Shown piece by piece: positions 1 to 64,000 of a stretch of 64,000 nt of DNA. A program made the translations under genes and the position numbers. The notes beneath the pieces are model-generated. The model was given only the letters and a program-made list of their open reading frames with translations. It was not told the DNA's origin and searched no databases. The first letter of the stretch is position 1, and each line of letters begins with the position of its first letter. This DNA is from Collinsella sp. TF08-11AT (GTDB lineage: Bacteria > Actinomycetota > Coriobacteriia > Coriobacteriales > Coriobacteriaceae): NCBI RefSeq assembly GCF_003437035.1, contig NZ_QSRL01000001.1:372001-436000 (forward strand), read 5' to 3'.

Positions 1-94
1 CAATCGCGCTACCGTCCGCGGCACACGACGCTCCTTTGAGCGAAAAGAACGGCACAGCCATATCATTTCGCCAACGGCTGAGTACCTTATAGCT

Positions 95-1222
95 ATGACC
101 GCCGTGATCTCACATTTCTCCGCCCTCCGCGCAATTCGCCGCGCTCGACGGGCGTACTCTGCGCTTCCCTGGAGCGCCATCAACGCCGAACAACAAGCAC
201 AAGCCCTTGCGGGCTGCGTTCCCAATAAAGACGCCATAGACTTTGCGGCTCTTTCGATGCTTGATGCCTGGAACGAAGACGACTCCGAGCGCTTAGACCT
301 CCTTGTTGCGGATGGTAACAACAGACGCCCCGACGAACGCCTTCTCCAGCACTCCATCACCGCCCCGCTTCCCGCAGGGGCAATCATGCACATCGAAGCC
401 GACATCTACGCAACGTCTCCCGCCATGACAGCCATGTTGTACTCTAGGAATGAGCCCGTAGCCAAGGTCCTGATGCTTCTCATGGAGCTACTCGGCTCTT
501 ACTCCCTCCCGCCCGAGGCAACCTATCCCATCGCCCATGACGACACGTGGCCCAAGGCCGATAGCTTCAAAGTGCTGGACGATCTTGATTGCCAGGGCGA
601 CCAACCGGCAGCCGAAAAACAAAACGAAACCCGCTACGAGCAGGCACACTACAAATGCGAGCCTGCTACAACCATAAAAGAGCTCGAGGCAGTCGCACAG
701 TTTGCCAAAAGCAGCTCCTACGCCTCGTTTCGCACGGCCGTCAGGCTCGCCCGAGCCGGATCCGCATCCCCAGCGGAATCCTTAATGTTCGCCGTCCTAG
801 GCGCACCCATGCGTTTTGGCGGATTCGGATGTTGCAGCCTGCCCATGGGAGGTCTGCTGCTCAACTATCGAATCGACTTCGACACCCTTGCAGTCAACAT
901 GTCCTCGGGCATCCCCTATGCCATCTGCGACTTATATTGTCCGGCCGCAGGAGTCGACAACGAATACAACGGAATTGGGCACGAGCTCCAGAACGCTCGC
1001 ATCCACGACGGAAACCGCAACAACGGCCTTAAAGCCATGGGCGTTCACGTTCTGGTTATCAATCGCGACCAAATGAAAGACCTTGTTGCACTCGAAGCCT
1101 TCGCCCAGACGATGCATCGACTTGCCGGTATTCGATTCCGCTATCGCATCAAGGGCTATCGCAAGCGTCAAGCTGCATGGCTCAACGCTCTTCGGGCCGG
1201 AATCGGCCTCGCGCCGGTCTAG
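95..1222 (+). CDS. Nuclease-like accessory protein A (PD-(D/E)XK-type C terminus, inferred)
   Basis: A 375-residue protein of unknown role. The N terminus has an ISHFSA motif and the middle a segment SPAESLMFAVLGAP. The last ~120 residues look like a small restriction-type nuclease fold: ICDLY, then EYNGIGHE, then NGLKAMGVHVLVIN, matching the D...ExK-H...G layout of DUF559/Vsr-like proteins. In this copy the ExK lysine position is asparagine (EYNG), so activity is doubtful. It is a distant paralog of the protein at 52862-53869, which has the same ISH start, SPxE middle and nuclease-like end. The start ATG has only a weak ribosome binding site. It stands alone beside an inverted-repeat element. 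Function unknown; the fold is inferred from motifs only. Confidence 0.6.
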   Translation: MTAVISHFSALRAIRRARRAYSALPWSAINAEQQAQALAGCVPNKDAIDFAALSMLDAWNEDDSERLDLLVADGNNRRPDERLLQHSITAPLPAGAIMHIEADIYATSPAMTAMLYSRNEPVAKVLMLLMELLGSYSLPPEATYPIAHDDTWPKADSFKVLDDLDCQGDQPAAEKQNETRYEQAHYKCEPATTIKELEAVAQFAKSSSYASFRTAVRLARAGSASPAESLMFAVLGAPMRFGGFGCCSLPMGGLLLNYRIDFDTLAVNMSSGIPYAICDLYCPAAGVDNEYNGIGHELQNARIHDGNRNNGLKAMGVHVLVINRDQMKDLVALEAFAQTMHRLAGIRFRYRIKGYRKRQAAWLNALRAGIGLAPV

Positions 1223-1255
1223 AAAGCGTATCTCGACAACATCGCCGAGCAAGGC

Positions 1256-1459
1256 TGGACAGTTAGTTCAGATTTGTATAAACAGACGGCTTATTTCAAG
1301 GCGCTTTGCTGCCATCTCGGGGCCAATCACCTCATTTTAAGGCTCGAATGGCTTCGAAATAGCGCAAAACGTGCGCCCCAAAGCACCGAAACGGCTCCAT
1401 GTCTCCGATTTTGGCAGCCGAGAGCCTCTTGCTTTATACAAATCTGAACTAACTGTCCA
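1256..1459. mobile_element. MITE-like inverted-repeat element
   Basis: A 204-bp non-coding segment bounded by 27-bp perfect inverted repeats (1256-1282 and 1433-1459; arm core GGACAGTTAGTTCAGATTTG). No reading frame inside it is convincing. The long perfect terminal repeats and small size fit a non-autonomous transposable element, or a large cruciform. No transposase is nearby and I could not identify a target duplication. Confidence 0.6.
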
Positions 1460-1484
1460 CCCCGGTTTCCTGCAACCGCTCAAA

Positions 1485-1530
1485 CGCCCTCAACTCACCT
1501 CAATCGCCCTCAACTCACCTCAATCGCCCT
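1485..1530. repeat. 20-bp direct tandem repeat
   Basis: The unit CGCCCTCAACTCACCTCAAT occurs about 2.3 times in tandem just upstream of pth. It has no obvious function; a copy-number-variable minisatellite is possible. Confidence 0.7.
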
Positions 1531-1593
1531 CCATTTGACAGCGGCAACGGGGTCGCTCACCATAGCAGACGATAAATCGACGAAAGGAAGCAC

Positions 1594-2223
1594 ATGGCAG
1601 CTGCACAGCCGCTTAAGATTCGCATGGTTGCCGGACTTGGCAACCCTGGCGAGGAATATGCCGAGACCCGCCACAACGCCGGCTTTAAGGCGATTGACGA
1701 GCTGGCCCGTCAGGCCGGCGTCACGTACTGGAAAAACCAGGCCGGCGCCGAGGTCGCGCTCATCAACATCAACGATGCCGAGGAAGAGGGCGGCAAGCGC
1801 CAGATCGTGCTGGTCAAGCCGCAGTCGTATATGAATACCTCGGGTGGCCCCATCTCCAAGCTCTGCCGCGAGTACAAGATCAAGGCCGAGGAGCTGCTCG
1901 TGATTCACGACGAGCTCGACATTCCCGCCGGTGACGTGCGCGTCAAGGTGGGCGGAGGCCATGCCGGTCACAACGGTCTGCGCTCCATCATCGACAAGAT
2001 GGGCAGCCGCGACTTTAGCCGTATCCGCACCGGCATCGGCAACCCTCCCGGCAAGATGGCCGTGGCAGACTATGTGCTCAAACAGCTGCGCGCCCGCGAG
2101 GCCGATGACTTCCAGGACACCTGCGCCCGCGCCGCCGACGCCGCCGGCCTGGCCATCGTGCACGGCGTGATCTATGCCCGCGACCACGTCAACGGCGCCG
2201 CCTCCGCCAACGGCAAGCACTAA
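1594..2223 (+). CDS. pth: Peptidyl-tRNA hydrolase
   Basis: Cleaves the ester bond of peptidyl-tRNAs that drop off ribosomes, recycling tRNA in the cytoplasm. At 209 residues the length is usual for bacterial Pth. The N terminus has the GLGNPG motif at ~16-21, the catalytic-histidine segment TRHNAGF, SYMNTSG (~80) with the substrate-binding asparagine, HDELDIPAG (~108) with the conserved aspartate, and the GGGHAGHNGLRS loop. GAAAGGAAG precedes the ATG at good spacing. It appears to be a single-gene unit; a small palindromic repeat overlaps its stop codon and a stronger hairpin follows ~105 bp later. Confidence 0.96.
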   Translation: MAAAQPLKIRMVAGLGNPGEEYAETRHNAGFKAIDELARQAGVTYWKNQAGAEVALININDAEEEGGKRQIVLVKPQSYMNTSGGPISKLCREYKIKAEELLVIHDELDIPAGDVRVKVGGGHAGHNGLRSIIDKMGSRDFSRIRTGIGNPPGKMAVADYVLKQLRAREADDFQDTCARAADAAGLAIVHGVIYARDHVNGAASANGKH

Positions 2224-2259
2224 AACCTACCGTTTAGGGATGTTAATTTTGGCAGGTTT
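2223..2259 (+). repeat. Short palindromic repeat (AGGGA family) at the pth stop
   Basis: AAACCTACC ... GGCAGGTTT form a near-perfect stem around a loop containing TTTAGGGA and AATTTT. It starts on the last base of the pth stop codon. Related copies are at 2389-2421 and 19324-19362 (both read on the minus strand). The T-rich end could let it act as a weak terminator. Confidence 0.6.
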
Positions 2260-2327
2260 TATCTGCGGAAACGCCGCGGTGGCCGCATCGCAATAAACCC
2301 CGCGCTGCCATACACGCATAACACCCC

Positions 2328-2369
2328 AAAGGGGGCCGGCCTCATCACAACCCGAGGCCGGCCCCCTTT
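2328..2369. terminator. Strong GC hairpin after pth
   Basis: AAAGGGGGCCGGCCTC pairs perfectly with GAGGCCGGCCCCCTTT over a 10-nt loop. The 16-bp stem is followed by CCGTTTTGCC rather than a clean T-run. Most likely a terminator for pth. Confidence 0.6.
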
Positions 2370-2388
2370 GCCGTTTTGCCTGATAAAA

Positions 2389-2421
2389 CCGACCAAAATA
2401 AACCTATCCCTATTTGGTAGG
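2389..2421 (-). repeat. Short palindromic repeat (AGGGA family), second copy
   Basis: CCGACCAAA ... TTTGGTAGG stem enclosing a minus-strand TAGGGATAGGTTTATTTT. It is a relative of the copies at 2223-2259 and 19324-19362, in opposite orientation to the first. Confidence 0.6.
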
Positions 2422-2484
2422 ACGAAGTGGATAAGCCCTTTTCCCAACCGCCGAAGACGCACGTAAACAGCATGTCCATGAGGG

Positions 2485-2490
2485 TATAAT
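2485..2490 (+). promoter_or_regulatory. Promoter -10 of the nfnA-gltA pair
   Basis: A consensus TATAAT lies ~105 bp upstream of the flavoprotein start. No good -35 is visible at the expected distance, so this is a tentative call. Confidence 0.4.
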
Positions 2491-2595
2491 TTGTACCGTA
2501 TGTCTGCACAACGCCTGTGCGCGTACGGTTTTATTCGGGCTACCGTCCATTTCCGTGGAGGCACGGTTCGGCGGCCCTAACAAGAGAGGGGTTCT

Positions 2596-3435
2596 ATGTA
2601 TAAGATCCTGGAGAAGACGCAGTTCTCGGAGAAGGTGTTCAAGTTCCGCATCGAGGCGCCCGCAATCGCCAAGCATGCGCACGCTGGACAGTTCCTCATG
2701 GTCCGCGCCAACGAGACGGGCGAGCGCGTCCCGTTTACCCTGGCCGGCTGGAACGCTGACGAGGGCTGGGTCGAGTTCATCTTCATGGTGATCGGCAAGA
2801 CCACCGAGATGCTGTCCACCTACGAGGCCGGCGAGTCGCTGCGCGATGTCGTGGGCCCGCTGGGCGTTCCCACCGAGATGGCTGAGGGCCCCTGCGCCGT
2901 CATTGGCGGCGGCGTCGGCCTGGCAATTGCCTTCCCGGTCGCCAAGCACCTGGTCGAGACCGGTCACGAGGTGCACGCCATCATGGGCGCCCGCACCAAG
3001 GACCTCCTGCTCATGGAGGACCAGTTCCGCGAGCTCCTCGACGAGGACCACATCCACATCACCACTGACGACGGCTCCTACGGCGAGCAGGGCGTTGTCA
3101 CCGCTCCGCTGGAGCGCCTGCTGCAGGACAAGGCCGTGAGCCAGGTCTTCTGCGTCGGCCCCGTTCCGATGATGAAGTTCTCGACCCTCACCGCCCAGAA
3201 GTACGACACCCCCATCACCGCGTCGCTCAACCCCATCATGGTTGACGGCACCGGTATGTGCGGCTGCTGCCGCGTCGAGGTGGGCGGCGTGACCAAGTTC
3301 GCTTGCGTCGACGGCCCCGACTTCGATGCCACCCTGGTCGACTGGGATGACCTTCGTGCCCGCCAGGCCGCTTACCGTTCCGAAGAGGGCGAGTCCCTCA
3401 AGGCCTATGAGGAAAAGAGCTGCGCATGCCACTAG
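2596..3435 (+). CDS. NfnA/SudB-like FAD- and [2Fe-2S]-containing oxidoreductase subunit
   Basis: A 279-residue protein of the sulfide dehydrogenase/dihydroorotate dehydrogenase electron-transfer family (ferredoxin-NADP reductase fold). An FAD-binding barrel comes first (RVPFTLAGW ~51), then the nucleotide-binding segment VIGGGVGLAIAFPVAKHL (~100), then a C-terminal iron-sulfur cysteine cluster GTGMCGCCRVEVGGVTKFAC (~217-236). AGAGGGGTTCT precedes the ATG. It overlaps the next gene by 10 bp, so the two are translationally coupled and probably form a heterodimer. In NfnAB this couples NADH and reduced ferredoxin to NADP+ reduction; SudAB and glutamate synthase roles are alternatives. The substrate cannot be fixed from sequence alone. 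Confidence 0.85.
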   Translation: MYKILEKTQFSEKVFKFRIEAPAIAKHAHAGQFLMVRANETGERVPFTLAGWNADEGWVEFIFMVIGKTTEMLSTYEAGESLRDVVGPLGVPTEMAEGPCAVIGGGVGLAIAFPVAKHLVETGHEVHAIMGARTKDLLLMEDQFRELLDEDHIHITTDDGSYGEQGVVTAPLERLLQDKAVSQVFCVGPVPMMKFSTLTAQKYDTPITASLNPIMVDGTGMCGCCRVEVGGVTKFACVDGPDFDATLVDWDDLRARQAAYRSEEGESLKAYEEKSCACH

Positions 3436-4835
3436 TTAACGGTCGTTTCGTTGCCGATATGAAGTCGCCCCGCACCCCCGATAACGAGGAGCCGGCTGCC
3501 GAGCGCGCCTGCGACTTCCGCCCCGTCGACAAGGGCTTCACCGAGGAGATGGCGCTGGCCGAGGCCGAGCGCTGCCTCAACTGCAAGAAGCCGTTCTGTG
3601 TTGAGGGCTGCCCCGTCAACATCAACATCCCCCGCTTTATCGAGCAGATCCGCGCGAAGGACTTCGGCGGCGCTCTCGATACCATCCGCGAGGACTCCAT
3701 GCTTCCCGCCATCTGCGGCCGCGTCTGCCCGCAGGAGAACCAGTGCGAGGGTAAGTGCATCCGTGGCAAGAAGTCCGAGCCCGTGGCTATCGGCCAGCTC
3801 GAGCGCTTCCTGGGTGATCGCCCCGAACTCGCCTCCACGCCCAAGATGGCCCCCAAGAACGGCAAGAAGGTCGCCGTCGTCGGCTCCGGCCCGTCCGGCA
3901 TCACCTGTGCCGGCGAGCTCGCCCGCAACGGCTTTGACGTCACCGTCTTCGAGGCTTTCTTCACCGGCGGCGGCGTGCTGGTCTACGGCATCCCCGAGTT
4001 CCGTCTGCCCAAGGCAGTCGTCAAGCGCGAGATCGACGGCCTGGAGGACATGGGCGTCAAGTTTGAGTACAACTCCGTCGTGGGCAACATGGCCACGGCC
4101 GAGGAGCTGTTCGAGCAGGGCTTCGACGCCATCTACGTGGCGACCGGCGCTGGCCTGCCCAAGTTCCTCAACGTCCCCGGCGAGAACCTGCCCAACGTCT
4201 TCTTCGCTAACGAGTACCTCACCCGCGTGAACCTGATGAAGGCCAACAAGTTCCCCGAGTACGACACCCCCACCAAGCACGGCAAGAACGTCGTCGTCTT
4301 TGGTGGCGGCAACGTGGCTATGGACGCCGTCCGTACCGCCAAGCGCCTGGGTGCCGAGCACGCCATCATCGCCTACCGTCGTACCGAGGACGAGATGCCC
4401 TGCCGTCGCGCCGAGCTGCACCACGCCAAGGCCGAGGGCGTCGAGGTTCTGCCGCTCGTCTCCCCGCTCGAGTTTGTCGCTGGCGAGGACGGCTCCGTGT
4501 GCGCCGTCAAGGTCCAGAAGATGGAGCTCGGCGAGCCTGACGAGTCCGGCCGTCGTCGCCCGGTGCCCATCGAGGGCGCCATCGAGGAGATCCCCTGCGA
4601 CGTCGCGATCTCGGCTATCGGCACCAACGCCAACCCCTTCGCTGCCAAGATCGGCGGCAAGATGGAGCTCAACAAGTGGGGCTACATCGTTGCCGACGAG
4701 GAGACCGGCCAGACCACCGATCCCCGCATCTGGGCCGGCGGCGACATCGTCACCGGTGCCGCTACGGTCATTCTGGCGATGGGCGCCGGCAAGAAGGCCG
4801 CCGCTTCCATCACCAAGAGCCTGCTGGGCGAGTAA
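3426..4835 (+). CDS. gltA: NfnB/GltA-like NADPH-dependent flavoprotein (glutamate synthase small-subunit family)
   Basis: A 469-residue protein with an N-terminal pair of cysteine groups for two [4Fe-4S] clusters (CLNCKKPFCVEGCP ~42-55; CGRVCPQENQCEGKC ~88-102). It then has an FAD dinucleotide fold (VVGSGPSGITCAGELA ~140) and a second, NADPH-binding Rossmann motif (VVFGGGNVAMDAVRTAKRLG ~278). Its length and domain order match homotetrameric GltA/NfnB. Its start codon lies within the end of the upstream flavoprotein gene. It is probably the large subunit of an electron-bifurcating transhydrogenase or NADPH-linked glutamate synthase. A terminator follows. Confidence 0.88.
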   Translation: MPLVNGRFVADMKSPRTPDNEEPAAERACDFRPVDKGFTEEMALAEAERCLNCKKPFCVEGCPVNINIPRFIEQIRAKDFGGALDTIREDSMLPAICGRVCPQENQCEGKCIRGKKSEPVAIGQLERFLGDRPELASTPKMAPKNGKKVAVVGSGPSGITCAGELARNGFDVTVFEAFFTGGGVLVYGIPEFRLPKAVVKREIDGLEDMGVKFEYNSVVGNMATAEELFEQGFDAIYVATGAGLPKFLNVPGENLPNVFFANEYLTRVNLMKANKFPEYDTPTKHGKNVVVFGGGNVAMDAVRTAKRLGAEHAIIAYRRTEDEMPCRRAELHHAKAEGVEVLPLVSPLEFVAGEDGSVCAVKVQKMELGEPDESGRRRPVPIEGAIEEIPCDVAISAIGTNANPFAAKIGGKMELNKWGYIVADEETGQTTDPRIWAGGDIVTGAATVILAMGAGKKAAASITKSLLGE

Positions 4836-4863
4836 TCACCTGCAGTGCTAGCCACCAAACGGC

Positions 4864-4902
4864 AAGGTCCCCGTCGAGCACACGCCCGGCGGGGACTTTT
4901 TT
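4864..4902 (+). terminator. Rho-independent terminator of the nfnA-gltA pair
   Basis: The stem GTCCCCG ... CGGGGAC is followed immediately by six T residues, 29 bp past the stop codon. Confidence 0.85.
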
Positions 4903-4918
4903 ATGCCGGCCAACCCAT

Positions 4919-4949
4919 CACCACAAAGGGGACATGCACCTTTGTGGTG
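4919..4949 (+). repeat. GGGGAC-type REP-like palindrome
   Basis: The stem CACCACAAAGG/CCTTTGTGGTG encloses GGACATGCA, giving the family core AAAGGGGACATGCACC. Related copies are at 6443-6474 (opposite orientation) and 56021-56055, with a degenerate one at 9861-9890. Confidence 0.65.
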
Positions 4950-4986
4950 GTCGGGGACTTGGCCGGCGAACCAATTCCGACGTTTG

Positions 4987-5202
4987 TCTCAATCTGTAAC
5001 AGCCAGACCCTGTTGAGCCTCGTAGTTGTTACAGATCAAGATATTGCTCCAACCGCCTCCGCTTTGTCTCAATCTGTAACAGTTAGAGGTTAAATATCCC
5101 GCTACGTGTTATAGATCGAGATGTTAGGTTGGCGGCCGAACAGTTCATCTCAATCTGTAACAGTTAGAGGCTAAATATCCCGCCTGGTGTTACAGATTGA
5201 GA
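4987..5202. repeat. Array of three 55-bp palindromes
   Basis: Three units at 4987-5041, 5067-5121 and 5148-5202 each start TCTCAATCTGTAACAG and end in the inverted sequence TGTTACAGATTGAGA or a near copy. Units 2 and 3 also share TTAGAGG(T/C)TAAATATCCCGC in the middle. Spacers of 25 and 26 bp differ, so the period is ~80 bp. Located downstream of the nfnA-gltA terminator and downstream of the minus-strand surface gene. There are too few units and no cas genes, so it is not a CRISPR array. Confidence 0.75.
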
Positions 5203-5239
5203 TTGTGCTGAAGCCGAGGATGGGCGCCGTCGCCAAAAC

Positions 5240-6414
5240 CTAACGCTTGCGGCGCTTGGTCGCAGCGATGCCTGCCGCGGTAACGGTTGCGCCGGCGATG
5301 CCCAGGGCGGCGACCGTCATCGCGGCGCTATCGCCCGTGGCGGCCAGGGCGGTGTCGGCTTTCTCGGCCGGAGCGGCCTTGGCGACCGTTTTGGTCACCG
5401 TAATCGTCTTAGCTGACGTTACGGCAGGCTTGACCTCCGGTTTGATCCCCGGCTTCTGCTCGGGCTTCACCTCGGGCTTCACCTCGGGCTGCGGCGCCGG
5501 CATCTCCGGGTCGACCGGGACCGGCTTAGCCTCGGGCGTAAACGTCAGGTCGGTGATTAGCCATAGCGTACGGAACAAGCCGGGAACAGGCGCATGCTCG
5601 CTTGCCTTATCCACCCGATAACTGCACTCCACGCCATTGACCATCAGTTTAATGTTAGACGTAAAGAAGAAATCCCACGCCGGCTTAAAGTACAGGCCAT
5701 AGCGATAGGTCACACCAGATTTAAAAGCGTCGATGTGGTTGGTGATTTTCCGGTCCCAGAATATATCGGAGTTCACTTCACTGCCATCGCTGCCCGTCCA
5801 GAACTCACACTGAAGAATGGAGTTCGAGCCCGCCGGAGTGTCTGCCGTAAAGTCCGGTTTATCGCCCGCCCTAAAGATGGTGGTGGCGTCGTCAATCTCG
5901 ATAACGTCGATAGTTTGCCAATCATCAACCGGCTGCTCGCACAGCATATTGGCCGCATTGGGCGCAAACACGCCATCGACGGTCTTATCTGTCACGTCGG
6001 TCACACCATGCGACGTAATGGCGTCGTTTGCCGGCGCGGCGGCGTTGTCGCTGGGATTGTTTTGTTCAGCGGGTGCCGCATTGTTAGACTCATCGGCGGC
6101 GTCAGCCGGAGTCGTCTGCTGAGGTTCGGCGACAGTTTGTGCCGCCAGAGCAGCGTCGGTTGCAGGCGTGGTCGCCGGAGCCGCATCCTCCGCAACTGCC
6201 GGCGTCACCAGAGCCGCGGCAACCTCGCCCGTCGCGGCGGCGGAATCCGCGCACTCGGTCGCGAGCGCCACGCTCGGCAGCAGTAGCTGGACGATCATGA
6301 GTGCGCGCACGCACCGACGCTGGCAATCTTCACGCCCACGCAACGCCAAGTACCGTGAACGAGCGAGCAAGCGCGCTCGCGCTGGGTTTGCTTATCAAAG
6401 TGGCTTCCGTTCAT
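5240..6414 (-). pseudogene. LAATG-anchored surface protein with frameshifted signal peptide
   Basis: A cell-wall protein related to the downstream neighbour at 6620-8236. The natural start is ATG 6412-6414 after GGGAGG. The peptide from there (MNGSHFDKQTQRERACSLVH...) parallels the neighbour's leader, but after VGACA it runs into a stop at 6295-6297. The rest of the signal peptide (LMIVQLLLPSVALA) and the body continue in another frame. Removing one GC from the TGCGCGCAC tract near 6301-6310 restores a single frame. The body has an Ala/Pro-rich stretch, a ~170-residue domain I do not recognise, PEVKPEVKPEQKP repeats, and the C-terminal sorting signal LAATGD, a hydrophobic helix and KRRKR. It may be dead, phase-variable, or started weakly from ATG 6298. 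Confidence 0.75.
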
Positions 6415-6442
6415 AACGGCCTCCCTAATCGAAGGATTAACG

Positions 6443-6474
6443 CCACTACAAAGGCGCCTGTCCCTTTGCGGTGG
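6443..6474 (-). repeat. GGGAC-type REP-like palindrome
   Basis: CCACTACAAAGG ... CCTTTGCGGTGG stem with a minus-strand loop carrying GGGACAGGC. It sits just upstream of the frameshifted surface gene, in its promoter region. Confidence 0.6.
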
Positions 6475-6619
6475 TCCTGTACAACCAAGATGCGCCAAAT
6501 GGCCCCGTACGCCTAGGTTCGTACATGCGAGCCCAGGCTGTTACCTACGAAAATACAAAAAGCTGCCGCGAAGACACTTATGCCCACACAGCGGATGAAA
6601 ATGGCTGTGAAAGCTAATG

Positions 6620-8236
6620 CTAGCTGCTGCGGCGCTTGGACGCGACGAAGCCGGCGCCGATGACGGACGCACCGGCAATGCCGAGGGCCGCCGCCGTCGT
6701 CGCGGCGTTGTCACCCGTGGCGGCCAGAACACCGGAAGTGTTTTTGGCTCCGGCAGCAGTCTTGGTCGCAACGGTCGTGGTGGTCTTTGCGTCCTTATCT
6801 ACGGGCTTGAGGTCAGGCTTCTGCTCGGGACTTGGCATGGGATCGGGCTCCGGAGTCGGCTCGGGGTCCGGCGTCGGCTCCGGCTCCTGCCCGTCTCCAA
6901 AACCAATCACTACATCATGGGCGACCTCAGAAGAACCGACGATATCCGTAATCGCAGACGAACCGGCAACACCGACGACCTGCCCGTTCTGGGAACTCGG
7001 CCATTGCCCTGCATCGACAACCTTTTTCACATCGCGCACGGCACCATCCATCGGAGTCGTAATCGTCGCGCTCCCGCGCAAATCGTTCACGCTCAAATCA
7101 ATCATCGCGGCACGGAACAGTGTCGCATTCGCGACGTTGCGGTTGATCGCATAGATTCCCGCAGTCGCGCCCGAAGCTTCAATTTTCGATTTGCGAATCT
7201 TGATACGAGGCGTTTCTGAACCGGTGTTTGCCTCTGCCATGATTCCAAAACTTTGATTGCGGGCGGCATCGATGCCGTTTGCAGCAGACAGGCTTCGAGA
7301 CGTAAGATTCGACTCCTCGACAAGCATCCACACCGCACCGCCTTGCGAACGTGCGCTGATGCCCGCCGAGAGCGAAGCCGCACTGCCGGCGGAAAGCGCG
7401 ACATCGGCTCCGTTGATAATTTTCATGAGGGTATTCTTCTTGATACCGACCGTATTGATGCACGCGGAAACCTGCCAGGCATCGGCTGTCTTGATCGACA
7501 GACTGGCGGCATCGATGGTGACATCGGCACCGCGCTCGTAAGCGGAATCCGGCTCTTCCTGCTCGCCTTCCTGAGCAGCGTGTCTGTTGGGAATGTTATC
7601 GGCAAAGATACCGTAGATGCCCTCCGCTGGACGCCAAGATCCTTCTGCCGATTTTGCCTCGATTTTGACATCGGCGCCCTTATCGATCGTCACGTTGCCG
7701 GCCGTCGCGCGAATGCCCGTCGCCTTGCCCGCTGCGCCCGAAGCCGTCACGTTGACGTTGGCGCCGCTAATGGTCACATCGCCGCCCGCATTGCCGTCGC
7801 CTTCCGCCGCAATCACATCGGTCTGAGCCGTCGCATTCAGGGTGCCGTCGCCGGTAATGGCAAGGCTACCGTTCTTAACAGCAATGGCACTCTGCCCGGC
7901 GTCGGCCGTGATGGTGTTATTGCCAGCCACGCCGATAGTGAGGTTTCCCTGAGCACTGATGCCAGCACCGTCGTAGCCGTTGAGCTTCATGTCGTCGGCG
8001 CCGTCCCAGGACCAGGTTCCGGCATCGTCGCCGGCGGCAGTGCCCCTGTTGTACTGCGTGCCGCCGACGCTGACCCACTCGGCGGCGAGCGCCACGCTCG
8101 GCAGCAACAACTGGCCGACCATGAGCACACAGGCCCCCGCGCAGGCGAGTTTTACGCCCACGCGGCGCCATGTTCCGTGGGAGAGCGAGCACGCACGGGC
8201 GCGGTCGATTGGGTTGTCATGGATTTGCTTTCGCAT
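6620..8236 (-). CDS. Sortase-anchored surface protein with beta-helix-like repeats
   Basis: A 538-residue secreted protein. Start ATG 8234-8236 follows AAGGAGG, and the leader (MRKQIHDN ... LLLPSVALA|AEW) is a clear signal peptide. The body contains repeated short strands such as GNLTIGVAGNNTITADAG, GDVTISGANVNV and GNVTIDKGADVKI. This pattern is typical of a right-handed beta-helix or carbohydrate-binding-like surface domain. A Pro/Glu/Asp spacer (PEPTPDPEPTPEPDP) leads to a LAATGD sorting motif, a hydrophobic helix and KRRSS. Leader and anchor closely match those of the broken neighbour at 5240-6414, so the pair arose by duplication. Ligand unknown. Confidence 0.85.
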   Translation of the reverse strand: MRKQIHDNPIDRARACSLSHGTWRRVGVKLACAGACVLMVGQLLLPSVALAAEWVSVGGTQYNRGTAAGDDAGTWSWDGADDMKLNGYDGAGISAQGNLTIGVAGNNTITADAGQSAIAVKNGSLAITGDGTLNATAQTDVIAAEGDGNAGGDVTISGANVNVTASGAAGKATGIRATAGNVTIDKGADVKIEAKSAEGSWRPAEGIYGIFADNIPNRHAAQEGEQEEPDSAYERGADVTIDAASLSIKTADAWQVSACINTVGIKKNTLMKIINGADVALSAGSAASLSAGISARSQGGAVWMLVEESNLTSRSLSAANGIDAARNQSFGIMAEANTGSETPRIKIRKSKIEASGATAGIYAINRNVANATLFRAAMIDLSVNDLRGSATITTPMDGAVRDVKKVVDAGQWPSSQNGQVVGVAGSSAITDIVGSSEVAHDVVIGFGDGQEPEPTPDPEPTPEPDPMPSPEQKPDLKPVDKDAKTTTTVATKTAAGAKNTSGVLAATGDNAATTAAALGIAGASVIGAGFVASKRRSS

Positions 8237-8373
8237 GTAAGCCTCCTTGTCGTAAGGGGTGCTTCTGTAACACCATGTTACGGGAAGATAGCCGGATCCC
8301 GGGGCACAAATTCTCAAGTGGCGCATCTGCCAGCGCAAAAGGCAACGAGCATGCGATTGCCAGGCGCACCCCG

Positions 8374-8382
8374 CCCCCCCCC
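8374..8382 (+). repeat. C9 homopolymer tract upstream of the LuxR gene
   Basis: Nine consecutive C residues lie between the divergent surface-protein and LuxR-type genes, ~70 bp upstream of the latter's start. Tracts of this length can slip during replication and alter promoter spacing. Confidence 0.7.
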
Positions 8383-8452
8383 GAAAGGCCCACCCCTACC
8401 GCCATGGTCTACAATCGAGGGCACAATCATTCGTCCACCCAAAGGACCGTCC

Positions 8453-9856
8453 TTGAACCTGAGCAGGCCTAAAATCAACGCGCTTCTGGCACTCGCGCTC
8501 TTCACTTTCGCCTTCCTTGCCGCCGAGTTTCGTTTCGACGTCAATGTCGGGCTACTCGCCGGCGCCGAACGTGTTGTGCTCGCACAGGGCTTTATTCTAG
8601 GTGCGAGCGTGCTCGGCTTTATCGGATACGCGCCGCTGCTCGGGCTCGCACAGCGCAAAGGCCGGCCTCGGGCAGTTGTCAGCGCCGCCGTCCCCATCGC
8701 CATCTTGGGGTTAACTCAGATTCAGTCCCCCACGAGCCCGCTTGCGCTCGAGATTCTGGGATGCCTCGCATTCCTCGGGCTCGGCCTACTGGGTGGCGCG
8801 GCACACCATGCCTTCGCAACGACATTCCAAGACGATCCCAAGCTCGCCACCGGTGCGGGAGCAGCCTATGCCGCGGGCATCCTGATGCAGTTCGCCATCA
8901 ACCTGCTCAATTGCGGCGGCATCGCAGAGCTCATCGTCCTTGGCACAGCGACGATCGTCATCTCCGCCCTCAGCGTCGTTCCCCAAAAGGCTGCTGAGAG
9001 CTCCAGCCCCGTCATCAATCCCCTTGTTGAGCCATCGCACGCCCTTGCCAAGCAGGCGTGTTGGAGCATCGCGCTCGTCATGATTCTGGCCTGTCTGTTC
9101 TCTACTCTCGATAACGTGGTCACGTTCTCCAACGCCCACGGCACCATCGCCGTGCAGACCTGGCCGCGCCTCTTTTTGGCAGCGAGCGGTCTTGCCGCCG
9201 GTCTTATCTTTGATCTTGCCGAGCGTCGCTACATGGGACTCGTCATGTTCGGCGTCACGGTACTCTCCACTATTTCGATCTTAGCCGTCGAAGCAGGAGC
9301 CAATCCCAACCTGGGCCTCATTGTCTTTTACCTGAGTTCGGGCTTTTTCGTCACGTTCTTTACTGCCACGTTTACTCAGCTGGCACCGCGCATGCACGCG
9401 CCCGCCTTCTGGGCCGGCATGGGACGCGCCGCCAATAACGTGTGCGCGTTCACCACGTCGGGCGTCTCGCTTGCGCTTGTGACCTCGGGCAATGTTGCTC
9501 TCATCATGATCGGTGCGCTCGTTTTGCTCGTCGCCGCCTGCGCGGCATTTGTGGCAGCCGGCCTGTTCCGCCTACCCCAAACCGAGCAGGAGCGCGAACA
9601 TCAACAGCTTGCCGAGGAGGCGCTGGCAGCACCGAGTATCGAGGAGCAGCGTCAGGTCTTCATCACCGATCACGCTCTCACCCCACGCGAAGTTGACGTG
9701 CTGGTGGCTGTGACCCAAGATGAGCGCCCGCTCAAACAGGTCGCCGAGGAGCTTGGTATCTCGATGCGCATGGTGCAGCGCCACCTGAGTTCCATTTATC
9801 AAAAGACCGGCACGCAGACGCGCGCCGGTCTCACCAAGGCCTTCCCCTCCGCCTAA
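8453..9856 (+). CDS. Membrane-embedded LuxR-family transcriptional regulator (about 12 TM segments)
   Basis: A 467-residue protein with about twelve hydrophobic segments over residues ~10-385 (for example LLALALFTFAFLAAEF and LIMIGALVLLVAACAAFVA). A cytoplasmic linker and a C-terminal LuxR helix-turn-helix follow (LTPREVDVLVAVTQDERPLK then QVAEELGISMRMVQRHLSSI). The transporter-like N terminus is presumably the sensor, a layout common in Coriobacteriia. I chose TTG 8453 because AAAGGA lies six bases upstream and the transmembrane protein begins there; an open frame extends further upstream. It is divergent from the surface-protein gene, which it may control (inference). The ligand is unknown. 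Confidence 0.85.
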   Translation: MNLSRPKINALLALALFTFAFLAAEFRFDVNVGLLAGAERVVLAQGFILGASVLGFIGYAPLLGLAQRKGRPRAVVSAAVPIAILGLTQIQSPTSPLALEILGCLAFLGLGLLGGAAHHAFATTFQDDPKLATGAGAAYAAGILMQFAINLLNCGGIAELIVLGTATIVISALSVVPQKAAESSSPVINPLVEPSHALAKQACWSIALVMILACLFSTLDNVVTFSNAHGTIAVQTWPRLFLAASGLAAGLIFDLAERRYMGLVMFGVTVLSTISILAVEAGANPNLGLIVFYLSSGFFVTFFTATFTQLAPRMHAPAFWAGMGRAANNVCAFTTSGVSLALVTSGNVALIMIGALVLLVAACAAFVAAGLFRLPQTEQEREHQQLAEEALAAPSIEEQRQVFITDHALTPREVDVLVAVTQDERPLKQVAEELGISMRMVQRHLSSIYQKTGTQTRAGLTKAFPSA

Positions 9857-9860
9857 AACA

Positions 9861-9890
9861 AACCACCACGAAGGTGCCTTTGTGGTGGTT
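9861..9890. terminator. Bidirectional terminator between convergent genes
   Basis: AACCACCACGAAGG pairs with CCTTTGTGGTGGTT over two bases. T residues flank it on both strands, between the LuxR gene and the convergent kinase-like gene. The stem resembles the GGGGAC repeat family with its core deleted. Confidence 0.75.
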
Positions 9891-9898
9891 TTGATTGG

Positions 9899-10522
9899 CT
9901 AGGCTTCGAGCTGGGCGACTTTGTAGCGGTAGGCAGCGGCGATAACGTCTTTGCAGCCTTCGCGGCCCAGCTTGGCGCGGTTGACGACGATGTCTTTACC
10001 GCTCGTCATCTTCCACTTTCCGGCGCTGTAGCGCTTATAGAACGCCTCACGCGCCTTCTGCTGCTGTTTGACCAGTTTGGCGCCCTTCTTTTTGTTGAGG
10101 CCGCGCTTCTTGCGCACGATCTCGACGCGGTCCTCAAAGGGTGCGGTCACCAACACGGCAATGTGGTTGGGGTTGTTACGCAGCAGGTAATCGGACAGAC
10201 GGCCTTCGATAATGCAGCTCTCGGTCTCACCCAAGTCCAAAATCACCTGGCTCATCTTTTGGAATAGCTTGTCCGAGTACGAACGGGCATCGTAGCGGTC
10301 GGGCAGAAACGCCATGTTCTCCACAGCCAGGCGCTCGTCGTAGGCGGCCATCTTGTCGAGCGACTCGCCCGCACGCAGCGACGCACGCACCAGCAGTTCG
10401 TTGTCGTACAGCGGAATCCCCAGCTCGTTGGCAAGCATTCGGCCAATCTCGTGGCCCTCGGCACCAAAATCGCGCGCGATGGTAATGACCACAGGATTCT
10501 TCTTGTTCTCCAGATCGCTCAT
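9899..10522 (-). CDS. Cytidylate kinase-like protein
   Basis: A 207-residue P-loop kinase of the cytidylate-kinase-2 family. ITIARDFGAEGHEIGRMLA (~13-31) takes the place of the P loop and first helix. LYDNELL is a conserved NMP-binding element, and the RKKRGLNKKKGAKLVKQQQKAREAFYKRYSAGKW stretch resembles the lid. This differs from the canonical essential Cmk, and members of the family are usually annotated only as cytidylate-kinase-like. Single gene, convergent with the LuxR regulator. The substrate is unproven. Confidence 0.8.
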   Translation of the reverse strand: MSDLENKKNPVVITIARDFGAEGHEIGRMLANELGIPLYDNELLVRASLRAGESLDKMAAYDERLAVENMAFLPDRYDARSYSDKLFQKMSQVILDLGETESCIIEGRLSDYLLRNNPNHIAVLVTAPFEDRVEIVRKKRGLNKKKGAKLVKQQQKAREAFYKRYSAGKWKMTSGKDIVVNRAKLGREGCKDVIAAAYRYKVAQLEA

Positions 10523-10583
10523 CGCGATTCCTTTCTAACAAATGAGAAAAGGGCTGTTTATCTCTTATTCCCACGATACCGTA

Positions 10584-10689
10584 CCTGGGTTTTCCTGGTG
10601 CCCAAGATTGGCCTGAAAGAGGAGCGACGCGTACTTTGGTACGCGAGCGACGGTTTGAAGGCCAAGGTTGGGTGCCAGGGAAAGCCAGG
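10584..10689 (-). repeat. Large structured hairpin directly after the permease stop codon
   Basis: A ~106-nt imperfect palindrome abutting the stop of the downstream permease. Minus strand: CTGGCACCCAA pairs with TTGGGCACCAG, then an internal loop CCTT/AATC, then GGCCT/AGGCC. The apical arm TCGCTCGCGTACC/GTACGCGTCGCTC is nearly identical to that of the element at 44733-44879. The internal-loop words match those of the elements at 13919 and 44733, but on swapped sides. Confidence 0.7.
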
Positions 10690-11328
10690 CTATGCGGCTA
10701 CGATGCGGCGTTGGTAAGCTCGGACCAGCAGCGAGATACCAAAGTTGAGCACAAAGTACATCGCAAACACCAGTCCGTAGAGCATAAGCACCTGCGACAG
10801 ATCAATCGCGTGGGCCATCACAACGTTTGCCGTGTACATGAGCTCGGCCACGTTAATGCCCGAAAGATACGAGCTGTCCTTAATGACGGTCGTGCACTGG
10901 CTAAACAGCGCCGGAATGATCGTCTTAAACGTCTGCGGCAGAATGATGTAGCGCATGGTGGCAAAGAAGCCAAAGCCCTGGCTCTGTGCCGCCTCAAACT
11001 GGCCGCGCGGAATCGAGTTGAGACCGCCGCGCACAATTTCGGCCATAACGGCGCTGGTAAACAGCGTAAAGGCGATGGTCGAAATCACGATGTCCAAACC
11101 CTGCACCGTAAAGTAGATAAACAGAATCCACAGCAGGTTCGGCGTGCAACGGAACAGCTCGATATAGGCGCTCACCAAAATACGGAACGGGCGGGGCGCA
11201 TAGCTTTTAACAAGCGCCAGCACCGTGCCAAAGATGAGCGAGAAAAAGATCGACAGCGCCGAGATCTCGATTGTCTTAACAAAGCCGCCCCAAATGTAGA
11301 GCAGGTTGGTCGCGTTGAAGATTTCCAT
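10690..11328 (-). CDS. Polar amino-acid ABC transporter permease (second subunit)
   Basis: A 212-residue inner-membrane permease of the HisM/GlnP family. It has the typical N-terminal helix pair, the IELFRCTPNLLWILFIYF segment and the EAA loop SIPRGQFEAAQSQGFG (~113-128) that contacts the ATPase. It lies three bases downstream of the other permease, at the end of a four-gene importer operon (ATPase, binding protein, permease, permease). Together they import a polar amino acid, probably glutamate, glutamine or a relative; specificity is not visible in the sequence. A structured hairpin follows the stop codon. Confidence 0.92.
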   Translation of the reverse strand: MEIFNATNLLYIWGGFVKTIEISALSIFFSLIFGTVLALVKSYAPRPFRILVSAYIELFRCTPNLLWILFIYFTVQGLDIVISTIAFTLFTSAVMAEIVRGGLNSIPRGQFEAAQSQGFGFFATMRYIILPQTFKTIIPALFSQCTTVIKDSSYLSGINVAELMYTANVVMAHAIDLSQVLMLYGLVFAMYFVLNFGISLLVRAYQRRIVAA

Positions 11329-11331
11329 GCG

Positions 11332-12078
11332 CTAGGCCTCCTCTACGTTGTCGAGCCCCAGCTCGGCGAGGCTCACGCCGCGCGGACGCTCCTTGGAGCG
11401 GCGCTCGAGCCACTGCACCAGCATGGCGAGCGGAAAGCAGATGATGAAGTACATAAGGCAGCAGACGATGTATCCCTGCAGGTACCCGTACAGACTCACA
11501 AAGTTGTCGGAACGGTACATAAGGTCGCCGCCGGCCACAAGCGCCAGCACCGACGTGTTCTTGACTAGGTTGAGTGCCTGGTTACACAGCGGCGGCAGAA
11601 TGATCTTGAATGTCTGGGGCAGCACGATGTACCAGTACGCCTGCGCACGGGTGAAGCCCTGGCTCTGCGCCGCCTCCATCTGACCGCGCGGAACCGCCTC
11701 GATACCGGTGCGGATGACCTCCGAGATGTAGGCCGCGTGATACAGGCCCACGCCCAAGAAGCCCAGCACGAACGGCGCGATGCGCACCGGCTGGTCGGCA
11801 CCGGTTATGGCCTGCAAAAACTGCGGACCGGCCATGTACATAAAGAGCACCTGCACGGGCAACGGGGTGTTCTGGTAAAACTCCACGTATACGCGGCTTA
11901 TGGCGCGCAGCACGCGCGAACGGGTGGTAGAGAACACACCCAGCAGCGTGCCCAGCACCAGCGACAGCAGCAGACCGGCAACGACCACCTGTAGCGTCAC
12001 GCCAAAGCCCTCCCAGAAGGGCCCCATGTTTTGAAATGTCGTCGACCAACGGTCGGCGTCAAATAATCCTTCGAGCAT
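11332..12078 (-). CDS. Polar amino-acid ABC transporter permease (first subunit)
   Basis: A 248-residue HisQ/GltK-like permease. ATG 12076-12078 follows GGAAGGA; the longer open frame upstream is out of frame with the binding protein and is not used. The segment VYVEFYQNTPLPVQVLFMYM and the EAA loop AVPRGQMEAAQSQGFT (~140-155) are diagnostic. It is about 25 bp downstream of the binding-protein gene and pairs with the permease at 10690-11328 to form the membrane channel of the importer. Confidence 0.92.
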   Translation of the reverse strand: MLEGLFDADRWSTTFQNMGPFWEGFGVTLQVVVAGLLLSLVLGTLLGVFSTTRSRVLRAISRVYVEFYQNTPLPVQVLFMYMAGPQFLQAITGADQPVRIAPFVLGFLGVGLYHAAYISEVIRTGIEAVPRGQMEAAQSQGFTRAQAYWYIVLPQTFKIILPPLCNQALNLVKNTSVLALVAGGDLMYRSDNFVSLYGYLQGYIVCCLMYFIICFPLAMLVQWLERRSKERPRGVSLAELGLDNVEEA

Positions 12079-12103
12079 TTGATTCCTTCCTTGGACGATG
12101 CGC

Positions 12104-12979
12104 CTATACAAGACCCCAGGTCTTGACCTCTTGGTCGAGCCAGCCGTCGGCCAAGCGATCGCAGACCACCTGATCGACCACGGCCGAGAGGTCGCAGCCC
12201 TTCTTGGTCGCCACGCCGTAGCCCTGCTCGCCAAACTTGACCTCGGGCTGCAGTAGCTCGACAGTCTCGTTCATGTAGCCGGCCAGCGTGGAGCGGTCCA
12301 TGGCAAAGACGTCGATATTGCCGGCGTCGAGCGAACTCTTGATGATGGGGTAGCCGCTAAAGGCCCTAAATTCGGGCTCGCAGGTAAAGCCGTTATCCTT
12401 GATCATCTGCTCGATCAGGCCCTGCGTGGTGGCACCCTGACTCACGCCGATGACCTTGCCGTCCAGGTCCTCAATCGAGGTAAAGCCCGAACGTTTCTTG
12501 ACCATGAGGCCCACGTAGTCGGTGCGATACGGCGTCGAGAAATCCCAGCTCTTCTTGCGCTCGTCGGTGATGGTGTAGGTCGCCGCGACCACATCGAGTT
12601 GGCCGTTGTCGATCAGCGGGCCGCGCGTCTTGGGCGTTACGTCGGTAAACTCGACCAGCTCCTGGGCGCGGGCCTCCTTGTAGCTCACGCCAAAGACGGC
12701 AGCGGCGATCTGGTAGCACAGATCGACCTCCATGCCCTCAAAGCGACCCTTGGCTGTGTCGTAATAGCCGTAGCCGGGAACATCCTTCTTAACGCCGGCA
12801 TTCAGGTGCCCACGCGACTTGATGGTCGCAAGCTTGGAGCCCTTGTCGGAGCCGTCGCCGCCGGCGGAGTTACCGCAACCGGTGAGCGCGGTCCCCGTCA
12901 GCGCGAGCATGCCAGCGCCCGCCAGCTGCAAAAAGTGACGGCGCGACACGGCCGCCCTCGTCATATCCGTCATGTCCAT
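12104..12979 (-). CDS. Amino-acid ABC transporter substrate-binding lipoprotein
   Basis: A 291-residue solute-binding protein of family 3. The N terminus has both a twin-arginine-like SRRHFLQLAG and a lipobox LTGC (~34-37), so it is probably exported folded and lipid-anchored. The body shows the PBP pattern: LNAGVKKDVPGYGYYD, MEVDLCYQIAAAVF, and VGLMVKKRSGF before the second lobe. ATG 12979 is preferred because AGG lies seven bases upstream; GTG codons three and six bases earlier are alternatives. It is immediately downstream of the ATPase gene. The ligand is not determinable beyond a polar amino acid. Confidence 0.9.
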   Translation of the reverse strand: MDMTDMTRAAVSRRHFLQLAGAGMLALTGTALTGCGNSAGGDGSDKGSKLATIKSRGHLNAGVKKDVPGYGYYDTAKGRFEGMEVDLCYQIAAAVFGVSYKEARAQELVEFTDVTPKTRGPLIDNGQLDVVAATYTITDERKKSWDFSTPYRTDYVGLMVKKRSGFTSIEDLDGKVIGVSQGATTQGLIEQMIKDNGFTCEPEFRAFSGYPIIKSSLDAGNIDVFAMDRSTLAGYMNETVELLQPEVKFGEQGYGVATKKGCDLSAVVDQVVCDRLADGWLDQEVKTWGLV

Positions 12980-12987
12980 CACCACGC

Positions 12988-13719
12988 CTAGTGCAGGATC
13001 TTGGACAGGAACTCGCGGCAGCGCGGGTTCTCGGGGTTATCGAAGAAGTGCTCGGGCGTGCCCTCCTCCAGAATGCGGCCGTCCTCCATAAAGATGACGC
13101 GGTCGGCCACCTGGCGCGCAAAGCCCATCTCATGCGTCACGCAGATCATGGTGATGTCCTCCTGCGCAAGCTCAATCATAACGTCCAGAACCTCCTGGAC
13201 CATCTCGGGGTCGAGCGCCGAGGTCGGCTCGTCAAACAGGATGATGGGCTGCTTGGTACACAGGGCACGGGCGATGGCGATGCGCTGCTGCTGACCACCC
13301 GAGAGATTCTGCGGATACTCGCCGGCCTTATGCGCCATGCCGACGCGCTTGAGCGCGGCGATGGCGATCTCGGTCGCCTCCTCCTTGCTCTTCTTTTGCA
13401 GCTTGATGGGCGCGAGCGTCAGGTTGCCGAGCACCGTCATGTTGGGATACAGGTTGAACTGCTGAAACACCATGGAACTATACTTGCGAGCCATCTCCAG
13501 GTGGTTCTTTTTGGTGAGCGGCGTACCGTCGATGATGACCTCGCCCGACGTGGGCTCCTCAAGATAATCGACACAGCGGATGAGCGTCGACTTACCCGAG
13601 CCGGAAGGCCCGATCATTACGAGCTTCTCGCCGCGCTTGACGGTGAGGTTGATATCTTTGAGCACATGCAGGTCGCCAAAGTACTTGTTGAGATGCTTGA
13701 TCTCGATCATGTCTGCCAT
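12988..13719 (-). CDS. Amino-acid ABC transporter ATP-binding protein
   Basis: A 243-residue ATPase of the GlnQ/HisP family. Walker [10 protein letters not shown] (~38-46), Q-loop [11 protein letters not shown], signature LSGGQQQR (~139) and Walker [10 protein letters not shown] (~158) with the following catalytic glutamate are all intact, as is the H-loop VTHEMGF. It is the first gene of the importer operon, and the promoter should lie in 13720-13823. It energises uptake through the two permeases downstream. Confidence 0.95.
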
Positions 13720-13823
13720 GAATGTCCCTTCCCTGCGTTTACACGAGTTGAACTATTGTACGGAAAGAACCACGTTTCCGCAGCCCACACTACATTCCCG
13801 TAAAGAACCCGCAACCTTCCGCC

Positions 13824-13894
13824 CACTCATTGGGGACGGACTTAAATGAGTACCTGCTCATTGGGCACTCATTTAAGTCCGTCCCCAATGAGTG
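13824..13894. repeat. REPIN-like paired GGGGAC repeat
   Basis: A perfect 28-bp inverted repeat (13824-13851 and 13867-13894) with a 15-bp spacer. Each arm is itself palindromic (CACTCATTGGGGACGGACTT ... AAATGAGT). Two REP-like units are therefore arranged head to head, as in REPINs. It lies between the importer promoter region and the structured element after yqeY. Confidence 0.75.
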
Positions 13895-13918
13895 CCCAAC
13901 CGTCCTTGTTGAGCATAA

Positions 13919-14066
13919 GTCAGCGAAAACCCGTACACGCGAGCAAGGTGACGTGAAATGAAAGGGCGCAGACCTTACGGTCGCGCCCTTGAAATTGAAC
14001 GTCAGATTGCCGCGTGTACGGGTTTGCAGCGTCGAGCCGTTACGCGGTTTGGTAAAACCGCGTAAC
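13919..14066 (-). repeat. Large structured element after the yqeY stop codon
   Basis: On the minus strand, three bases after the yqeY stop, a 12-bp hairpin GTTACGCGGTTT/AAACCGCGTAAC (14039-14066) is followed by a long arm. The arm contains AAACCCGTACACGCG/CGCGTGTACGGGTTT (15 bp perfect), internal loop GCAATC/CCTTGCT, TGACGT/ACGTCA, a second internal loop, and AAGGGCGC/GCGCCCTT. The element at 44733-44879 shares the first hairpin and the internal loop, but its stems have compensatory changes. Confidence 0.75.
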
Positions 14067-14069
14067 AAA

Positions 14070-14513
14070 TTACGCGAGTTTGGCTCCAACGATCTTTGCC
14101 GCTGCCGGCTTGTCGAAGTTGCCGCCGGTGACCTTGCCGAGTGCTCCCATGACCTGGCCCATCTGCTTCTTGGACGTGGCGCCCAGCTCGGCGATGACCT
14201 GCTCAATCAGAGCCTCGAGCTCCTCGCCCGAAACCTGCGCGGGCAGCAGGCTCTCCAGAATCTTGACCTGCTCGGTCAGGTTGTCGGTACGCTCTTGGTC
14301 GGTGCCGGCCTTGATGGACATCTCCAGCGTCTCGCTCGTCTGCTTGATCAGACGCTTGATCATGCTGTTGACGTCTTCCTCGGTCACATCGCGGCGCTCG
14401 TTGACCTCGATATTCTTCACCTCGGCCTTAACCTGGCGAATGATGGACAGGCGAACCTTGTCCTTGGCCTTCATGGCCGCGATCATTTCCTTCTGCAGCT
14501 CTTCGTTGGTCAT
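14070..14513 (-). CDS. GatB/YqeY domain protein
   Basis: A 147-residue cytoplasmic helical protein. It matches the YqeY family along its length: TNEELQKEMIAAMKAKDKVR at the start, VTEEDVNSMIKRLIKQ, LESLLPAQVSGEEL, and the C-terminal signature TSKKQMGQVMGALG. It resembles the tRNA-binding tail domain of GatB, but its biological role is not established. ATG 14513 follows AGAGGA at good spacing. A structured hairpin element directly follows its stop codon. Confidence 0.9.
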   Translation of the reverse strand: MTNEELQKEMIAAMKAKDKVRLSIIRQVKAEVKNIEVNERRDVTEEDVNSMIKRLIKQTSETLEMSIKAGTDQERTDNLTEQVKILESLLPAQVSGEELEALIEQVIAELGATSKKQMGQVMGALGKVTGGNFDKPAAAKIVGAKLA

Positions 14514-14567
14514 CTGCAAATCCTCTCTAATAGCGTGGGCGGCACTCGCGCGAGCACCGCCCCATGA

Positions 14568-15788
14568 TTACTCAGCCGTCGACGAATCGTCGGTCGAACT
14601 CTTGGTGACGCCCTTCAGACTGACGTTGTATGGCACGTCTTTGGGCATGGGGTTGACGGTGATGTCGGCATCCTTCTTGTACTGCTCCAGCCACTCGCTG
14701 TACGCGGTGCTGGCCGCTTGCGTCTTCACCACGTTGGAGACGTACTTTTTGATGGCCTTGGGCACCTGGTTGATGTCATCAACCTGATTATCGACATGGA
14801 AGTAGTCGGTGCACTTGATGATGTGGTAACCATAGGTCGACTCGACGACTTCGCTCACATCGCCCTTGTTGAGCCCCTCGAGCGCCGTCTGGTAGCTGTC
14901 GACAAAGGTGGTGAGCTTATCCCAGCCCACATCGCCCTTCTTCTCCTTGGAACCGGTGTCCTCGGAGTACTGTTCAACGGCGTCCTCAAAGCTCAGCTCA
15001 CCGGAGTTGATCTTGTCCAGGCACTCCTGCGCCTTGGCCTTGGCGGCGGCCTTGTCCTCGTCGGAAGCGTCGGAATCAACCTTGATCAGGATGTTCGACG
15101 AGCGGCGGGCGTCGTTGTAGCTGGACAGGTTTTCGTTGATGTAATCGACAATCTCGCTGTCCTTGGGCTTGCTCGTGGGCGCGACGGCATCCTTGAGTTT
15201 CTGCTGCGCCAGACTCTCCTTGAGCGAATCCTTGTAGGTGTCTTCGGTATAGCCGTAGGTCTTGAGGGTCTTCTTAAAGGCCTTGGCACCGCCCGCGCTC
15301 TTGCACGCGTCCTTCCAAGCCTTCTCGACCTCCTCGTCCGACACCGTCACGCCGTTCTCCTTCTGTGCCTGTTGAAGCAGAATCTGCTGCGTGTAGGAGT
15401 CGATGAGTTGCTTGCGGTACTTCTTGGGCGTGAGGTCGTTGTCGACCAGATACTGCGCCCAGTCCTTGTCCTTGGTGTAGCCGTAAGACGTGCGCATGCT
15501 CATGATCTGCTTTGTCACGGTGTCCTCGGTGAGGTTGGTGCCGTTGATAGTGGCAGCCACACCGCCGGTAAGCTTGTAGCCCGAGGTATCCTCTGCCTGC
15601 GACATAAGGCCGGAGCATGCCATGGCCGAGACGGAAAGCAGCATCGCCAGCACGCCGATGACCACCAGAACGATCTTGACGGTCTTAGACACGTACGTCT
15701 TGCGCTGCTTCTTACGAGAGCTCGACGCGGCGCGGGCCTGCTGCTCGGGCGTCGGTGCGGCCTCGGAGTTCTTTTTCTTGTTTGCCAT
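14568..15788 (-). CDS. PrsA/SurA-like peptidyl-prolyl isomerase, membrane-anchored
   Basis: A 406-residue protein exported to the cell envelope. A basic N terminus precedes a single membrane segment (VKIVLVVIGVLAMLLSVSAM ~38-57). The next two residues give the triplet ACS, so lipoprotein processing is possible. A SurA-N-like helical region follows, then a parvulin domain (~225-330) with ARRSSNILIKV, AVEQYSEDTGSKEKKGDVGW and VVESTYGYHIIKCTD. It likely folds secreted and surface proteins, of which this window has several. The Ser/Asp-rich tail is unusual but not diagnostic. Encoded 54 bp upstream of yqeY on the same strand. Confidence 0.88.
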   Translation of the reverse strand: MANKKKNSEAAPTPEQQARAASSSRKKQRKTYVSKTVKIVLVVIGVLAMLLSVSAMACSGLMSQAEDTSGYKLTGGVAATINGTNLTEDTVTKQIMSMRTSYGYTKDKDWAQYLVDNDLTPKKYRKQLIDSYTQQILLQQAQKENGVTVSDEEVEKAWKDACKSAGGAKAFKKTLKTYGYTEDTYKDSLKESLAQQKLKDAVAPTSKPKDSEIVDYINENLSSYNDARRSSNILIKVDSDASDEDKAAAKAKAQECLDKINSGELSFEDAVEQYSEDTGSKEKKGDVGWDKLTTFVDSYQTALEGLNKGDVSEVVESTYGYHIIKCTDYFHVDNQVDDINQVPKAIKKYVSNVVKTQAASTAYSEWLEQYKKDADITVNPMPKDVPYNVSLKGVTKSSTDDSSTAE

Positions 15789-15864
15789 AGTTGGCCTTTC
15801 GCATCACGAATCGAACAAACGCCATTGTGTCACAACGCAGCCCCCGCGACAAAGGGGCAACCCT

Positions 15865-15918
15865 GGCACTTGGGGACGTTCCTTTTCTGCCGGCAGTTAG
15901 GGACAGTCCCCAAGTGCC
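15865..15918. repeat. REPIN-like paired GGGGAC repeat
   Basis: GGCACTTGGGGAC and GTCCCCAAGTGCC form a 13-bp perfect inverted repeat. The inside holds TTCTGCC and GGCAGTTAGGGAC, so each half is a small palindrome with its own GGGAC core, head to head. Located between the isomerase gene and the PTS IIA gene. Confidence 0.7.
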
Positions 15919-15922
15919 GGCT

Positions 15923-16387
15923 TTAAAAGTGGCGGCGGATGGCGTCGACCATGCCTTGGGGCGTGGTCTGGCCGAGCACATCGGCTGCGACGTCCGCGTC
16001 CATAAAGATATTCATGAGCGCTTGCAGGGCCTCGACCTGGCCGCCCGGCTCGGCAATACCCAAATTGATGACGATCTGCGCCGGCACGGGGGCACCCATG
16101 CCGGCCATAGCATTGAACGTCACGGGCGCGGCGGGCTTTACCACCGCGATATAGGGCTTGGCCACAAACCCCGGGTCGGTGTGTGGGATGGCGATGTTGG
16201 CCGCCGGCATGGCAAGGCCCGTGGGATAGGCATCCTCGCGCGTGCGGACGGCGTCGAGCCAACCGGTGCAGATGTAGCCGCGCGGGGCAAGTTCGCCTTC
16301 GAGTCGCGCAAACACCTCGGCGGGCGTCGCGCACTCCCAATCAAAAAACACCAGCTCAGGCGTAAACAGTGCTTCGTTATCCGCCAT
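15923..16387 (-). CDS. Stand-alone PTS sugar transporter subunit IIA (GatA/fructose family)
   Basis: A 154-residue IIA domain of the fructose-mannitol/galactitol type. The phosphorylated histidine is in the motif ANIAIPHTDP (~62-71), and APVPAQIVINLGI and ALQALMNIFMD are typical core strands and helix. ATG 16387 follows GGAGG with a five-base gap. No IIB or IIC gene is adjacent, so it must either serve a distant permease or act as a regulatory phosphoprotein. Sugar specificity is unknown. Confidence 0.87.
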   Translation of the reverse strand: MADNEALFTPELVFFDWECATPAEVFARLEGELAPRGYICTGWLDAVRTREDAYPTGLAMPAANIAIPHTDPGFVAKPYIAVVKPAAPVTFNAMAGMGAPVPAQIVINLGIAEPGGQVEALQALMNIFMDADVAADVLGQTTPQGMVDAIRRHF

Positions 16388-16452
16388 ACCGTCCTCCAAA
16401 GTTGCATGAGGGCCACAATGCTCAATATGATAGCGAAACGGGGTATGCAAGG

Positions 16453-16920
16453 TTAGCCGAGGATCCCGATGAGCTCGAGTGCGCGCGCGGGCGTCAAGCA
16501 TACCTCGGGCATCGTCTCCAACATGCGTCGGTCGCTCGTGACTACGTAGTCAACATCCGCCGTATCGCCCGAGGCGATAATGAGATTGTCCTCGAGGTCC
16601 GGCATGCGCTTGCCAAGCATGCGCGCCATCTCGCACTCCGCCATCGAAAGCGGGGAAGCCGTTGCCACCTGCATCATATGCTCGACGCATGCCCATGCAG
16701 CCGGACCGAACGAAGCGTTAATCCCATTCACATTCCGTCGAGCTAGACGCCGAGGCAAGATGTAGAACACGTCCTTTGCCGTCGTTGGCGCGTACAGAAG
16801 GTCGATCTTTCCCGCTTCGGCCAGTTCAACCAATCTTCTCACGTTGTCGAATGCGCCCTCTTGCAGGTAGTAATCAAGCCAAACATTCGTGTCCACCAAG
16901 AGCCGCTTTGCCTCGATCAT
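16453..16920 (-). CDS. PIN-domain toxin (VapC-like RNase)
   Basis: A 155-residue PIN-domain protein. The acidic residues expected at the Mg2+ site are present: LLVDTNVWLDYY (~6-17), the acidic MPDLEDNLII (~106) and DVDYVVTSDRRM (~121). It likely cleaves RNA when released from its antitoxin. Its ATG overlaps the antitoxin stop as ATGA (16917-16920), the usual sign of a toxin-antitoxin operon; a TTG six bases earlier is a less likely start. Confidence 0.85.
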   Translation of the reverse strand: MIEAKRLLVDTNVWLDYYLQEGAFDNVRRLVELAEAGKIDLLYAPTTAKDVFYILPRRLARRNVNGINASFGPAAWACVEHMMQVATASPLSMAECEMARMLGKRMPDLEDNLIIASGDTADVDYVVTSDRRMLETMPEVCLTPARALELIGILG

Positions 16921-17261
16921 CGGCAATTCGCCTCGATGTCGGCAATCATCGCGTCATACATATCATCTCGTACGGCATCCCAGTCTTCCGCAGATGATCC
17001 ACCTGGCGCAAAATCCGAAGCGCTTAGCCCCAACGAGGAAAAAGCTAGGCCACACCCCTGCTCGGCCAGGCTCTCCGCACGGGGCGCCTCGCGCTTATCC
17101 GCCACCATAAATCCCGGCAACGTTTGATGCTCGACAAGATAGACCCAAAGCGCACGAATAGCATCGCTCGCCCCCAATCCATTGCGAGTTAGGACCGCGT
17201 CGCCACCAGCCTTGAGCATAGGATCGATTCGCGTGTTGAGCTGCACCGTTGCTGTACCCAT
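16917..17261 (-). CDS. RelB/DinJ-like antitoxin
   Basis: A 114-residue protein. The N terminus has the ribbon-helix-helix pattern of DinJ/RelB (VQLNTRIDPMLKAGGDAVLT ... GLGASDAIRALWVYLVEHQTLP). A variable, acidic C-terminal half (DDMYDAMIADIEANCR) probably wraps the toxin. It precedes and overlaps a PIN toxin; DinJ-type antitoxins more often pair with RelE/YafQ toxins, so the combination is less usual. GAGGAG precedes the ATG, and a palindromic operator overlaps the promoter upstream. Confidence 0.82.
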   Translation of the reverse strand: MGTATVQLNTRIDPMLKAGGDAVLTRNGLGASDAIRALWVYLVEHQTLPGFMVADKREAPRAESLAEQGCGLAFSSLGLSASDFAPGGSSAEDWDAVRDDMYDAMIADIEANCR

Positions 17262-17277
17262 AGCGGCTCCTCTCTAT

Positions 17278-17313
17278 CTGCTAGCAGTATAGCAAACATG
17301 AAAGGCCACGCAA
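17278..17313 (-). promoter_or_regulatory. Promoter and operator of the toxin-antitoxin operon
   Basis: On the minus strand, TTGCGT (17308-17313) and TATACT (17286-17291) are separated by 16 bp, about 30 bp before the antitoxin start. The perfect palindrome CTGCTAGCAG (17278-17287) touches the -10 box and is a good operator candidate for autorepression. Confidence 0.6.
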
Positions 17314-17315
17314 AA

Positions 17316-17343
17316 GGGCCCCGCCCGCACACGGACGAGGCCC
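17316..17343 (-). terminator. Terminator downstream of purN
   Basis: On the minus strand the stem GGGCCTCGTCCG pairs with CGGGCGGGGCCC and is followed by TTTT. It lies ~70 bp past the purN stop and just before the toxin-antitoxin promoter. Confidence 0.75.
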
Positions 17344-17412
17344 TATCAGATTTCTTGGTTCTGATGAAGCTTTTACATCTCAAGGAAACCAAGGAGACCC
17401 TTTTTCAAGCGA

Positions 17413-18111
17413 CTAGCGCGCCGGGTCAACTGCCACCTTGCCGTTCTCCAGCACGTGGATGCGACCGTCGGCGAGCATTTGCACGACCTCGGGATACAGC
17501 ACGTGCTCAATCGCGTGGATGTGCTCCTCGAGCGTGTCGACATCCCAGCCCTCCTCAACAGCCAGTGTGCGCTGGGCGATGATGGGACCGTTGTCGTAGA
17601 TCTCGTTGGCAAAATGCACGGTCACGCCAGTTACCTTGACGCCGCGCGCAAAGGCATCGTCAATCGCATGCGCACCGGTAAAGCTCGGCAGCAGCGCCGG
17701 ATGCAGGTTGACCACGCGATTGGGGAACGCCGCCAGCAGCGGCGTGTGCACCATGCGCATATAGCCGGCCATGACCACATACTCGCAGCCGCGCTCGAGA
17801 AGCTCGTGCGCGATGATCTCGTCGGCGGCAATAGGGTCGGCGTAGACATCCTTGGACAGCGTGAGCGTCTGGATGCCCGCGCGCTCAGCGCGCTGCAGGC
17901 CCTTGGCCGAAGGACGGCTCGACACCACAAGCTCAATCGAAGCGTTGAGCTTGCCGGCGGCGATCAGATCGATCAGCGCCTGCAGGTTGGTACCCGAACC
18001 GCTGATGAGCACACCGATCTTGAGCGGCTCTGCCGTATCGGTGCCGGTCGGACGGGTGTAGGGCACAAAGCCCAGGCCCTCACTAGCAGCCATCTGATCG
18101 TTAGCGCTCAT
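17413..18111 (-). CDS. purN: Phosphoribosylglycinamide formyltransferase 1
   Basis: Transfers a formyl group from 10-formyltetrahydrofolate to GAR in step 3 of purine synthesis. 232 residues. IGVLISGSGTNLQALIDL (~32) is the phosphate-binding loop. MAGYMRM and VVNLHPALLPSFTGAHAIDDA (~127-147) hold the catalytic Asn/His, and GVTVHFANEIYDNGPIIAQ has the catalytic Asp. The first ~28 residues are an extra tail. It overlaps purM by 11 bp, so the two are translationally coupled at the end of purF-purM-purN. Confidence 0.95.
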   Translation of the reverse strand: MSANDQMAASEGLGFVPYTRPTGTDTAEPLKIGVLISGSGTNLQALIDLIAAGKLNASIELVVSSRPSAKGLQRAERAGIQTLTLSKDVYADPIAADEIIAHELLERGCEYVVMAGYMRMVHTPLLAAFPNRVVNLHPALLPSFTGAHAIDDAFARGVKVTGVTVHFANEIYDNGPIIAQRTLAVEEGWDVDTLEEHIHAIEHVLYPEVVQMLADGRIHVLENGKVAVDPAR

Positions 18112-19204
18112 CGGAGTACACGACCTTACCGGAACCCTCGACGCACTCGCCCACGCGGAACGGCTTCTCGCCCAGCGCGACCAGGGCCTCGGTAACCGCG
18201 GCCTCGTCCTCGGGGGCGACGATCAGGCACAGGCCGACGCCCATGTTGAAGGTCTTGCATGCCTCGTTGGGCGCGAGCTCGGCCTGGCGCGACACGTAGG
18301 TGATGACGGGCGGAACGTCCCAACCCATCTCGGCACCGTTGCGGGTGACCACGGCGTCGACGTCGTCGGCAAGCGCGCGGTTGAGGTTCTCGGTGATGCC
18401 GCCGCCGGTGATATGGGCAATGGCGTGAACGTTGGCGCCACCGCGGAGCAGCTCCAGAATCGGCTTGACGTAGATGCGCGTGGGGGCCAGCAGGGCGTCT
18501 GCCAGCGATGCACCACCAAGCTCCTCGAGCGGACGGCTCAGTTCCTCGGCCTTAGCGGCGGCCTCGGTCGTACCCGGCTTGATGCCGTCAACGCCGATGA
18601 CCTTGCGCACGAGCGAGTAGCCGTTGGAGTGCACGCCGGTGGAAGGCAGGCCCAGGATCACATCGCCGGGGCGAACGTTCGCGGGGTCGAGCATCTTGGG
18701 ACGATCGACAACACCCACGGTAAAGCCGGCGAGGTCGTAGTCGGCCGGAGCCATGACGCCCGGGTGCTCGGCCATCTCGCCGCCCACGAGCGCGCAGCCC
18801 GCGAGCTTGCAGCCGTCGGCCACACCCTTGATGATCTTTGCCATGTGCTCGGCCTCGATGTGACCGATGGCAACGTAGTCCAGGAAGAACAGCGGCTCGG
18901 CGCCCGAAGCCAAAATGTCGTTGACGCACATGGCGACCAGGTCCTGGCCCACCGTCTCGTGACGGTCCATGATCTGGGCGAGCACGAGCTTGGTGCCGAC
19001 GCCGTCGGTACCGCTGATCAGGATCGGGTCTTCCATATCCTTGAGCGCGGCGGCCGAGAACAGGCCACCAAAGCCACCGATGCCGCCGATAACCTCGGGG
19101 CGGTTGGTGTCCTTGACCATCCGCTTAATAGCGTCGACGGCGCGGCCGCCCTCGGCGGTATCGACGCCGGCGTCCTCATACGTCACATGCTTGCTGTCGC
19201 TCAT
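18101..19204 (-). CDS. purM: Phosphoribosylformylglycinamidine cyclo-ligase (AIR synthetase)
   Basis: Closes the imidazole ring in step 5 of purine synthesis using ATP. 367 residues. VTYEDAGVDTAEGGRAVDAI at the N terminus, GIGGFGGLF, ISGTDGVGTKLVLAQ, ALVGGEMAEHPGVM and AHITGGGITENLNRAL (~265) are family signatures. GAGAGGAAGG precedes the ATG. It lies between purF and purN in a minus-strand cluster. Confidence 0.96.
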   Translation of the reverse strand: MSDSKHVTYEDAGVDTAEGGRAVDAIKRMVKDTNRPEVIGGIGGFGGLFSAAALKDMEDPILISGTDGVGTKLVLAQIMDRHETVGQDLVAMCVNDILASGAEPLFFLDYVAIGHIEAEHMAKIIKGVADGCKLAGCALVGGEMAEHPGVMAPADYDLAGFTVGVVDRPKMLDPANVRPGDVILGLPSTGVHSNGYSLVRKVIGVDGIKPGTTEAAAKAEELSRPLEELGGASLADALLAPTRIYVKPILELLRGGANVHAIAHITGGGITENLNRALADDVDAVVTRNGAEMGWDVPPVITYVSRQAELAPNEACKTFNMGVGLCLIVAPEDEAAVTEALVALGEKPFRVGECVEGSGKVVYSDER

Positions 19205-19323
19205 CTGAGCCTTCCTCTCCCATTACCGTGGCGCCGCGCGGGCGCCAAGCGGTGCTCATAGTTGCGTTCATTTCGGCGCGCGCCATAACAGCACGCGCCG
19301 TCATATCAACAAAACAGCAGGTG

Positions 19324-19362
19324 AAACCTACCAAAATAAACCTGTCCCTAAATGGCAGGTTT
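19324..19362 (-). repeat. Short palindromic repeat (AGGGA family) at the purF stop
   Basis: AAACCTACC/GGCAGGTTT stem, minus-strand core TTTAGGGACAGGTTTATTTT. It begins at the last base of the purF stop codon, exactly as the related copy at 2223-2259 does for pth. Confidence 0.65.
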
Positions 19363-21032
19363 TAGGCCCCGCCGTGTTCCTCTTCCCAGCTGCGGTCGTC
19401 GTATTTCTCGATCACGGCGTCGTCGTCAAAGTGCAGCGGCTTGTCCAGGTTGCGGGGCTTAAAGCCCTCCATGAACTTGTCGCGGCCAAAGCTCTCGGGA
19501 ATCGCCACGGGGTAGCGTCCAGTAAAGCACGCATCGCAGTAGCCGCCCTTGGGCATGACCTTCAGCAGGCCCTCGACCGAAAGGAAGGCCAGCGAATCGG
19601 CGCCGATATACTCGCAAATCTCGTCGACCGTCTTGTTGGCGCTGATAAGCTGCGACTGCACGTCGGTATCGATACCGTAGAAACACGGCCAGATGACCTC
19701 GGGCGAGTTGATGCGGATATGAATCTCCTTGGCGCCGGCGTTGCGCAGCATCTTGACGAGCTGCACCATGGTGGTGCCGCGCACGATGGAGTCGTCGATG
19801 ACGACCAGGCGCTTGCCCTCGATGTTGTCGCGCAGCGGGTTGAGCTTCATGCGCACGCCCATGGCGCGCAGCTCCTGCGTGGGCTCGATAAACGTACGGC
19901 CCACGTAGCGGTTCTTGATGAGGCCCTCGCCAAAGGGAATACCGCTCTCGTGCGAATACCCCTCCGCGGGCGGCAAGCCGGAGTCGGGCACGCCGATGAC
20001 CAGGTCGGCCTCGACGGGCTCCTCGTGTGCCAGCTGACGACCCATGTCGTAACGGCAGGCATAGACGCTCTTGCCGTTCATGATGGAGTCGGGGCGGGCA
20101 AAGTAGACCTGCTCAAAGATGCAGTTAGCAGGCTCTTCGGCGGCAGGCACGCCCTGCTCGGACACAAGGCCCTCGGCGCTGATGCGCAAAATCTCGCCGG
20201 GACGGACGTCACGGACGTACTCGGCACCCACGATGTCGAGTGCGCAGGTCTCGGAGGCAACGACCCAGCCGCCGGCGCGCGTGACACGGACGGCGGAGTC
20301 GACCGTCGCGGCGCCGTCCTGCGACGGCAGCTGCGAAACGGATGCGGCATCGGCCTGGTCCAGGCCCTCGTCCACCAGCTTGCCCAGCACGAGCGGGCGA
20401 ATGCCGTGCGGATCGCGAAATGCGTAGAGCGCCTGCTCGTTGATGAGCGTCATGGCGTAGCCGCCGCGCACGAGCTCCATGGTCTTGCGAATGCCCTCAC
20501 GCAGATGGCCCGTACGCTGAGTAAAGTAGCCGATAAGCTTAGTCGCGACCTCGGAATCCGAATTGGAGAGGAACGGCACGCCCAGCTCGATCAGCTGACG
20601 GCGCAACTCGTCGGTGTTGACCAGAGTGCCGTTGTGAGCAAGCGCGATAATGACGCTGTTGATGGTGGAAAGATGCGGCTGCGAGGCTTCCCAGCTCTTG
20701 GCGCCGGCGGTGCCATAGCGCACGTGGCCCACGGCCAGCTGGCCGGAGAGCGTCGACAGGTCGGCGTTGGAGAACACGCGATCGAGCAGTCCCAGGTCTT
20801 TGCGAACCATAACCGTGCCGCCGTCGCCCACGGCGATTCCCGCCGATTCCTGGCCGCGATGCTGCAGCGCGCGCAGACCAAAGTACGTCAGTCGAGCCAC
20901 ATCGCGATCGGGTGCCCACACACCAAAAATGCCGCATTCCTCATGCAGCTGGTCGGAGTCCGGATCATACGTCGACATGGTCTTCACCTGTCCCGCGGCA
21001 CGCTCGGCCGCGTGGATGGTTTCTTGAGACAT
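19362..21032 (-). CDS. purF: Amidophosphoribosyltransferase
   Basis: Commits PRPP to purine synthesis by glutamine-dependent amination. 556 residues. A propeptide of ~32 residues precedes the N-terminal nucleophile cysteine in LHEECGIFGVW, so self-processing is expected. The glutaminase half shows GLRALQHRGQESAGIAV and HNGTLVN. The transferase half has the PRPP motif VVIDDSIVRGTTM (~390), then CDACFTGRYPVAIP near the end. It has its own promoter upstream and is the first gene of purF-purM-purN. Confidence 0.96.
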   Translation of the reverse strand: MSQETIHAAERAAGQVKTMSTYDPDSDQLHEECGIFGVWAPDRDVARLTYFGLRALQHRGQESAGIAVGDGGTVMVRKDLGLLDRVFSNADLSTLSGQLAVGHVRYGTAGAKSWEASQPHLSTINSVIIALAHNGTLVNTDELRRQLIELGVPFLSNSDSEVATKLIGYFTQRTGHLREGIRKTMELVRGGYAMTLINEQALYAFRDPHGIRPLVLGKLVDEGLDQADAASVSQLPSQDGAATVDSAVRVTRAGGWVVASETCALDIVGAEYVRDVRPGEILRISAEGLVSEQGVPAAEEPANCIFEQVYFARPDSIMNGKSVYACRYDMGRQLAHEEPVEADLVIGVPDSGLPPAEGYSHESGIPFGEGLIKNRYVGRTFIEPTQELRAMGVRMKLNPLRDNIEGKRLVVIDDSIVRGTTMVQLVKMLRNAGAKEIHIRINSPEVIWPCFYGIDTDVQSQLISANKTVDEICEYIGADSLAFLSVEGLLKVMPKGGYCDACFTGRYPVAIPESFGRDKFMEGFKPRNLDKPLHFDDDAVIEKYDDRSWEEEHGGA

Positions 21033-21073
21033 GGCATCCCCTCAGAGCCTCGTTATTTGGCGTTACCTGCCCT

Positions 21074-21079
21074 ATTATA
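21074..21079 (-). promoter_or_regulatory. Promoter -10 of purF
   Basis: Minus-strand TATAAT in TGCGTATAATAGGGCAG, ~42 bp before the purF start. The -35 is weak. Confidence 0.5.
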
Positions 21080-21138
21080 CGCACGGCAAGACAAGCACTC
21101 CCGCGCATGAACAGCGCTTTTTAAAAGCCCACCGAGCT

Positions 21139-21144
21139 TATAAT
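21139..21144 (+). promoter_or_regulatory. Promoter -10 of the CmpB-like gene
   Basis: TATAAT in GAGCTTATAATCC, implying a leader of ~175 nt before the start codon at 21327. No riboswitch was recognised in this leader. Confidence 0.4.
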
Positions 21145-21326
21145 CCGTTTTGCAGCCAAACATTTTATTGGGCAACCGCCTCGGGGCCGACGATCCCGCA
21201 TACTTCCGTTACGACGCGTCTCGCCCGCCGTTGGGGCTTGCATTGTTGCAATTGGGACGTTCGTCCTGTCTTTTGGCAGGTCGGCGGCGTATCCTTGTAC
21301 CTACAGCAAAACGAGAAAGGTTATGT

Positions 21327-22556
21327 ATGGATCGAAACGAACTCGACCCCAGCGTCCCCAGCGCCACGGAGGTCAAGAAGATCCCCCTCATCATTAAGGT
21401 GTACGCCGTCCTGTGCATCCTGTCCGGCGTGGGCACGCTCCCTTCGGTCGGCGCCTTTATGTGGCAGGTCATCACCGCGCTCATCAACGGCAACGCCGCC
21501 GCCAAGCTCGGCGACAACACGCTCGTCGCGGTCGGCCTTATCGTCGCCGGCATCATGCTCTCTGCGGCAAGCGCCGTCATCCTGATCATCTTTGGCCTGG
21601 ACCTTATCAAAAACCAGCGCCGCAACGCCGCTCGCCTGTCCTATATCCTTATCGCGTTTACCGTCGTCGAGCTTTTGGTTGACGTGATGCTCCAGGGCAT
21701 CGGGCCCTTCTTGCTTCGCCCTGCCATCCAGCTCGGCATCCTCGTCGCGCTTTCGGCCACCGTCGACCCCACGCTGCGGCAGGAGCGCGAGCTGCAGCGC
21801 CGCCTGCAGGAGATGCTCGATCGCGACGCCGCCGCCGAGGGCATGCTCGGGCGCGATGAAACCGGCGAAGGCTACATCAAGCTCAACTACTTCAACCTGT
21901 TCTGGGTATTCTTTGTCTGCTGCATACTCGGCCTGATCGCCGAGGACATCTGGCACATGACGGTCGACGACCCGGGCGTCTACCAGAACCGCGCCGGCAT
22001 GCTGTTTGGCCCCTTCAGCCCCATCTACGGATTTGGCGCCGTGCTCATGACCATGGTGCTCAACCGCTTCTATAAAAAGAACCCCATCATTATCTTTTTG
22101 GTGAGCGCACTGCTCGGTGCAAGCTTTGAGGTGTTCGTGGGCTGGTTTATGCAAACCTCGTTTGGCGTGGTATCGTGGAGCTACTCGCATATGAAGCTCT
22201 TTGGCATGCCCGATCCGCTCGCCGTCCTTACGGGCGGACGTACCTGCACGGGCTTTGCCTGTCTGTGGGGCCTGGGCGGACTCATCTGGATCAAGCTGCT
22301 GCTGCCGAGGCTGCTCAAGCTCATCAACATGATTCCATGGAAGAGCCGCTACTCGGCTACCGTCATCTTCACCATCATTATGCTGGTCGATGGCGTTATG
22401 ACGCTGCAGTCGCTCGATTATTGGTATCAGCGCGTCAACGGCACGGAACCGGATATTCCCGTTGCGCAGTTCTACGGCAAGTACTTCGATAATGACTTTA
22501 TGGAGAATCGCTTCCAGAGCATGACCATGAGCCCCAAGGATGCGACGCGCGTGTAG
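21327..22556 (+). CDS. Putative ABC transporter permease, CmpB family (integral membrane)
   Basis: A 409-residue polytopic membrane protein. An N-terminal four-helix part (IIKVYAVLCILSGVGTLPSV; LVAVGLIVAGIMLSAASAV) is followed by a cytoplasmic charged linker. The C-terminal half contains the CmpB-type segment NRAGMLFGPFSPIYGFGAVL (~225), then ALLGASFEVFVGWFMQTSFG and LGGLIWIKLLLPRLL. The family is annotated as a putative ABC permease, but no ATPase is adjacent and function is unproven. ATG 21327 follows AGAAAGG; the ATG four bases earlier is out of frame. A strong terminator follows. Confidence 0.8.
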   Translation: MDRNELDPSVPSATEVKKIPLIIKVYAVLCILSGVGTLPSVGAFMWQVITALINGNAAAKLGDNTLVAVGLIVAGIMLSAASAVILIIFGLDLIKNQRRNAARLSYILIAFTVVELLVDVMLQGIGPFLLRPAIQLGILVALSATVDPTLRQERELQRRLQEMLDRDAAAEGMLGRDETGEGYIKLNYFNLFWVFFVCCILGLIAEDIWHMTVDDPGVYQNRAGMLFGPFSPIYGFGAVLMTMVLNRFYKKNPIIIFLVSALLGASFEVFVGWFMQTSFGVVSWSYSHMKLFGMPDPLAVLTGGRTCTGFACLWGLGGLIWIKLLLPRLLKLINMIPWKSRYSATVIFTIIMLVDGVMTLQSLDYWYQRVNGTEPDIPVAQFYGKYFDNDFMENRFQSMTMSPKDATRV

Positions 22557-22580
22557 CGCCAACCGCGCCCAAAACGCAAA

Positions 22581-22617
22581 ATGCCCGCCGGTATCACACG
22601 TACCGGCGGGCATTTTT
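22581..22617 (+). terminator. Rho-independent terminator
   Basis: ATGCCCGCCGGTA/TACCGGCGGGCAT stem followed by TTTT, and A-rich upstream. It serves the CmpB-like gene and perhaps the convergent MoaE-like gene. Confidence 0.9.
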
Positions 22618-22646
22618 ATAAACGATCCTTCTATCGACGCAAGCCT

Positions 22647-23063
22647 CTACTCCTCGCGCTCGACCTCACTCACGCATTCATTCTTGATGGTGCCAACGAG
22701 CGCCTGCAGCGCATCGACCACGTGCGGGCGAATGTCCCCGCCGATGAGCACGAGCATGATGTCGTCACCTACGGCAAGCTCACCGCTTGCCAGCCACACG
22801 CGCACATAGCCGATACCCGGCATCGCGCGCGTCGCCTCGATGGCGGCCTGTACCTTGCTGGCGTCGTAGCCAAACACCATGCCGCCCACCTTGTGGCCCG
22901 GCGCCACGCCATCGGTCTCGACTCCGCGCACCTCGGCCTTGGGCGTCGCACGCACCACACCGTTGTGTGTCAGATACATACCGCACGCAGGTGCCGACGA
23001 ATCGGCCTTGGCCTCGCGCAGCCAAGCATCAACCGAAGGCATCGTTTTGCCATTCTCGAGCAT
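22647..23063 (-). CDS. MoaE-like protein (molybdopterin synthase large-subunit fold)
   Basis: 138 residues. The layout resembles MoaE: GVVRATPKAEVRGV, then a helix KVQAAIEATRAMPGIGYVRV, then WLASGELAVGDDIMLVLIGG, then HVVDALQALVGTIKNEC. In MoaE the corresponding segments bind MoaD and substrate, but the usual C-terminal lysine-containing WKKE element is replaced by CVSEVEREE. No other moa genes are adjacent. A true molybdopterin role is uncertain. ATG follows GGGAGAAATA. Confidence 0.6.
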   Translation of the reverse strand: MLENGKTMPSVDAWLREAKADSSAPACGMYLTHNGVVRATPKAEVRGVETDGVAPGHKVGGMVFGYDASKVQAAIEATRAMPGIGYVRVWLASGELAVGDDIMLVLIGGDIRPHVVDALQALVGTIKNECVSEVEREE

Positions 23064-23130
23064 TATTTCTCCCTTACCGTCGTCGAGTAGCCAATTTGGA
23101 ACGGGGCTTTTTTAGCTACTCTCGAACAAC

Positions 23131-24135
23131 TTATTCCTCGACCGGCGTGAGCACCATGACAGCACGCGTGTTGCTCAGCGATAACGAACGACAGGTCACA
23201 AGCGTTACGACCTTGGTTGCCGAGGCGGCGCGATCGCCCGCATCGCTCGCCACGGCAGAGGCACCGTCGAGCATCTCGGACAGGTAGTTCTTGAGCCCGT
23301 CGTCGCCCTCAAAATTGGGCGTGCGCGCCTTGGCATACGTGTCCTCGACAACTTTGGTCGCCAGTGGTCGCAGCTTATACGTAGCATCCCGTGTGATGTA
23401 ATACACGAACTCGATGCTATCGAACGTCGCCTGATCAGTGGTGTCCGAAATCACATTGAACATCGATCCGTCGTTCATATGGTGGCCGTAAATCGTGGTC
23501 TGCTGGTCAACCATTCCCGGCGCGGTATCGTCGCTGTCCAAGAAGATCGCACCCGATGCATTGGACGTACCGTCAAACAGCGTGTTGAGGTATTTGGAGT
23601 TGTTATTGGTCTGCACCACGGGATAGTTGATGTTGGTTCCCGGCACGTAAATCCAACCCACAATCTCGGGGTTCGTCTGAGCAAGCGCATCAAAGTCGAT
23701 AATCGGCACGCCGCTGGCGTCCTTATCGCTTACATATTGCTTCTCGATTTTCTGGTACGAATCGCTCGCCTGCTTATAGCCAATCTGAGCATTGATAAAG
23801 ATGGCAGCGGCGGCGACAATCAGACCGATGCCCACGATGATGAGCAAGATGGGAATGATGGATCGGCGTTTCTTACGCGGCTGCTCGGCATAGTTGGACG
23901 GCGCGTCACTCAGCTGCCTCGTCGTCCGAGCCTGCTTCTTTGCCGTGCCATATGACGAAGGGCGATACGCAGCCGGCGTATCCTGGCGGCGATGGGACGT
24001 CGGCGTTACGGAACGCGGCGCGCGCGGCTGCTGAGGAGAGGATGTCCGACCCTGCTGTGCCGCATGGGCAGCACCCGGCTTCGACGGATCGGGAATCTGA
24101 GAAGCCTTGAATCGTTTTCCCTGATAATCGGACAT
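23131..24135 (-). CDS. srtB: Class B sortase
   Basis: A membrane transpeptidase that cleaves sorting signals and links proteins to peptidoglycan or to each other. 334 residues. A long basic, proline-rich cytoplasmic N terminus (~1-105) precedes a membrane helix IIPILLIIVGIGLIVAAAAI. The catalytic domain has NPEIVGWIYVPGTNINYPVV, the histidine in TIYGHHMNDGSMF (~230), and the cysteine in VTLVTCRS (~310) followed by the arginine of SNTRAVMV. AAGGAGA precedes ATG 24135. Downstream of purE by 35 bp. It is the only sortase in the window and may process the LPXTG-like proteins here, or assemble the pilus in trans (inference). Confidence 0.9.
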   Translation of the reverse strand: MSDYQGKRFKASQIPDPSKPGAAHAAQQGRTSSPQQPRAPRSVTPTSHRRQDTPAAYRPSSYGTAKKQARTTRQLSDAPSNYAEQPRKKRRSIIPILLIIVGIGLIVAAAAIFINAQIGYKQASDSYQKIEKQYVSDKDASGVPIIDFDALAQTNPEIVGWIYVPGTNINYPVVQTNNNSKYLNTLFDGTSNASGAIFLDSDDTAPGMVDQQTTIYGHHMNDGSMFNVISDTTDQATFDSIEFVYYITRDATYKLRPLATKVVEDTYAKARTPNFEGDDGLKNYLSEMLDGASAVASDAGDRAASATKVVTLVTCRSLSLSNTRAVMVLTPVEE

Positions 24136-24170
24136 GGCTCTCCTTATACTGCGGTGAAACGGCGGAACGC

Positions 24171-24635
24171 CTAGGCGTCGGCCATCTCCTGCTTCATTTT
24201 CTCGATAACCTTGCGGTACTCGGGGTCGCAAGCACCCAGAATCTGCGTGGCATAGATGGCGGCGTTCTTGGCACCGTTGATGGCAACGCAGGCCACGGGC
24301 ACGCCCGAAGGCATCTGCACCATCGACAGCAGCGAATCCATACCGCCCAGGTCACTCGTCTTCATAGGCACGCCGATAACCGGCAGCGGCGTAAAGGCAG
24401 CCACGACACCACCCAAGTGGGCGGCCTTGCCGGCAGCGGCGATAATCACTTTGATACCGCGATCGGCGGCAGTCGAAGCCCACTCGTGGACCTTCGCCGG
24501 TGTGCGGTGTGCGCTCGCAATGACAAGCTCATAGGGCACGCCCAGCGCCTCGAGCTCGGCGGTGCAACCTTCCATAACGCCCAGATCGGACTTGGAGCCC
24601 ATGATGATCCCGACAACCGGCTTTTGATCTGCCAT
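24171..24635 (-). CDS. purE: 5-(carboxyamino)imidazole ribonucleotide mutase
   Basis: Rearranges N5-CAIR to CAIR in purine synthesis. 154 residues. VGIIMGSKSDLGVMEGCTAE (~8) and SAHRTPAKVHEWA (~43) are the substrate-binding motifs, GLMG-type loop residues appear in AAGKAAHLGGVVAAFTPLPVIGVP, and NGAKNAAIYATQIL is the C-terminal signature. ATG 24635 is chosen for the AGGAGG upstream. No purK is adjacent. It is cotranscribed with the class B sortase, an unusual partner. Confidence 0.95.
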   Translation of the reverse strand: MADQKPVVGIIMGSKSDLGVMEGCTAELEALGVPYELVIASAHRTPAKVHEWASTAADRGIKVIIAAAGKAAHLGGVVAAFTPLPVIGVPMKTSDLGGMDSLLSMVQMPSGVPVACVAINGAKNAAIYATQILGACDPEYRKVIEKMKQEMADA

Positions 24636-24793
24636 AAACAAAGACCTCCTGTTGAGAGCGGTGACGCGGCGGATCCGCGACCCTTAACTGCAAATAAATC
24701 AAGTATAGCCGCCGATGCTGATGTGTTCGGCGGGAGACGGAACGCTTTGCGAGATTAGGGCCGAAGGGTCGGAGCTTTCTGCCTACATTCAAA

Positions 24794-24834
24794 AAGCGTG
24801 CCCACCGTCCTTGGGTGGGGCGGCGGGCACGCTT
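24794..24834 (-). terminator. Terminator of the GH31 gene
   Basis: AAGCGTGCCC and GGGCACGCTT form the stem. On the minus strand it ends in TTTTT. It is ~20 bp past the GH31 stop codon. Confidence 0.85.
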
Positions 24835-24852
24835 GCTTAGCTGTTGCTGGGG

Positions 24853-27800
24853 CTACTTAGCCTTGCTGCGACGATGGAAGAAAGCGCCGATCGCGGCGAT
24901 GATGGCGCCAAGACCACCGACGGTCGCGACGGTCGCCGCCGTCTGGTCTCCGGTATTGGGAATCGCCGAACCGTTCTTCTTGCTGCCCTGGGCCTTGTCG
25001 CCTGCGGGCTTGCCCGCCTGGTTGCCGCCGTTCGAGCCATTGCCGGAACCCTGGTTGCCCGAGCCGCCCTGGTTGCCGGAATCGGCATCCTTGAGGCTCT
25101 CAATGGCCAGCTTGAGCTGGCCATAGGCCGCCTGGATCTGGGTGTCGGAAGCATCCTCATCACCCAAGACGTCCTCGGCGTAGGTAATGGCATCCGTCAG
25201 GGCCTTGACAGACTCGGCCGTCTTGCCCCTGGTGTCAGTCTCCTTCGCCTGCTTGACCAGAGCCTTGAGCTGCTTCTTAGTCGGATTCTCGACCGGGGCC
25301 ACCGGGGTCTTCTCGAGCGCGCCGCGGGCGCTCTCGAGCGCCCTGAGCGCCTGGTCGACCTCGTCCTGCGTGGCGTTCTCGTCACTCAAGATGGCGCGGG
25401 CGCTCGCCAGGGCGTTCTCGAGCGCCGTCCAGGAGGCCTCGGTGTAGTCACCGGCCTTGAGGTCGCCGGCAGCAACCTCGGCATCAACCTTTTCGATCGC
25501 GGTAGCGAGATCATCCTTCGCCACCGGATCGGGGACGGCCGTACCGTAGAACTTGAGCTCCGCCATGCTGCAGTAGGCATCAACGTCGCCACCGCCGGCG
25601 TGAATCACCTTGACGGTCACGTAGCGACCGCGCGCGGCGCCAAAGCTCATCTGCTTCCAGTCGCCACGGTCGGTGAGCACGCGGCCGTCGTTGTCGAAGG
25701 CGAACGTACCCATCGACGCGGCGGTGCCCATCTCATAACCGTCGGCAGTGTCGGAGACCAGTATCTCGGCCTCGAAGATATCGCCGTTAGTGCCGCCGTC
25801 CTGGCGCGGCAGGAATGTAACGTCGGTGAGATCGTAGTCGCGGCCCAGGTCGACACTCAGATACTGGGGCATACCGGTCCCATGGGCCCAGTCGCTGTGC
25901 CAAAGCGTCCGCTCGTCGCCGTCGAGAGCGTTGACGGCGTTGCTGCCCTCGTAGTCGGCCTCACTCGAGAAGTCGGCCACCTTGACGTTCTTGCGGTTCT
26001 CGGGCGTGTTGATGAGGATCTTCTCATCGACAGGGCGCATCTTGAGGCCGTCGATTGCCTTCTCGATCTTGGCAGTGGCGTCTGCGACATCCTTCTTGCT
26101 ATAGCTGCCCTGGCCGCTGTCGAGGAGCTTCCGAGCCGCCTCGACCGCAGTGGTGAGAGCTGCATAGGAATCCTTGGTGTAGACGGACTCGCTGTAGCCC
26201 GCGGCCTTGGAAAGCGCTGCCACGAGCGCAGAGGTATCGACACCAGCCTTGACCTCGACCTCATAGGATGCGGTCTTGGAGGGGTCGAGTACCGACGCCA
26301 CCGTGATCTTTGCCTTGCCGGCCTTGTTGGCACGCAGGTAGTAGCTCACGCTATCGCCAGCCTGAACAGCGGAGACGCTTACCACAGAGGGGTCGGAGCT
26401 CTCGACCGTCACATAGGGGTAGCCAGCGCTCTCAGGCGTAGCCTTGGCGTCGACGGGCGTAATGTCGCCTTCAAAGAACTCGGTCTGGTTCTTGCCTAGC
26501 TCGACACCCTCGATGGCCTCGACACCCTGCGTGTAGTTGAAGTTGACCTCACGCAGTGTGAGCATCTGGTCACCCGATGCCTCAAGCGGCGTGACCTCGA
26601 CCTTGGTCGCCTTCTTGCCCTTGTTCTCGGCAGAGAGGTCAAAGGCGTAGCGAGCCAGGAAGGAATCGTACTCCCCGCCCGCGAACTCTTGGATCGAGCC
26701 ATCCTCGAACGTCACGACGGCCTTGATCTTCTGTACGGTTCCGTTGCCGCCGTTGCGGTTAACGACCTCGACGCTATCGAGTTTCGACGGCGTCTTAAAT
26801 GCGAATGTCATCGTGGTGGGAAGCTTCACGTAACTCGGTAGCTTACCCTCGCTGTCCCAGTTGCCACTCCAGTTCCACAGGAACTCAAAGCCGTTGTCGC
26901 CCTCGTTATTATCGAACAGCGCGTTATAGCTCTTCTGCTGGATAAGTTTCTCGACGTTGGTCCCGTCGTCGGTCGTGAGCTCATCGTTGGTCATCGTGAT
27001 GTTGAAGGCATCCTGGGCGTACTCGGCGACCGTTGGCTGAGGAACGTCCGGCATCGTCACCGTGCCGTCGCTCGCAAACTCAAGTGCGTCGCATGCCGGG
27101 CCGATAAGCCAAGATGTCGAGGGCAGTTCGACCTTTCCGGCGGTCTTGGCCTTGAGCTTGAAACTCGCCACCGCGCCAGTACCGTTGTAGAGCTTGCCAT
27201 CGCCGCGGTTGGCAAAGGCGAGATTGATAGTCTGCGTTCCGTCCACGAACTGGACCTTCTCGCGAGACAGGTTCTCCATGCCGGCAGTCGAGCCGTCCTG
27301 CGCGATGCTCTCGGACACAAACTCGAACTGGTCGCTCTTGAAGTTGACGAGGGCGCCCAGGGCGTTGACGTTCTTGGCGTCGGCCGCATAGACATCAACG
27401 GTGATCTCATCACCGGCCTCGACCTCGGTCTTGCTCGGAATCACCGCGAGCGAACCTGCGACCTTGCCCTTTTGTTTAGTGCCGCCGTCAAGACCCGCCA
27501 TGGTGAACGAGTAATCGTAGACGTCGTAAACGCCGTTATCGTTGAGGTCGGCGAAGTGGTCGCGGATCTGCGAACCGAACGTCGGGGTATCGGGCTCGCG
27601 ATTCTCGAGGCCCAGATAGTTCTTCATGTTGGAGTAGTCTCCGTCGGAGATCGTGGCCTTGTTGAGGTTGGAGCCCACGGCGAAGCCATCCGTGCCGTCG
27701 GTCTTGTAGATGGCAATCTCGGACGCGGAGAAGAAATTGCCGACCGAGGCGAGCGGTGTCATGCGCACGTAACGGGCGGCCACGGTGCCGTCAAACGCTA

Positions 27801-30800
27801 CCGTCTTACAATCAGCGGAACGTGCCCAATCGACCTCCTGGCTCGTCCAGTGGACGCCATCGAGACTCGTCTCAACACGCATCTTGGTCACGGTGCCGTT
27901 GCCGGCGTCATCGCGCGGATAGTACTCGAGCTTATCGAGCTTGTAAGCGCGTCCATAGTCAACGGTAAGCGCCTTGCCCAGATCGTTGCCACCGGAGTGG
28001 AAACCGCCGTCGCCCGACTGGAACTCATGGTCGAAGGCGAGCTCGGCCTTATGGCTGCCGTAAAGTGAGCCCTCCCAGGTGATTTCCTCGGCGTCGGGGA
28101 CGTTCCGCCACGGATCGAGTGCGGAGTTCGCCTCGAGCACATCGCTCCAGGCGGAGTAACCTTCGGCGTTGCGCGAACGAATCTGGTAGGTGTGCTTGCT
28201 ATTGTAGGCGAGGTCGGTGTGCGTGAACTCGGCCGCATCACCCACGGCAAACACAGTGCCGTCGACCTTAAGGTCGTAGGAGGTAGCACCATCGACCTTT
28301 CCCCAGGTGAGCTTGATGCTCGTTGGGGTCGTGGCGTCCTCGGGGGCAGCAAGGTTCGTGGGTGCGGAGAGGCTCTCGTTGAGGCGATCGGCTGTGAGCG
28401 TGGCGTCGGCGTTCACGAAACCGCCCAGCTCGAGCGTCTGCGCCGCCGCAGCAACATCGGTCTTCGCGAACTTGACGTAGACCTTGGGGTTCGTGGTGAT
28501 CTTGGTGTTGTTAAAGCTCTCGCCCCGCTCGGCCTCGGTGCCGTCCACATCGCTGCCGTAGTGGTTGAGGTTAGGGGTCTCGCTGTAGAAGTAGACCGCC
28601 TGGCCGGCCTCGGGGGTCGCGGTGTCAAAGGTCTCCTGCGAGTCGACCTCAACCACGTTGAGCGCGGATCCGCCGTTCTTGGCGACGACGCTCATGGGCT
28701 TGGCGGACACGTTGGCCACGAAGGTCGTGGTGCGATTGGAGTCGTAGCCGTTGTAGCCACCCTGCGAGGCTTCGGCGGTAAAGGTCGCGGTGCCGCCTGC
28801 GGCCTTGGATCTGTAGACGGTGCTCACATGCTCACCGTAGGAGATATTGTCGATCGTACCGTAGGAATCGTCCTCAGTCGTGTTGTTCTCGATGGAGGAG
28901 CCGTCGTCCTCGTACTGCGTAAAGGTGCCGTCGCCCTCGGTGGCGAAGAACTCGACGATACGCTGGCTGCGGTCGGTACCCTTGGTGTTGGTGTCGCTCA
29001 CGGCCTCGGGGTTGTTGTTCTCGGCGTACATCGGCACGATAGCGTTGGCCTTCACAAACAGCGGCAGCTTCCAAAGCGGAGCCTCGTAGTTGTTGAGAAC
29101 CTGGCCGCCGCGATACTGCTTACCCGAGAAGTAATCGATCCAGATGGTGGGATTCTCGTCGGTGCCGTAGTTGGGGAGGTAAATCCCATTGCGAATGTCG
29201 TTGCCGTTCTCGTCTGCCTGGGTATCCTGATACACCGGTGCCACTAGGAAGTTCTCACCGAACATATACTGGTACTGCGTCGAAGTGCTTGCGGCGTACT
29301 CGGAGTTGTCGGAAAGCAGCATGGCGCGGATCATGGGCAGGCCGGCATCGCCGTTACCCGTGTCGATGTTGGCCGCCGAGGCCGCGCTCGTGTAGATATA
29401 GGGCATGAGCTGCGCCTTGAGCTTGAGGTAGAAGCGCGAGATGCCTGTGTAGGGATCGCCGTGCGTCATGGGCGATTTACGGTAGGTGCCCCAACCGTCC
29501 ATGTCGAGCATAGAGGGCGTGAACGTCTTCCACTGGTAGTCACGCGCAGAGATGATGGGGTCGCCGCCAAAAATGCCATCCATGTCGGAGCCGATGTTGG
29601 GGTTGCCCGAAAGACTCTGACCGATATACGTGGGGATATGGAAGCGAATGTACTCCCAGTTACCGCCATACTGGTCGCCGGTCCAAATGCCACCAAAGCG
29701 CTGCGTGCCGGCCCAACCATCGAGCGTGATGATGTTGGGGCGCTTGTTAGCGCCGGTCGTCACCGCGTCATAAGCTGTCTTGATGCCATTAAGACCAAAG
29801 GAGTAGCCAGATCCAACCCAGGCAACGTCGGTCTTAAGGGTAGTGATGCCTCCCGTCTTGACCTCGGCGTCGAAGTCGCGAAGCAGATGCCACGGGGTCT
29901 CAGGGTTGCTGTCGGGCTCAAGGTTGGACTGGGTCCACAAGCCCGTGCTCACACCCTTTGAGTTGGCATACTCGGTGAACTTCTTAAGGTTGTCGACGTT
30001 GGCACGCACAGCGTTAAGACGGTCGGCCGAGCTCGCTCCGTCGGAGTTGACGCCGCCGGTCTTGTAGTAACCGTTCTGGCCATAGCCGGCGCCGTAACCG
30101 TCGTTCGGCAGGAACCAGCCGAGCGGCATGTCGTTGTCCTCGTAGTCATCGATAACCTGACGAGCAGAGAACTGGCGGTCGAAATCGGTCGCTTTCATGT
30201 TCTCGGTATCAACCGTAGGGCCCTCACCGTTGAGCGTCTCGGCCGCAAGTGTGCCGTCGAGCTTGTAGCCCGTCGACATGCCAGACTCGTACTTAACGTC
30301 GCCCTTCTCGCTCGAGGACTTGCTGCCCTTGGTCTCCCACTTCTTTTGACCCGAGGTCGTTGACCAGCCATCACGGTTATAGGCATTAAGATGACCAAGG
30401 TAGAACCCGTACTCGGGCAGCAGTACCGGGTTACCGGTCACCTTGTAGTAGTCCTGCAGCATCTCAGTTGCCACGTTCGAAGCTCCCTCGTTGGTCGCCA
30501 CGAAGTAGTAGGCATCAAACTCATTCTCGCTGTGCAAAGTCGTGACCGTCGATGAGTCCGTGGAACCGAAGTCGTAGGAACCCTCTGCAAACGTGTTTCG
30601 GAGCACGCCGTAGCCGTCACTCGTCCAATAAAACGGGTTGGGCGAGGCAACGCCGCCATCGGTCCAGTTGTTCGTGTTGGAGATGGCGATGGTCTGGTTG
30701 GTGTGCAGGAAGCGTCCGTTCTGGGTGCCGCCGCCAAAGAAGTTCTCGGACTTCTCCTTGGCGAGCGTCTGGACGGTACCCTTCTTATCAAGGTCGAGGG

Positions 30801-31266
30801 ACGCGGACTCGGAAACCACGACACGGTCGCCTGACTTGATACTCATCTTGCCAGTCGCCTTGTCCAGGATCACGGTCGCCTTTCCGCCGGTGATCTCGAT
30901 AGTGTCGCCCTTGTCGGCAACCGTCGCACTCGGCTTGCTGTAGGTGTCCGAGGTATCGGGCTGAGCCTGGATTTTAGCCGTGTGGGACTTACTGCGCGGT
31001 GTGGCGTAATCGGAAAACTCACCCTTGGGGTCGACGTTATAACGGAAAATACCGTCCTCGAGGAACGTAATACGGCCCTTGATGCCGTCAGCGAAATCGA
31101 TGTCGACGACATTCGAGGCAGACTGGGACACGGTCGCTGAGTCGACGCCCTTGAGTGGCGTGGCAATCGCCTGTTGGGGGTTGGCAAACACGAGCGTCGC
31201 TGCAGTGGCAACGAGGACCGCGCTTCCCTTCACCCACCGTTTCGTAAAAATGGAATTCCTGCGCAC
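24853..31266 (-). CDS. Giant cell-wall-anchored GH31 glycosidase (possible alpha-N-acetylgalactosaminidase)
   Basis: 2137 residues. GTG 31266 follows AAGGAGA; signal peptide to ~35 (PQQAIA). The GH31 catalytic region has LKTDVAWVGSG with Asp480 as likely nucleophile and GGIWTGDQYGG with Asp531 as acid/base. Then fibronectin-III (~967-1045), F5/8-type C/CBM32-like (~1058-1190), dockerin-like DLNDNGVYDVYDY (~1240), cohesin-like (~1268-1400), a second carbohydrate-binding-like domain (~1440-1575), an Ig-like domain, FIVAR, another F5/8C (~1755-1908), two more FIVAR domains, a Gly/Asn-rich spacer, and IPNTG (~2101) with a membrane helix and RRSKAK. This architecture and the active-site sequence recall mucin-acting GH31 enzymes of Bifidobacterium and Clostridium; subfamily is inferred. 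A MarR gene lies upstream. Confidence 0.9.
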   Translation of the reverse strand: MRRNSIFTKRWVKGSAVLVATAATLVFANPQQAIATPLKGVDSATVSQSASNVVDIDFADGIKGRITFLEDGIFRYNVDPKGEFSDYATPRSKSHTAKIQAQPDTSDTYSKPSATVADKGDTIEITGGKATVILDKATGKMSIKSGDRVVVSESASLDLDKKGTVQTLAKEKSENFFGGGTQNGRFLHTNQTIAISNTNNWTDGGVASPNPFYWTSDGYGVLRNTFAEGSYDFGSTDSSTVTTLHSENEFDAYYFVATNEGASNVATEMLQDYYKVTGNPVLLPEYGFYLGHLNAYNRDGWSTTSGQKKWETKGSKSSSEKGDVKYESGMSTGYKLDGTLAAETLNGEGPTVDTENMKATDFDRQFSARQVIDDYEDNDMPLGWFLPNDGYGAGYGQNGYYKTGGVNSDGASSADRLNAVRANVDNLKKFTEYANSKGVSTGLWTQSNLEPDSNPETPWHLLRDFDAEVKTGGITTLKTDVAWVGSGYSFGLNGIKTAYDAVTTGANKRPNIITLDGWAGTQRFGGIWTGDQYGGNWEYIRFHIPTYIGQSLSGNPNIGSDMDGIFGGDPIISARDYQWKTFTPSMLDMDGWGTYRKSPMTHGDPYTGISRFYLKLKAQLMPYIYTSAASAANIDTGNGDAGLPMIRAMLLSDNSEYAASTSTQYQYMFGENFLVAPVYQDTQADENGNDIRNGIYLPNYGTDENPTIWIDYFSGKQYRGGQVLNNYEAPLWKLPLFVKANAIVPMYAENNNPEAVSDTNTKGTDRSQRIVEFFATEGDGTFTQYEDDGSSIENNTTEDDSYGTIDNISYGEHVSTVYRSKAAGGTATFTAEASQGGYNGYDSNRTTTFVANVSAKPMSVVAKNGGSALNVVEVDSQETFDTATPEAGQAVYFYSETPNLNHYGSDVDGTEAERGESFNNTKITTNPKVYVKFAKTDVAAAAQTLELGGFVNADATLTADRLNESLSAPTNLAAPEDATTPTSIKLTWGKVDGATSYDLKVDGTVFAVGDAAEFTHTDLAYNSKHTYQIRSRNAEGYSAWSDVLEANSALDPWRNVPDAEEITWEGSLYGSHKAELAFDHEFQSGDGGFHSGGNDLGKALTVDYGRAYKLDKLEYYPRDDAGNGTVTKMRVETSLDGVHWTSQEVDWARSADCKTVAFDGTVAARYVRMTPLASVGNFFSASEIAIYKTDGTDGFAVGSNLNKATISDGDYSNMKNYLGLENREPDTPTFGSQIRDHFADLNDNGVYDVYDYSFTMAGLDGGTKQKGKVAGSLAVIPSKTEVEAGDEITVDVYAADAKNVNALGALVNFKSDQFEFVSESIAQDGSTAGMENLSREKVQFVDGTQTINLAFANRGDGKLYNGTGAVASFKLKAKTAGKVELPSTSWLIGPACDALEFASDGTVTMPDVPQPTVAEYAQDAFNITMTNDELTTDDGTNVEKLIQQKSYNALFDNNEGDNGFEFLWNWSGNWDSEGKLPSYVKLPTTMTFAFKTPSKLDSVEVVNRNGGNGTVQKIKAVVTFEDGSIQEFAGGEYDSFLARYAFDLSAENKGKKATKVEVTPLEASGDQMLTLREVNFNYTQGVEAIEGVELGKNQTEFFEGDITPVDAKATPESAGYPYVTVESSDPSVVSVSAVQAGDSVSYYLRANKAGKAKITVASVLDPSKTASYEVEVKAGVDTSALVAALSKAAGYSESVYTKDSYAALTTAVEAARKLLDSGQGSYSKKDVADATAKIEKAIDGLKMRPVDEKILINTPENRKNVKVADFSSEADYEGSNAVNALDGDERTLWHSDWAHGTGMPQYLSVDLGRDYDLTDVTFLPRQDGGTNGDIFEAEILVSDTADGYEMGTAASMGTFAFDNDGRVLTDRGDWKQMSFGAARGRYVTVKVIHAGGGDVDAYCSMAELKFYGTAVPDPVAKDDLATAIEKVDAEVAAGDLKAGDYTEASWTALENALASARAILSDENATQDEVDQALRALESARGALEKTPVAPVENPTKKQLKALVKQAKETDTRGKTAESVKALTDAITYAEDVLGDEDASDTQIQAAYGQLKLAIESLKDADSGNQGGSGNQGSGNGSNGGNQAGKPAGDKAQGSKKNGSAIPNTGDQTAATVATVGGLGAIIAAIGAFFHRRSKAK

Positions 31267-31516
31267 CTGGTCTCCTTTCTTCCGAGATGCTGAGGTGCCG
31301 AGGACGCCCCCCGGCAGCATGGGAAAACGTATCAAACGGGGATGTTCGGTACATTCCGCACAATGGGGCCACCCGTTACCAAGGGGCCAACTGGTAGTAA
31401 CCAGATAGCCACCTACTAGGTCATATCAATATATGGGAGCACTTGCGCAACCAAGTTCGGAAGTCCACCAGCGGCAGTAAAATGAGCGTCAACGGCAAGG
31501 TGGGCTTAATAAGCCA

Positions 31517-31528
31517 TACCAATTGGTT
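31517..31528. promoter_or_regulatory. Candidate operator TACCAATTGGTT upstream of the GH31 gene
   Basis: The core ACCAATTGGT is a perfect 10-bp palindrome ~250 bp before the GH31 start. Half-sites ATACCA and TGGTAT occur nearby (31539-31545, 31570-31590). A similar site, ATACCAGTTGGTAT, lies at 63671-63684 before the pilus operon. MarR proteins bind such palindromes; assignment to the adjacent MarR is inference. Confidence 0.35.
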
Positions 31529-31595
31529 CTTCAGTCAAATACCAATCTAGCAAAAATGTACTGTTTATCTGGTATTACACAGACCATACCTTTCC

Positions 31596-31629
31596 CTCGG
31601 GAACTGGGCTTCGCGAAGTTTCCCGAGAG
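31596..31629 (+). repeat. Hairpin repeat with GGGCTTCGCGAAG loop, copy 1
   Basis: CTCGGGAA/TTCCCGAG stem around ACTGGGCTTCGCGAAGT. The same loop with different stem bases occurs on the minus strand inside 36786-36925. Confidence 0.7.
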
Positions 31630-31776
31630 AAAAGCTCGACCGCCGCCCTGCGACCTACCGGAGATTGCTATGCCGTACGTTGGCTGATTTGGTTTGGAAT
31701 GAGATGCTGACGGTAGTCAATGGGCACAACTGTCCCGGGTGCATTTCAAGATGCACCTAAATGTCTGCCTTCATCC

Positions 31777-32253
31777 TTATAGATTGTCCAGGTAGTCGTC
31801 GGCATCATAGGTAAGGCTGTAGGCTTTATTCAGGATGCGCACGAGCTCCTGAGCATCGTGTTCGCCGAGCGCTGAGAGCTGCTTCGAGAGCGATGCCACA
31901 CTCTCGGCATTTTTTTTCGCCGCGAAATCACGGCCTTCCTCGGTAATGCTCACCAGCACACGCCGACGATCGTTTGGATCGGTCCTGCGCTGAACGTAAC
32001 CCTTGCTCTCGAGTGAATCCAAGATATGCGACATGCGCGCACGGGAGAATTTCAGCTTCTTGGCAATCTCGGAGGGAATAACATCACCGTCAATACCCGA
32101 TAGATACTGTAAAACCGGTGCCTCGCCCACACTGGCGCCGCCGGCAGCACTCAAGGATCCCTTGGCAAGGGAACGTGAGTACACAATCAGTTTTCGAGCG
32201 ACGTCATCGTAATCCACTGGGGATATTGTCCTTTGCAACTCTAGAAGGGCCAT
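31777..32253 (-). CDS. MarR-family transcriptional regulator
   Basis: 158 residues, predicted cytoplasmic winged-helix dimer. The DNA-binding region is IPSEIAKKLKFSRARMSHILDSLESKGYVQRRTDPNDRRRVLVSITEEG (~60-108, with the wing DPNDRRR). The N- and C-terminal helices form the dimer part. The start ATG has a weak ribosome binding site. It is upstream of and codirectional with the GH31 gene, with 510 bp between, and may regulate it (inference from proximity and the palindromes in between). Effector unknown. Confidence 0.9.
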   Translation of the reverse strand: MALLELQRTISPVDYDDVARKLIVYSRSLAKGSLSAAGGASVGEAPVLQYLSGIDGDVIPSEIAKKLKFSRARMSHILDSLESKGYVQRRTDPNDRRRVLVSITEEGRDFAAKKNAESVASLSKQLSALGEHDAQELVRILNKAYSLTYDADDYLDNL

Positions 32254-32321
32254 AAAACCGTCATTTGCCGTACATTAGTTAACATTCGCAACAATTATTT
32301 ATGATACCCCAACGCGGAAGT

Positions 32322-32648
32322 CTATTGCTCGTCCTTCTTGCGTCGCATAAGCTCCTCAACGTCGATACCCGCGGCCTCGAGCATACGCTCAACATTCTTT
32401 TTGGCGTTGGTCGTGCCAACCTTAAGCACAATCGAAAGCGGAGTGCCCACCACCAAGCATACGATGCCCGCGGGGACGCCCCAGCCGGGGCCGCCCTGCA
32501 TACCCCACATCCCCACCAAAAAGCCAATAGCCACGAGCGAATAGCCCAGACGCAGCCAAACGTTGAGCCGCTGAATAGCATCGGTCTGCATCTTTGCCTC
32601 GCGGATCAAGTCGTCGCGCGAAAGGTCGTGTCCGTGTTTCTCGTGCAT
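32322..32648 (-). CDS. Small membrane protein of unknown function (two TM helices)
   Basis: 108 residues. A charged N terminus (HEKHGHDLSRDDLIREAK) precedes two hydrophobic segments (LGYSLVAIGFLVGMWGM; WGVPAGIVCLVVGTPLSIVL) and a basic C-terminal tail with a coiled look (NAKKNVERMLEAAGIDVEELMRRKK). AGGAGG precedes the ATG. I do not recognise a family. The gene stands alone between the PTS operon terminator and the MarR gene. Confidence 0.75.
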   Translation of the reverse strand: MHEKHGHDLSRDDLIREAKMQTDAIQRLNVWLRLGYSLVAIGFLVGMWGMQGGPGWGVPAGIVCLVVGTPLSIVLKVGTTNAKKNVERMLEAAGIDVEELMRRKKDEQ

Positions 32649-32792
32649 ATGGGTCCTCCTCGTGCAAAGCGTGCATCATGTGCAAGAACATCGTTTTTCG
32701 AATACGTCATCTTTCAAGAGCAATATAGCGGGTGTCGTGTAGGCGATGGAGGTCGCTGGCCATATTGCCCTTGAAGGGCGGCGCAAAATCAG

Positions 32793-32822
32793 AAGGCCGT
32801 GCGGTTGAGGCCGCACGGCCTT
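32793..32822 (-). terminator. Terminator of the mannose-family PTS operon
   Basis: AAGGCCGTGCGG/CCGCACGGCCTT, a 12-bp perfect stem 23 bp past the IID stop. The T-run on the minus strand is short (CTGATTTTG). Confidence 0.75.
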
Positions 32823-32844
32823 ACAGGGGGCCAGGGGATGATGA

Positions 32845-33672
32845 CTAGTAGCTCAGTGCCGGGTCGAAGAAGCCAATAACAACGCCCACGAATGCGATCA
32901 CGACGAGAATCAGCATCATAACGATGGGGTTGACCTTCTTCTTGGTCATCATGTACCAGCAGAAGATGATGAAGACCATCGGCAGCAGGTGCGGATAGAT
33001 GCCATCGAGAGTGTCCTGGAACTTACCGCCGCCGGGCAGCACCAGGTTGGGGCTGCAGGTGATGGAGACCCAGGTAGCACCGACTGCACCGATGACCATG
33101 GTACCGACCATCACGATGGAATCGCGAAGAGCCTTTGCCTTGGGGCCGACCAGTGCCTCAACCGCCTTGCCGCCGAGCTCATAGCCCTGGTTGTAGGCAA
33201 AGCGCATGCCGAGGTACATGAGCAGGTTCCACACGACGATATAGAAGATAGCGCCGAGCGGGGAGCCGCCGGTCGAGAGACCGAGGGCGATACCGAGCAG
33301 GATCGGGATCAGGGTACCGACGATCAGCGAGTCGCCAAGGCCGGCGAGCGGGCCCATGAGGCCGGCGCGGATGCCGTTGATGGCGTCGTCGTCGATGGCC
33401 TCGCCGTTTGCGCGAGCCTCCTCGAGGCCGGCGGTGACGCCGACAATCATGGTGCCGATCTGCGGCTCGGTGTTGAAGAACGCGGAGTAGGTCTGGAGGG
33501 CCTGCTTCTGCTCCTCGGGCGTGTCGTAGAGCTCCTCGACGATCGGAAGCATGGCGCACAGGTAACCGAAGGTCTGCATGTGCTCCTGCGAGAAGCAAGT
33601 CAGGTTGCCATAGGACCAGTTGCGGAACGACTTGGCAAGCGTTTTCTTAGAGAGTTTCTTCTTCTCTGCCAT
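32845..33672 (-). CDS. PTS system mannose/fructose/sorbose family IID subunit
   Basis: 275 residues, membrane component of the sugar permease. FRNWSYGNLTCFSQEHMQTFGYLCAMLPIVEELY near the N terminus, GLMGPLAGLGDSLIVGTLIPILLGIALGLS (~107-136), GMRFAYNQGYELGGKAVE and a C-terminal hydrophobic segment are hallmarks of ManZ-type proteins. Its ATG overlaps the stop of the IIC gene by one base (TAATG). Last gene of the IIA-IIB-IIC-IID operon. The sugar cannot be told from sequence; mannose, fructose, sorbose or amino sugars are possible. Confidence 0.95.
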   Translation of the reverse strand: MAEKKKLSKKTLAKSFRNWSYGNLTCFSQEHMQTFGYLCAMLPIVEELYDTPEEQKQALQTYSAFFNTEPQIGTMIVGVTAGLEEARANGEAIDDDAINGIRAGLMGPLAGLGDSLIVGTLIPILLGIALGLSTGGSPLGAIFYIVVWNLLMYLGMRFAYNQGYELGGKAVEALVGPKAKALRDSIVMVGTMVIGAVGATWVSITCSPNLVLPGGGKFQDTLDGIYPHLLPMVFIIFCWYMMTKKKVNPIVMMLILVVIAFVGVVIGFFDPALSY

Positions 33673-34529
33673 TAGATGTCCTCCTCTTCCTCATCATCGG
33701 AGCCCGAGGCGATAGCTGCCTTGGGAGCGTTTGCGAGGTCGATCTTGAGCGAAGCGATCTCATAGTTGATCAGGGCGAAGAAGCAGCCGATGCCGGCGGC
33801 GGCAATCAGGTTGCATCCCATGACAGCGGACAGGGTGAAGCCGAAGAAGAACGTGAGGAAGTCCGTCGGCTTGGAGATGACCTGCTTGAGCAGGATGGCG
33901 ATACCGACGGTAGGCAGCAGCGAGCCGACGGTGAACAGCGTCTTCATCGCGATGCCGTCCATGGGCATGTAGGTCTTCATGAGGTCGACCATGGCGGTGC
34001 CGCCCATGGTGATGATGAACGTCGGGAGGAACGAGCAGACGATGTGACCAATCCAAGGCAGAACGTTGTTGACCAGGTAGAGCTTGTGGAGATCGCCCTT
34101 CTCGAGCCACTTCCACCCCATGCCCTGCCACACCAGGTTGATGGTGGCGGTGCCATAGAAGAGCACAGTGCCGAGCGTGCCGACGGCGGCACCGAGGGAT
34201 GCGGCCATGCCGGCAGCCTCAGCGGAGGCGGGATCGATGCCCGAGTTCTTGATGGCGAGGATCGCCAGCGGGATGCCGATATAGGACACGGCGCGGACGT
34301 CGGCGGAGACGGTTCCGCCGGGGGTCACGAGAGCGATGTAGACAACCTGGATGGCAGCGCCGACGAGGATGCCCGTCTGCATATCGCCCATGATGATGCC
34401 GACGATGAGGCCGGCGACCAGAGGACGACCCAGAGTGTAGTTGCCGATCGTCGTGCCGCCCATGCCAGGCAGTGATGCCAGGCAGGCGAACAGGCCGAAC
34501 AGCGCGGCTTGGAATGCATTGATTGCCAT
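33672..34529 (-). CDS. PTS system mannose/fructose/sorbose family IIC subunit
   Basis: 285 residues, polytopic sugar channel. PLVAGLIVGIIMGDMQTGILVGAAIQVVYIALVTPGGTVSADVRAV (~34-80) contains the family's conserved GxxxGDxxxG region. A further series of hydrophobic segments follows, ending in an acidic tail SGSDDEEEEDI. It partners with IID and receives phosphate via IIA and IIB encoded upstream. Located 71 bp after the IIB gene. Confidence 0.95.
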   Translation of the reverse strand: MAINAFQAALFGLFACLASLPGMGGTTIGNYTLGRPLVAGLIVGIIMGDMQTGILVGAAIQVVYIALVTPGGTVSADVRAVSYIGIPLAILAIKNSGIDPASAEAAGMAASLGAAVGTLGTVLFYGTATINLVWQGMGWKWLEKGDLHKLYLVNNVLPWIGHIVCSFLPTFIITMGGTAMVDLMKTYMPMDGIAMKTLFTVGSLLPTVGIAILLKQVISKPTDFLTFFFGFTLSAVMGCNLIAAAGIGCFFALINYEIASLKIDLANAPKAAIASGSDDEEEEDI

Positions 34530-34600
34530 GCTTTCCCCTTTCTTTATTCCTCAGCCCCTTTCCCCAGGGCTGTAGGTACCAAAATGCAGCTGGCGCCTAA

Positions 34601-35089
34601 CTAGAAGCCAAACTGACCGCGGAACTTGGGCCACTCACCAATGGATTTCTCCTTGATAAGGGCGAACTCGACCGTGTAGCCGGCGTTGGTGAGATCCTCG
34701 AGCGCCTGGGCCTCTTCCTGCGTGATCGACTGGTTGTTGCCGAGCTTGGTGGCGCCGGGACGGTCGTTGCAGGGGCCGACGATGATGCGGTCCATGCCGG
34801 GCTTAAAGCCAAAATCGACGAGAAGTTCCTTCATGTCGAGCGGGTTCTTGGTGATCAGGAAGTACTTGGTGTTGGACTTGAGAACCTTCTCGGAGACCTC
34901 CTTGAAGTGCTCCTTGGTCCACACGAACGTCTTCTTGCCCGAGGCACTCTTGTAGGCCTCCTTGAGCACGGGGTTGGACGCTGCAGCGTCGTTGACGGCG
35001 ATAAGACCGTCGCAGGGATACTCGAGGGCCCAACGGGTAACGGTCTGTCCATGGATCATACGGTCGTCAATACGGATGAACGAAATCAT
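34601..35089 (-). CDS. PTS system mannose/fructose/sorbose family IIB subunit
   Basis: 162 residues, cytoplasmic phosphocarrier. The active histidine is in IRIDDRMIHGQTVTRW (~5-20), the standard IIB signature, followed by DGLIAVNDAAASNPVLKEAYK. VGPCNDRPGATKLGNNQSIT is also conserved. Transfers phosphate from IIA to the incoming sugar. AGGGAGAACGC precedes the ATG. Confidence 0.95.
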   Translation of the reverse strand: MISFIRIDDRMIHGQTVTRWALEYPCDGLIAVNDAAASNPVLKEAYKSASGKKTFVWTKEHFKEVSEKVLKSNTKYFLITKNPLDMKELLVDFGFKPGMDRIIVGPCNDRPGATKLGNNQSITQEEAQALEDLTNAGYTVEFALIKEKSIGEWPKFRGQFGF

Positions 35090-35168
35090 GCGTTCTCCCT
35101 TTCTTTATCACCGGGGGTCTTTCCTCTTAACCCCCGCTCCATCACAAAAATTGGGGCGGATGCGCTGC

Positions 35169-35603
35169 CTAGATGTCGTCGTCCTCGTCGTCGGCGTCAT
35201 CGGTCGGGACCACAAGCTCGGACATACCGTTCTTGCCCTCCTGCAGCATCATCTGCTTGAGAGAATCCAGGTCCATGGTGGCAAGCCCCATCATGGCGGT
35301 CATAGCCATGGGCAGATTCATACCGCCGAAGGCAATGGTGTGGGCGGGCAAGCCCTTCTCGGCCAGCGTGTTCATAGCATTGGTGAGCGGCGATCCGCCC
35401 AGGATGTCACCGAGCAGGACAACCTCGTCATCGGCGGTAACGGGAGCGACCATCGCCTTGACGTTCTCGACATATTCGTCAGCGCCCATGCCGTCCACGA
35501 GACTCGTCGACAAGATGTTCGGGGCGTCATTGCCGAGCATCTTGAGGACACTGTGCAGTCCGGGAGCGAGCGTTCCGTGACTGACCATTACCAGATACCG
35601 CAT
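35169..35603 (-). CDS. PTS system mannose-family IIA subunit
   Basis: 144 residues. YLVMVSHGTLAPGLHSVLKM holds the phosphorylatable histidine (~9). DEVVLLGDILGGSPLTNAM (~58-76) and AFGGMNLPMAMTAMMG are typical of ManX-type IIA domains. ATG 35603 follows GAGGAGACC; the longer upstream frame lacks a ribosome binding site. The C terminus is very acidic (DDADDEDDDI), as in the IIC subunit. First gene of the operon and the entry point for phosphate from HPr. Confidence 0.93.
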   Translation of the reverse strand: MRYLVMVSHGTLAPGLHSVLKMLGNDAPNILSTSLVDGMGADEYVENVKAMVAPVTADDEVVLLGDILGGSPLTNAMNTLAEKGLPAHTIAFGGMNLPMAMTAMMGLATMDLDSLKQMMLQEGKNGMSELVVPTDDADDEDDDI

Positions 35604-35689
35604 GCGGTCTCCTCTCGACCTGCCGTGTGTCGCACGGCTTTGCTTTTTGCTGAGATTATTGTTGCGCCGGGGCATGTTCGGTACAAGAA

Positions 35690-35736
35690 AATAGTTGTGA
35701 ACGGCAACTATTCATCGGTTAACGGTAGCAACTATT
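35690..35736. promoter_or_regulatory. Candidate operators for the PTS operon or the divergent GntR gene
   Basis: AATAGTTG (35690-35697) and CAACTATT (35705-35712) form an inverted repeat with a 7-bp spacer. A second CAACTATT lies at 35729-35736, 24 bp from the first. All sit in the 308-bp divergent region, which is AT-rich. Likely regulator sites; the binding protein is inferred to be the GntR product. Confidence 0.45.
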
Positions 35737-35911
35737 TTTGTGCCTAAATTATTTTTTCTTCTAATTATTTTTAAAATAGCAGGTAGATTGCCTGATAAAT
35801 GTTTTATGTTCCTTATGCACCATACATACCAGCAAGAATCGGGCCTGGCATCTCCGGTTTGCCCCGCAGTGTCAGACCATGTCACGTACGCCCACGACAT
35901 GGAGGTACCCC

Positions 35912-36694
35912 ATGGATATGATCTCGTTTCTCGCCTCCGAACCCTTCGACCGCAGCGGTGATACGCCGCTCTATGTCCAACTTAAACATCGAATCGCCCT
36001 GCTTATCGCCAGCCAGGCGTTCGACACCAAGACGCCGCTGCCACGCGAGCTCGAAATCTGTGAACGGCTAGAGTTATCGCGCGCGACCGTGCGCCGTTGC
36101 TTCCAAGATCTCGTCATCGAGGGGCGCGTGGTGCGCAAACGTGGGCAGGGCACGTTCATCAAACCCCAAACCTCAGCACCCGGCATCGACCTGGCCCTGA
36201 ATTTCAGCGCGCGGATGCGCGAAGCGGGACGGGTTCCGAGCTCGCAGATTCTCGCCTTTTCAAGCATACCGGCCGTCCGCGGCATCGCCTCTGGGCTCAA
36301 AGTGCCCGAGGGGACACCCGTCTGGGAGATTCGCCGCCTGCGTCTCGCCAACGACAAACCCATGGAGCTCAACTACGTCTATATCCTCGTGTCACTTTGC
36401 CCCGAGCTCACACGCAAAGACGTGGATGGCTCGCTCTACGCCTACATCGCGGAAAAGACCGGCATCCTGCCCGCAAGCGTCGATGCCGTCTACGAGACGG
36501 TCAACCTCGACAAGCATGAGGCGCGCCTTTTGGGACAGAACACCGGTAAGGCGGCGATGCGCATCGTGCGTTCGACCTACGACAAGACGGGAACCCCGTT
36601 CGAGGTAGGCGTGCTCATCAGCTGCGACGGTCAGGCAAAGCTGCACGTGCACATCGCCGCCGACAAAACAACCTTCACCGCCACAGCCCAATAA
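35912..36694 (+). CDS. GntR-family (HutC/UTRA) transcriptional regulator
   Basis: 260 residues. N-terminal winged helix (PLYVQLKHRIALLIASQAF, then PRELEICERLELSRATVRRCFQDLVIEGRVVRKRGQGTFI, ~20-80) and C-terminal UTRA ligand-binding domain (VPSSQILAFSSIPAV ... VWEIRRLRLANDKPMELNYVYI ... FEVGVLIS). UTRA domains usually bind phosphorylated sugars. It is divergent from the mannose-family PTS operon and is the obvious candidate to control it. ATG 35912 is chosen for GGAGG six bases upstream. A perfect hairpin terminator follows. Confidence 0.92.
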   Translation: MDMISFLASEPFDRSGDTPLYVQLKHRIALLIASQAFDTKTPLPRELEICERLELSRATVRRCFQDLVIEGRVVRKRGQGTFIKPQTSAPGIDLALNFSARMREAGRVPSSQILAFSSIPAVRGIASGLKVPEGTPVWEIRRLRLANDKPMELNYVYILVSLCPELTRKDVDGSLYAYIAEKTGILPASVDAVYETVNLDKHEARLLGQNTGKAAMRIVRSTYDKTGTPFEVGVLISCDGQAKLHVHIAADKTTFTATAQ

Positions 36695-36703
36695 ATCCAA
36701 AAC

Positions 36704-36739
36704 GTGGGCTCCGCCGTTCGAACGAACGGCGGAGCCCAC
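36704..36739. terminator. Bidirectional terminator between the GntR gene and carB
   Basis: GTGGGCTCCGCCGTTCG pairs perfectly with CGAACGGCGGAGCCCAC over two bases. T-rich sequence follows on the plus strand (CTTTCTTTTTC) and GTTTT on the minus strand. Confidence 0.85.
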
Positions 36740-36785
36740 ACTCACTTTCTTTTTCATCCCTAGTCATCGCGCAAAGCCCCTTCGG

Positions 36786-36925
36786 CAGCACACGGTGCAG
36801 CCGAGTCACCGTAGGCCGGGGCGGGAGGCGGACCTTTCTCTCGGAAAACTTCGCGAAGCCCAGTTTCCGAGAGGAAGTGTCCGGCTGCCGCCCCGGCCGA
36901 CCAGGTCACACTACACCGTGTGCTG
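36786..36925 (-). repeat. Nested hairpin element overlapping the carB stop (GGGCTTCGCGAAG loop, copy 2)
   Basis: The outer stem CAGCACACGGTG/CACCGTGTGCTG uses the last codons of carB. Inside are GGCCGGGGCGG/CCGCCCCGGCC and an apical stem CTCTCGGAAA ... TTTTCCGAGAG around CTGGGCTTCGCGAAG. The apical loop matches the copy at 31596-31629 while the stem differs by paired changes. Confidence 0.7.
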
Positions 36926-39900
36926 CGGCAGGTCCTGCAGGGCGATGACGTCCATGCCCATGTCGTTGGCGCTGCCGTGACCCTGCTGGTCCTCGCGCAC
37001 CGCCTCGATGGCACTCACATACGTGTTGGCTGCAGACATCGCGGTCACGCAGGTCACGCCGCGACGCACCGCCTCGGTACGCAACAGATAGCCGTCGCCG
37101 CGCGAACCTGGGCCGTACGGCGTGTTGATAATCACCGCGATCTTGCCATCGGCGATAAGGTCGCCGATGTTGGGGCTCTCGCTATCATGCGGACCGCTGA
37201 TCTTTTCCACGATTTCGCACGTCACGTTGCCGCCGCGCAGCACGCGCGCCGTACCCTCAGTGGAACAGATATCAAAGCCCAGGTAGCGCAGGATACGGGC
37301 AACCGAAAGAATATGGCGCTTATCGCGGTCGCACACGCTAATGAACACCTTGCCGCTGCCCGGATCGGGCAGGTTGTAGTCGATCGCCAGCTGCGTCTTG
37401 GCGTATGCCTCGGGATAGCTCTTGGCGATACCCATGACCTCGCCCGTCGACTTCATCTCGGGCCCCAGGATAACGTCGGCTCCCGGGAAACGGCCCCAGG
37501 GCATGACGGCTTCCTTCATGCAGAACCAATCGAGCTGACGCTCGTCGCTCGGCAGGCCCAGGCTGGCGATGGAATCGCCCGCCATGATGCGCGCCACGCA
37601 CTTGGCCAGCGGCACGCCGGTGGCCTTGGAGATAAACGGCACAGTGCGGCTCGCGCGCGGGTTTGCCTCGATCACGTAGACGGTCTCGCCCTTGATGGCA
37701 TACTGCACATTGACCAGGCCGCGTACGCCCAGCGCCATCGCGATGCGGCGCGTGGTCTCGCGGAGCTTTGCCTGCAGGCTCTCGCTAAAGCTGAACGGCG
37801 GGATGCAGGTCGCAGAGTCGCCGGAGTGAATACCGGCCTCCTCGATATGCTCCAGAATGCCGCCGATGTAGACCTCTTCGCCATCGCACAGGGCGTCGAC
37901 ATCGGACTCGATCGCACCCTCCAGGAAGCGATCCAGATACACCGGGTAGTCGGGGCTAATGCGCGCAGCCTCGGCCATGTAATCGCGCAGATGCTCGGCA
38001 TCGTAGGCGATCATCATGCCGCGGCCGCCCAGCACGTAGCTCGGACGCACCAGCAGCGGGTAGCCAATATGCGCGGCCACGGCCTCGGCCTCCTCAAACG
38101 AGGTTGCCTGGCCCGCCGGCGGATACATAATGCCCAGCTTGTCGAGCAGGGCGGCAAAGCGCTCGCGGTCCTCGGCAAAGTCGATGGCATCGGGCTTGGT
38201 GCCCATGATGTTCACGCCGCTCTCCTCGAGCATGCGCGCCAGCTTAAGCGGAGTCTGGCCGCCGAGCGTCACCACGACGCCGTCGGGGCGCTCAACATCG
38301 ATAACGTCCATGACGTCCTCGTAGGTGAGCGGCTCAAAGTACAGGCGGTCGGACGTGTCATAGTCGGTCGAGACGGTCTCGGGATTGCAGTTGACCATGA
38401 TGGTCTCGAAGCCGCGGGCCGCCAGCGCGTAGCTCGCGTGCACGCAACAGTAATCGAACTCGATACCCTGGCCAATGCGGTTGGGACCGGCGCCCAGGAT
38501 CATCGCCTTGGGCTTGTCCGCCGGCGTGGTCTCGTCGGGAGCCACGCACTTCTTGGCATCCGGGCTCGTGCGGTAGATGTTCTCGTACGTCTTGTAATGG
38601 TACTCCGTGGCGCTCGAGAACTCGGCGGCGCAGGTATCGACCGTCTTCATGCTGGGAACCACGCCCAGGCCCTTGCGATAAGCGCGAACAAAGCGCTCGT
38701 CCGAGCCGGTCAGCGCGGCGATCTCGGCGTCGCTCGTGCCGTACTGCTTGAGCAGGCGCATCGCGTCGGCGTCGATATCCTCCACACGCAGGCCGCGGAT
38801 GCTCTCCTGGACCTGCACCATATCGTTGATGCGATTGAGATACCACGGATCGATACCGCAAATGGCGTGGATGCGCGCAACATCCCAGCCGCGGCGCAGG
38901 GCCTCGACCACAAAGAAGATGCGGTGCTCGGTCGGGGTACCCACGGCCTGGGCGAGTTCATCGTCGCTCAGTTTATCGGCACCCTCCTTGCCGCCAGCGC
39001 AAATGCCCTGGTGTCCATCCTCCAGCGAGCGCATAGCCTTGCCAAAGGCCTCCTCAAAGGTGCGGCCGATCGCCATAATCTCGCCCACGGCCTTCATGCG
39101 CGTGGTGAGCGTGGGGTCGGTGCCCTTGAACTTCTCAAAGGCAAAGCGCGGCACCTTGACCACGCAGTAGTCGATCGTGGGCTCAAAGCAGGCGGGCGTG
39201 GCCTTGGTGATGTCGTTGACGATCTCGTCGAGCGTGTAGCCCACGGCCAGGCGAGCGGCGGCCTTGGCGATGGGGAAACCCGTGGCCTTGGAGGCCAGCG
39301 CGGACGAGCGGCTCACGCGCGGGTTCATCTCGATGACGATCAGGCGGCCGGTCTGGGGGTTCACGGCAAACTGCACGTTGGAGCCGCCGGTCTCGACGCC
39401 GATCTTCTCCAAGATGGCGAGCGAGGCGACACGCATGCGCTGATACTCCAGGTCGGAGAGGGTCTGCGCCGGCGCCACGGTGATGGAGTCGCCGGTATGC
39501 ACGCCCATGGGGTCGAGGTTCTCGATGGAGCACACGATGATGCCGTTGCCGGCGTGGTCACGCATGACCTCCATCTCATACTCTTTCCAACCCTCGATGG
39601 ACTCCTCGACCAGCACCTCATGGGCAGGCGAGAGCTCAAGGCCCTGGCTCACGATGGAGACGAGCTCCTCGTGGGTATGCGCGATGCCGCCGCCGGCGCC
39701 ACCGAGGGTAAAGCTCGGGCGCAGTACGCAGGGATATCCCACGCGCTCGGCGATAGCCTCGGCGTCGGCCACGCTGTAGGCATAGCCCGAGCGCGCAACC
39801 TCCAGGCCGATCTCGGCCATGGCCTCGTTAAAGAGTTTGCGGTCCTCGCCGCGCTCGATAGCGGCCAGGTCGCAGCCGATCATCTCGACGCCGTACTTGT

Positions 39901-40225
39901 CGAGCGTGCCGTCCTTTGCCAGCTCGACGGCGGCGTTCAGACCGGTCTGGCCGCCCAGCGTGGGCAGCAGCGCGTCCGGGCGCTCTTTCTTGATTACGCG
40001 CTCGATAAACTCGGCGGTGATGGGCTCGACATAGGTGCGGTCGGCAAGACCCGGGTCGGTCATGATGGTCGCCGGATTGGAGTTGACCAGGATGACCTCA
40101 AAGCCATCCTCCTTGAGCACCTTGCAGGCCTGTGCGCCGGAGTAGTCGAACTCACAGGCCTGGCCAATGACGATAGGGCCCGAACCAATAACGAGGATGC
40201 GCTTGATGTCAGTACGTTTAGGCAT
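36911..40225 (-). CDS. carB: Carbamoyl-phosphate synthase large subunit
   Basis: 1104 residues. Makes carbamoyl phosphate from bicarbonate, ammonia and two ATP for pyrimidines and arginine. Two ATP-grasp halves are visible: [19 protein letters not shown] (~11) and [20 protein letters not shown] (~560), each followed by a grasp domain with [15 protein letters not shown] and [15 protein letters not shown]. The C-terminal MGS-like allosteric domain ([11 protein letters not shown] ... [24 protein letters not shown]) is complete. MPKRTDIKR is taken as the start; the longer frame overlaps carA without a ribosome binding site. Start lies one base after the carA stop. Confidence 0.97.
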
Positions 40226-40226
40226 G

Positions 40227-41666
40227 TTAGTTCTCCTCGGTCGCAGCGTTCTCGGACTCGGCGAAATTCCAGCCGGCGAGGCGGTCCTTCGCGGTGTCGA
40301 TGTCCAGGTAGTTCTCCTCGCCGTCCATGAGTCGCGTAAAGGCGGTAAAGAGATAGTGGGCATCGGTGGGGCCAGGCGAAGCCTCGGGGTGGTACTGGAC
40401 CGAGAAACACGGGGCGTCGAGCAGCTGGATGCCCTCGGCGGTGCCGTCGTTGAGGTTCACATGTGTCAGGCGAATGCGACCAAAGCGCTCGTTCATCACG
40501 ACCGGCGCGATGCCGCGACGCACCCAGGCGCGCAGGTCACCGTCGGCCGCATGCTCGGTTTCGCCGCCGGAAAGCTCCGGAATCAGTTTGCCCAGACTGG
40601 GGAACAGCAGGCCAAAGCCGTGGTTTTGCGCGGTGATCTCCACGCGACGGCTCACCAGATTCATAACCGGCTGGTTACCGCCACGGTGACCGAATTTAAG
40701 CTTTTCCATTTGGGCGCCGCAGGCCAGGCTGATCATCTGGTGACCGAGGCAAATGCCAAAGACCGGCACCTTGCCGATCAGCTGCTGTACCTGCTCATAG
40801 GTCTCCACCACGGCATCGGGGTCGCCGGGGCCGTTGGACAAAAAGACGCCATCGGGATTCATGTCGAGCACCTCACTCGCGGGCGTATCCCACGGCACGA
40901 CGGTGAGATCGCAGCCGGCACGGACCAGGCCCTCCAGAATACCGCGCTTCACACCGCAGTCGTAGGCGACCACTTTGTGACGGGCAGGAGCGGCAGCCGC
41001 AAGCGCAAAGTCATGCGTGGCAGGCAGGTCGGCGGCCACAAACTCGTGAGGCGCGGGGCAACTTACGGTCTTGACCAGGTTCTCGCCTACCAGCGTGGGC
41101 GCAGCGGACAAGCGCTCGGCAAGCTCGTCGACGTCGAAGATCTCGGTCGAGATAATGCCCATCTTGGAACCATTGTCGCGCAGATGGCGCACCAGAGCGC
41201 GGGTGTCGATACCCTCGATAGCGACGATGCCGTGAGCGCGCAGGTACTCCGGCACGCTGACGGCCGAGCGCCAGTTAGAAGGCGTGGCGCACATATCGCG
41301 AACGATCATGCCGCGCATAGCCGGAGCGCTCGCAGGGCGCACGGCGTCGCCGGGGAAGGCCGACTGGACATCGGTCTCGTCGATACCGTAATTGCCGATC
41401 TGCGGATAGGTCATGGTTACAATTTGGCCGGCATAACTCGGGTCGGTCATGACCTCAAAGTAGCCCTCGAGCGAGGTGTTGAAGCAGACTTCGCCGGTCG
41501 CGGTGCCCTCGGCGCCGCATGCACGTCCATAAAAAATGGTCCCATCCTCAAGATACAGGATACAGGGACCGCAGGTGCCCTTGCTGGTTTTGGCCAGCAT
41601 ACGCTGGCAAAGCTCGCTGGGCGCGAAGGTGCGGGCGGCAGCGCCCGCGGTATGGTTGTTCGCCAT
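40227..41666 (-). CDS. carA: Carbamoyl-phosphate synthase small subunit
   Basis: 479 residues, glutamine amidotransferase subunit feeding ammonia to CarB. The N-terminal CPSase domain has [32 protein letters not shown]. The class I amidotransferase triad is in [10 protein letters not shown] (Cys nucleophile, ~320) and [11 protein letters not shown] (His and Glu, ~432-442). NGPGDP is also conserved. The ~80 extra residues compared with E. coli are spread over linkers and the C-terminal acidic tail. AAGGAGAATT precedes ATG 41666. Confidence 0.97.
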
Positions 41667-41776
41667 AATTCTCCTTCCCGGTCTCACAGGACCGGCTTAA
41701 AGGTGTGTAGTTAGGCCTCGCGGTATTGTAACCGCAAGCATGCCTCATGGCGTTAATTTCATCGAAATGTTTACGA

Positions 41777-41814
41777 AATGATAATTATGACTTTCTATGC
41801 ATAATGATTATTTA
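41777..41814. promoter_or_regulatory. AT-rich palindromes upstream of carA (possible ARG boxes)
   Basis: AATGATAATTATGACT and TATGCATAATGATTATT stand out in GC-rich DNA ~110-150 bp before carA. They resemble ArgR operators (TGAATWWWWATTCA-like) only loosely. They may equally be promoter elements. Confidence 0.3.
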
Positions 41815-41831
41815 ATCCCCGTCCCAGAAAA

Positions 41832-41868
41832 ATTATCCCGCGTGGGCTTGTGGCTCACGCGGGATAAT
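41832..41868 (-). terminator. Terminator of the one-TM protein gene
   Basis: ATTATCCCGCGT/ACGCGGGATAAT, 12-bp perfect stem, followed on the minus strand by TTTTT. It starts 7 bp past the stop at 41875. Confidence 0.9.
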
Positions 41869-41874
41869 GGCCTC

Positions 41875-42840
41875 TTACTTTTGCTTGTCCTGTTCCAGCA
41901 GATCGGACGGTGAGCGATCGGGCTTGCCGCCGCGGAAAATCTCGCGGCCATGCAGACGATGCTCCAGGTCACGTTCGGCCTTTTCCTCGTCAATCTTGGT
42001 CTGGCTCACCACCGGGTCCTCGATCAGCGACGAAACCGAGTTCACCTGTTTTTGAATGCGCTCGGCAATGGTGTCGTCCATGCTTACGATGCGCATCTTC
42101 CAGTCGATACTCGTGGCGTTGGATGAGCTCTTGGTCCACACAAACGTCAAAATGGCGCTCTGATGACCCCGCGCGGGAAACATGCCAAAGAAGGAATCGT
42201 GCTGAATGTTGCTATCCTCGTCGATATAGGCGTGAACGTTATACACCACGCGGTCGATCTTATCGTTGAGCAGCGCGTTGGTCGCAAGCGCAGCGGCCTG
42301 AATCTGCCCGTTGGACAGCAGCTCGAGCTCGTTGGCAGACGATGTGTCCAACACCGTCACCTCGACCGTGCCCGTACGCTCATCAGCTTCATCGACGGTA
42401 AAGTCGAGCGGGAACTGCGTAAAGCCGTTGCCCCACTCAAGGCCGCCCTTCAGCGCCGTCGAAACGGTATCCACCGAAACGCTCTCGGACAGGTTGGCGG
42501 TGTTCAGGCGTCGCATCACGCCGTAGCCAATCTGCATGCCCACAATCAGCACCAAGATGCCAATGACCACGGCCATGGCAGTCTTCGTAATGGTATGGCT
42601 CACCTGCGAGCCCGAAGGGTCGTCCTCGGACAGCGGGTCGATATGTTTTGCCTGGCTCGCGCGGTCCTCGCTGCGCAGCTGCGCTAGCGCCGCTTTGTCA
42701 CCGCGCTTGGCCGCAGCCTCCTTCTCACGCATGCGCTCGGTGCGCTTTTTGGCAAGCGTGGGATCCAAGACACCGGATGCATCGATTTCGGAGAATAACT
42801 CCGTCACTTCTTCCGGAGTCAAAGGGTTCTTGTCAGCCAT
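41875..42840 (-). CDS. Single-TM protein of unknown function
   Basis: 321 residues. A charged cytoplasmic N terminus (~1-82, with KKRTERMREKEAAAKRG) precedes one membrane helix (MAVVIGILVLIVGMQIGYGV ~88-107). An extracytoplasmic domain of ~210 residues follows (VEVTVLDTSSANELELLSNG, AYIDEDSNIQHDSFFGMF, ILTFVWTKSSSNATSIDWKM). It ends in a charged tail. I do not recognise the family. It is 20 bp downstream of the ABC exporter gene, so the two are probably cotranscribed. Confidence 0.8.
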   Translation of the reverse strand: MADKNPLTPEEVTELFSEIDASGVLDPTLAKKRTERMREKEAAAKRGDKAALAQLRSEDRASQAKHIDPLSEDDPSGSQVSHTITKTAMAVVIGILVLIVGMQIGYGVMRRLNTANLSESVSVDTVSTALKGGLEWGNGFTQFPLDFTVDEADERTGTVEVTVLDTSSANELELLSNGQIQAAALATNALLNDKIDRVVYNVHAYIDEDSNIQHDSFFGMFPARGHQSAILTFVWTKSSSNATSIDWKMRIVSMDDTIAERIQKQVNSVSSLIEDPVVSQTKIDEEKAERDLEHRLHGREIFRGGKPDRSPSDLLEQDKQK

Positions 42841-42859
42841 AAACTTCCTGTCATATCAA

Positions 42860-44632
42860 TCAGTCGAGCTCGTGCGCACGCGCACCTTCGAACTGCATTC
42901 GATAGTAACGGGCATAGGTGCCGCCACGGGCGAGAAGCTCCTCGTGCGTGCCACGCTCCACAACGCGACCATGCTCAACGGTCGCAATCTCATCGGCATG
43001 CTTAATAGTCGAGAGACGGTGGGCGATGATGATTGTGGTACGGCCGCGTGCCAGCTCTTCGAGCGACTCCTGTACCGCTTCCTCGCTCTCGTTATCCAAA
43101 GCACTCGTCGCCTCATCCAAAATAAGGATCTTGGGGTTCTTGAGAAATACGCGCGCAATGGCGACGCGCTGCTTCTGTCCGCCCGAAAGACGGCTGCCGC
43201 GCTCGCCCACGACCGTGTCATAGCCCTGTGGAAGCGACTCGATAAAGGCATCGATGTTGGCGCGACGGGCGGCCTCGGCGATCTCTTCTGCCGTAGCGCC
43301 CGGCTTGCCGTAGGCGATGTTCTCGCCGATTGTTCCGTCAAACAGGTAGACATCCTGCTGCACCAGGCCGATGGCGCGGCGCAGGCTCTGCTGCGTCACA
43401 TCGCGCACGTCCTGGCCGTCGATGCTAATGGATCCGGCAGCCACGTCATAAAAGCGTGGCAGCAGCGAACAGGTCGTGGACTTGCCACCGCCCGAAGGGC
43501 CAACCAAAGCGATGGTCTGCCCGGGCTTGATGGACAGATTCATATGGTCGATAACGGGACGCTCTTCGGCATCACCCTCGCCCAGCTCAACGTCCTCGTA
43601 GTTAAAGCACACGTCGTGATAATCCACGGCGCCGGCGGTCACCTGCAGATCCGTGGCGTCCGGCTTGTCCTGGATATCCGGCGCGGTCGAGAGCACCTCG
43701 TCCATACGCTTAAAGCCAGCGATGGCCTTCTGATACATTTCGGCCGAATTGACGAGTGTCTCGAGCGGCGTGCAGAACAGCGAAATGTAGAGCGCGAAGG
43801 TTGCCATATCGACCGCCTGCAGCTGACCCTGGGCAACGAGCCAACCACCCAGCAGCACCACGATCACGTACAGCACGCCCGAGAGCAGGCCATACGTCGC
43901 GGTATAGACGCCCATGGCGTGATACATGTTTTCCTTGGACGAAAGGTAGCGATTGTTGGAGGCGCGGAACTTAGAGCGCTCGGTCTCCTCATTGGCAAAG
44001 CTCTTGACCACGCGCATGCCCGCCAGCGAATCCTGCAGCTGCGCATTGATGCCGCTGATTTTTTTGCGATTGTCGCTAAAGACCTCGCGCATGCGCATGT
44101 TCTGCCAAAACATGATGACCGCAAACGCTGCCGTCACCACAGCCATGGCAAGCGCCAGCACCGGGGCGATGGTAAAGAGGATCACAAACGAGCCGATAAT
44201 CTCGATGCCGCAGATGATGATCCACTCGGGCACGTGATGCGCCGCCTCGCAGATATCGAACAGGTCGTTGACCACGCGGCTCATCATGTCACCCGAGCTG
44301 TTGCGGTCGAAATATGCAAAGCTAAAGCGCTCATACTGGTCGAACAGGTCCTCGCGCATCTTGGACTCCATGCGCGCGCCCATCACGTGGCCCCAATAGC
44401 TCACAAAATAGCGGCAGGCGCAACGGATGACATACATCAGCACCAAACCCACCGCGATCATACCGAGCGCCTGCATAATGGCAGCCTGACCCCGGGTAAA
44501 CAGCCCACCGGTCAGATTGCGCAGGATAATGGGGAACGCCAGGTCAATGGCGGCAAGCACCAGAGCACAAACAGTATCAGCAACAAAAAGCCCCATCTGG
44601 GGCTCGTAATACGAGAGAAACCTTTTAAACAT
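42860..44632 (-). CDS. ABC transporter, fused permease and ATPase (exporter type)
   Basis: 590 residues. An N-terminal six-helix exporter domain (~1-310; ERFSFAYFDRNSSGDMMSRVVNDLFDICE is the conserved intracellular loop) precedes an ATPase with Walker A LVGPSGGGKSTTC (~377), Q-loop GLVQQDVYLFDGTIGENIAYG, signature RLSGGQKQRVAIARVFLKNP (~482), Walker B ILILDEATSALD and the H-loop IIAHRLSTIKH. Such half-transporters work as homo- or heterodimers; no second one is adjacent. Substrate unknown (drug, lipid or peptide). Confidence 0.92.
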   Translation of the reverse strand: MFKRFLSYYEPQMGLFVADTVCALVLAAIDLAFPIILRNLTGGLFTRGQAAIMQALGMIAVGLVLMYVIRCACRYFVSYWGHVMGARMESKMREDLFDQYERFSFAYFDRNSSGDMMSRVVNDLFDICEAAHHVPEWIIICGIEIIGSFVILFTIAPVLALAMAVVTAAFAVIMFWQNMRMREVFSDNRKKISGINAQLQDSLAGMRVVKSFANEETERSKFRASNNRYLSSKENMYHAMGVYTATYGLLSGVLYVIVVLLGGWLVAQGQLQAVDMATFALYISLFCTPLETLVNSAEMYQKAIAGFKRMDEVLSTAPDIQDKPDATDLQVTAGAVDYHDVCFNYEDVELGEGDAEERPVIDHMNLSIKPGQTIALVGPSGGGKSTTCSLLPRFYDVAAGSISIDGQDVRDVTQQSLRRAIGLVQQDVYLFDGTIGENIAYGKPGATAEEIAEAARRANIDAFIESLPQGYDTVVGERGSRLSGGQKQRVAIARVFLKNPKILILDEATSALDNESEEAVQESLEELARGRTTIIIAHRLSTIKHADEIATVEHGRVVERGTHEELLARGGTYARYYRMQFEGARAHELD

Positions 44633-44732
44633 GCAATCCTCGAAGAGAAATAAATAGCGTGAGAAATCCGGTTGAACCGGTCAGGCTGAAAACAAAGCGT
44701 CCCAACAAGCATAACGCCGATGTTCTGGCAGC

Positions 44733-44879
44733 GTCAGCGAAAACGTCCCTAAGCGAGCAAGGTGCCTTGAAAGAGGAGCGACGCGTACTTCGGTACGCGA
44801 GCGACGATTGAAAGGCAGATTGCCGCTTAGGGGCGTTTGCAGCGTCGACTCGTTACGCGGTTTGGTAAAACCGCGTAAC
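44733..44879 (-). repeat. Large structured element after the Nudix gene stop codon
   Basis: On the minus strand, directly after the stop, the hairpin GTTACGCGGTTT/AAACCGCGTAAC is identical to that of 13919-14066. A long arm follows: AAACGCCCCTAAGCG/CGCTTAGGGACGTTT, internal loop GCAATC/CCTTGCT (conserved), TGCCTT/AAGGCA, and an apical TCGCTCGCGTACC/TACGCGTCGCTC. Stems differ from the sister element by paired substitutions while the loops are the same. Confidence 0.75.
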
Positions 44880-45575
44880 CTAGAGCTCCGCTCCGCCCAA
44901 GCGGTGCGCGATGCTATCGCAGGCCAAGGCGCCCACGACGGTCTTGGCGTCTTCGATCTTGCCGTCGAGCACGGCGTCGATCAGCTCGTGCAGCGGCACC
45001 AGGTCCACGTTGACAAACTCGTCATCGTCGGGGTTGGGCGCGTCGAACTCGAGCTTGGTGGCCAGGTAGATATGAATGATCTCATCGCAGAAGCCGCAGG
45101 ACGTGACAATCGACGTCAAAAAGCGAATACGACCAGCCCTAAAGCCCGTCTCCTCATGCAGTTCGCGCTTGGCGCAATCGAGCGGGTCCTCGCCTGGATC
45201 GAGCTTGCCGGCGGGAATCTCGACCGTCACGCGGTCGATAGCGGTGCGGTACTGACGCACCAGTACGATCTTGCCGCTCTCGGTCAGCGCCACAACGGCC
45301 GCAGCACCCGGATGGCGAACGATATCACGGGCGCTGCGGCGACCGTTGGGCAGCTCAACCTCAAGACGGTGGACGTCGAGGATCTTGCCCTTCCAGGCGC
45401 ACTCCTCCGAAAGAATCTTCTCGTGCAGCTCGGCATCGTGTGGGTCGTCGTCGCCCAGCACCAGCGCCGGCTCGTCAGCGACCTCGCCACCAGGCTCGCC
45501 CTCGGCGTGCCCATACATGCGGCTGTCCTCTTCGACGATCTGCGCGTCCACGAGCTCTTCGTTCTTCTCGTCCAT
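44880..45575 (-). CDS. Nudix hydrolase, ADP-ribose pyrophosphatase type
   Basis: 231 residues from ATG 45575. The Nudix box GKLDPGEDPLDCAKRELHEETG (~122-143) has all key residues (GX5EX7REUXEEXG). The preceding VVALTESGKIVLVRQYRTAIDRVTVEIPAG matches ADP-ribose pyrophosphatases. An acidic ~50-residue N-terminal extension is extra. Located 21 bp after purD; likely housecleaning of ADP-ribose, inferred from family. Confidence 0.88.
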   Translation of the reverse strand: MDEKNEELVDAQIVEEDSRMYGHAEGEPGGEVADEPALVLGDDDPHDAELHEKILSEECAWKGKILDVHRLEVELPNGRRSARDIVRHPGAAAVVALTESGKIVLVRQYRTAIDRVTVEIPAGKLDPGEDPLDCAKRELHEETGFRAGRIRFLTSIVTSCGFCDEIIHIYLATKLEFDAPNPDDDEFVNVDLVPLHELIDAVLDGKIEDAKTVVGALACDSIAHRLGGAEL

Positions 45576-45596
45576 CCGTCTCATTCCTCTCGGATT

Positions 45597-46901
45597 TTAG
45601 GCATCCCAGGCGTCGCGGCCGCGCAGCGCGCGCAGGCCGATGTCGTGACGCAGGGTCTTGCCCTCAAAATCAATCTTCTCGCAGGCATCGTAAGCAAGGT
45701 TGCGAGCGTTCTCGAACGTGTCGCCCAGAGCGGTCACGGCAAGCACGCGGCCACCATTGGTCACGAGCTGGCCGTCCACCATGGCAGTGCCCGCGTGGTA
45801 CACGGTCACGTTCTCCATGGCCTCGGCGTCGGCGATACCGGTGATGACCTTGCCCTTCTCGTAGCTGCCGGGATAGCCCGCGCTCGTCAGGACAACGGCC
45901 ACAGCCCACTCGTCACGCCAGTCGAGCTCAATCTGATCGAGCTCGCAGTTGGCGCAGGCCAGCATGACCTCAACCAGGTCGTTCTTAAGGCGCGGCAGCA
46001 CGACCTGCGTCTCGGGGTCGCCAAAGCGGGCATTGAACTCCAGCACCTTGGGGCCGGCAGGCGTGAGCATAAAGCCGCCATACAGGCAGCCGCGGTAGTC
46101 AATGCCCTCGGCAGCAAGCTCGGCAACGGTCTGCTCCATGACCTTCACCATGGTGGCGTGCTCCTCGTCGGTCACGATGGGCACCGGGCTGTAGACGCCC
46201 ATGCCGCCGGTGTTGGGGCCCTTGTCGCCCTCGAGGGCGCGCTTGTGGTCCTGCGAGGTGGCCATGGGGCGCACGGTCTTGCCGTCGGTAAAGGCGAGCA
46301 GCGAGCACTCGGGACCAACGAGCATCTCCTCGATAACCACGGTGTTGCCGGCATCGCCAAAGGTGCCGCCAAAGCACTCGCGCACGGCCTCTTCGGCCTG
46401 CTCGAGCTCAGTCGCCACGATAACGCCCTTGCCTGCGGCCAGGCCGTCAGCCTTCACGACCAGCGGGGCACCCTGCTCACGCACATAGGCGAGAGCCGAA
46501 GCCTCGTCAGTAAACGAGCCATAGGCGGCCGTCGGAATGCCGGCACGCTCCATGAGCTGCTTGGAGAATAGCTTGGAGCCCTCCATCTGGGCACCCTCGG
46601 CACCCGGACCAAAGCAGGGAATACCCGCCGCGCGCACGGCGTCGGCCACGCCCGCCACGAGCGGAGCCTCGGGGCCAATCACCACGAGTCCGCATCCATG
46701 GCTCTGGGCAAACGCCGCCACGGCCGCAGGATCGCAATCGTCGAGAACCACGTTCTCGCCGCAGCTCGCGGTGCCGCCGTTACCCGGCGCAATGTAGAGC
46801 TTGCCGGCGCGCGGTGATGCTGCGAGCTTAGCTGCCAAAGCGTGCTCGCGGCCGCCGCTGCCCAACAACAGGATGTCGATGGTTTGAGTGTCCGCCTTCA
46901 A
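45597..46901 (-). CDS. purD: Phosphoribosylamine-glycine ligase (GAR synthetase)
   Basis: Step 2 of purine synthesis: joins glycine to phosphoribosylamine with ATP. 434 residues from TTG 46901, which follows AGGAGG with a five-base gap; the longer frame upstream lacks a start signal. ILLLGSGGREHALAAKL is the N-terminal motif, and the ATP-grasp core has PLVVKADGLAAGKGVIVA (~125), TGGMGVYSP and LEFNARFGDPETQVVLPRL (~280). The hairpin at 46959-47000 separates it from purA. Confidence 0.96.
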   Translation of the reverse strand: MKADTQTIDILLLGSGGREHALAAKLAASPRAGKLYIAPGNGGTASCGENVVLDDCDPAAVAAFAQSHGCGLVVIGPEAPLVAGVADAVRAAGIPCFGPGAEGAQMEGSKLFSKQLMERAGIPTAAYGSFTDEASALAYVREQGAPLVVKADGLAAGKGVIVATELEQAEEAVRECFGGTFGDAGNTVVIEEMLVGPECSLLAFTDGKTVRPMATSQDHKRALEGDKGPNTGGMGVYSPVPIVTDEEHATMVKVMEQTVAELAAEGIDYRGCLYGGFMLTPAGPKVLEFNARFGDPETQVVLPRLKNDLVEVMLACANCELDQIELDWRDEWAVAVVLTSAGYPGSYEKGKVITGIADAEAMENVTVYHAGTAMVDGQLVTNGGRVLAVTALGDTFENARNLAYDACEKIDFEGKTLRHDIGLRALRGRDAWDA

Positions 46902-46958
46902 GGGTGCCTCCTCTATGGATGAACGGCCCGCCAACCATGCGGACCCATTACAAAGCAA

Positions 46959-47000
46959 ATATACCCCTCGGCCGCCCGCTTGGGCTGCAAAGGGGTATAT
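46959..47000 (-). terminator. Hairpin between purA and purD
   Basis: ATATACCCCT/AGGGGTATAT stem with a ~22-nt loop, 23 bp past the purA stop. The T-run is poor, so it may only attenuate transcription into purD. Confidence 0.55.
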
Positions 47001-47022
47001 CGCAATAACCGAATAGTACCGA

Positions 47023-48318
<1,296 letters not shown>

Positions 48319-48402
48319 TTACATTCATGGACTGTCTACGTGCCACGCCGGCACGCAGAAGCACAAAACATTCCCAGTATACCCGTGCAACGGGCGCCTG
48401 TC

Positions 48403-49794
48403 CTACTCCTCGGTATGCGCCCCATCAAGCTCATAGAACTTGGTGGATGCCGGCAGGAACATCAGGTCGACGTCACCGATCGGGCCCGAACGGTTCTTGG
48501 CCACGACGATACGCGTAACGCCCTCGTCGGGTCGATCGTCACGCGAGGCCTCGGCCTCGTCGGCGGATCGGTCCAAGAACATAACGATATCGGCGTCCTG
48601 CTCGATGGAGCCCGATTCACGCAGGTCGGACAGCTGCGGGCGCTTGCCGGTACGGGATTCAACCTGACGCGACAGCTGCGACAGCGCGATCAGCGGAATC
48701 TTGAGCTCCTTGGCCATAATCTTCAGACCTCGCGACATCTCGGAGACCTCGACGGTGCGGCTCTCGGAACGACGTCCCGGCGGAGGACTCACCAGCTGCA
48801 GGTAGTCCAGGATGATGATGGCCTTCTCCTTGTTGTGGAGCATGCGGCGGCTCTTGGCGCGGATCTCAGTCACTGTGGTGCCGGGCGTATCGTCAATCAA
48901 AATATCGAGCTTGGACAAGGTCTGCGTGGCCTCGTTGATATTGGCCCACTGCTCGGGGCTAATGCGGCCCATGCGGAAGTCGCTGATCGAGATCATCGCA
49001 TAGGCGCAAATCAGACGCTGGGCAATTTCCTTACCCGACATCTCCAGCGAGAAGAAGCCGACGGTATAACCGGCAGCGGCAGCGTTGAGCGCCAGATTCA
49101 GGGCGAACGACGTCTTACCCACAGCAGGGCGAGCGCCGATAATGATGAGCTGACCCTCGCGGAAACCCATGAGCATGCGGTCGAGCGACGGGAAGCCCGT
49201 GGGCACGCCCGCAGCCTGGCCACCGGCCTGGCACACTTCCTCGGCCTCGTTATAGGCCTCGACCATAAACTCGGTCAACGTCTTGTAGCTCGACTTGACC
49301 TCGCGTGCCGTGACCTTGAGCAGCTTGCTCTCGGCCAGCTCCACGACCTCCTTGGTGTCGGTAGGGGCGTTATAGGCCAGCGCGTTGATCTCGTTGGTGG
49401 CACCGATCAGCTCGCGCAGCATCGAGTCGCGACGGACGATGGCGGCATGGTGCTGCCAGTTCACGAGCGACAGGGTCTGACCCATCAGCTCCAAAATGTA
49501 GGCCTCGCCGCCCACGGCATCGAGCTTGTTGATGCTGCGCAGGTAATCGATCAGCGAGATAGAGTCGATGGGAATGCGGCTGTTGTACATATCGACCATC
49601 GCGGTGTAGATGGTCTTATGAATAGGCCGGTAGAAGTCATCGGGCTGCAGCTCGACCTGGGCCTCTTCGACCACCTCGGGCGATAGCAGCATAGCGGCCA
49701 GTACATTGGCCTCTGCATCTTGGTTTTGGGGAAGACCCAACTTGGAGCCGCGGTCCTCAACCGTCAGCCCGGTCTCCCTATCGTCATATGCCAT
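48403..49794 (-). CDS. dnaB: Replicative DNA helicase
   Basis: 463 residues. Hexameric helicase at the replication fork. The N-terminal domain begins GLPQNQDAEANVLAAMLLSPE. The RecA-like domain has PTGFPSLDRMLMGFREGQLIIIGARPAVGKTSF (Walker A), VGFFSLEMSGKEIAQRL, the Walker B IIILDYLQLVSPP and SRQVESRTGKRPQLSDLRESGSIEQDAD. No intein is present. Of three in-frame ATGs, 49794 is favoured by GAGGA six bases upstream. The rpsF-ssb-rpsR-rplI operon lies upstream, as is common. Confidence 0.96.
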   Translation of the reverse strand: MAYDDRETGLTVEDRGSKLGLPQNQDAEANVLAAMLLSPEVVEEAQVELQPDDFYRPIHKTIYTAMVDMYNSRIPIDSISLIDYLRSINKLDAVGGEAYILELMGQTLSLVNWQHHAAIVRRDSMLRELIGATNEINALAYNAPTDTKEVVELAESKLLKVTAREVKSSYKTLTEFMVEAYNEAEEVCQAGGQAAGVPTGFPSLDRMLMGFREGQLIIIGARPAVGKTSFALNLALNAAAAGYTVGFFSLEMSGKEIAQRLICAYAMISISDFRMGRISPEQWANINEATQTLSKLDILIDDTPGTTVTEIRAKSRRMLHNKEKAIIILDYLQLVSPPPGRRSESRTVEVSEMSRGLKIMAKELKIPLIALSQLSRQVESRTGKRPQLSDLRESGSIEQDADIVMFLDRSADEAEASRDDRPDEGVTRIVVAKNRSGPIGDVDLMFLPASTKFYELDGAHTEE

Positions 49795-49956
49795 GAGCAT
49801 CCTCATTCATATCGCTTGCGAGCATCCATAGTATCAGCCACGGTCCCAAAACGCGCCGCGCGCCGCCAATCATCACCGAACCAAACGGATGAACGGTCCT
49901 GTATATAGGACTTCGACGCAACGTTCACCATGACACTCACTCAGCGCAAAAAACAA

Positions 49957-49986
49957 AAGGGCGCCCTGGTTTCCCAGAGCGCCCTT
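49957..49986 (-). terminator. Terminator of the rpsF-ssb-rpsR-rplI operon
   Basis: AAGGGCGCCCTGG and CCAGAGCGCCCTT pair. On the minus strand it is followed by TTTGTTTTTTG. Confidence 0.85.
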
Positions 49987-50018
49987 CTTAGAACAAGATT
50001 GTTGTGTTGCAGCAAATG

Positions 50019-50558
50019 CTACTCGGCAGCAGCCTCAGTCTCGACCTCGGCGGTCTCGGCCTCGGCGACCTCAGCGGCCTCCTCGACCTCAGCCTCGGCA
50101 GCGAGCTCCTCGGCGGTAACGCCGACGAGAACGACAACCTCGGCCTTGATCTCGCGGTACAGCGAGATGGCAACGGTGTGGGCACCGGCAACCTTGATGG
50201 GCTTACCGAGCTCGACGCGCTTGCGGTCGATGTCCATACCGAGCTGAGCCTTGATGGCGTCAGCGATCATAGCGGCGGTAACGGAGCCAAAGAGGATGCC
50301 CTCGTCGCCGACCTTGACGTCAACGGTGACCGTCTTGCCCTCGAAGGCAGCCTTGGTCTCGTTGGCGGTAGCCAGACGGACGGCCTCGCGCTTGGCGATG
50401 TTGTTGCGACGCTCGTCAAGCTGCTTGAGATTGCCCTTGGTGGCGGCAACAGCGAGCTTCTTGGGGAACAGGAAGTTCTCAGCGTAACCCTGAGCGACCT
50501 CTACGACGTCACCCTCGCCGCCCTTGCCCTTGATCTCATCGAGAAGAATAACCTTCAT
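50019..50558 (-). CDS. rplI: 50S ribosomal protein L9
   Basis: 179 residues. MKVILLDEIKGKGGEGDVVEVAQGYAENFLFPKKLA is the N-terminal rRNA-binding domain signature. The C-terminal domain runs to ~150, then a ~30-residue acidic Ala/Glu tail (AEELAAEAEVEEAAEVAEAE...) extends past the usual ~148-residue length. Last gene of its operon. Confidence 0.97.
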   Translation of the reverse strand: MKVILLDEIKGKGGEGDVVEVAQGYAENFLFPKKLAVAATKGNLKQLDERRNNIAKREAVRLATANETKAAFEGKTVTVDVKVGDEGILFGSVTAAMIADAIKAQLGMDIDRKRVELGKPIKVAGAHTVAISLYREIKAEVVVLVGVTAEELAAEAEVEEAAEVAEAETAEVETEAAAE

Positions 50559-50573
50559 GATGCGTCTCCCTTC

Positions 50574-50840
50574 TTAGCCGCGGTCGCGGTTGCCACGAGA
50601 GGAAACCACGGGGACGGTGTACGGCAGGAGAGCCATCTCGCGGGCGCGCTTGATGGCGTTGGCGATGTCATGCTGATGCTGCGTGCAAGCGCCAGTGACG
50701 CGACGGGGCTTAATCTTGCCACGGTCGGTCATGTACTTACGGAGAAGCTGAGTGTCCTTATAGTCGATGAACTCAGTGTTCTCCTTGCAGAACTGGCAGT
50801 ACTTACGACGCGGCTGACGTGCAGAAAAATCATTAGCCAT
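50574..50840 (-). CDS. rpsR: 30S ribosomal protein S18
   Basis: 88 residues from ATG 50840, preceded by [24 protein letters not shown] and [39 protein letters not shown] are diagnostic. The CxxC and a further Cys suggest the zinc-binding form. Between ssb and rplI. Confidence 0.97.
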
Positions 50841-50912
50841 GTCAAAATACCTTTCGTTTGGCAACTTCGGCGAACCGAAGCCGCCTCTCACTCAAAAATA
50901 GGTGAACAACCC

Positions 50913-51365
50913 TTAGAACGGGATGTCCTCATCGTAGACGTCGACCGCGGGCGGCGTAGCCACCGGTGCGGCAGGACGTGCTGCGGGCGCGGGAGCTGCG
51001 GGGGCGTAACCGCCCTGGTCGTAGCCACCCTGGCCACCACGGGAGCTCATAAACTCGATCTCATCGACGATGACCTCAAGCTTGCTCCGGCGCTGGCCGT
51101 CGCGCTCCCAAGAGCTGTAGCGCAGCTTGCCCTCGATCGCGACCTTGTTTCCCTTTGCCAGGAAACGGCTCACGGCCTCGGCGCGGGTGCCGAACATGGT
51201 GCAGTCGACAAAGTTGGGATAGTCCTCCCACTCGCCAGTCTGCGCGTTGCGGCGACGATCGTTCACGGCGACGCCAAAGGACAGAACCTGGGTTCCGCCG
51301 GCGGTGGCGCGCAGCTCGGGATCGCGGGTGAGGTTACCGGTGATGTTCACTCGATTGATGCTCAT
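50913..51365 (-). CDS. ssb: Single-stranded DNA-binding protein
   Basis: 150 residues. OB fold with MSINRVNITGNLTRDPELRATAGG, VNDRRRNAQTGEWEDYPNFVDCTMFGTRAEAVSRFLAKGNKVAIEGKLRYSSWE. A Gly/Ala/Pro-rich linker leads to the acidic tip VYDEDIPF that recruits replication and repair partners. In the rpsF operon. Confidence 0.97.
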   Translation of the reverse strand: MSINRVNITGNLTRDPELRATAGGTQVLSFGVAVNDRRRNAQTGEWEDYPNFVDCTMFGTRAEAVSRFLAKGNKVAIEGKLRYSSWERDGQRRSKLEVIVDEIEFMSSRGGQGGYDQGGYAPAAPAPAARPAAPVATPPAVDVYDEDIPF

Positions 51366-51413
51366 AACTCACTACTTCCTCTTGGGGCACAAGCCCAGTC
51401 CAAAACGACAGTC

Positions 51414-51707
51414 TTACTCCTGGTCGTCGCGACGGACGATCATGTGGCGGACCACAGCGTCGGTGATGCGCAGGACGCGATCAAGCTCGGCGATCTGGGT
51501 AGGATCTGCGTGGAAGTTGATGAGGGTGTAGTCACCATCGGTGAGGTCGTTGATCTCGTAGGCGAGCTTGCGCTTGCCCCACTCGTCAACGGAGTCGACC
51601 TTGCCAGCGCCCTCAGCGATCGTGGTATCGATACGCTTCATAACAGCGAGACGAGTCTCGGGGTCGAGCGACGGGTCAACAAAGAACAGCAGTTCATAAG
51701 CCTTCAT
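51414..51707 (-). CDS. rpsF: 30S ribosomal protein S6
   Basis: 97 residues from ATG 51707, which follows GAGGAGGTGAC. MKAYELLFFVDPSLDPETR, VDEWGKRKLAYEINDLTDGDYTLINF and ITDAVVRHMIVRRDD are typical. First gene of rpsF-ssb-rpsR-rplI; it may bind its own leader together with S18. Confidence 0.97.
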   Translation of the reverse strand: MKAYELLFFVDPSLDPETRLAVMKRIDTTIAEGAGKVDSVDEWGKRKLAYEINDLTDGDYTLINFHADPTQIAELDRVLRITDAVVRHMIVRRDDQE

Positions 51708-51733
51708 ATTGTCACCTCCTCTGGGCAAATGTG

Positions 51734-51762
51734 GCTTCAGGTCGTGAAGGTGCGCCTGAAGC
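51734..51762 (-). promoter_or_regulatory. Hairpin in the rpsF leader
   Basis: GCTTCAGG/CCTGAAGC stem with a 13-nt loop, ~27 bp upstream of the rpsF start. S6:S18-binding leaders occur at this position in many bacteria; I did not verify the required loop sequence, so this is tentative. Confidence 0.3.
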
Positions 51763-51799
51763 AGGAAAAGACTTGGTAATAATATCTTTCAACCTCCTA

Positions 51800-52168
51800 G
51801 GCTGCAAGAATATGCAGCTACAACCTCATGACCTCCACATATGTCCATGCTCACACGGCACTTCATGCGCATTCCAACCAAATGCTGACCAAATGCTTGA
51901 CGGATCTGTGTTCAAGATACGGTGCCGTGGGGACAAGTTGAGCCAAGCCGCAGGTCAGCGGGCACAAGGCTGTGGTCGCAAAATGCATACCAGTGGCCCA
52001 CAGCACCACCCAAAGATTTTTAAATTCATTGCCAAGTCGCTTATGAATACCCTTTTTTGAACAATTGAGTTGATCAACCACGCTGGTCGGAAGCCGTTTT
52101 TTGGGACCTCAAGCCCCACTGCAGCGCCAAGCACGGCCAAGCGTTTTAAAAAATGCCAACTTTTCTGT
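51800..52168. other. Intergenic stretch with no recognised feature
   Basis: About 370 bp between the rpsF leader and the tRNA promoter. Short frames on both strands have no recognisable protein pattern or ribosome binding site. The rpsF promoter should lie at the left end. I see nothing else. Confidence 0.5.
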
Positions 52169-52196
52169 TTGCACTTTGCGATTCCTCGTGTATACT
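52169..52196 (+). promoter_or_regulatory. Promoter of the tRNA-Ser genes
   Basis: TTGCAC and TATACT separated by 16 bp, 17 bp before the first tRNA-Ser. Confidence 0.65.
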
Positions 52197-52212
52197 GACT
52201 TTCGCATTTAAC

Positions 52213-52303
52213 GGAGAGTTGTCCGAGTGGCCGAAGGAGCACGATTGGAAATCGTGTAGGCGTCAAAAGCGTCTCCAGGGTTCAAATCCCTGACTCTCCG
52301 CCA
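52213..52303 (+). tRNA. tRNA-Ser (anticodon GGA)
   Basis: Acceptor stem GGAGAGT/ACTCTCC with G discriminator and encoded CCA. Anticodon arm CACGA-TTGGAAA-TCGTG gives anticodon GGA. The long variable arm typical of serine tRNAs is present, and the T arm has GGTTCAAATCC. Confidence 0.97.
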
Positions 52304-52351
52304 GTTAATTCCAAAGCAGGCCTTCGAGCCTGCTTTGTTTTTACCCCACGC

Positions 52352-52442
52352 GGAGGGGTGGCAGAGTGGTTGAATGCGGCGGTCTCGAAAACCGTTTGGC
52401 CTGTATAAGGTCACGAGGGTTCGAATCCCTCCTCCTCCGCCA
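52352..52442 (+). tRNA. tRNA-Ser (anticodon CGA)
   Basis: Acceptor GGAGGGG pairs with CTCCTCC including one G-T, discriminator G and CCA. Anticodon loop CTCGAAA gives CGA. Long variable arm. Its last 25 bases before the final A recur inverted at 52507-52531. Confidence 0.97.
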
Positions 52443-52454
52443 TTTTGGTTGAGA

Positions 52455-52480
52455 AAGCTCCCGAAAACGGGGGCTTTTTT
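52455..52480 (+). terminator. Terminator of the tRNA-Ser genes
   Basis: AAGCTCCC-GAAAAC-GGGGGCTT followed by a run of T. Confidence 0.9.
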
Positions 52481-52506
52481 GTTTAGAGTCCCTTACAAGC
52501 AAATAC

Positions 52507-52650
52507 GGCGGAGGAGGAGGGATTCGAACCCGTCAGGACGCGGAGCGTAAAGAAAACGCGCCAGTGGCACGTTTTTAGCGCAGCGCGGTCGGCGCAAGCC
52601 GACCGAATAAATTTTGAGCTCCGCTCAAAATTTGGACATCCCTCCTCTTC
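52507..52650. repeat. Nested palindromes containing an inverted tRNA-Ser 3' end
   Basis: 52507-52531 is the exact reverse complement of tRNA-Ser(CGA) bases 52417-52441. GAGGAGGAGGGAT (52510-52522) is mirrored, one mismatch, by ATCCCTCCTCTTC (52638-52650). Inside are two perfect hairpins: GGTCGGC-GCAA-GCCGACC (52587-52604) and AAATTTTGAGC/GCTCAAAATTT (52609-52633). It marks the left edge of an accessory island. Confidence 0.7.
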
Positions 52651-52691
52651 AACCCACACCCCCATCACGTTCAATCCCAACCCAACATCCC

Positions 52692-52756
52692 AAACATGTA
52701 CATCACCCTCCAAAGATGTCAAAAAATGTCGTTTTTGGAGGGTGGTGTACACGTTT
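52692..52756 (+). repeat. 65-bp palindrome, left end of the nuclease unit
   Basis: AAACATGTACATCACCCTCC... pairs over 23 bp (two mismatches) with 52734-52756; the loop contains GATGTCAAAAAATGTCG. It matches the reverse complement of 53893-53957 at most positions. Confidence 0.75.
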
Positions 52757-52861
52757 GTATATGACACACGCCGTGCATGAGTCGGCTTACTCGCATTCGG
52801 TATATTTCCCCACCTCAACGGACATAAGAGTTGGGTATCGACTCAGAGCGAGAGGTCCCCA

Positions 52862-53869
52862 ATGGATACCCCTGTTCTCATTTCGCATAAAACTGCATGG
52901 CTCGTCCATCACGCGCCGCAAGGCCGGGTTCAAGCGGTCGCGCAACACGACTACCAGATAGGCGCAAGAGGTCTCTCCACCCAGCAACGCATCGCGCGCA
53001 TACGACAGGCCCTCACCGACTGCGGCATTCCGCCCGATATGTTCAAGACTATCGATATCTCCGTAGTGTTTGCTTTCGAGCGAATTCGCACCAACGGCGT
53101 CACTTGCCATGTTCTCGGCCAAAGCCTACCCTATGGCCATATTGACGAGCTTACGCCCGGCATCTTTATCACCGACGAAGCCTTCACCTTCGTGCTCGCC
53201 GCCGAGTGGATGGATAGAATCGAATACCTCGAGTATGGCTACGAAGTTTGCGGCGACTATCGCATGGGCCTTAATCCCTCTGACCCTTATACCGAGCAAC
53301 CAGCAACCACCTCCAAGGACGAAATTGTCGAACTGCTCGATCAACACCCTGGCAAACCCGGTGCCACACGCGCGCGACTCGCGCTCAGACATGTCTACGA
53401 CCACCCGGTCTCGCCTATGGAGGCTGCATCGGCAATCGCACTTTCACTTCCAACAAGCGAAGGCGGCGTTGGCATTCGAGGCATCGAGCTCAACCGACCG
53501 CTCGAGATCCCTCAACGTCTTTGGCATTGCACCAAAGCCCGAACACTCAAAATCGATGCCCTCATTACCTATAAGCGCAGAGAGCTCGGCATCGAATATA
53601 AGGGTGGCTTTCACGACGAGACTGGCCGTAAGGGAGCAGATGCGGAACGCGAAGCTGTGCTCGCCCAAATGGGTTATCGCATTGTCACACTCACCTCAGC
53701 GCAATTTGCCAGTCAACTCGCTTTTCACCGTGCCATGAACAATATCCGCGAAGCACTCGGTATGCCCCGCTGCACGGATGCCGAGTATCAGCGAAAGCAA
53801 AACGAACTGCGAAAGGCACTTATCCGCAACTGGAAGGGCACGAAGGACATAGAGACGCCCTCCGAGTAA
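52862..53869 (+). CDS. Nuclease-like accessory protein B (PD-(D/E)XK-type C terminus, inferred)
   Basis: 335 residues; role unknown. The N terminus begins LISHKTAW. The middle has AFTFVLAAEWMD and TRARLALRHVYDHPVSPMEAASAIALSLPTSEGGVGI, a pattern shared with many restriction-like accessory proteins. The C-terminal ~110 residues read LKIDALITYKRRELGIEYKGGFHD, then DAEREAVLAQMGYRIVTLTSAQF: the D...ExK plus downstream helix of a Vsr/DUF559-like nuclease. Asp and Glu-x-Lys are intact here, unlike in the paralog at 95-1222. AGAGGTCCCCA precedes the ATG. It is the only gene between two inverted 65-bp palindromes beside tRNA-Ser genes. Whether it is a defence gene or the engine of a mobile unit is unknown. 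Confidence 0.7.
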   Translation: MDTPVLISHKTAWLVHHAPQGRVQAVAQHDYQIGARGLSTQQRIARIRQALTDCGIPPDMFKTIDISVVFAFERIRTNGVTCHVLGQSLPYGHIDELTPGIFITDEAFTFVLAAEWMDRIEYLEYGYEVCGDYRMGLNPSDPYTEQPATTSKDEIVELLDQHPGKPGATRARLALRHVYDHPVSPMEAASAIALSLPTSEGGVGIRGIELNRPLEIPQRLWHCTKARTLKIDALITYKRRELGIEYKGGFHDETGRKGADAEREAVLAQMGYRIVTLTSAQFASQLAFHRAMNNIREALGMPRCTDAEYQRKQNELRKALIRNWKGTKDIETPSE

Positions 53870-53892
53870 CGTCGCCCGCTCGGCGCGCGCCA

Positions 53893-53957
53893 AAACATGT
53901 ACATCATCCGCCAAAAACGACATTTTTCGACATCTTTGGAGGCTGGTATACATGTTT
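53893..53957 (-). repeat. 65-bp palindrome, right end of the nuclease unit
   Basis: 23-bp imperfect arms (53893-53915 and 53935-53957) around AACGACATTTTTCGACATC. It is an inverted relative of 52692-52756, beginning 23 bp past the nuclease-like gene's stop. Confidence 0.75.
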
Positions 53958-54072
53958 GGAACCTATGACCGCACCCAACCCCTACCGTTTGCCGAGCAAT
54001 AGGGTCGCAATCGCCGCCAACCATGTACTATGTACGGGCATTGTCCAAACCTGCAACTCAAAGGATTCCATC

Positions 54073-54762
54073 TTGCCCGCTGTCGCCGCTATGACCGTTA
54101 CTTCACACGCTTCGGATGCCATGGTCGCTATCCCATTTTGGCTTGAGATGTTCGCTGTTGTCGCGGCATCAATCTCGGGCGTGTTGGTCGCGCGCGAGCA
54201 TAAGCTTGACCTGGTGGGCGCGGTCGCACTCGCCGTGGTCTGCGGCCTGGGCGGTGGTCTTTTGCGCGATATGACACTCCAGGTCGGCAACGTCTACATC
54301 CTCAACCAGCCAATGGCGCTGCCGCTTTCCATTGCCACGGCAGCCATCATCTATATTTTCCCGGCAATCGTCGACAAGCCCGAAAAACTCATTCCCCTGC
54401 TCGACATCATCTCGGTCGGCATCTACGCCGCCACTGGAGCAGACAAGGCGCTGGTCTACGGCTTTGCGCCGGCGGTGTGCATCATGATGGGCTTTTTCAC
54501 CGCGGTGGGCGGCGGCATGTTGCGCGATGGCTTTATGGGCGTGGTTCCGGGCATTTTCCAACGTACTAACTTTTATGCCATCGCCGCCATCGCCGGATCG
54601 ACAAGCTATGTGTGTCTCGTTATGAGCGGCATTATGAGCAATGTCGCCGCGCTGGTCGTATGCGTTGTCGTGACCATGGGTCTGCGCTGGCTCTCGCTGC
54701 GCTTTGACATCAAAAGCCCCACCGAAGAGGACATCGCGCGCTTTTTGCACCACAAAAAGTAG
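54073..54762 (+). CDS. TRIC/UPF0126-family membrane channel protein
   Basis: 229 residues from TTG 54073, chosen for AAAGGA seven bases upstream; ATG codons at 54091 or 54121 are alternatives. Two repeats of three helices each carry the family motif: GLGGGLLRDMTL and AVGGGMLRDGFMG. About seven hydrophobic segments in total. Prokaryotic TRIC homologues are cation channels in the cytoplasmic membrane; the physiological ion here is not known. Single gene just right of the accessory island. Confidence 0.85.
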   Translation: MPAVAAMTVTSHASDAMVAIPFWLEMFAVVAASISGVLVAREHKLDLVGAVALAVVCGLGGGLLRDMTLQVGNVYILNQPMALPLSIATAAIIYIFPAIVDKPEKLIPLLDIISVGIYAATGADKALVYGFAPAVCIMMGFFTAVGGGMLRDGFMGVVPGIFQRTNFYAIAAIAGSTSYVCLVMSGIMSNVAALVVCVVVTMGLRWLSLRFDIKSPTEEDIARFLHHKK

Positions 54763-54868
54763 ATTGCGCGGGCTCATCCTTCGAAATGCAACCGAGAGGT
54801 TCTTTTAGAGCGCCCACGCGTTGGGTACCCTGTTAGGTGCATATCGAGCATCTGACGAAGGATTCACT

Positions 54869-56014
54869 ATGCCCCACAATCAATTCCCGTCGACCCAGCG
54901 CCGTAAAGCGTGGGGCCGCATCACCATCCTATTTGCACTCATCGTACTGGCGGTCATCGCGCTTCCCACGGCGTCGTTCGCCGGCACGGACACCGCAGGC
55001 AACGTACTTGCGACCGACAATGACGCCAATCCGTCCGGCGTCGAAGGTGACCTGTACTGGGCAGGTCAGAGCCTCAACCTGGACGACACCTCCATCGACC
55101 GCGATATCATCGCCGCGGGCGATACCCTCTCAATTCGCGACTGCACGGTGGGCGGCGCCGTTCGTCTTGCGGCGCGCACCATCGACATTGCCAAGACCAC
55201 GGTTGATGGCAGCGTCACGGTCGTCGGTCAGCATGTCGTGCTCAATTCCGACAGCACCGCCAGCTGCTTCTATGCGATAGGCGAGACGGTTGCCCTGCGC
55301 GGCTCTACCAAGTCGGCAGCGCTCGCGGGCGATACGGTGACCATCGATGGCACCGTCGAGGGCGATGTCGAGGTCTGGGCCGACAAGCTCATCCTGGGCA
55401 AGAACGCCCACATCACCGGCACCGTGAACGCCCATGTTTCCGAGGACCCCGAGCGCGCCGCGGGAGCCGAGGTCGGCGCGCTCAAGATCGACCGCACCGA
55501 GAACGAGGATACTTCCACCGCTAACGATGTCATCGGCGGCATCGTCGCCGCGGCGCTCTCGACCTGCTTTGTCGCCCTGCTGCTCGAGCTCGTCTTTCCG
55601 CGTGCGACTGCCAGTGCCGCCGGCATGCTCCACCAGCGCCCCACGCCCCTGTGGGTGAGTGGTCTTCTGGGCACGGTCGCTATCGTCCCCGCCGTCCTAC
55701 TGCTGATTATCTCGATTGCCGGTCTGTCACTTGCCGGAACCCTCTTGTGCGGCGTTATCGGCATCGCGTTGGTGTCGAGCGCCTTTGCGGGATGCGCGAT
55801 CGCCCGCATGGTCGGACACAACCAGAACCGCTACGCCATGGCAGCCGTGGGTGGCATCGCCGCGGGCGCGCTTACGGCTATCCCCCTCGTAGGTGATTTC
55901 ATCAGCGGCGTAGCCTTCGTCTTTACACTCGGCTACATCATCCAAATCATCTGGCGCAACGCCCACCTCAAGCCGCAGCAGGCGGCTAACACGCCGGGAC
56001 TCCCCACCGCTTAG
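54869..56014 (+). CDS. Polymer-forming (bactofilin-like) protein fused to membrane helices
   Basis: 381 residues from ATG 54869 (GAAGGA upstream). A signal peptide or first membrane helix (ITILFALIVLAVIALPTASFA) is followed by a beta-helix of short repeats (SLNLDDTSIDRDIIAAGDTLSIRDCTVGGAVRLAA ... TVEGDVEVWADKLILG ~55-195), as in bactofilins and FapA-like proteins. Four or five C-terminal membrane helices come next (VIGGIVAAALSTCFVALLLEL; LLGTVAIVPAVLLLIISIAGL). The beta-helix should lie outside the membrane, unlike cytoplasmic bactofilins. Role unknown; envelope assembly or anchoring is a guess. Confidence 0.75.
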   Translation: MPHNQFPSTQRRKAWGRITILFALIVLAVIALPTASFAGTDTAGNVLATDNDANPSGVEGDLYWAGQSLNLDDTSIDRDIIAAGDTLSIRDCTVGGAVRLAARTIDIAKTTVDGSVTVVGQHVVLNSDSTASCFYAIGETVALRGSTKSAALAGDTVTIDGTVEGDVEVWADKLILGKNAHITGTVNAHVSEDPERAAGAEVGALKIDRTENEDTSTANDVIGGIVAAALSTCFVALLLELVFPRATASAAGMLHQRPTPLWVSGLLGTVAIVPAVLLLIISIAGLSLAGTLLCGVIGIALVSSAFAGCAIARMVGHNQNRYAMAAVGGIAAGALTAIPLVGDFISGVAFVFTLGYIIQIIWRNAHLKPQQAANTPGLPTA

Positions 56015-56020
56015 CCGCTA

Positions 56021-56080
56021 ACCACCACAAAGGGGACAGGCACCTTTGTGGTGGTGCAAAGGGGTCAGGTTACTTTGCAC
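56021..56080 (+). repeat. Two overlapping GGGGAC/GGGGTC palindromes
   Basis: ACCACCACAAAGG/CCTTTGTGGTGGT (56021-56055) encloses GGACAGGCA. GTGCAAA/TTTGCAC (56054-56080) encloses GGGGTCAGGTTAC. Both fit the REP-like family with core AAAGGGG(A/T)CAGG. Confidence 0.65.
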
Positions 56081-56090
56081 CAACAAACGA

Positions 56091-56132
56091 AGCGGGGCAC
56101 CCGATCACATTCGACCGGATGCCCCGCTTTTT
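56091..56132. terminator. Bidirectional terminator between the bactofilin-like gene and the pilus operon
   Basis: AGCGGGGCA/TGCCCCGCT stem with T-run on the plus strand and TTCG-rich sequence on the minus strand. It lies just past the pilin stop at 56164. Confidence 0.8.
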
Positions 56133-56163
56133 CATGTCTCGTGTTGATATTCGAGGCGAACGA

Positions 56164-57957
56164 TTACTCCTCAGAACCGTCATCGCGCTTACGGCTACGA
56201 ATGAGATGCGCCACACCAATGCACAGCACCGCGCCACCAGCAATCCAAGTGAAGGTCACGCCGTTGAGACCGGTCAGCGGGAGGTTGGAACCCTTCTTGT
56301 TCCTGACGATAAGGGTGACGGTGCCGCCGTCGACTGACGGGGTAACCCAAGTGGGGCGATTCGTTCCCGCGGTTACGTTCAGCGTATTCGGAGCGGCGTT
56401 TTCAGAGAGCGTCTCGCCCTCGAGTTCACCAAGGCCTTCGGCGGTAATGGTGAAGGTAAAGTCGTCCAACGTGTTGTAGCCAGGGTTGCTGCCCTCGACC
56501 TCGTGCACCGTGTAGGTACCGGCATCGAGGCCCGTTACGCTGATCTCACCATTCCCATTGGTCTTAAACTTGTGTTCAGTAACGCCAAGCGAACCGTTCT
56601 CCTGAACAAACTGCGTGCCCGCAGTGCCAGATTCAAGTTCATCGGCGCCCGTGGCCTTGATAGTAAACTCAACGTCCTTGAGCTTCTTGTTGTTGTCGTC
56701 AAAGTCCTCTTTGACAAGCTGGAGCGCGTAGGTGTAATCGCGAACGGTGTCGGGCACAGACTCACCCTTTCCTCCGCTCATGGGATTGTTGGAATAGATG
56801 AGCTTAACTTCGTTGTCGTTACCTCTGCCGCCAACGGTAACCTTCTCAGTCTTCGCGGGATTGAGTTTTGCGGTGTAAGTGACGACGACCTTGGAGTCCT
56901 TAGTAATGCCAATAGCAGAGGAGCCGCCTTTGGCGGTCACAGTCTTCAGATCATCAAACTTAATCGTCAGAAGATTATTGTTTTCAGTCGTATTGTAATT
57001 AACCGCGCCAACAGGAAGTTGAACCTCAGTTCCGGTCGTATCGTGGTCATTCGCATAAACCGTAACATTGACCGACTTTTCGTCGGCAATTAGACCGGCA
57101 GAGAGTTCGTCGTGGAACTCGTAGTAATAGGTGTCGAACGAGGCAACATTTTCGGCAACGGTGCCGGTCAGCTGATAGTGAACAACCTGGCCAACCTGAG
57201 AATCAGCCTTGTCGGCCCAATCGCTACTGGGCTTGTCGTCTTTAATCTTCTTTGTAACCGTAGGAATGCCAATCTTCTCCTCAACCTCGACGGCGCCACC
57301 ACCCACGGCAGCGAAGATCGGCGAGGTGCCTGTCTGCCTTTTGTTGGAATAGTTGTTCTCCGTACCGATAGAACTATCGTCCGTCAGGAAGAGATAATAG
57401 CCAGAGTTCTCAAAAGAAACCGAGTCATCCGCGGCGAAAGCAGCGCTAGTGGCCCCCTTTGGCTTGGTGGGTGTAGTGTCCTTGAGCAAGTCGGCAATCT
57501 TATCGAGCAGATCGCCATTGTTCACGACCCCAGAAGCACTCTGGAGATTTGCGGCCATCCACTCGGCGACATCCTGTGCGGTGGGATTTTCAGTGGGAAG
57601 TTTCGGATCAGTGGAGTCATAGCCAGTGCTGCCCTGAATAGCAGCAATAATGGCGTTCCGAGTGTCAGGTGTCACATTGGCGCCCCATTCGACATCAGAA
57701 GCGACCTTGTTGCCTGAGCCAGCTCCATCAACCACCTTGGCTTTAAAAATCTGATAGGCAACAAACTGAGTCTTTTTGTTCTGGTTCGTGGCATCCGTAT
57801 TTTTTGCATTTTGCCTGATGGTAATGCTATTGGCCTCAGTCGTCGCGCCTTCAACAGCAAACGCCATGCTCACGGGCGCCATAACTCCACCGAAGCTCAA
57901 CGCTGCAGTAAGTCCGGCGGTTACTACCAGGCGGGCGATGTTCTTGGTTGTCTTCAT
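56164..57957 (-). CDS. Major pilin, isopeptide-forming fimbrial protein with LPLTG anchor
   Basis: 597 residues. Signal peptide to ~32 (MKTTKNIARLVVTAGL ... MAFA). Ig-like pilin domains follow; KKIKDDKPSSDW and VGQVVHYQLTGTVAEN start the central domain. A Cna-B-type C-terminal domain (LKDVEFTIKATGADELESG ... YTVHEVEGSNPGY, with the E-box glutamate) comes last. It ends LPLTG, hydrophobic helix, RSRKRDDGSEE. Fits the SpaA/FimA major-shaft family polymerised by a sortase. AAAGAGGACCAAAC precedes the ATG. Last gene of the three-gene operon; an 11-G tract lies ~110 bp upstream. No class C sortase is adjacent. Confidence 0.9.
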   Translation of the reverse strand: MKTTKNIARLVVTAGLTAALSFGGVMAPVSMAFAVEGATTEANSITIRQNAKNTDATNQNKKTQFVAYQIFKAKVVDGAGSGNKVASDVEWGANVTPDTRNAIIAAIQGSTGYDSTDPKLPTENPTAQDVAEWMAANLQSASGVVNNGDLLDKIADLLKDTTPTKPKGATSAAFAADDSVSFENSGYYLFLTDDSSIGTENNYSNKRQTGTSPIFAAVGGGAVEVEEKIGIPTVTKKIKDDKPSSDWADKADSQVGQVVHYQLTGTVAENVASFDTYYYEFHDELSAGLIADEKSVNVTVYANDHDTTGTEVQLPVGAVNYNTTENNNLLTIKFDDLKTVTAKGGSSAIGITKDSKVVVTYTAKLNPAKTEKVTVGGRGNDNEVKLIYSNNPMSGGKGESVPDTVRDYTYALQLVKEDFDDNNKKLKDVEFTIKATGADELESGTAGTQFVQENGSLGVTEHKFKTNGNGEISVTGLDAGTYTVHEVEGSNPGYNTLDDFTFTITAEGLGELEGETLSENAAPNTLNVTAGTNRPTWVTPSVDGGTVTLIVRNKKGSNLPLTGLNGVTFTWIAGGAVLCIGVAHLIRSRKRDDGSEE

Positions 57958-58067
57958 GTTTGGTCCTCTTTCTTGGAGGGTTCTCTAGTAACTTTTTCAA
58001 AACCAATGATCATCAGGTCGGTAGGCCTGCGCGCCACTCGTTACGGAGGCAGTACACCATTGAGCAA

Positions 58068-58078
58068 GGGGGGGGGGG
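58068..58078. repeat. G11 homopolymer tract between the pilin genes
   Basis: Eleven consecutive G (C11 on the coding strand) lie between the stop at 58083 and the major pilin start at 57957. This is long enough to vary in length between cells. Confidence 0.85.
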
Positions 58079-58082
58079 ACAA

Positions 58083-59717
58083 TTATTTTTCACGGCGACC
58101 TCCTCCCCGCTTGATGACGAGCGCGGCAACAATAGCCGCCACTCCGATGGCAGCCAAAACCGCCACCAGCACCAACGTTCTATCTCCCGTCGAGGGCATA
58201 AAGCCTCGACTTACTTCTTTACTTGGGGTGTTGAGCACCGAAAGTTCAATCAAACCCGTCCCGGCATCGGCAGTATCAACCCGCAGAGGGCTTTCGACCG
58301 ATACGGTCACCTTGGGCTTCGCGGCCGCCACCTGTTTAACGTCCAGGCCCTCGGCCGTAACCGTCACCGTACGCTTGCCTTCAAAGGCGGTGTATCCCTT
58401 GGGAGCCGCGACCTCCTCGACGGTGTAGACATCCGCGTCCACACCGGTCAATTCCACATGGCCATCCGCGCCCGTGGTGACGCACGCGTCGGCATCCGTC
58501 GACCACGAGCCGTCAGTCGTTAGAATGCGCCCGCGGTCATCGATGATGCGCAGCTTGGCGCCCGCGAGCGGCTTATCGTCTGAGCTTGAGCGCTTGATCA
58601 GACTGAGACCCCAGGTGTAGGCGCACGCGTCATCGCTCGGCGTGCGGGTGAAGCCGGCGTCGCCGGACTGGCCGGCGAGGGGGGAGCGCGGGTAACGCAG
58701 GTAGACCTCGTTGGGGTTGCCCTTCGCGATGCCGTGGTTGCACGCGCTGTTGAGCGGCGCGTTGTACACTGCGACCACGCGGGCGCCCGCGGTAAAGGCG
58801 TCGGCCCCGCCGAGCGCGGCGATCAGGTCGCCGGTGCGCACGATGAAGGCATTGCCCTCGACCGAGACCTTGCACTGTGAAGTTATGTCTGTCCACCCTT
58901 TAGCCGGCGCCGAGCTGGCATTGCCGCCCTCACATGCGACGGCGTCGAAGCCGCCGTCCGCGCCCGCCGCCACGTACACGCGCATGCTCGCAGCCACCTT
59001 GGAGGGATCGAGCCCCGCACTCATGGTGTCGACGAACTGCACCGCGTAGGTGTCGTAGGCCGTGAGGCCGGCCGGGACCGTGGCCGACAGGCGCCAATAG
59101 AGGTCGTCGGCGACCGTGGCGTCGGCGGCCTTCTGCCATGCGGCGGCGCTGTCCTCCAGCACGTGCTTGGCCACCTTGGGGGTCGCGGCCTTGGGCTTGA
59201 CGGCGACCGCACTGCCGCCGACCAGAGCCATGATCGGCGCGGTGCCGGCCTCGTTCTGGGCGACGGCGCCGTCGTCGGCGACGATGAGCCAGTAGCCGCA
59301 GGGCAGCTCGGCCGCCGTGCCCGCCTTAAGGGCCACAGACACGGCACCGGTATTGCATATCGCTCTGGCGAGTTTTGCCGCCAGCGCGGTCGTCATGTGT
59401 CCGTCGGCATTCATCCATTCGGCAGCCACTTGCGCCGTCGAGACCGTGCTGTCGAGCCCCGCATCATGAAGCACGGGGAGAACGGCCTGGCGAACGGCAT
59501 CATTCGCCCACGTTACGTCAGTTGCAATTTTTTGGTCAGTATCGGCGTCGTCGACAACGGTCGCCGAAAGGAGCTGGTACGCGTCATACCGCGTCGCAAC
59601 CGTACCGTCCACCGTAATGGCTCCGGTGTCGGCAGCATGGGCCGCCCCAGGGGCAATCGCGAAAGAGAAGACGGCAGCCATGGCTATTACCACAACGTTC
59701 AACAAATGACGAAGCAT
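58083..59717 (-). CDS. Minor pilin / surface protein with MPSTG anchor
   Basis: 544 residues from ATG 59717, one base after the stop of the upstream gene. Signal peptide ends near APGAAHA. It resembles the major pilin: an N-terminal domain (TRYDAYQLLSATVVDDADTDQ), a central domain (VPAGLTAYDTYAVQFVDTMSAGL), then a Cna-B-like domain (LAGAKLRIIDDRGRIL ... ELTGVDADVYTVEEVAAPKGY, E-box present). It ends FMPSTGDRT, a helix and KRGGGRREK. Probably a minor or basal pilin anchoring the fibre to the wall (inference). Confidence 0.87.
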   Translation of the reverse strand: MLRHLLNVVVIAMAAVFSFAIAPGAAHAADTGAITVDGTVATRYDAYQLLSATVVDDADTDQKIATDVTWANDAVRQAVLPVLHDAGLDSTVSTAQVAAEWMNADGHMTTALAAKLARAICNTGAVSVALKAGTAAELPCGYWLIVADDGAVAQNEAGTAPIMALVGGSAVAVKPKAATPKVAKHVLEDSAAAWQKAADATVADDLYWRLSATVPAGLTAYDTYAVQFVDTMSAGLDPSKVAASMRVYVAAGADGGFDAVACEGGNASSAPAKGWTDITSQCKVSVEGNAFIVRTGDLIAALGGADAFTAGARVVAVYNAPLNSACNHGIAKGNPNEVYLRYPRSPLAGQSGDAGFTRTPSDDACAYTWGLSLIKRSSSDDKPLAGAKLRIIDDRGRILTTDGSWSTDADACVTTGADGHVELTGVDADVYTVEEVAAPKGYTAFEGKRTVTVTAEGLDVKQVAAAKPKVTVSVESPLRVDTADAGTGLIELSVLNTPSKEVSRGFMPSTGDRTLVLVAVLAAIGVAAIVAALVIKRGGGRREK

Positions 59718-59718
59718 C

Positions 59719-62625
59719 TTACTCACGACTACCACCTCGATCCCGATCGCGATGGCAACGAGCATGCATCCATGTCGCAGCAAAACACAGCATCGAAGCG
59801 CCGGCCAGATACGTCATAGTCAAGCCAGCCCCGCCCGCCTCGGGAAGCGTGGTCGAATACTTATTGGTAAAGGTCGGTGGGGTTGTAGAGCCGTTGTCGT
59901 AGGTGACCTCGGTGCTTAGCTCTCCTTCTCCATTAGTCACGACAACCTTAACCTCATGTTTGGTCGTGTCATAGGCGATGTGGTCCTTGACATTGTTCTC
60001 GGCACCCTCGGGGACGACCTCGGAGATGGTGTAGCGATACTCGCCGGCCTTGTTGTACTTGACGTTGAAGGAGACGTTGCCCTCTGCGTCATTGGTCGCC
60101 GTCTGGAACACTTTGTCCTCGGCGTTCTTGAGCGCGAACGAGAACTGCCTCGCCTTGAAGGTGCCACCGTCGAGCACCTTCTTCGCTTTGATGACCGCAG
60201 ACCCCGCCAAACGATTGTCGTAGACCCAGATCTCGTCCTTCTTGGCGTCACCGATGATCTCCGCGTCGACGACGAGGTTCTTTGCCTTAGTAAGCGCTGC
60301 TTGGTATTCATCGTCGCTCGCGCTGCCCTTGAGCATGATCCACGTGGGGCTTGCCACAGCGTAGCCTTCGGGCGCATCCGTCTCCACGAGCTGGTAGAGC
60401 ACGCAATTGCTCATCGCCTTGTCTCTTGTACCGAATGAGATCTTGCCATTGGCGTCGGTCTTAGCGGTTTCAAACCTAGTCCTTGCATTCTCGATACCTA
60501 CCGTTGCGACCTGATCCATGTTCACGCTATAGAGCGTGAATTCAGCTCCCCCTAGCGTCGCTCCAACCTGCTGCGCATCGTACTTGGTCATCGTGATGCC
60601 GTAACCATTGCCACCCGCACTGGCGGAAGCCCTCTGGATGGTCCATATTTGATCGTCGATCGCTGTGCCTTCCGTCACGCCCGTAAGTTCTGCGGTATTG
60701 GAAAGAGGCACCTTATCATTGGGGTTTCCGGTCGGGATAACCTCGTACTCGACCTTAAGGTATTTCTTGTCGGGCACATCAAGCGTCAACTTCGTGCGCG
60801 CGCCAGTATTGTCTGGAACCTGCTCCATCTTAGACGAATAGTCCTTCTGGGACAGCGCAACCCAGCCACCGTTCACGCACTCATAGACCTTAAGCGTCGA
60901 CGGCACCAACGTGCACTTGGCATCCATGGTATCGACGAGCTCAAGGAAGTCGGTGCCATTTTTAAGAGCAACGGCAGACTCGTTAACCAAGATGGTGTAC
61001 TTGATGCGATTGCTATTACTAACCTGTTCACCAGTCTTTTTGATTACGTTGTTCTTGACAGTGACAGTGCCGCTGCCGGATTCGAACTTCTTGCTTCCCG
61101 ACTCGGCGCTGGCGGTGTTGGTGAACTTCACCTCGTTCGTAGAGGTGTCGAGCTCGCCGCGCTTGACCGCCGTCTGATATGTAAGCTTGGCGTAACCAGC
61201 ATATTCGCCGAGCTCCGTCGTAGGGATGGAGAAGGTGACCGTGTTGCCGTCGTTTTTTACGTTGCCGGCGGCAAGCGTCTGACCCGTAACGACCTCCTTG
61301 GCCTCGCCTCCACGCCCAAGGCCCTTATGCAGATCGTAGGGATTCTGTACGAGCGTGAACTTTGCGGAATTCGCGACATAGCTCATAGCGTTCGGAAGGG
61401 TGTCGACGATATTCAGAGGTTTGCTGTCGAGCTTTCCGGCTCCATAGTATTCTCCGACCTCACTCTTCTGACGGTTCGCGTACACCGTCCACTCGACAAT
61501 CCATGCGCCCTTCTCGTCCGAGTCGTCGACGTCACTCCAGTCGAATTTTTCATTCCAAGTTACCTTCGTCTCAGCTTCCGGCTTCTCGACCGCGGGCGTC
61601 GTTTCCTTGTTGACGACATACATTGGGCTATCGGTGTAGTACGGCCAACCGCCATTCTGCCCCGGCACCGTAACAGATGCGAAGTTCGAGTACCAGCCCG
61701 GCAGCGCATCAGAAGTGGTAGTGTACGTGATGTCGGCGTAATCCTCGTTCGCGAGAGCCGCCTTCACCTTGTCGTTAATGTTTATGTCGAGGTTGAAGTT
61801 TCTTTTGTGCCCATCCTTCTGTACGACGTTATTTCCATCTTTCAACTCATTTGTCGTCAGCTTCCAGTCGTCGCCTCGAACTAGCTCAGTTTTGCCAATC
61901 TTGATCTTTATTGAGTTGACATCAACACCGATATCTTGTTTCCACGCCGATTGAAACGTATCCTTCACCGTCACCTTATCAAGGTTGGCCGCATTGACAA
62001 TAGCTTTCAGCGCCACGCGCGTCTTCCACTTCGCCTCGCCAGTTGTTGAAGCGTTCTCTCGACCCACGAGTTCCTTGGTGATCGGTGTGTCCACCAACTG
62101 CGGCGTAAACTCACCTTTACCAGTGCCGGAAACGGAACCATCGTGCTCGATCGTTGCGCTGTTGCGCACGGTGTCATACGAACCCGTTTCATTCATCTTG
62201 GTGTGATAAACAATGCGATAGGTGATGTACTTATCCTCAAGGTTGTCCGAGAACTTGTAGGTAAAGGATTTCTCAGACTGATCGAGCTCGCCGGTGGCAA
62301 GAACAGTCGACCCCGAGCTGCCTTTATAAACCGTATAGTTCCCCGTATACGTTTGCTTTTCGTCCAGATGGTCAGTGAACGTGTAACCGCTCATATCGGC
62401 CTTGAGCTCACCTTGGTTGAGCGTGACCGTCCACGTGATGTCGGACGGCGTGCCCGAGCCGTTGGACTTGTTGATCATGTCATAGCGGAACTTGCTGGGA
62501 GCAACAGTCACAGAGCCGTGTTGGCGATCGCTCGAGCTGCCCCACTCCCACGTTGCCGTGTTCTTGGATGCGTCCTGCTCGTCGACAAATTCGCCGTTAC
62601 CCGCGGAGACACCGCTCTTCAGCAC
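59719..62625 (-). CDS. Pilus tip adhesin, C-terminal part of a frameshifted gene (LPEAG anchor)
   Basis: 968 residues in this frame. It has no plausible start of its own; it continues the protein begun at 63464. Many ~130-residue adhesin repeats (VTWNEKFDWSD, ITWTVTLNQGELKADMSGYTF, IKYTILVNESAVAL) are followed by a Cna-B domain (GGAEFTLYSVNMDQV) and a Spy0128/FctA-like domain (KARQFSFALKNAEDKVFQTA ... GEYRYTISEVVPEGAENN). It ends TLPEAGGAG, hydrophobic helix, RDRDRGGSRE. Restoring G7 (or G4) at 62649-62654 joins it to the N-terminal part, giving ~1247 residues. First gene of the pilus operon. Confidence 0.85.
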   Translation of the reverse strand: MLKSGVSAGNGEFVDEQDASKNTATWEWGSSSDRQHGSVTVAPSKFRYDMINKSNGSGTPSDITWTVTLNQGELKADMSGYTFTDHLDEKQTYTGNYTVYKGSSGSTVLATGELDQSEKSFTYKFSDNLEDKYITYRIVYHTKMNETGSYDTVRNSATIEHDGSVSGTGKGEFTPQLVDTPITKELVGRENASTTGEAKWKTRVALKAIVNAANLDKVTVKDTFQSAWKQDIGVDVNSIKIKIGKTELVRGDDWKLTTNELKDGNNVVQKDGHKRNFNLDININDKVKAALANEDYADITYTTTSDALPGWYSNFASVTVPGQNGGWPYYTDSPMYVVNKETTPAVEKPEAETKVTWNEKFDWSDVDDSDEKGAWIVEWTVYANRQKSEVGEYYGAGKLDSKPLNIVDTLPNAMSYVANSAKFTLVQNPYDLHKGLGRGGEAKEVVTGQTLAAGNVKNDGNTVTFSIPTTELGEYAGYAKLTYQTAVKRGELDTSTNEVKFTNTASAESGSKKFESGSGTVTVKNNVIKKTGEQVSNSNRIKYTILVNESAVALKNGTDFLELVDTMDAKCTLVPSTLKVYECVNGGWVALSQKDYSSKMEQVPDNTGARTKLTLDVPDKKYLKVEYEVIPTGNPNDKVPLSNTAELTGVTEGTAIDDQIWTIQRASASAGGNGYGITMTKYDAQQVGATLGGAEFTLYSVNMDQVATVGIENARTRFETAKTDANGKISFGTRDKAMSNCVLYQLVETDAPEGYAVASPTWIMLKGSASDDEYQAALTKAKNLVVDAEIIGDAKKDEIWVYDNRLAGSAVIKAKKVLDGGTFKARQFSFALKNAEDKVFQTATNDAEGNVSFNVKYNKAGEYRYTISEVVPEGAENNVKDHIAYDTTKHEVKVVVTNGEGELSTEVTYDNGSTTPPTFTNKYSTTLPEAGGAGLTMTYLAGASMLCFAATWMHARCHRDRDRGGSRE

Positions 62626-63464
62626 CGTCTCATACGTGATCGTGTGCTCCCCCCGGAAAGGTTGCCCAGATTGTCAATGGTCGCAGTCTGACCGTCGATC
62701 GTCGGCTGCGGATCGAGCTTCTTGCCATCGAGCGTGAAGCTGCCGCTCACGAAGCTGAAGTTGTCACCCAGCACGTCAGTGAACTTGACGTTCGTAGCGT
62801 ACGACTCGACGGTGAGCTTAACAGACCAGGTGACCTTGGCCACGCCGTCGGCTCCCTGGGAGAAGGCTCCCGATTTCTTCCCTTTGACGGCGCCATCCGT
62901 AGTTGGAATATTGATTGATCCCGCACCGGGGAACTTGATAGGTGTACTGCTGTCCGAGCCAGCGTTCTTATTTGCTAACTCAAATGAAAAATTGGCTCCG
63001 ACAACAATTTCCGCAGGGTTTTTGTCAAGCCAGCTCTTATCAAACGTAAAGATGACCTTATTGTCCTTGATCTCCCACGTACCAGCCTTTTCGGCAGTAG
63101 CCTCCGGACCCTCCATGAGGTCGCCACCGGCGTTATCGTCAATGACTATGGTATCGGGGAGCTTGTAGACAGCGATGTAGTTCTGAGGCGTAGGCGCCTT
63201 ACCGCTTATGAACCGTGCCGAGAAAGCTCCATAGAGCTTCGAAGTAGACGTTACGGCAGTACCGCCCAAAGGCTTATTATGGTTCTCATCGGTATACAAC
63301 TTGACCTCAACCGTTGCCGTATCGCCGTTGATCACAATCGGCGTCGGCGTCGTCACGTCATCGGCGCGCACGGGGGCTGCACCGTGAAACACTGCGGCGG
63401 TGAGGCCAATTAGAATGAAGATCAGGGCCGCCATACCCAGCGACCGTGAGCGGTGTGCGTCCAT
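62619..63464 (-). CDS. Pilus tip adhesin, N-terminal part of a frameshifted gene
   Basis: 281 residues, of which ~270 are genuine. Signal peptide MDAHRSRSLGMAALIFILIG ... APVRA, then an adhesin domain (VIFTFDKSWLDKNPAEIVVGANFSFELANK; VTWSVKLTVESYATNVKFTDVLGD). After NLSGG the frame runs into STRSRMRRC and a stop at 62619. One base more in the GGGGGG tract would instead read on as GEHTITYETVLKSG into the 968-residue remainder. Either a phase-OFF state, a recent mutation or a sequence error. Confidence 0.85.
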   Translation of the reverse strand: MDAHRSRSLGMAALIFILIGLTAAVFHGAAPVRADDVTTPTPIVINGDTATVEVKLYTDENHNKPLGGTAVTSTSKLYGAFSARFISGKAPTPQNYIAVYKLPDTIVIDDNAGGDLMEGPEATAEKAGTWEIKDNKVIFTFDKSWLDKNPAEIVVGANFSFELANKNAGSDSSTPIKFPGAGSINIPTTDGAVKGKKSGAFSQGADGVAKVTWSVKLTVESYATNVKFTDVLGDNFSFVSGSFTLDGKKLDPQPTIDGQTATIDNLGNLSGGSTRSRMRRC

Positions 63465-63828
63465 AGTTGTCCCCTAATTCCTACAACACAGTGTGGAATA
63501 CGGCGAATCGTCGGATCGAACACAACCCCAACATCAACGAGAACCTACCTAGCGCATTGCAAGAACCCACTGGGGAGCAACTTCTAAGACGGTTCGTCTA
63601 TGCCACAATGCATAACATACAATATAGATACCAGTCATGTAAACCGCAGGTAAAGAGGTCTTTTAATTTAATACCAGTTGGTATTTACCTGTTAACGGTT
63701 TTGTATCAAAGCAGTTGCATTTCAATGATTCGTGTATATGTTTAAACAACTTAACTTTGACCGAAAAGCCGATCAGAGGGATAGTCGCCTCAGCTGTGGT
63801 GCAAACGAACCTTTCCCCTTACACCAAA
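63465..63828. other. Pilus operon upstream region
   Basis: About 360 bp, more AT-rich than the surroundings. It should hold the pilus promoter and contains the palindrome at 63671-63684. A 92-codon plus-strand frame at 63467-63745 has no recognisable features and is not called. Confidence 0.5.
63671..63684. promoter_or_regulatory. Candidate operator ATACCAGTTGGTAT upstream of the pilus operon
   Basis: ATACCA/TGGTAT is a perfect inverted repeat around a central GT, ~205 bp before the adhesin start; a further TACCA half-site is at ~63629-63633. It resembles the site upstream of the GH31 gene at 31517. Confidence 0.35.
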
Positions 63829-63862
63829 AAAGGGCGCCGACCACGATGGTCGACGCCCTTTC
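63829..63862 (-). terminator. Terminator of typA
   Basis: AAGGGCGCCGACCA-CGA-TGGTCGACGCCCTT stem followed by T on the minus strand, 26 bp past the typA stop. Confidence 0.85.
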
Positions 63863-63888
63863 TTGTTAGTCGCTATAAAGCCCAGCGC

Positions 63889-64000
63889 TTATTTGTTGAC
63901 CTGGCCGGCGCGAACGGCAGCTTTCTTGCGGTCGGTGGCGTTGAGCAGACGCTTACGCAGGCGGATGTTCTTGGGAGTGATCTCGACCAGCTCGTCGTCG
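63889..64000 (-). CDS. typA: GTP-binding protein TypA/BipA, C-terminal end (partial)
   Basis: Only the last 36 residues are in the window: DDELVEITPKNIRLRKRLLN followed by ATDRKKAAVRAGQVNK. The D-E-L-V-E-x-T-P-x-x-I-R-L-R-K pattern is the conserved C terminus of this ribosome-associated GTPase. The gene continues past the right edge. Confidence 0.88.
   Translation of the reverse strand, partial: DDELVEITPKNIRLRKRLLNATDRKKAAVRAGQVNK

Follow-up and report, generated by a model that had tools for sequence, protein, structure and literature searches.

Several described systems resemble in part the locus analysed here. In RAYT (TnpA-REP)/REP/BIME systems, one gene is flanked by direct or inverted palindromes and lone palindromes are found elsewhere; insertion sequences possess a single gene between inverted ends, and empty sites occur. 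EDxHD homing endonucleases are exchanged between alleles as single genes. One of them, I-Bth0305I, shares with the protein described below the fold of the nuclease domain and the conserved acidic and histidine residues, and the known EDxHD enzyme, according to the available part of PMC3943268, dimerises on a long target of nearly 60 bp, similar to the 65-67 bp palindromes considered here. AbiEi-type proteins bind inverted repeats, and AbiEi-like proteins autoregulate through them (PMC7319586, excerpt). Furthermore, the MTES_1575 domain was described as a novel Vsr-REase in a giant fusion with helicase and HEPN, and the excerpt of that source (PMC3710099) mentions no palindromes. An earlier description of a nuclease-palindrome pairing was not found in literature searches of open-licence papers, and the accessible parts of a structured-RNA paper (PMC8040213) and of the RepRanger paper (PMC12306157) contain nothing on it.

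The window, i.e., the whole 64-kb stretch of Collinsella DNA that was analysed, contains a nuclease gene between two palindromes (class 1) and also a second, distant homologue of this gene. The features are listed below (G and L numbers are our designations of genomes and loci).

52213-52303 and 52352-52442, plus strand: two tRNA-Ser genes, the left landmark of the site, outside the unit
About 52690-52757, no strand: left palindrome, class 1, 67 nt, loop GATGTCAAAAAATGTCG
52862-53869, plus strand: nuclease gene, 335 aa, with an AbiEi-like N-terminal half (residues ~1-180) and a Vsr/EDxHD-type nuclease domain (~183-302), both predicted
53893-53959, no strand: right palindrome, class 1, inverted relative to the left one
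53956-54762, plus strand: neighbouring ORF on the right, of which the piece 54075-54762 was used as a landmark
52635-54079: tract of recent exchange, with two differences from CANRSF010000009.1 (G005, uncultured Collinsella) and dense differences directly outside both ends
95-1222, plus strand: second, distant homologue, 375 aa, accompanied by its own palindromic units
1257-1458, no strand: 202-bp inverted-arm unit (arms TACAAATCTGAACTAACTGTCC) on the downstream side of the second homologue

The preliminary description of this DNA reported inverted palindromes around one nuclease-like gene, and this was confirmed: the palindromes, 67 nt each and 1136 nt apart, are 88% complementary, each also folds on itself into a hairpin, and the 335-aa ORF is the only one between them. 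For the left palindrome, the RNA-fold z-scores of the two strands were -10.4 and -7.5, for the right one -4.4 and -5.4, and for each strand of both palindromes none of 200 shuffles folded as well. The loop motif, with up to 3 mismatches, occurs at two places in the 64 kb, both of them the palindromes (chance expectation, 0.19 per 64 kb; two matches in 2 of 100 shuffles). Rfam recognised no known RNA family at the left palindrome (below-gathering matches to eukaryotic microRNAs, best E 4e-4), and its sole gathering-level match at 18 homologue loci was tRNA. The unit had also been placed next to tRNA-Ser; the two tRNA-Ser genes are indeed there, with the unit starting ~250 bp downstream of the tRNA-Ser gene rather than within it, and no special role of the tRNA for the unit was found. 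The right-hand neighbour (53956-54762) is presumably TRIC-like. Positions 52502-52531, ~55 nt downstream of tRNA-Ser, repeat the tRNA-Ser 3' end in reverse (30 nt, 93%) and are followed by repeat-like sequence; empty alleles hold similar sequence. At 13824-13894 of the window, 71 nt that include a GGGGACG motif form a strong hairpin, and a similar hairpin adjoins a class-1 palindrome in L001.

The structure of the 335-aa protein was modelled with high confidence (pLDDT 92.6) as an AbiEi-antitoxin-like half followed by a Vsr/EDxHD-type nuclease domain. In a structure comparison of this model, residues 1-179 matched the AbiEi fold, and the nearest structure to the nuclease domain was the homing endonuclease I-Bth0305I; note that VIA-align only re-ranks the list produced by Foldseek and does not exclude folds outside it. 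Model and comparison thus support the nuclease fold suggested at the outset, but the ExK part of the suggested D...ExK core did not stand. The corresponding lysine (K247) is present in the window protein but shared by no more than 8 of 55 homologues; E187, D232 and H251 are conserved in 55 of 55, D260 in 54 and E245 in 52. Because K247 is rarely K and the acidic and histidine residues are conserved, the active site looks EDxHD/Vsr-like rather than like a classical D..ExK site; we take the conserved residues to be those of the EDxHD family. Pfam matched MTES_1575 (E 6e-5) and DUF559 (E 0.03) in the window protein, a likeness to these nuclease domains that is below the curated cut-off in both cases; among the 55 homologues at E 0.01, MTES_1575 was matched in 20 and DUF559 in 13, and HTH_Tnp_1 (E 0.0013) and DUF2726 in one each. 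Pfam revealed no HUH/Y1 domain in the window protein or the 55 homologues; nor did it recognise a transposase in the window protein, in agreement with the preliminary description. The window protein also had no match in NCBIfam or in PADLOC, where absence is weak evidence. The nuclease domain is under purifying selection. The unit consists of a single gene, and a partner gene is not evident in the ORF lists, although a neighbour may still prove to be an AbiEii toxin, as in AbiE systems, or a methyltransferase, as in restriction-modification systems. Of 8 gene-bearing genomes searched with PF08843 (AbiEii) at E 1e-8, 7 were negative, and the match in G005 is on another contig.

We give about even credence to the following reading, in which we infer the binding and cutting: this is a single-gene unit whose nuclease recognises the palindromes bounding it and, through repair of the break, spreads or sets off rearrangement. 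The AbiEi-like N-terminal half would bind the inverted arms of its own palindrome, probably as a dimer spanning the palindrome. By analogy, such a dimer on a 65-bp palindrome is plausible, since an EDxHD enzyme dimerises on a ~60-bp target and AbiEi-type proteins bind inverted repeats. The C-terminal EDxHD/Vsr-like domain would then nick or cut at or near the palindrome, and host recombination would mend the break from a sister copy, so that the gene and its palindromes would be copied into palindrome-only sites in a homing-like manner. Now and then, DNA between two palindromes may be exchanged, inverted or deleted.

Among 43 Collinsella genomes, 9 possess an orthologue of the gene (87-100% identical, full length) and 22 the class-1 palindrome, including all 9 gene carriers; in the other 13 of these 22, palindromes are kept without the class-1 gene. 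At the tRNA-Ser site the 22 genomes have the full unit (9 genomes), one palindrome (4; G012, G044, G050, G052) or neither palindrome nor gene (8), and in one (G053) the contig ends. The empty sites looked for in sister genomes therefore exist beside tRNA-Ser, and the empty alleles run uninterrupted across the site. Both junctions of the window allele recur in the lone-palindrome alleles of G052 and, next to the palindrome, of G012; the alleles of G044 and G012 have additional deletions on the left. A target site duplication was not visible when lone-palindrome and empty alleles of one site were compared by eye. Three layouts of the full unit were seen. The gene is forward between palindromes (+,-) in the window and G005 and between palindromes (-,-) in G007 and G041, and it is reversed between palindromes (-,+) in six genomes. 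A simple inversion was set aside as the origin of the two gene orientations, since one inversion cannot give all three layouts.

The window unit was recently exchanged between genomes. The identity of the window and G005 breaks down 56 bp beyond one palindrome and 120 bp beyond the other, and in the pairs G041/G007 and G003/G004 identity is lost at about the right palindrome too. The conserved genes left of the unit are near-identical between some genome pairs, and trees of flanking genes point to free recombination in the Collinsella complex; dating of gains and losses by these poorly resolved and recombined trees was given up. Given the near-identity on the left and the free recombination of the flanks, these data establish exchange of the unit, but not its mechanism, and ordinary recombination could explain both exchange and loss.

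This is the ground of the main rival explanation, which we regard as unlikely. It holds that the gene encodes an autoregulated DNA-binding nuclease (a defence protein, toxin or regulator), that the palindromes are operators or terminators, and that gain, loss and exchange are ordinary homologous recombination helped by repeats and hairpins. The autoregulation of AbiEi-like proteins through inverted repeats (PMC7319586, excerpt) fits it, and so do flanks that recombine anyway, but the four genomes with a lone palindrome do not, as an inverted pair cannot yield one palindrome by simple recombination.

The window unit belongs to a large family in Coriobacteriia. A paralogue with 38% identity (clade 2) is present in 18 of 22 genomes (partial in G010, with a stop in G041), flanked at one locus by different 65-bp palindromes, which are in direct orientation where both are visible. 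G001 has the same flanks at this locus, one palindrome and no gene, a loss between direct repeats for which repeat recombination alone would suffice, in line with palindromes as mere operators. The family was surveyed at 88 of 89 homologue loci (L042, without intact ORF, was left out) for repeats common to the 600-bp stretches on the two sides of the gene (threshold 40 bits); 167 ORFs of 200-500 aa, taken from 20 stretches of these or related genomes, served as controls. A repeat pair was found at 52 of 88 homologue loci versus 1 of 167 controls; after clustering at 60% identity, 30 of 56 protein clusters had one (Fisher p 1e-20 against the same controls) and 26 were below the threshold. When the controls were restricted to ORFs whose gaps on either side measured 80 bp or more, the value was 1 of 59. 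Note that the idea arose from the first 30 loci and the window, and that some clade-1 and clade-2 flanks had also been seen beforehand. A pair was present at 15 of the 40 loci picked before their flanks were seen (L125-L164) and at 6 of the 22 new loci of a later set of 30 (the other 8 being repeats of earlier ones; p 8e-6), so that the unseen loci combined gave 21 of 62, lower than the set that gave the idea. The gene-repeat link, as judged from sequence comparison, is strong but not universal.

The same test, with a wider upstream stretch, revealed a repeat pair at only 3 of 29 AbiE toxin operons (the middle ORF of each locus was used without profile check; 1 of 30 loci had none). This rarity argues against an operator function, as does the position of the units on both sides of the gene, up to several hundred bp off and in either orientation. 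A phylum scan of 198 genomes gave strong matches in 15, of which 13 belong to the same order. Outside Coriobacteriia, G066 carries the gene between 64-bp direct palindromes, which are present at 8 places in its genome including those two, and a repeat pair was not found in the flank test for G192. Paralogues reach 14 matches in one genome and at least 11 in two genomes. The long flanking units (140-360 bp) of other clades (L028, L127, L131, others) contain nested hairpins, e.g., GCCGAGAAG...CTTCTCGGC, within outer arms. A shared ACCTGC core in the longer units was dropped as a candidate, being present in both copies of 5 of 19 units versus 22 of 167 control stretches.

At the clade-2 locus, G004 and G019 share the same flanks, and both palindromes of G004 depart from those of G019 in the same way (ACCATCACAACATTCGATG-type in G019, ACCGTCCCAAAAATCGATG-type in G004); the proteins are identical at 156 of 200 positions in residues 1-200 and at 138 of 145 in the remainder. 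Here and at the locus of the second homologue, the left and right repeats have changed in concert, and most of the accompanying protein change is in the N-terminal half. Orthologues of the second homologue (86-91% identity) are present in 6 of 25 genomes searched (G001, G004, G005, G010, G011, G012) and were not found at E 1e-80 in G003, G007, G009 and G014. In these genomes, inverted arms lie on both sides of the gene, with 3 or 4 of four expected arms matched per genome; the matched arms are TACAAAT in the window, G005 and G012, and TACGTAT in G001, G004, G010 and G011. The two groups differ by 11 fixed protein differences, all in residues 42-175, an N-terminal concentration (11 of 11) that is not significant alone, as 71 of 82 variable sites are in the first 225 residues. 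Arms of the second type occur in 17 of 43 genomes, and all eight in G012 are TACAAAT; arm types mismatch at times, as G004 and G009 each have one lone unit of the TACAAAT type and G005 has one of the TACGTAT type.

All 16 distinct second-type units measure 200-203 bp, although the script accepted roughly 137-260 bp, and their interiors fall into five groups whose mutual likeness is that of shuffled sequence (mean identity 0.45 versus 0.44). That length is kept and sequence is not suggests a complex holding two arms at a set distance, and arm pairs of fixed length away from the gene would be odd for an operator. At 31714-36733, the window has ~5 kb in place of ~290 bp with one 202-bp unit in G009 (L308); we take the ORFs of this region to be a sugar PTS operon-like set and a GntR-type regulator. 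The 202-bp units may lie at hot spots of gene gain and loss.

Class-1 palindromes were also found away from the gene, with 2 to 10 matches per positive genome (both strands counted), so that the expectation that pairs always flank homologues failed. Palindromes without the gene had been named as evidence against the proposed unit, and in part they are; yet homologues in many lineages have flanking repeats of their own. Among the 54 palindrome loci examined, those of class 1 off the tRNA site make up three flank groups common to several genomes, which are presumably near a MazG-like gene, by a dus/glutaredoxin-like region and by a pgsA-like gene. In the dus/glutaredoxin-like group, class-1 palindromes in direct orientation enclose, two by two, cargo that varies and measures 0.5-5 kb. 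In G044 (MazG-like group, L185 1073-5443), a class-1 pair encloses ORFs of 1185 aa, which we assume to be ABC-transporter-like, and of 140 aa; the other genomes examined show one palindrome. Direct class-1 pairs around variable cargo were also seen in L187, L189, L197, L207 and others, the cargo presumably including small toxin-antitoxin-like and transposase-like ORFs. There are signs in these sequences that palindromes may serve as points of exchange, beyond being mere ends of the nuclease gene. Since orthologues are at a single site and class-1 palindromes elsewhere at only three further shared sites among the loci examined, there was no burst of movement; dispersed palindromes at the same places in several genomes would also agree with operators.

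The dispersed palindromes lend themselves to a further explanation, improbable in our view, namely that a resident nuclease disperses or maintains non-autonomous palindromes and has its own gene flanked by them as a RAYT gene by REPs. Lone palindromes in the gene's own lineage (all 9 carriers being among the 22 of 43 palindrome-positive genomes), the 8 places in G066 and the uniform arms of G012 are as it would predict; the lack of a HUH/Y1 match in Pfam, the low copy number, the sharing of the examined class-1 sites by several genomes and the coming and going of the gene itself are not. That the dispersed units are self marks of the chromosome or hold the nuclease in store, unmarked incoming DNA being cut, is very improbable, for although the nuclease domain is under purifying selection and paired arms of fixed length occur at several chromosomal sites, PADLOC gave no match, no partner gene is evident in the ORF lists, and palindromes persist in 13 of 22 genomes lacking the class-1 gene. 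Of the two readings offered at the outset, we favour a nuclease-driven mobile or selfish unit; the other, a defence gene, is without direct support (no PADLOC match).

The proposed nuclease-driven unit differs from each of the systems mentioned at the beginning. Unlike EDxHD homing endonucleases, it is outside any intron, intein or split gene and has a predicted AbiEi-like DNA-binding half; furthermore, both palindromes are complete, so that the presumed target would survive insertion, assuming that the palindrome is the target. It differs from RAYT/REP systems in its Vsr-like nuclease in place of HUH/Y1, in its few palindromes and in a gene that is present or absent at its site, and from insertion sequences in the lack of a recognised transposase domain in the window protein, in ends that are complete palindromes and in the absence of a target duplication at the one site compared. 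In contrast to the type IV antitoxins AbiEi/Rv2827c, the AbiEi-like half is fused to a nuclease domain in a single gene, and in contrast to the MTES_1575 Vsr-REase described, the protein is not a giant helicase/HEPN fusion. Because, among the families compared, homing endonucleases, RAYTs and insertion sequences each have a defining property that the unit does not share, the association appears to be of a new kind, although the mechanism may be homing-like after all. We tentatively propose, below even confidence, a new class in which an AbiEi-like recogniser is joined to an EDxHD nuclease and each lineage has a private arm code of fixed spacing; this code would bound the lineage's own gene, mark further sites or cargo and co-evolve with the recogniser half, the whole being modular, naturally re-targeted and spread by break repair.

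The presence of relatives of this gene between repeats of their own in many genomes suggests an undescribed self-spreading or DNA-rearranging unit. If this is true, nuclease units tied to private palindromes would include dozens of the Coriobacteriia paralogues and one or more outside this class, and the long clade-specific palindromes of gut Actinomycetota would be explained. The family would further provide a natural series of protein/DNA-site pairs for reading the DNA choice of the AbiEi-like domain and would add to transposases, RAYTs and intron-borne homing genes a further way, based on a nuclease, in which single genes move.
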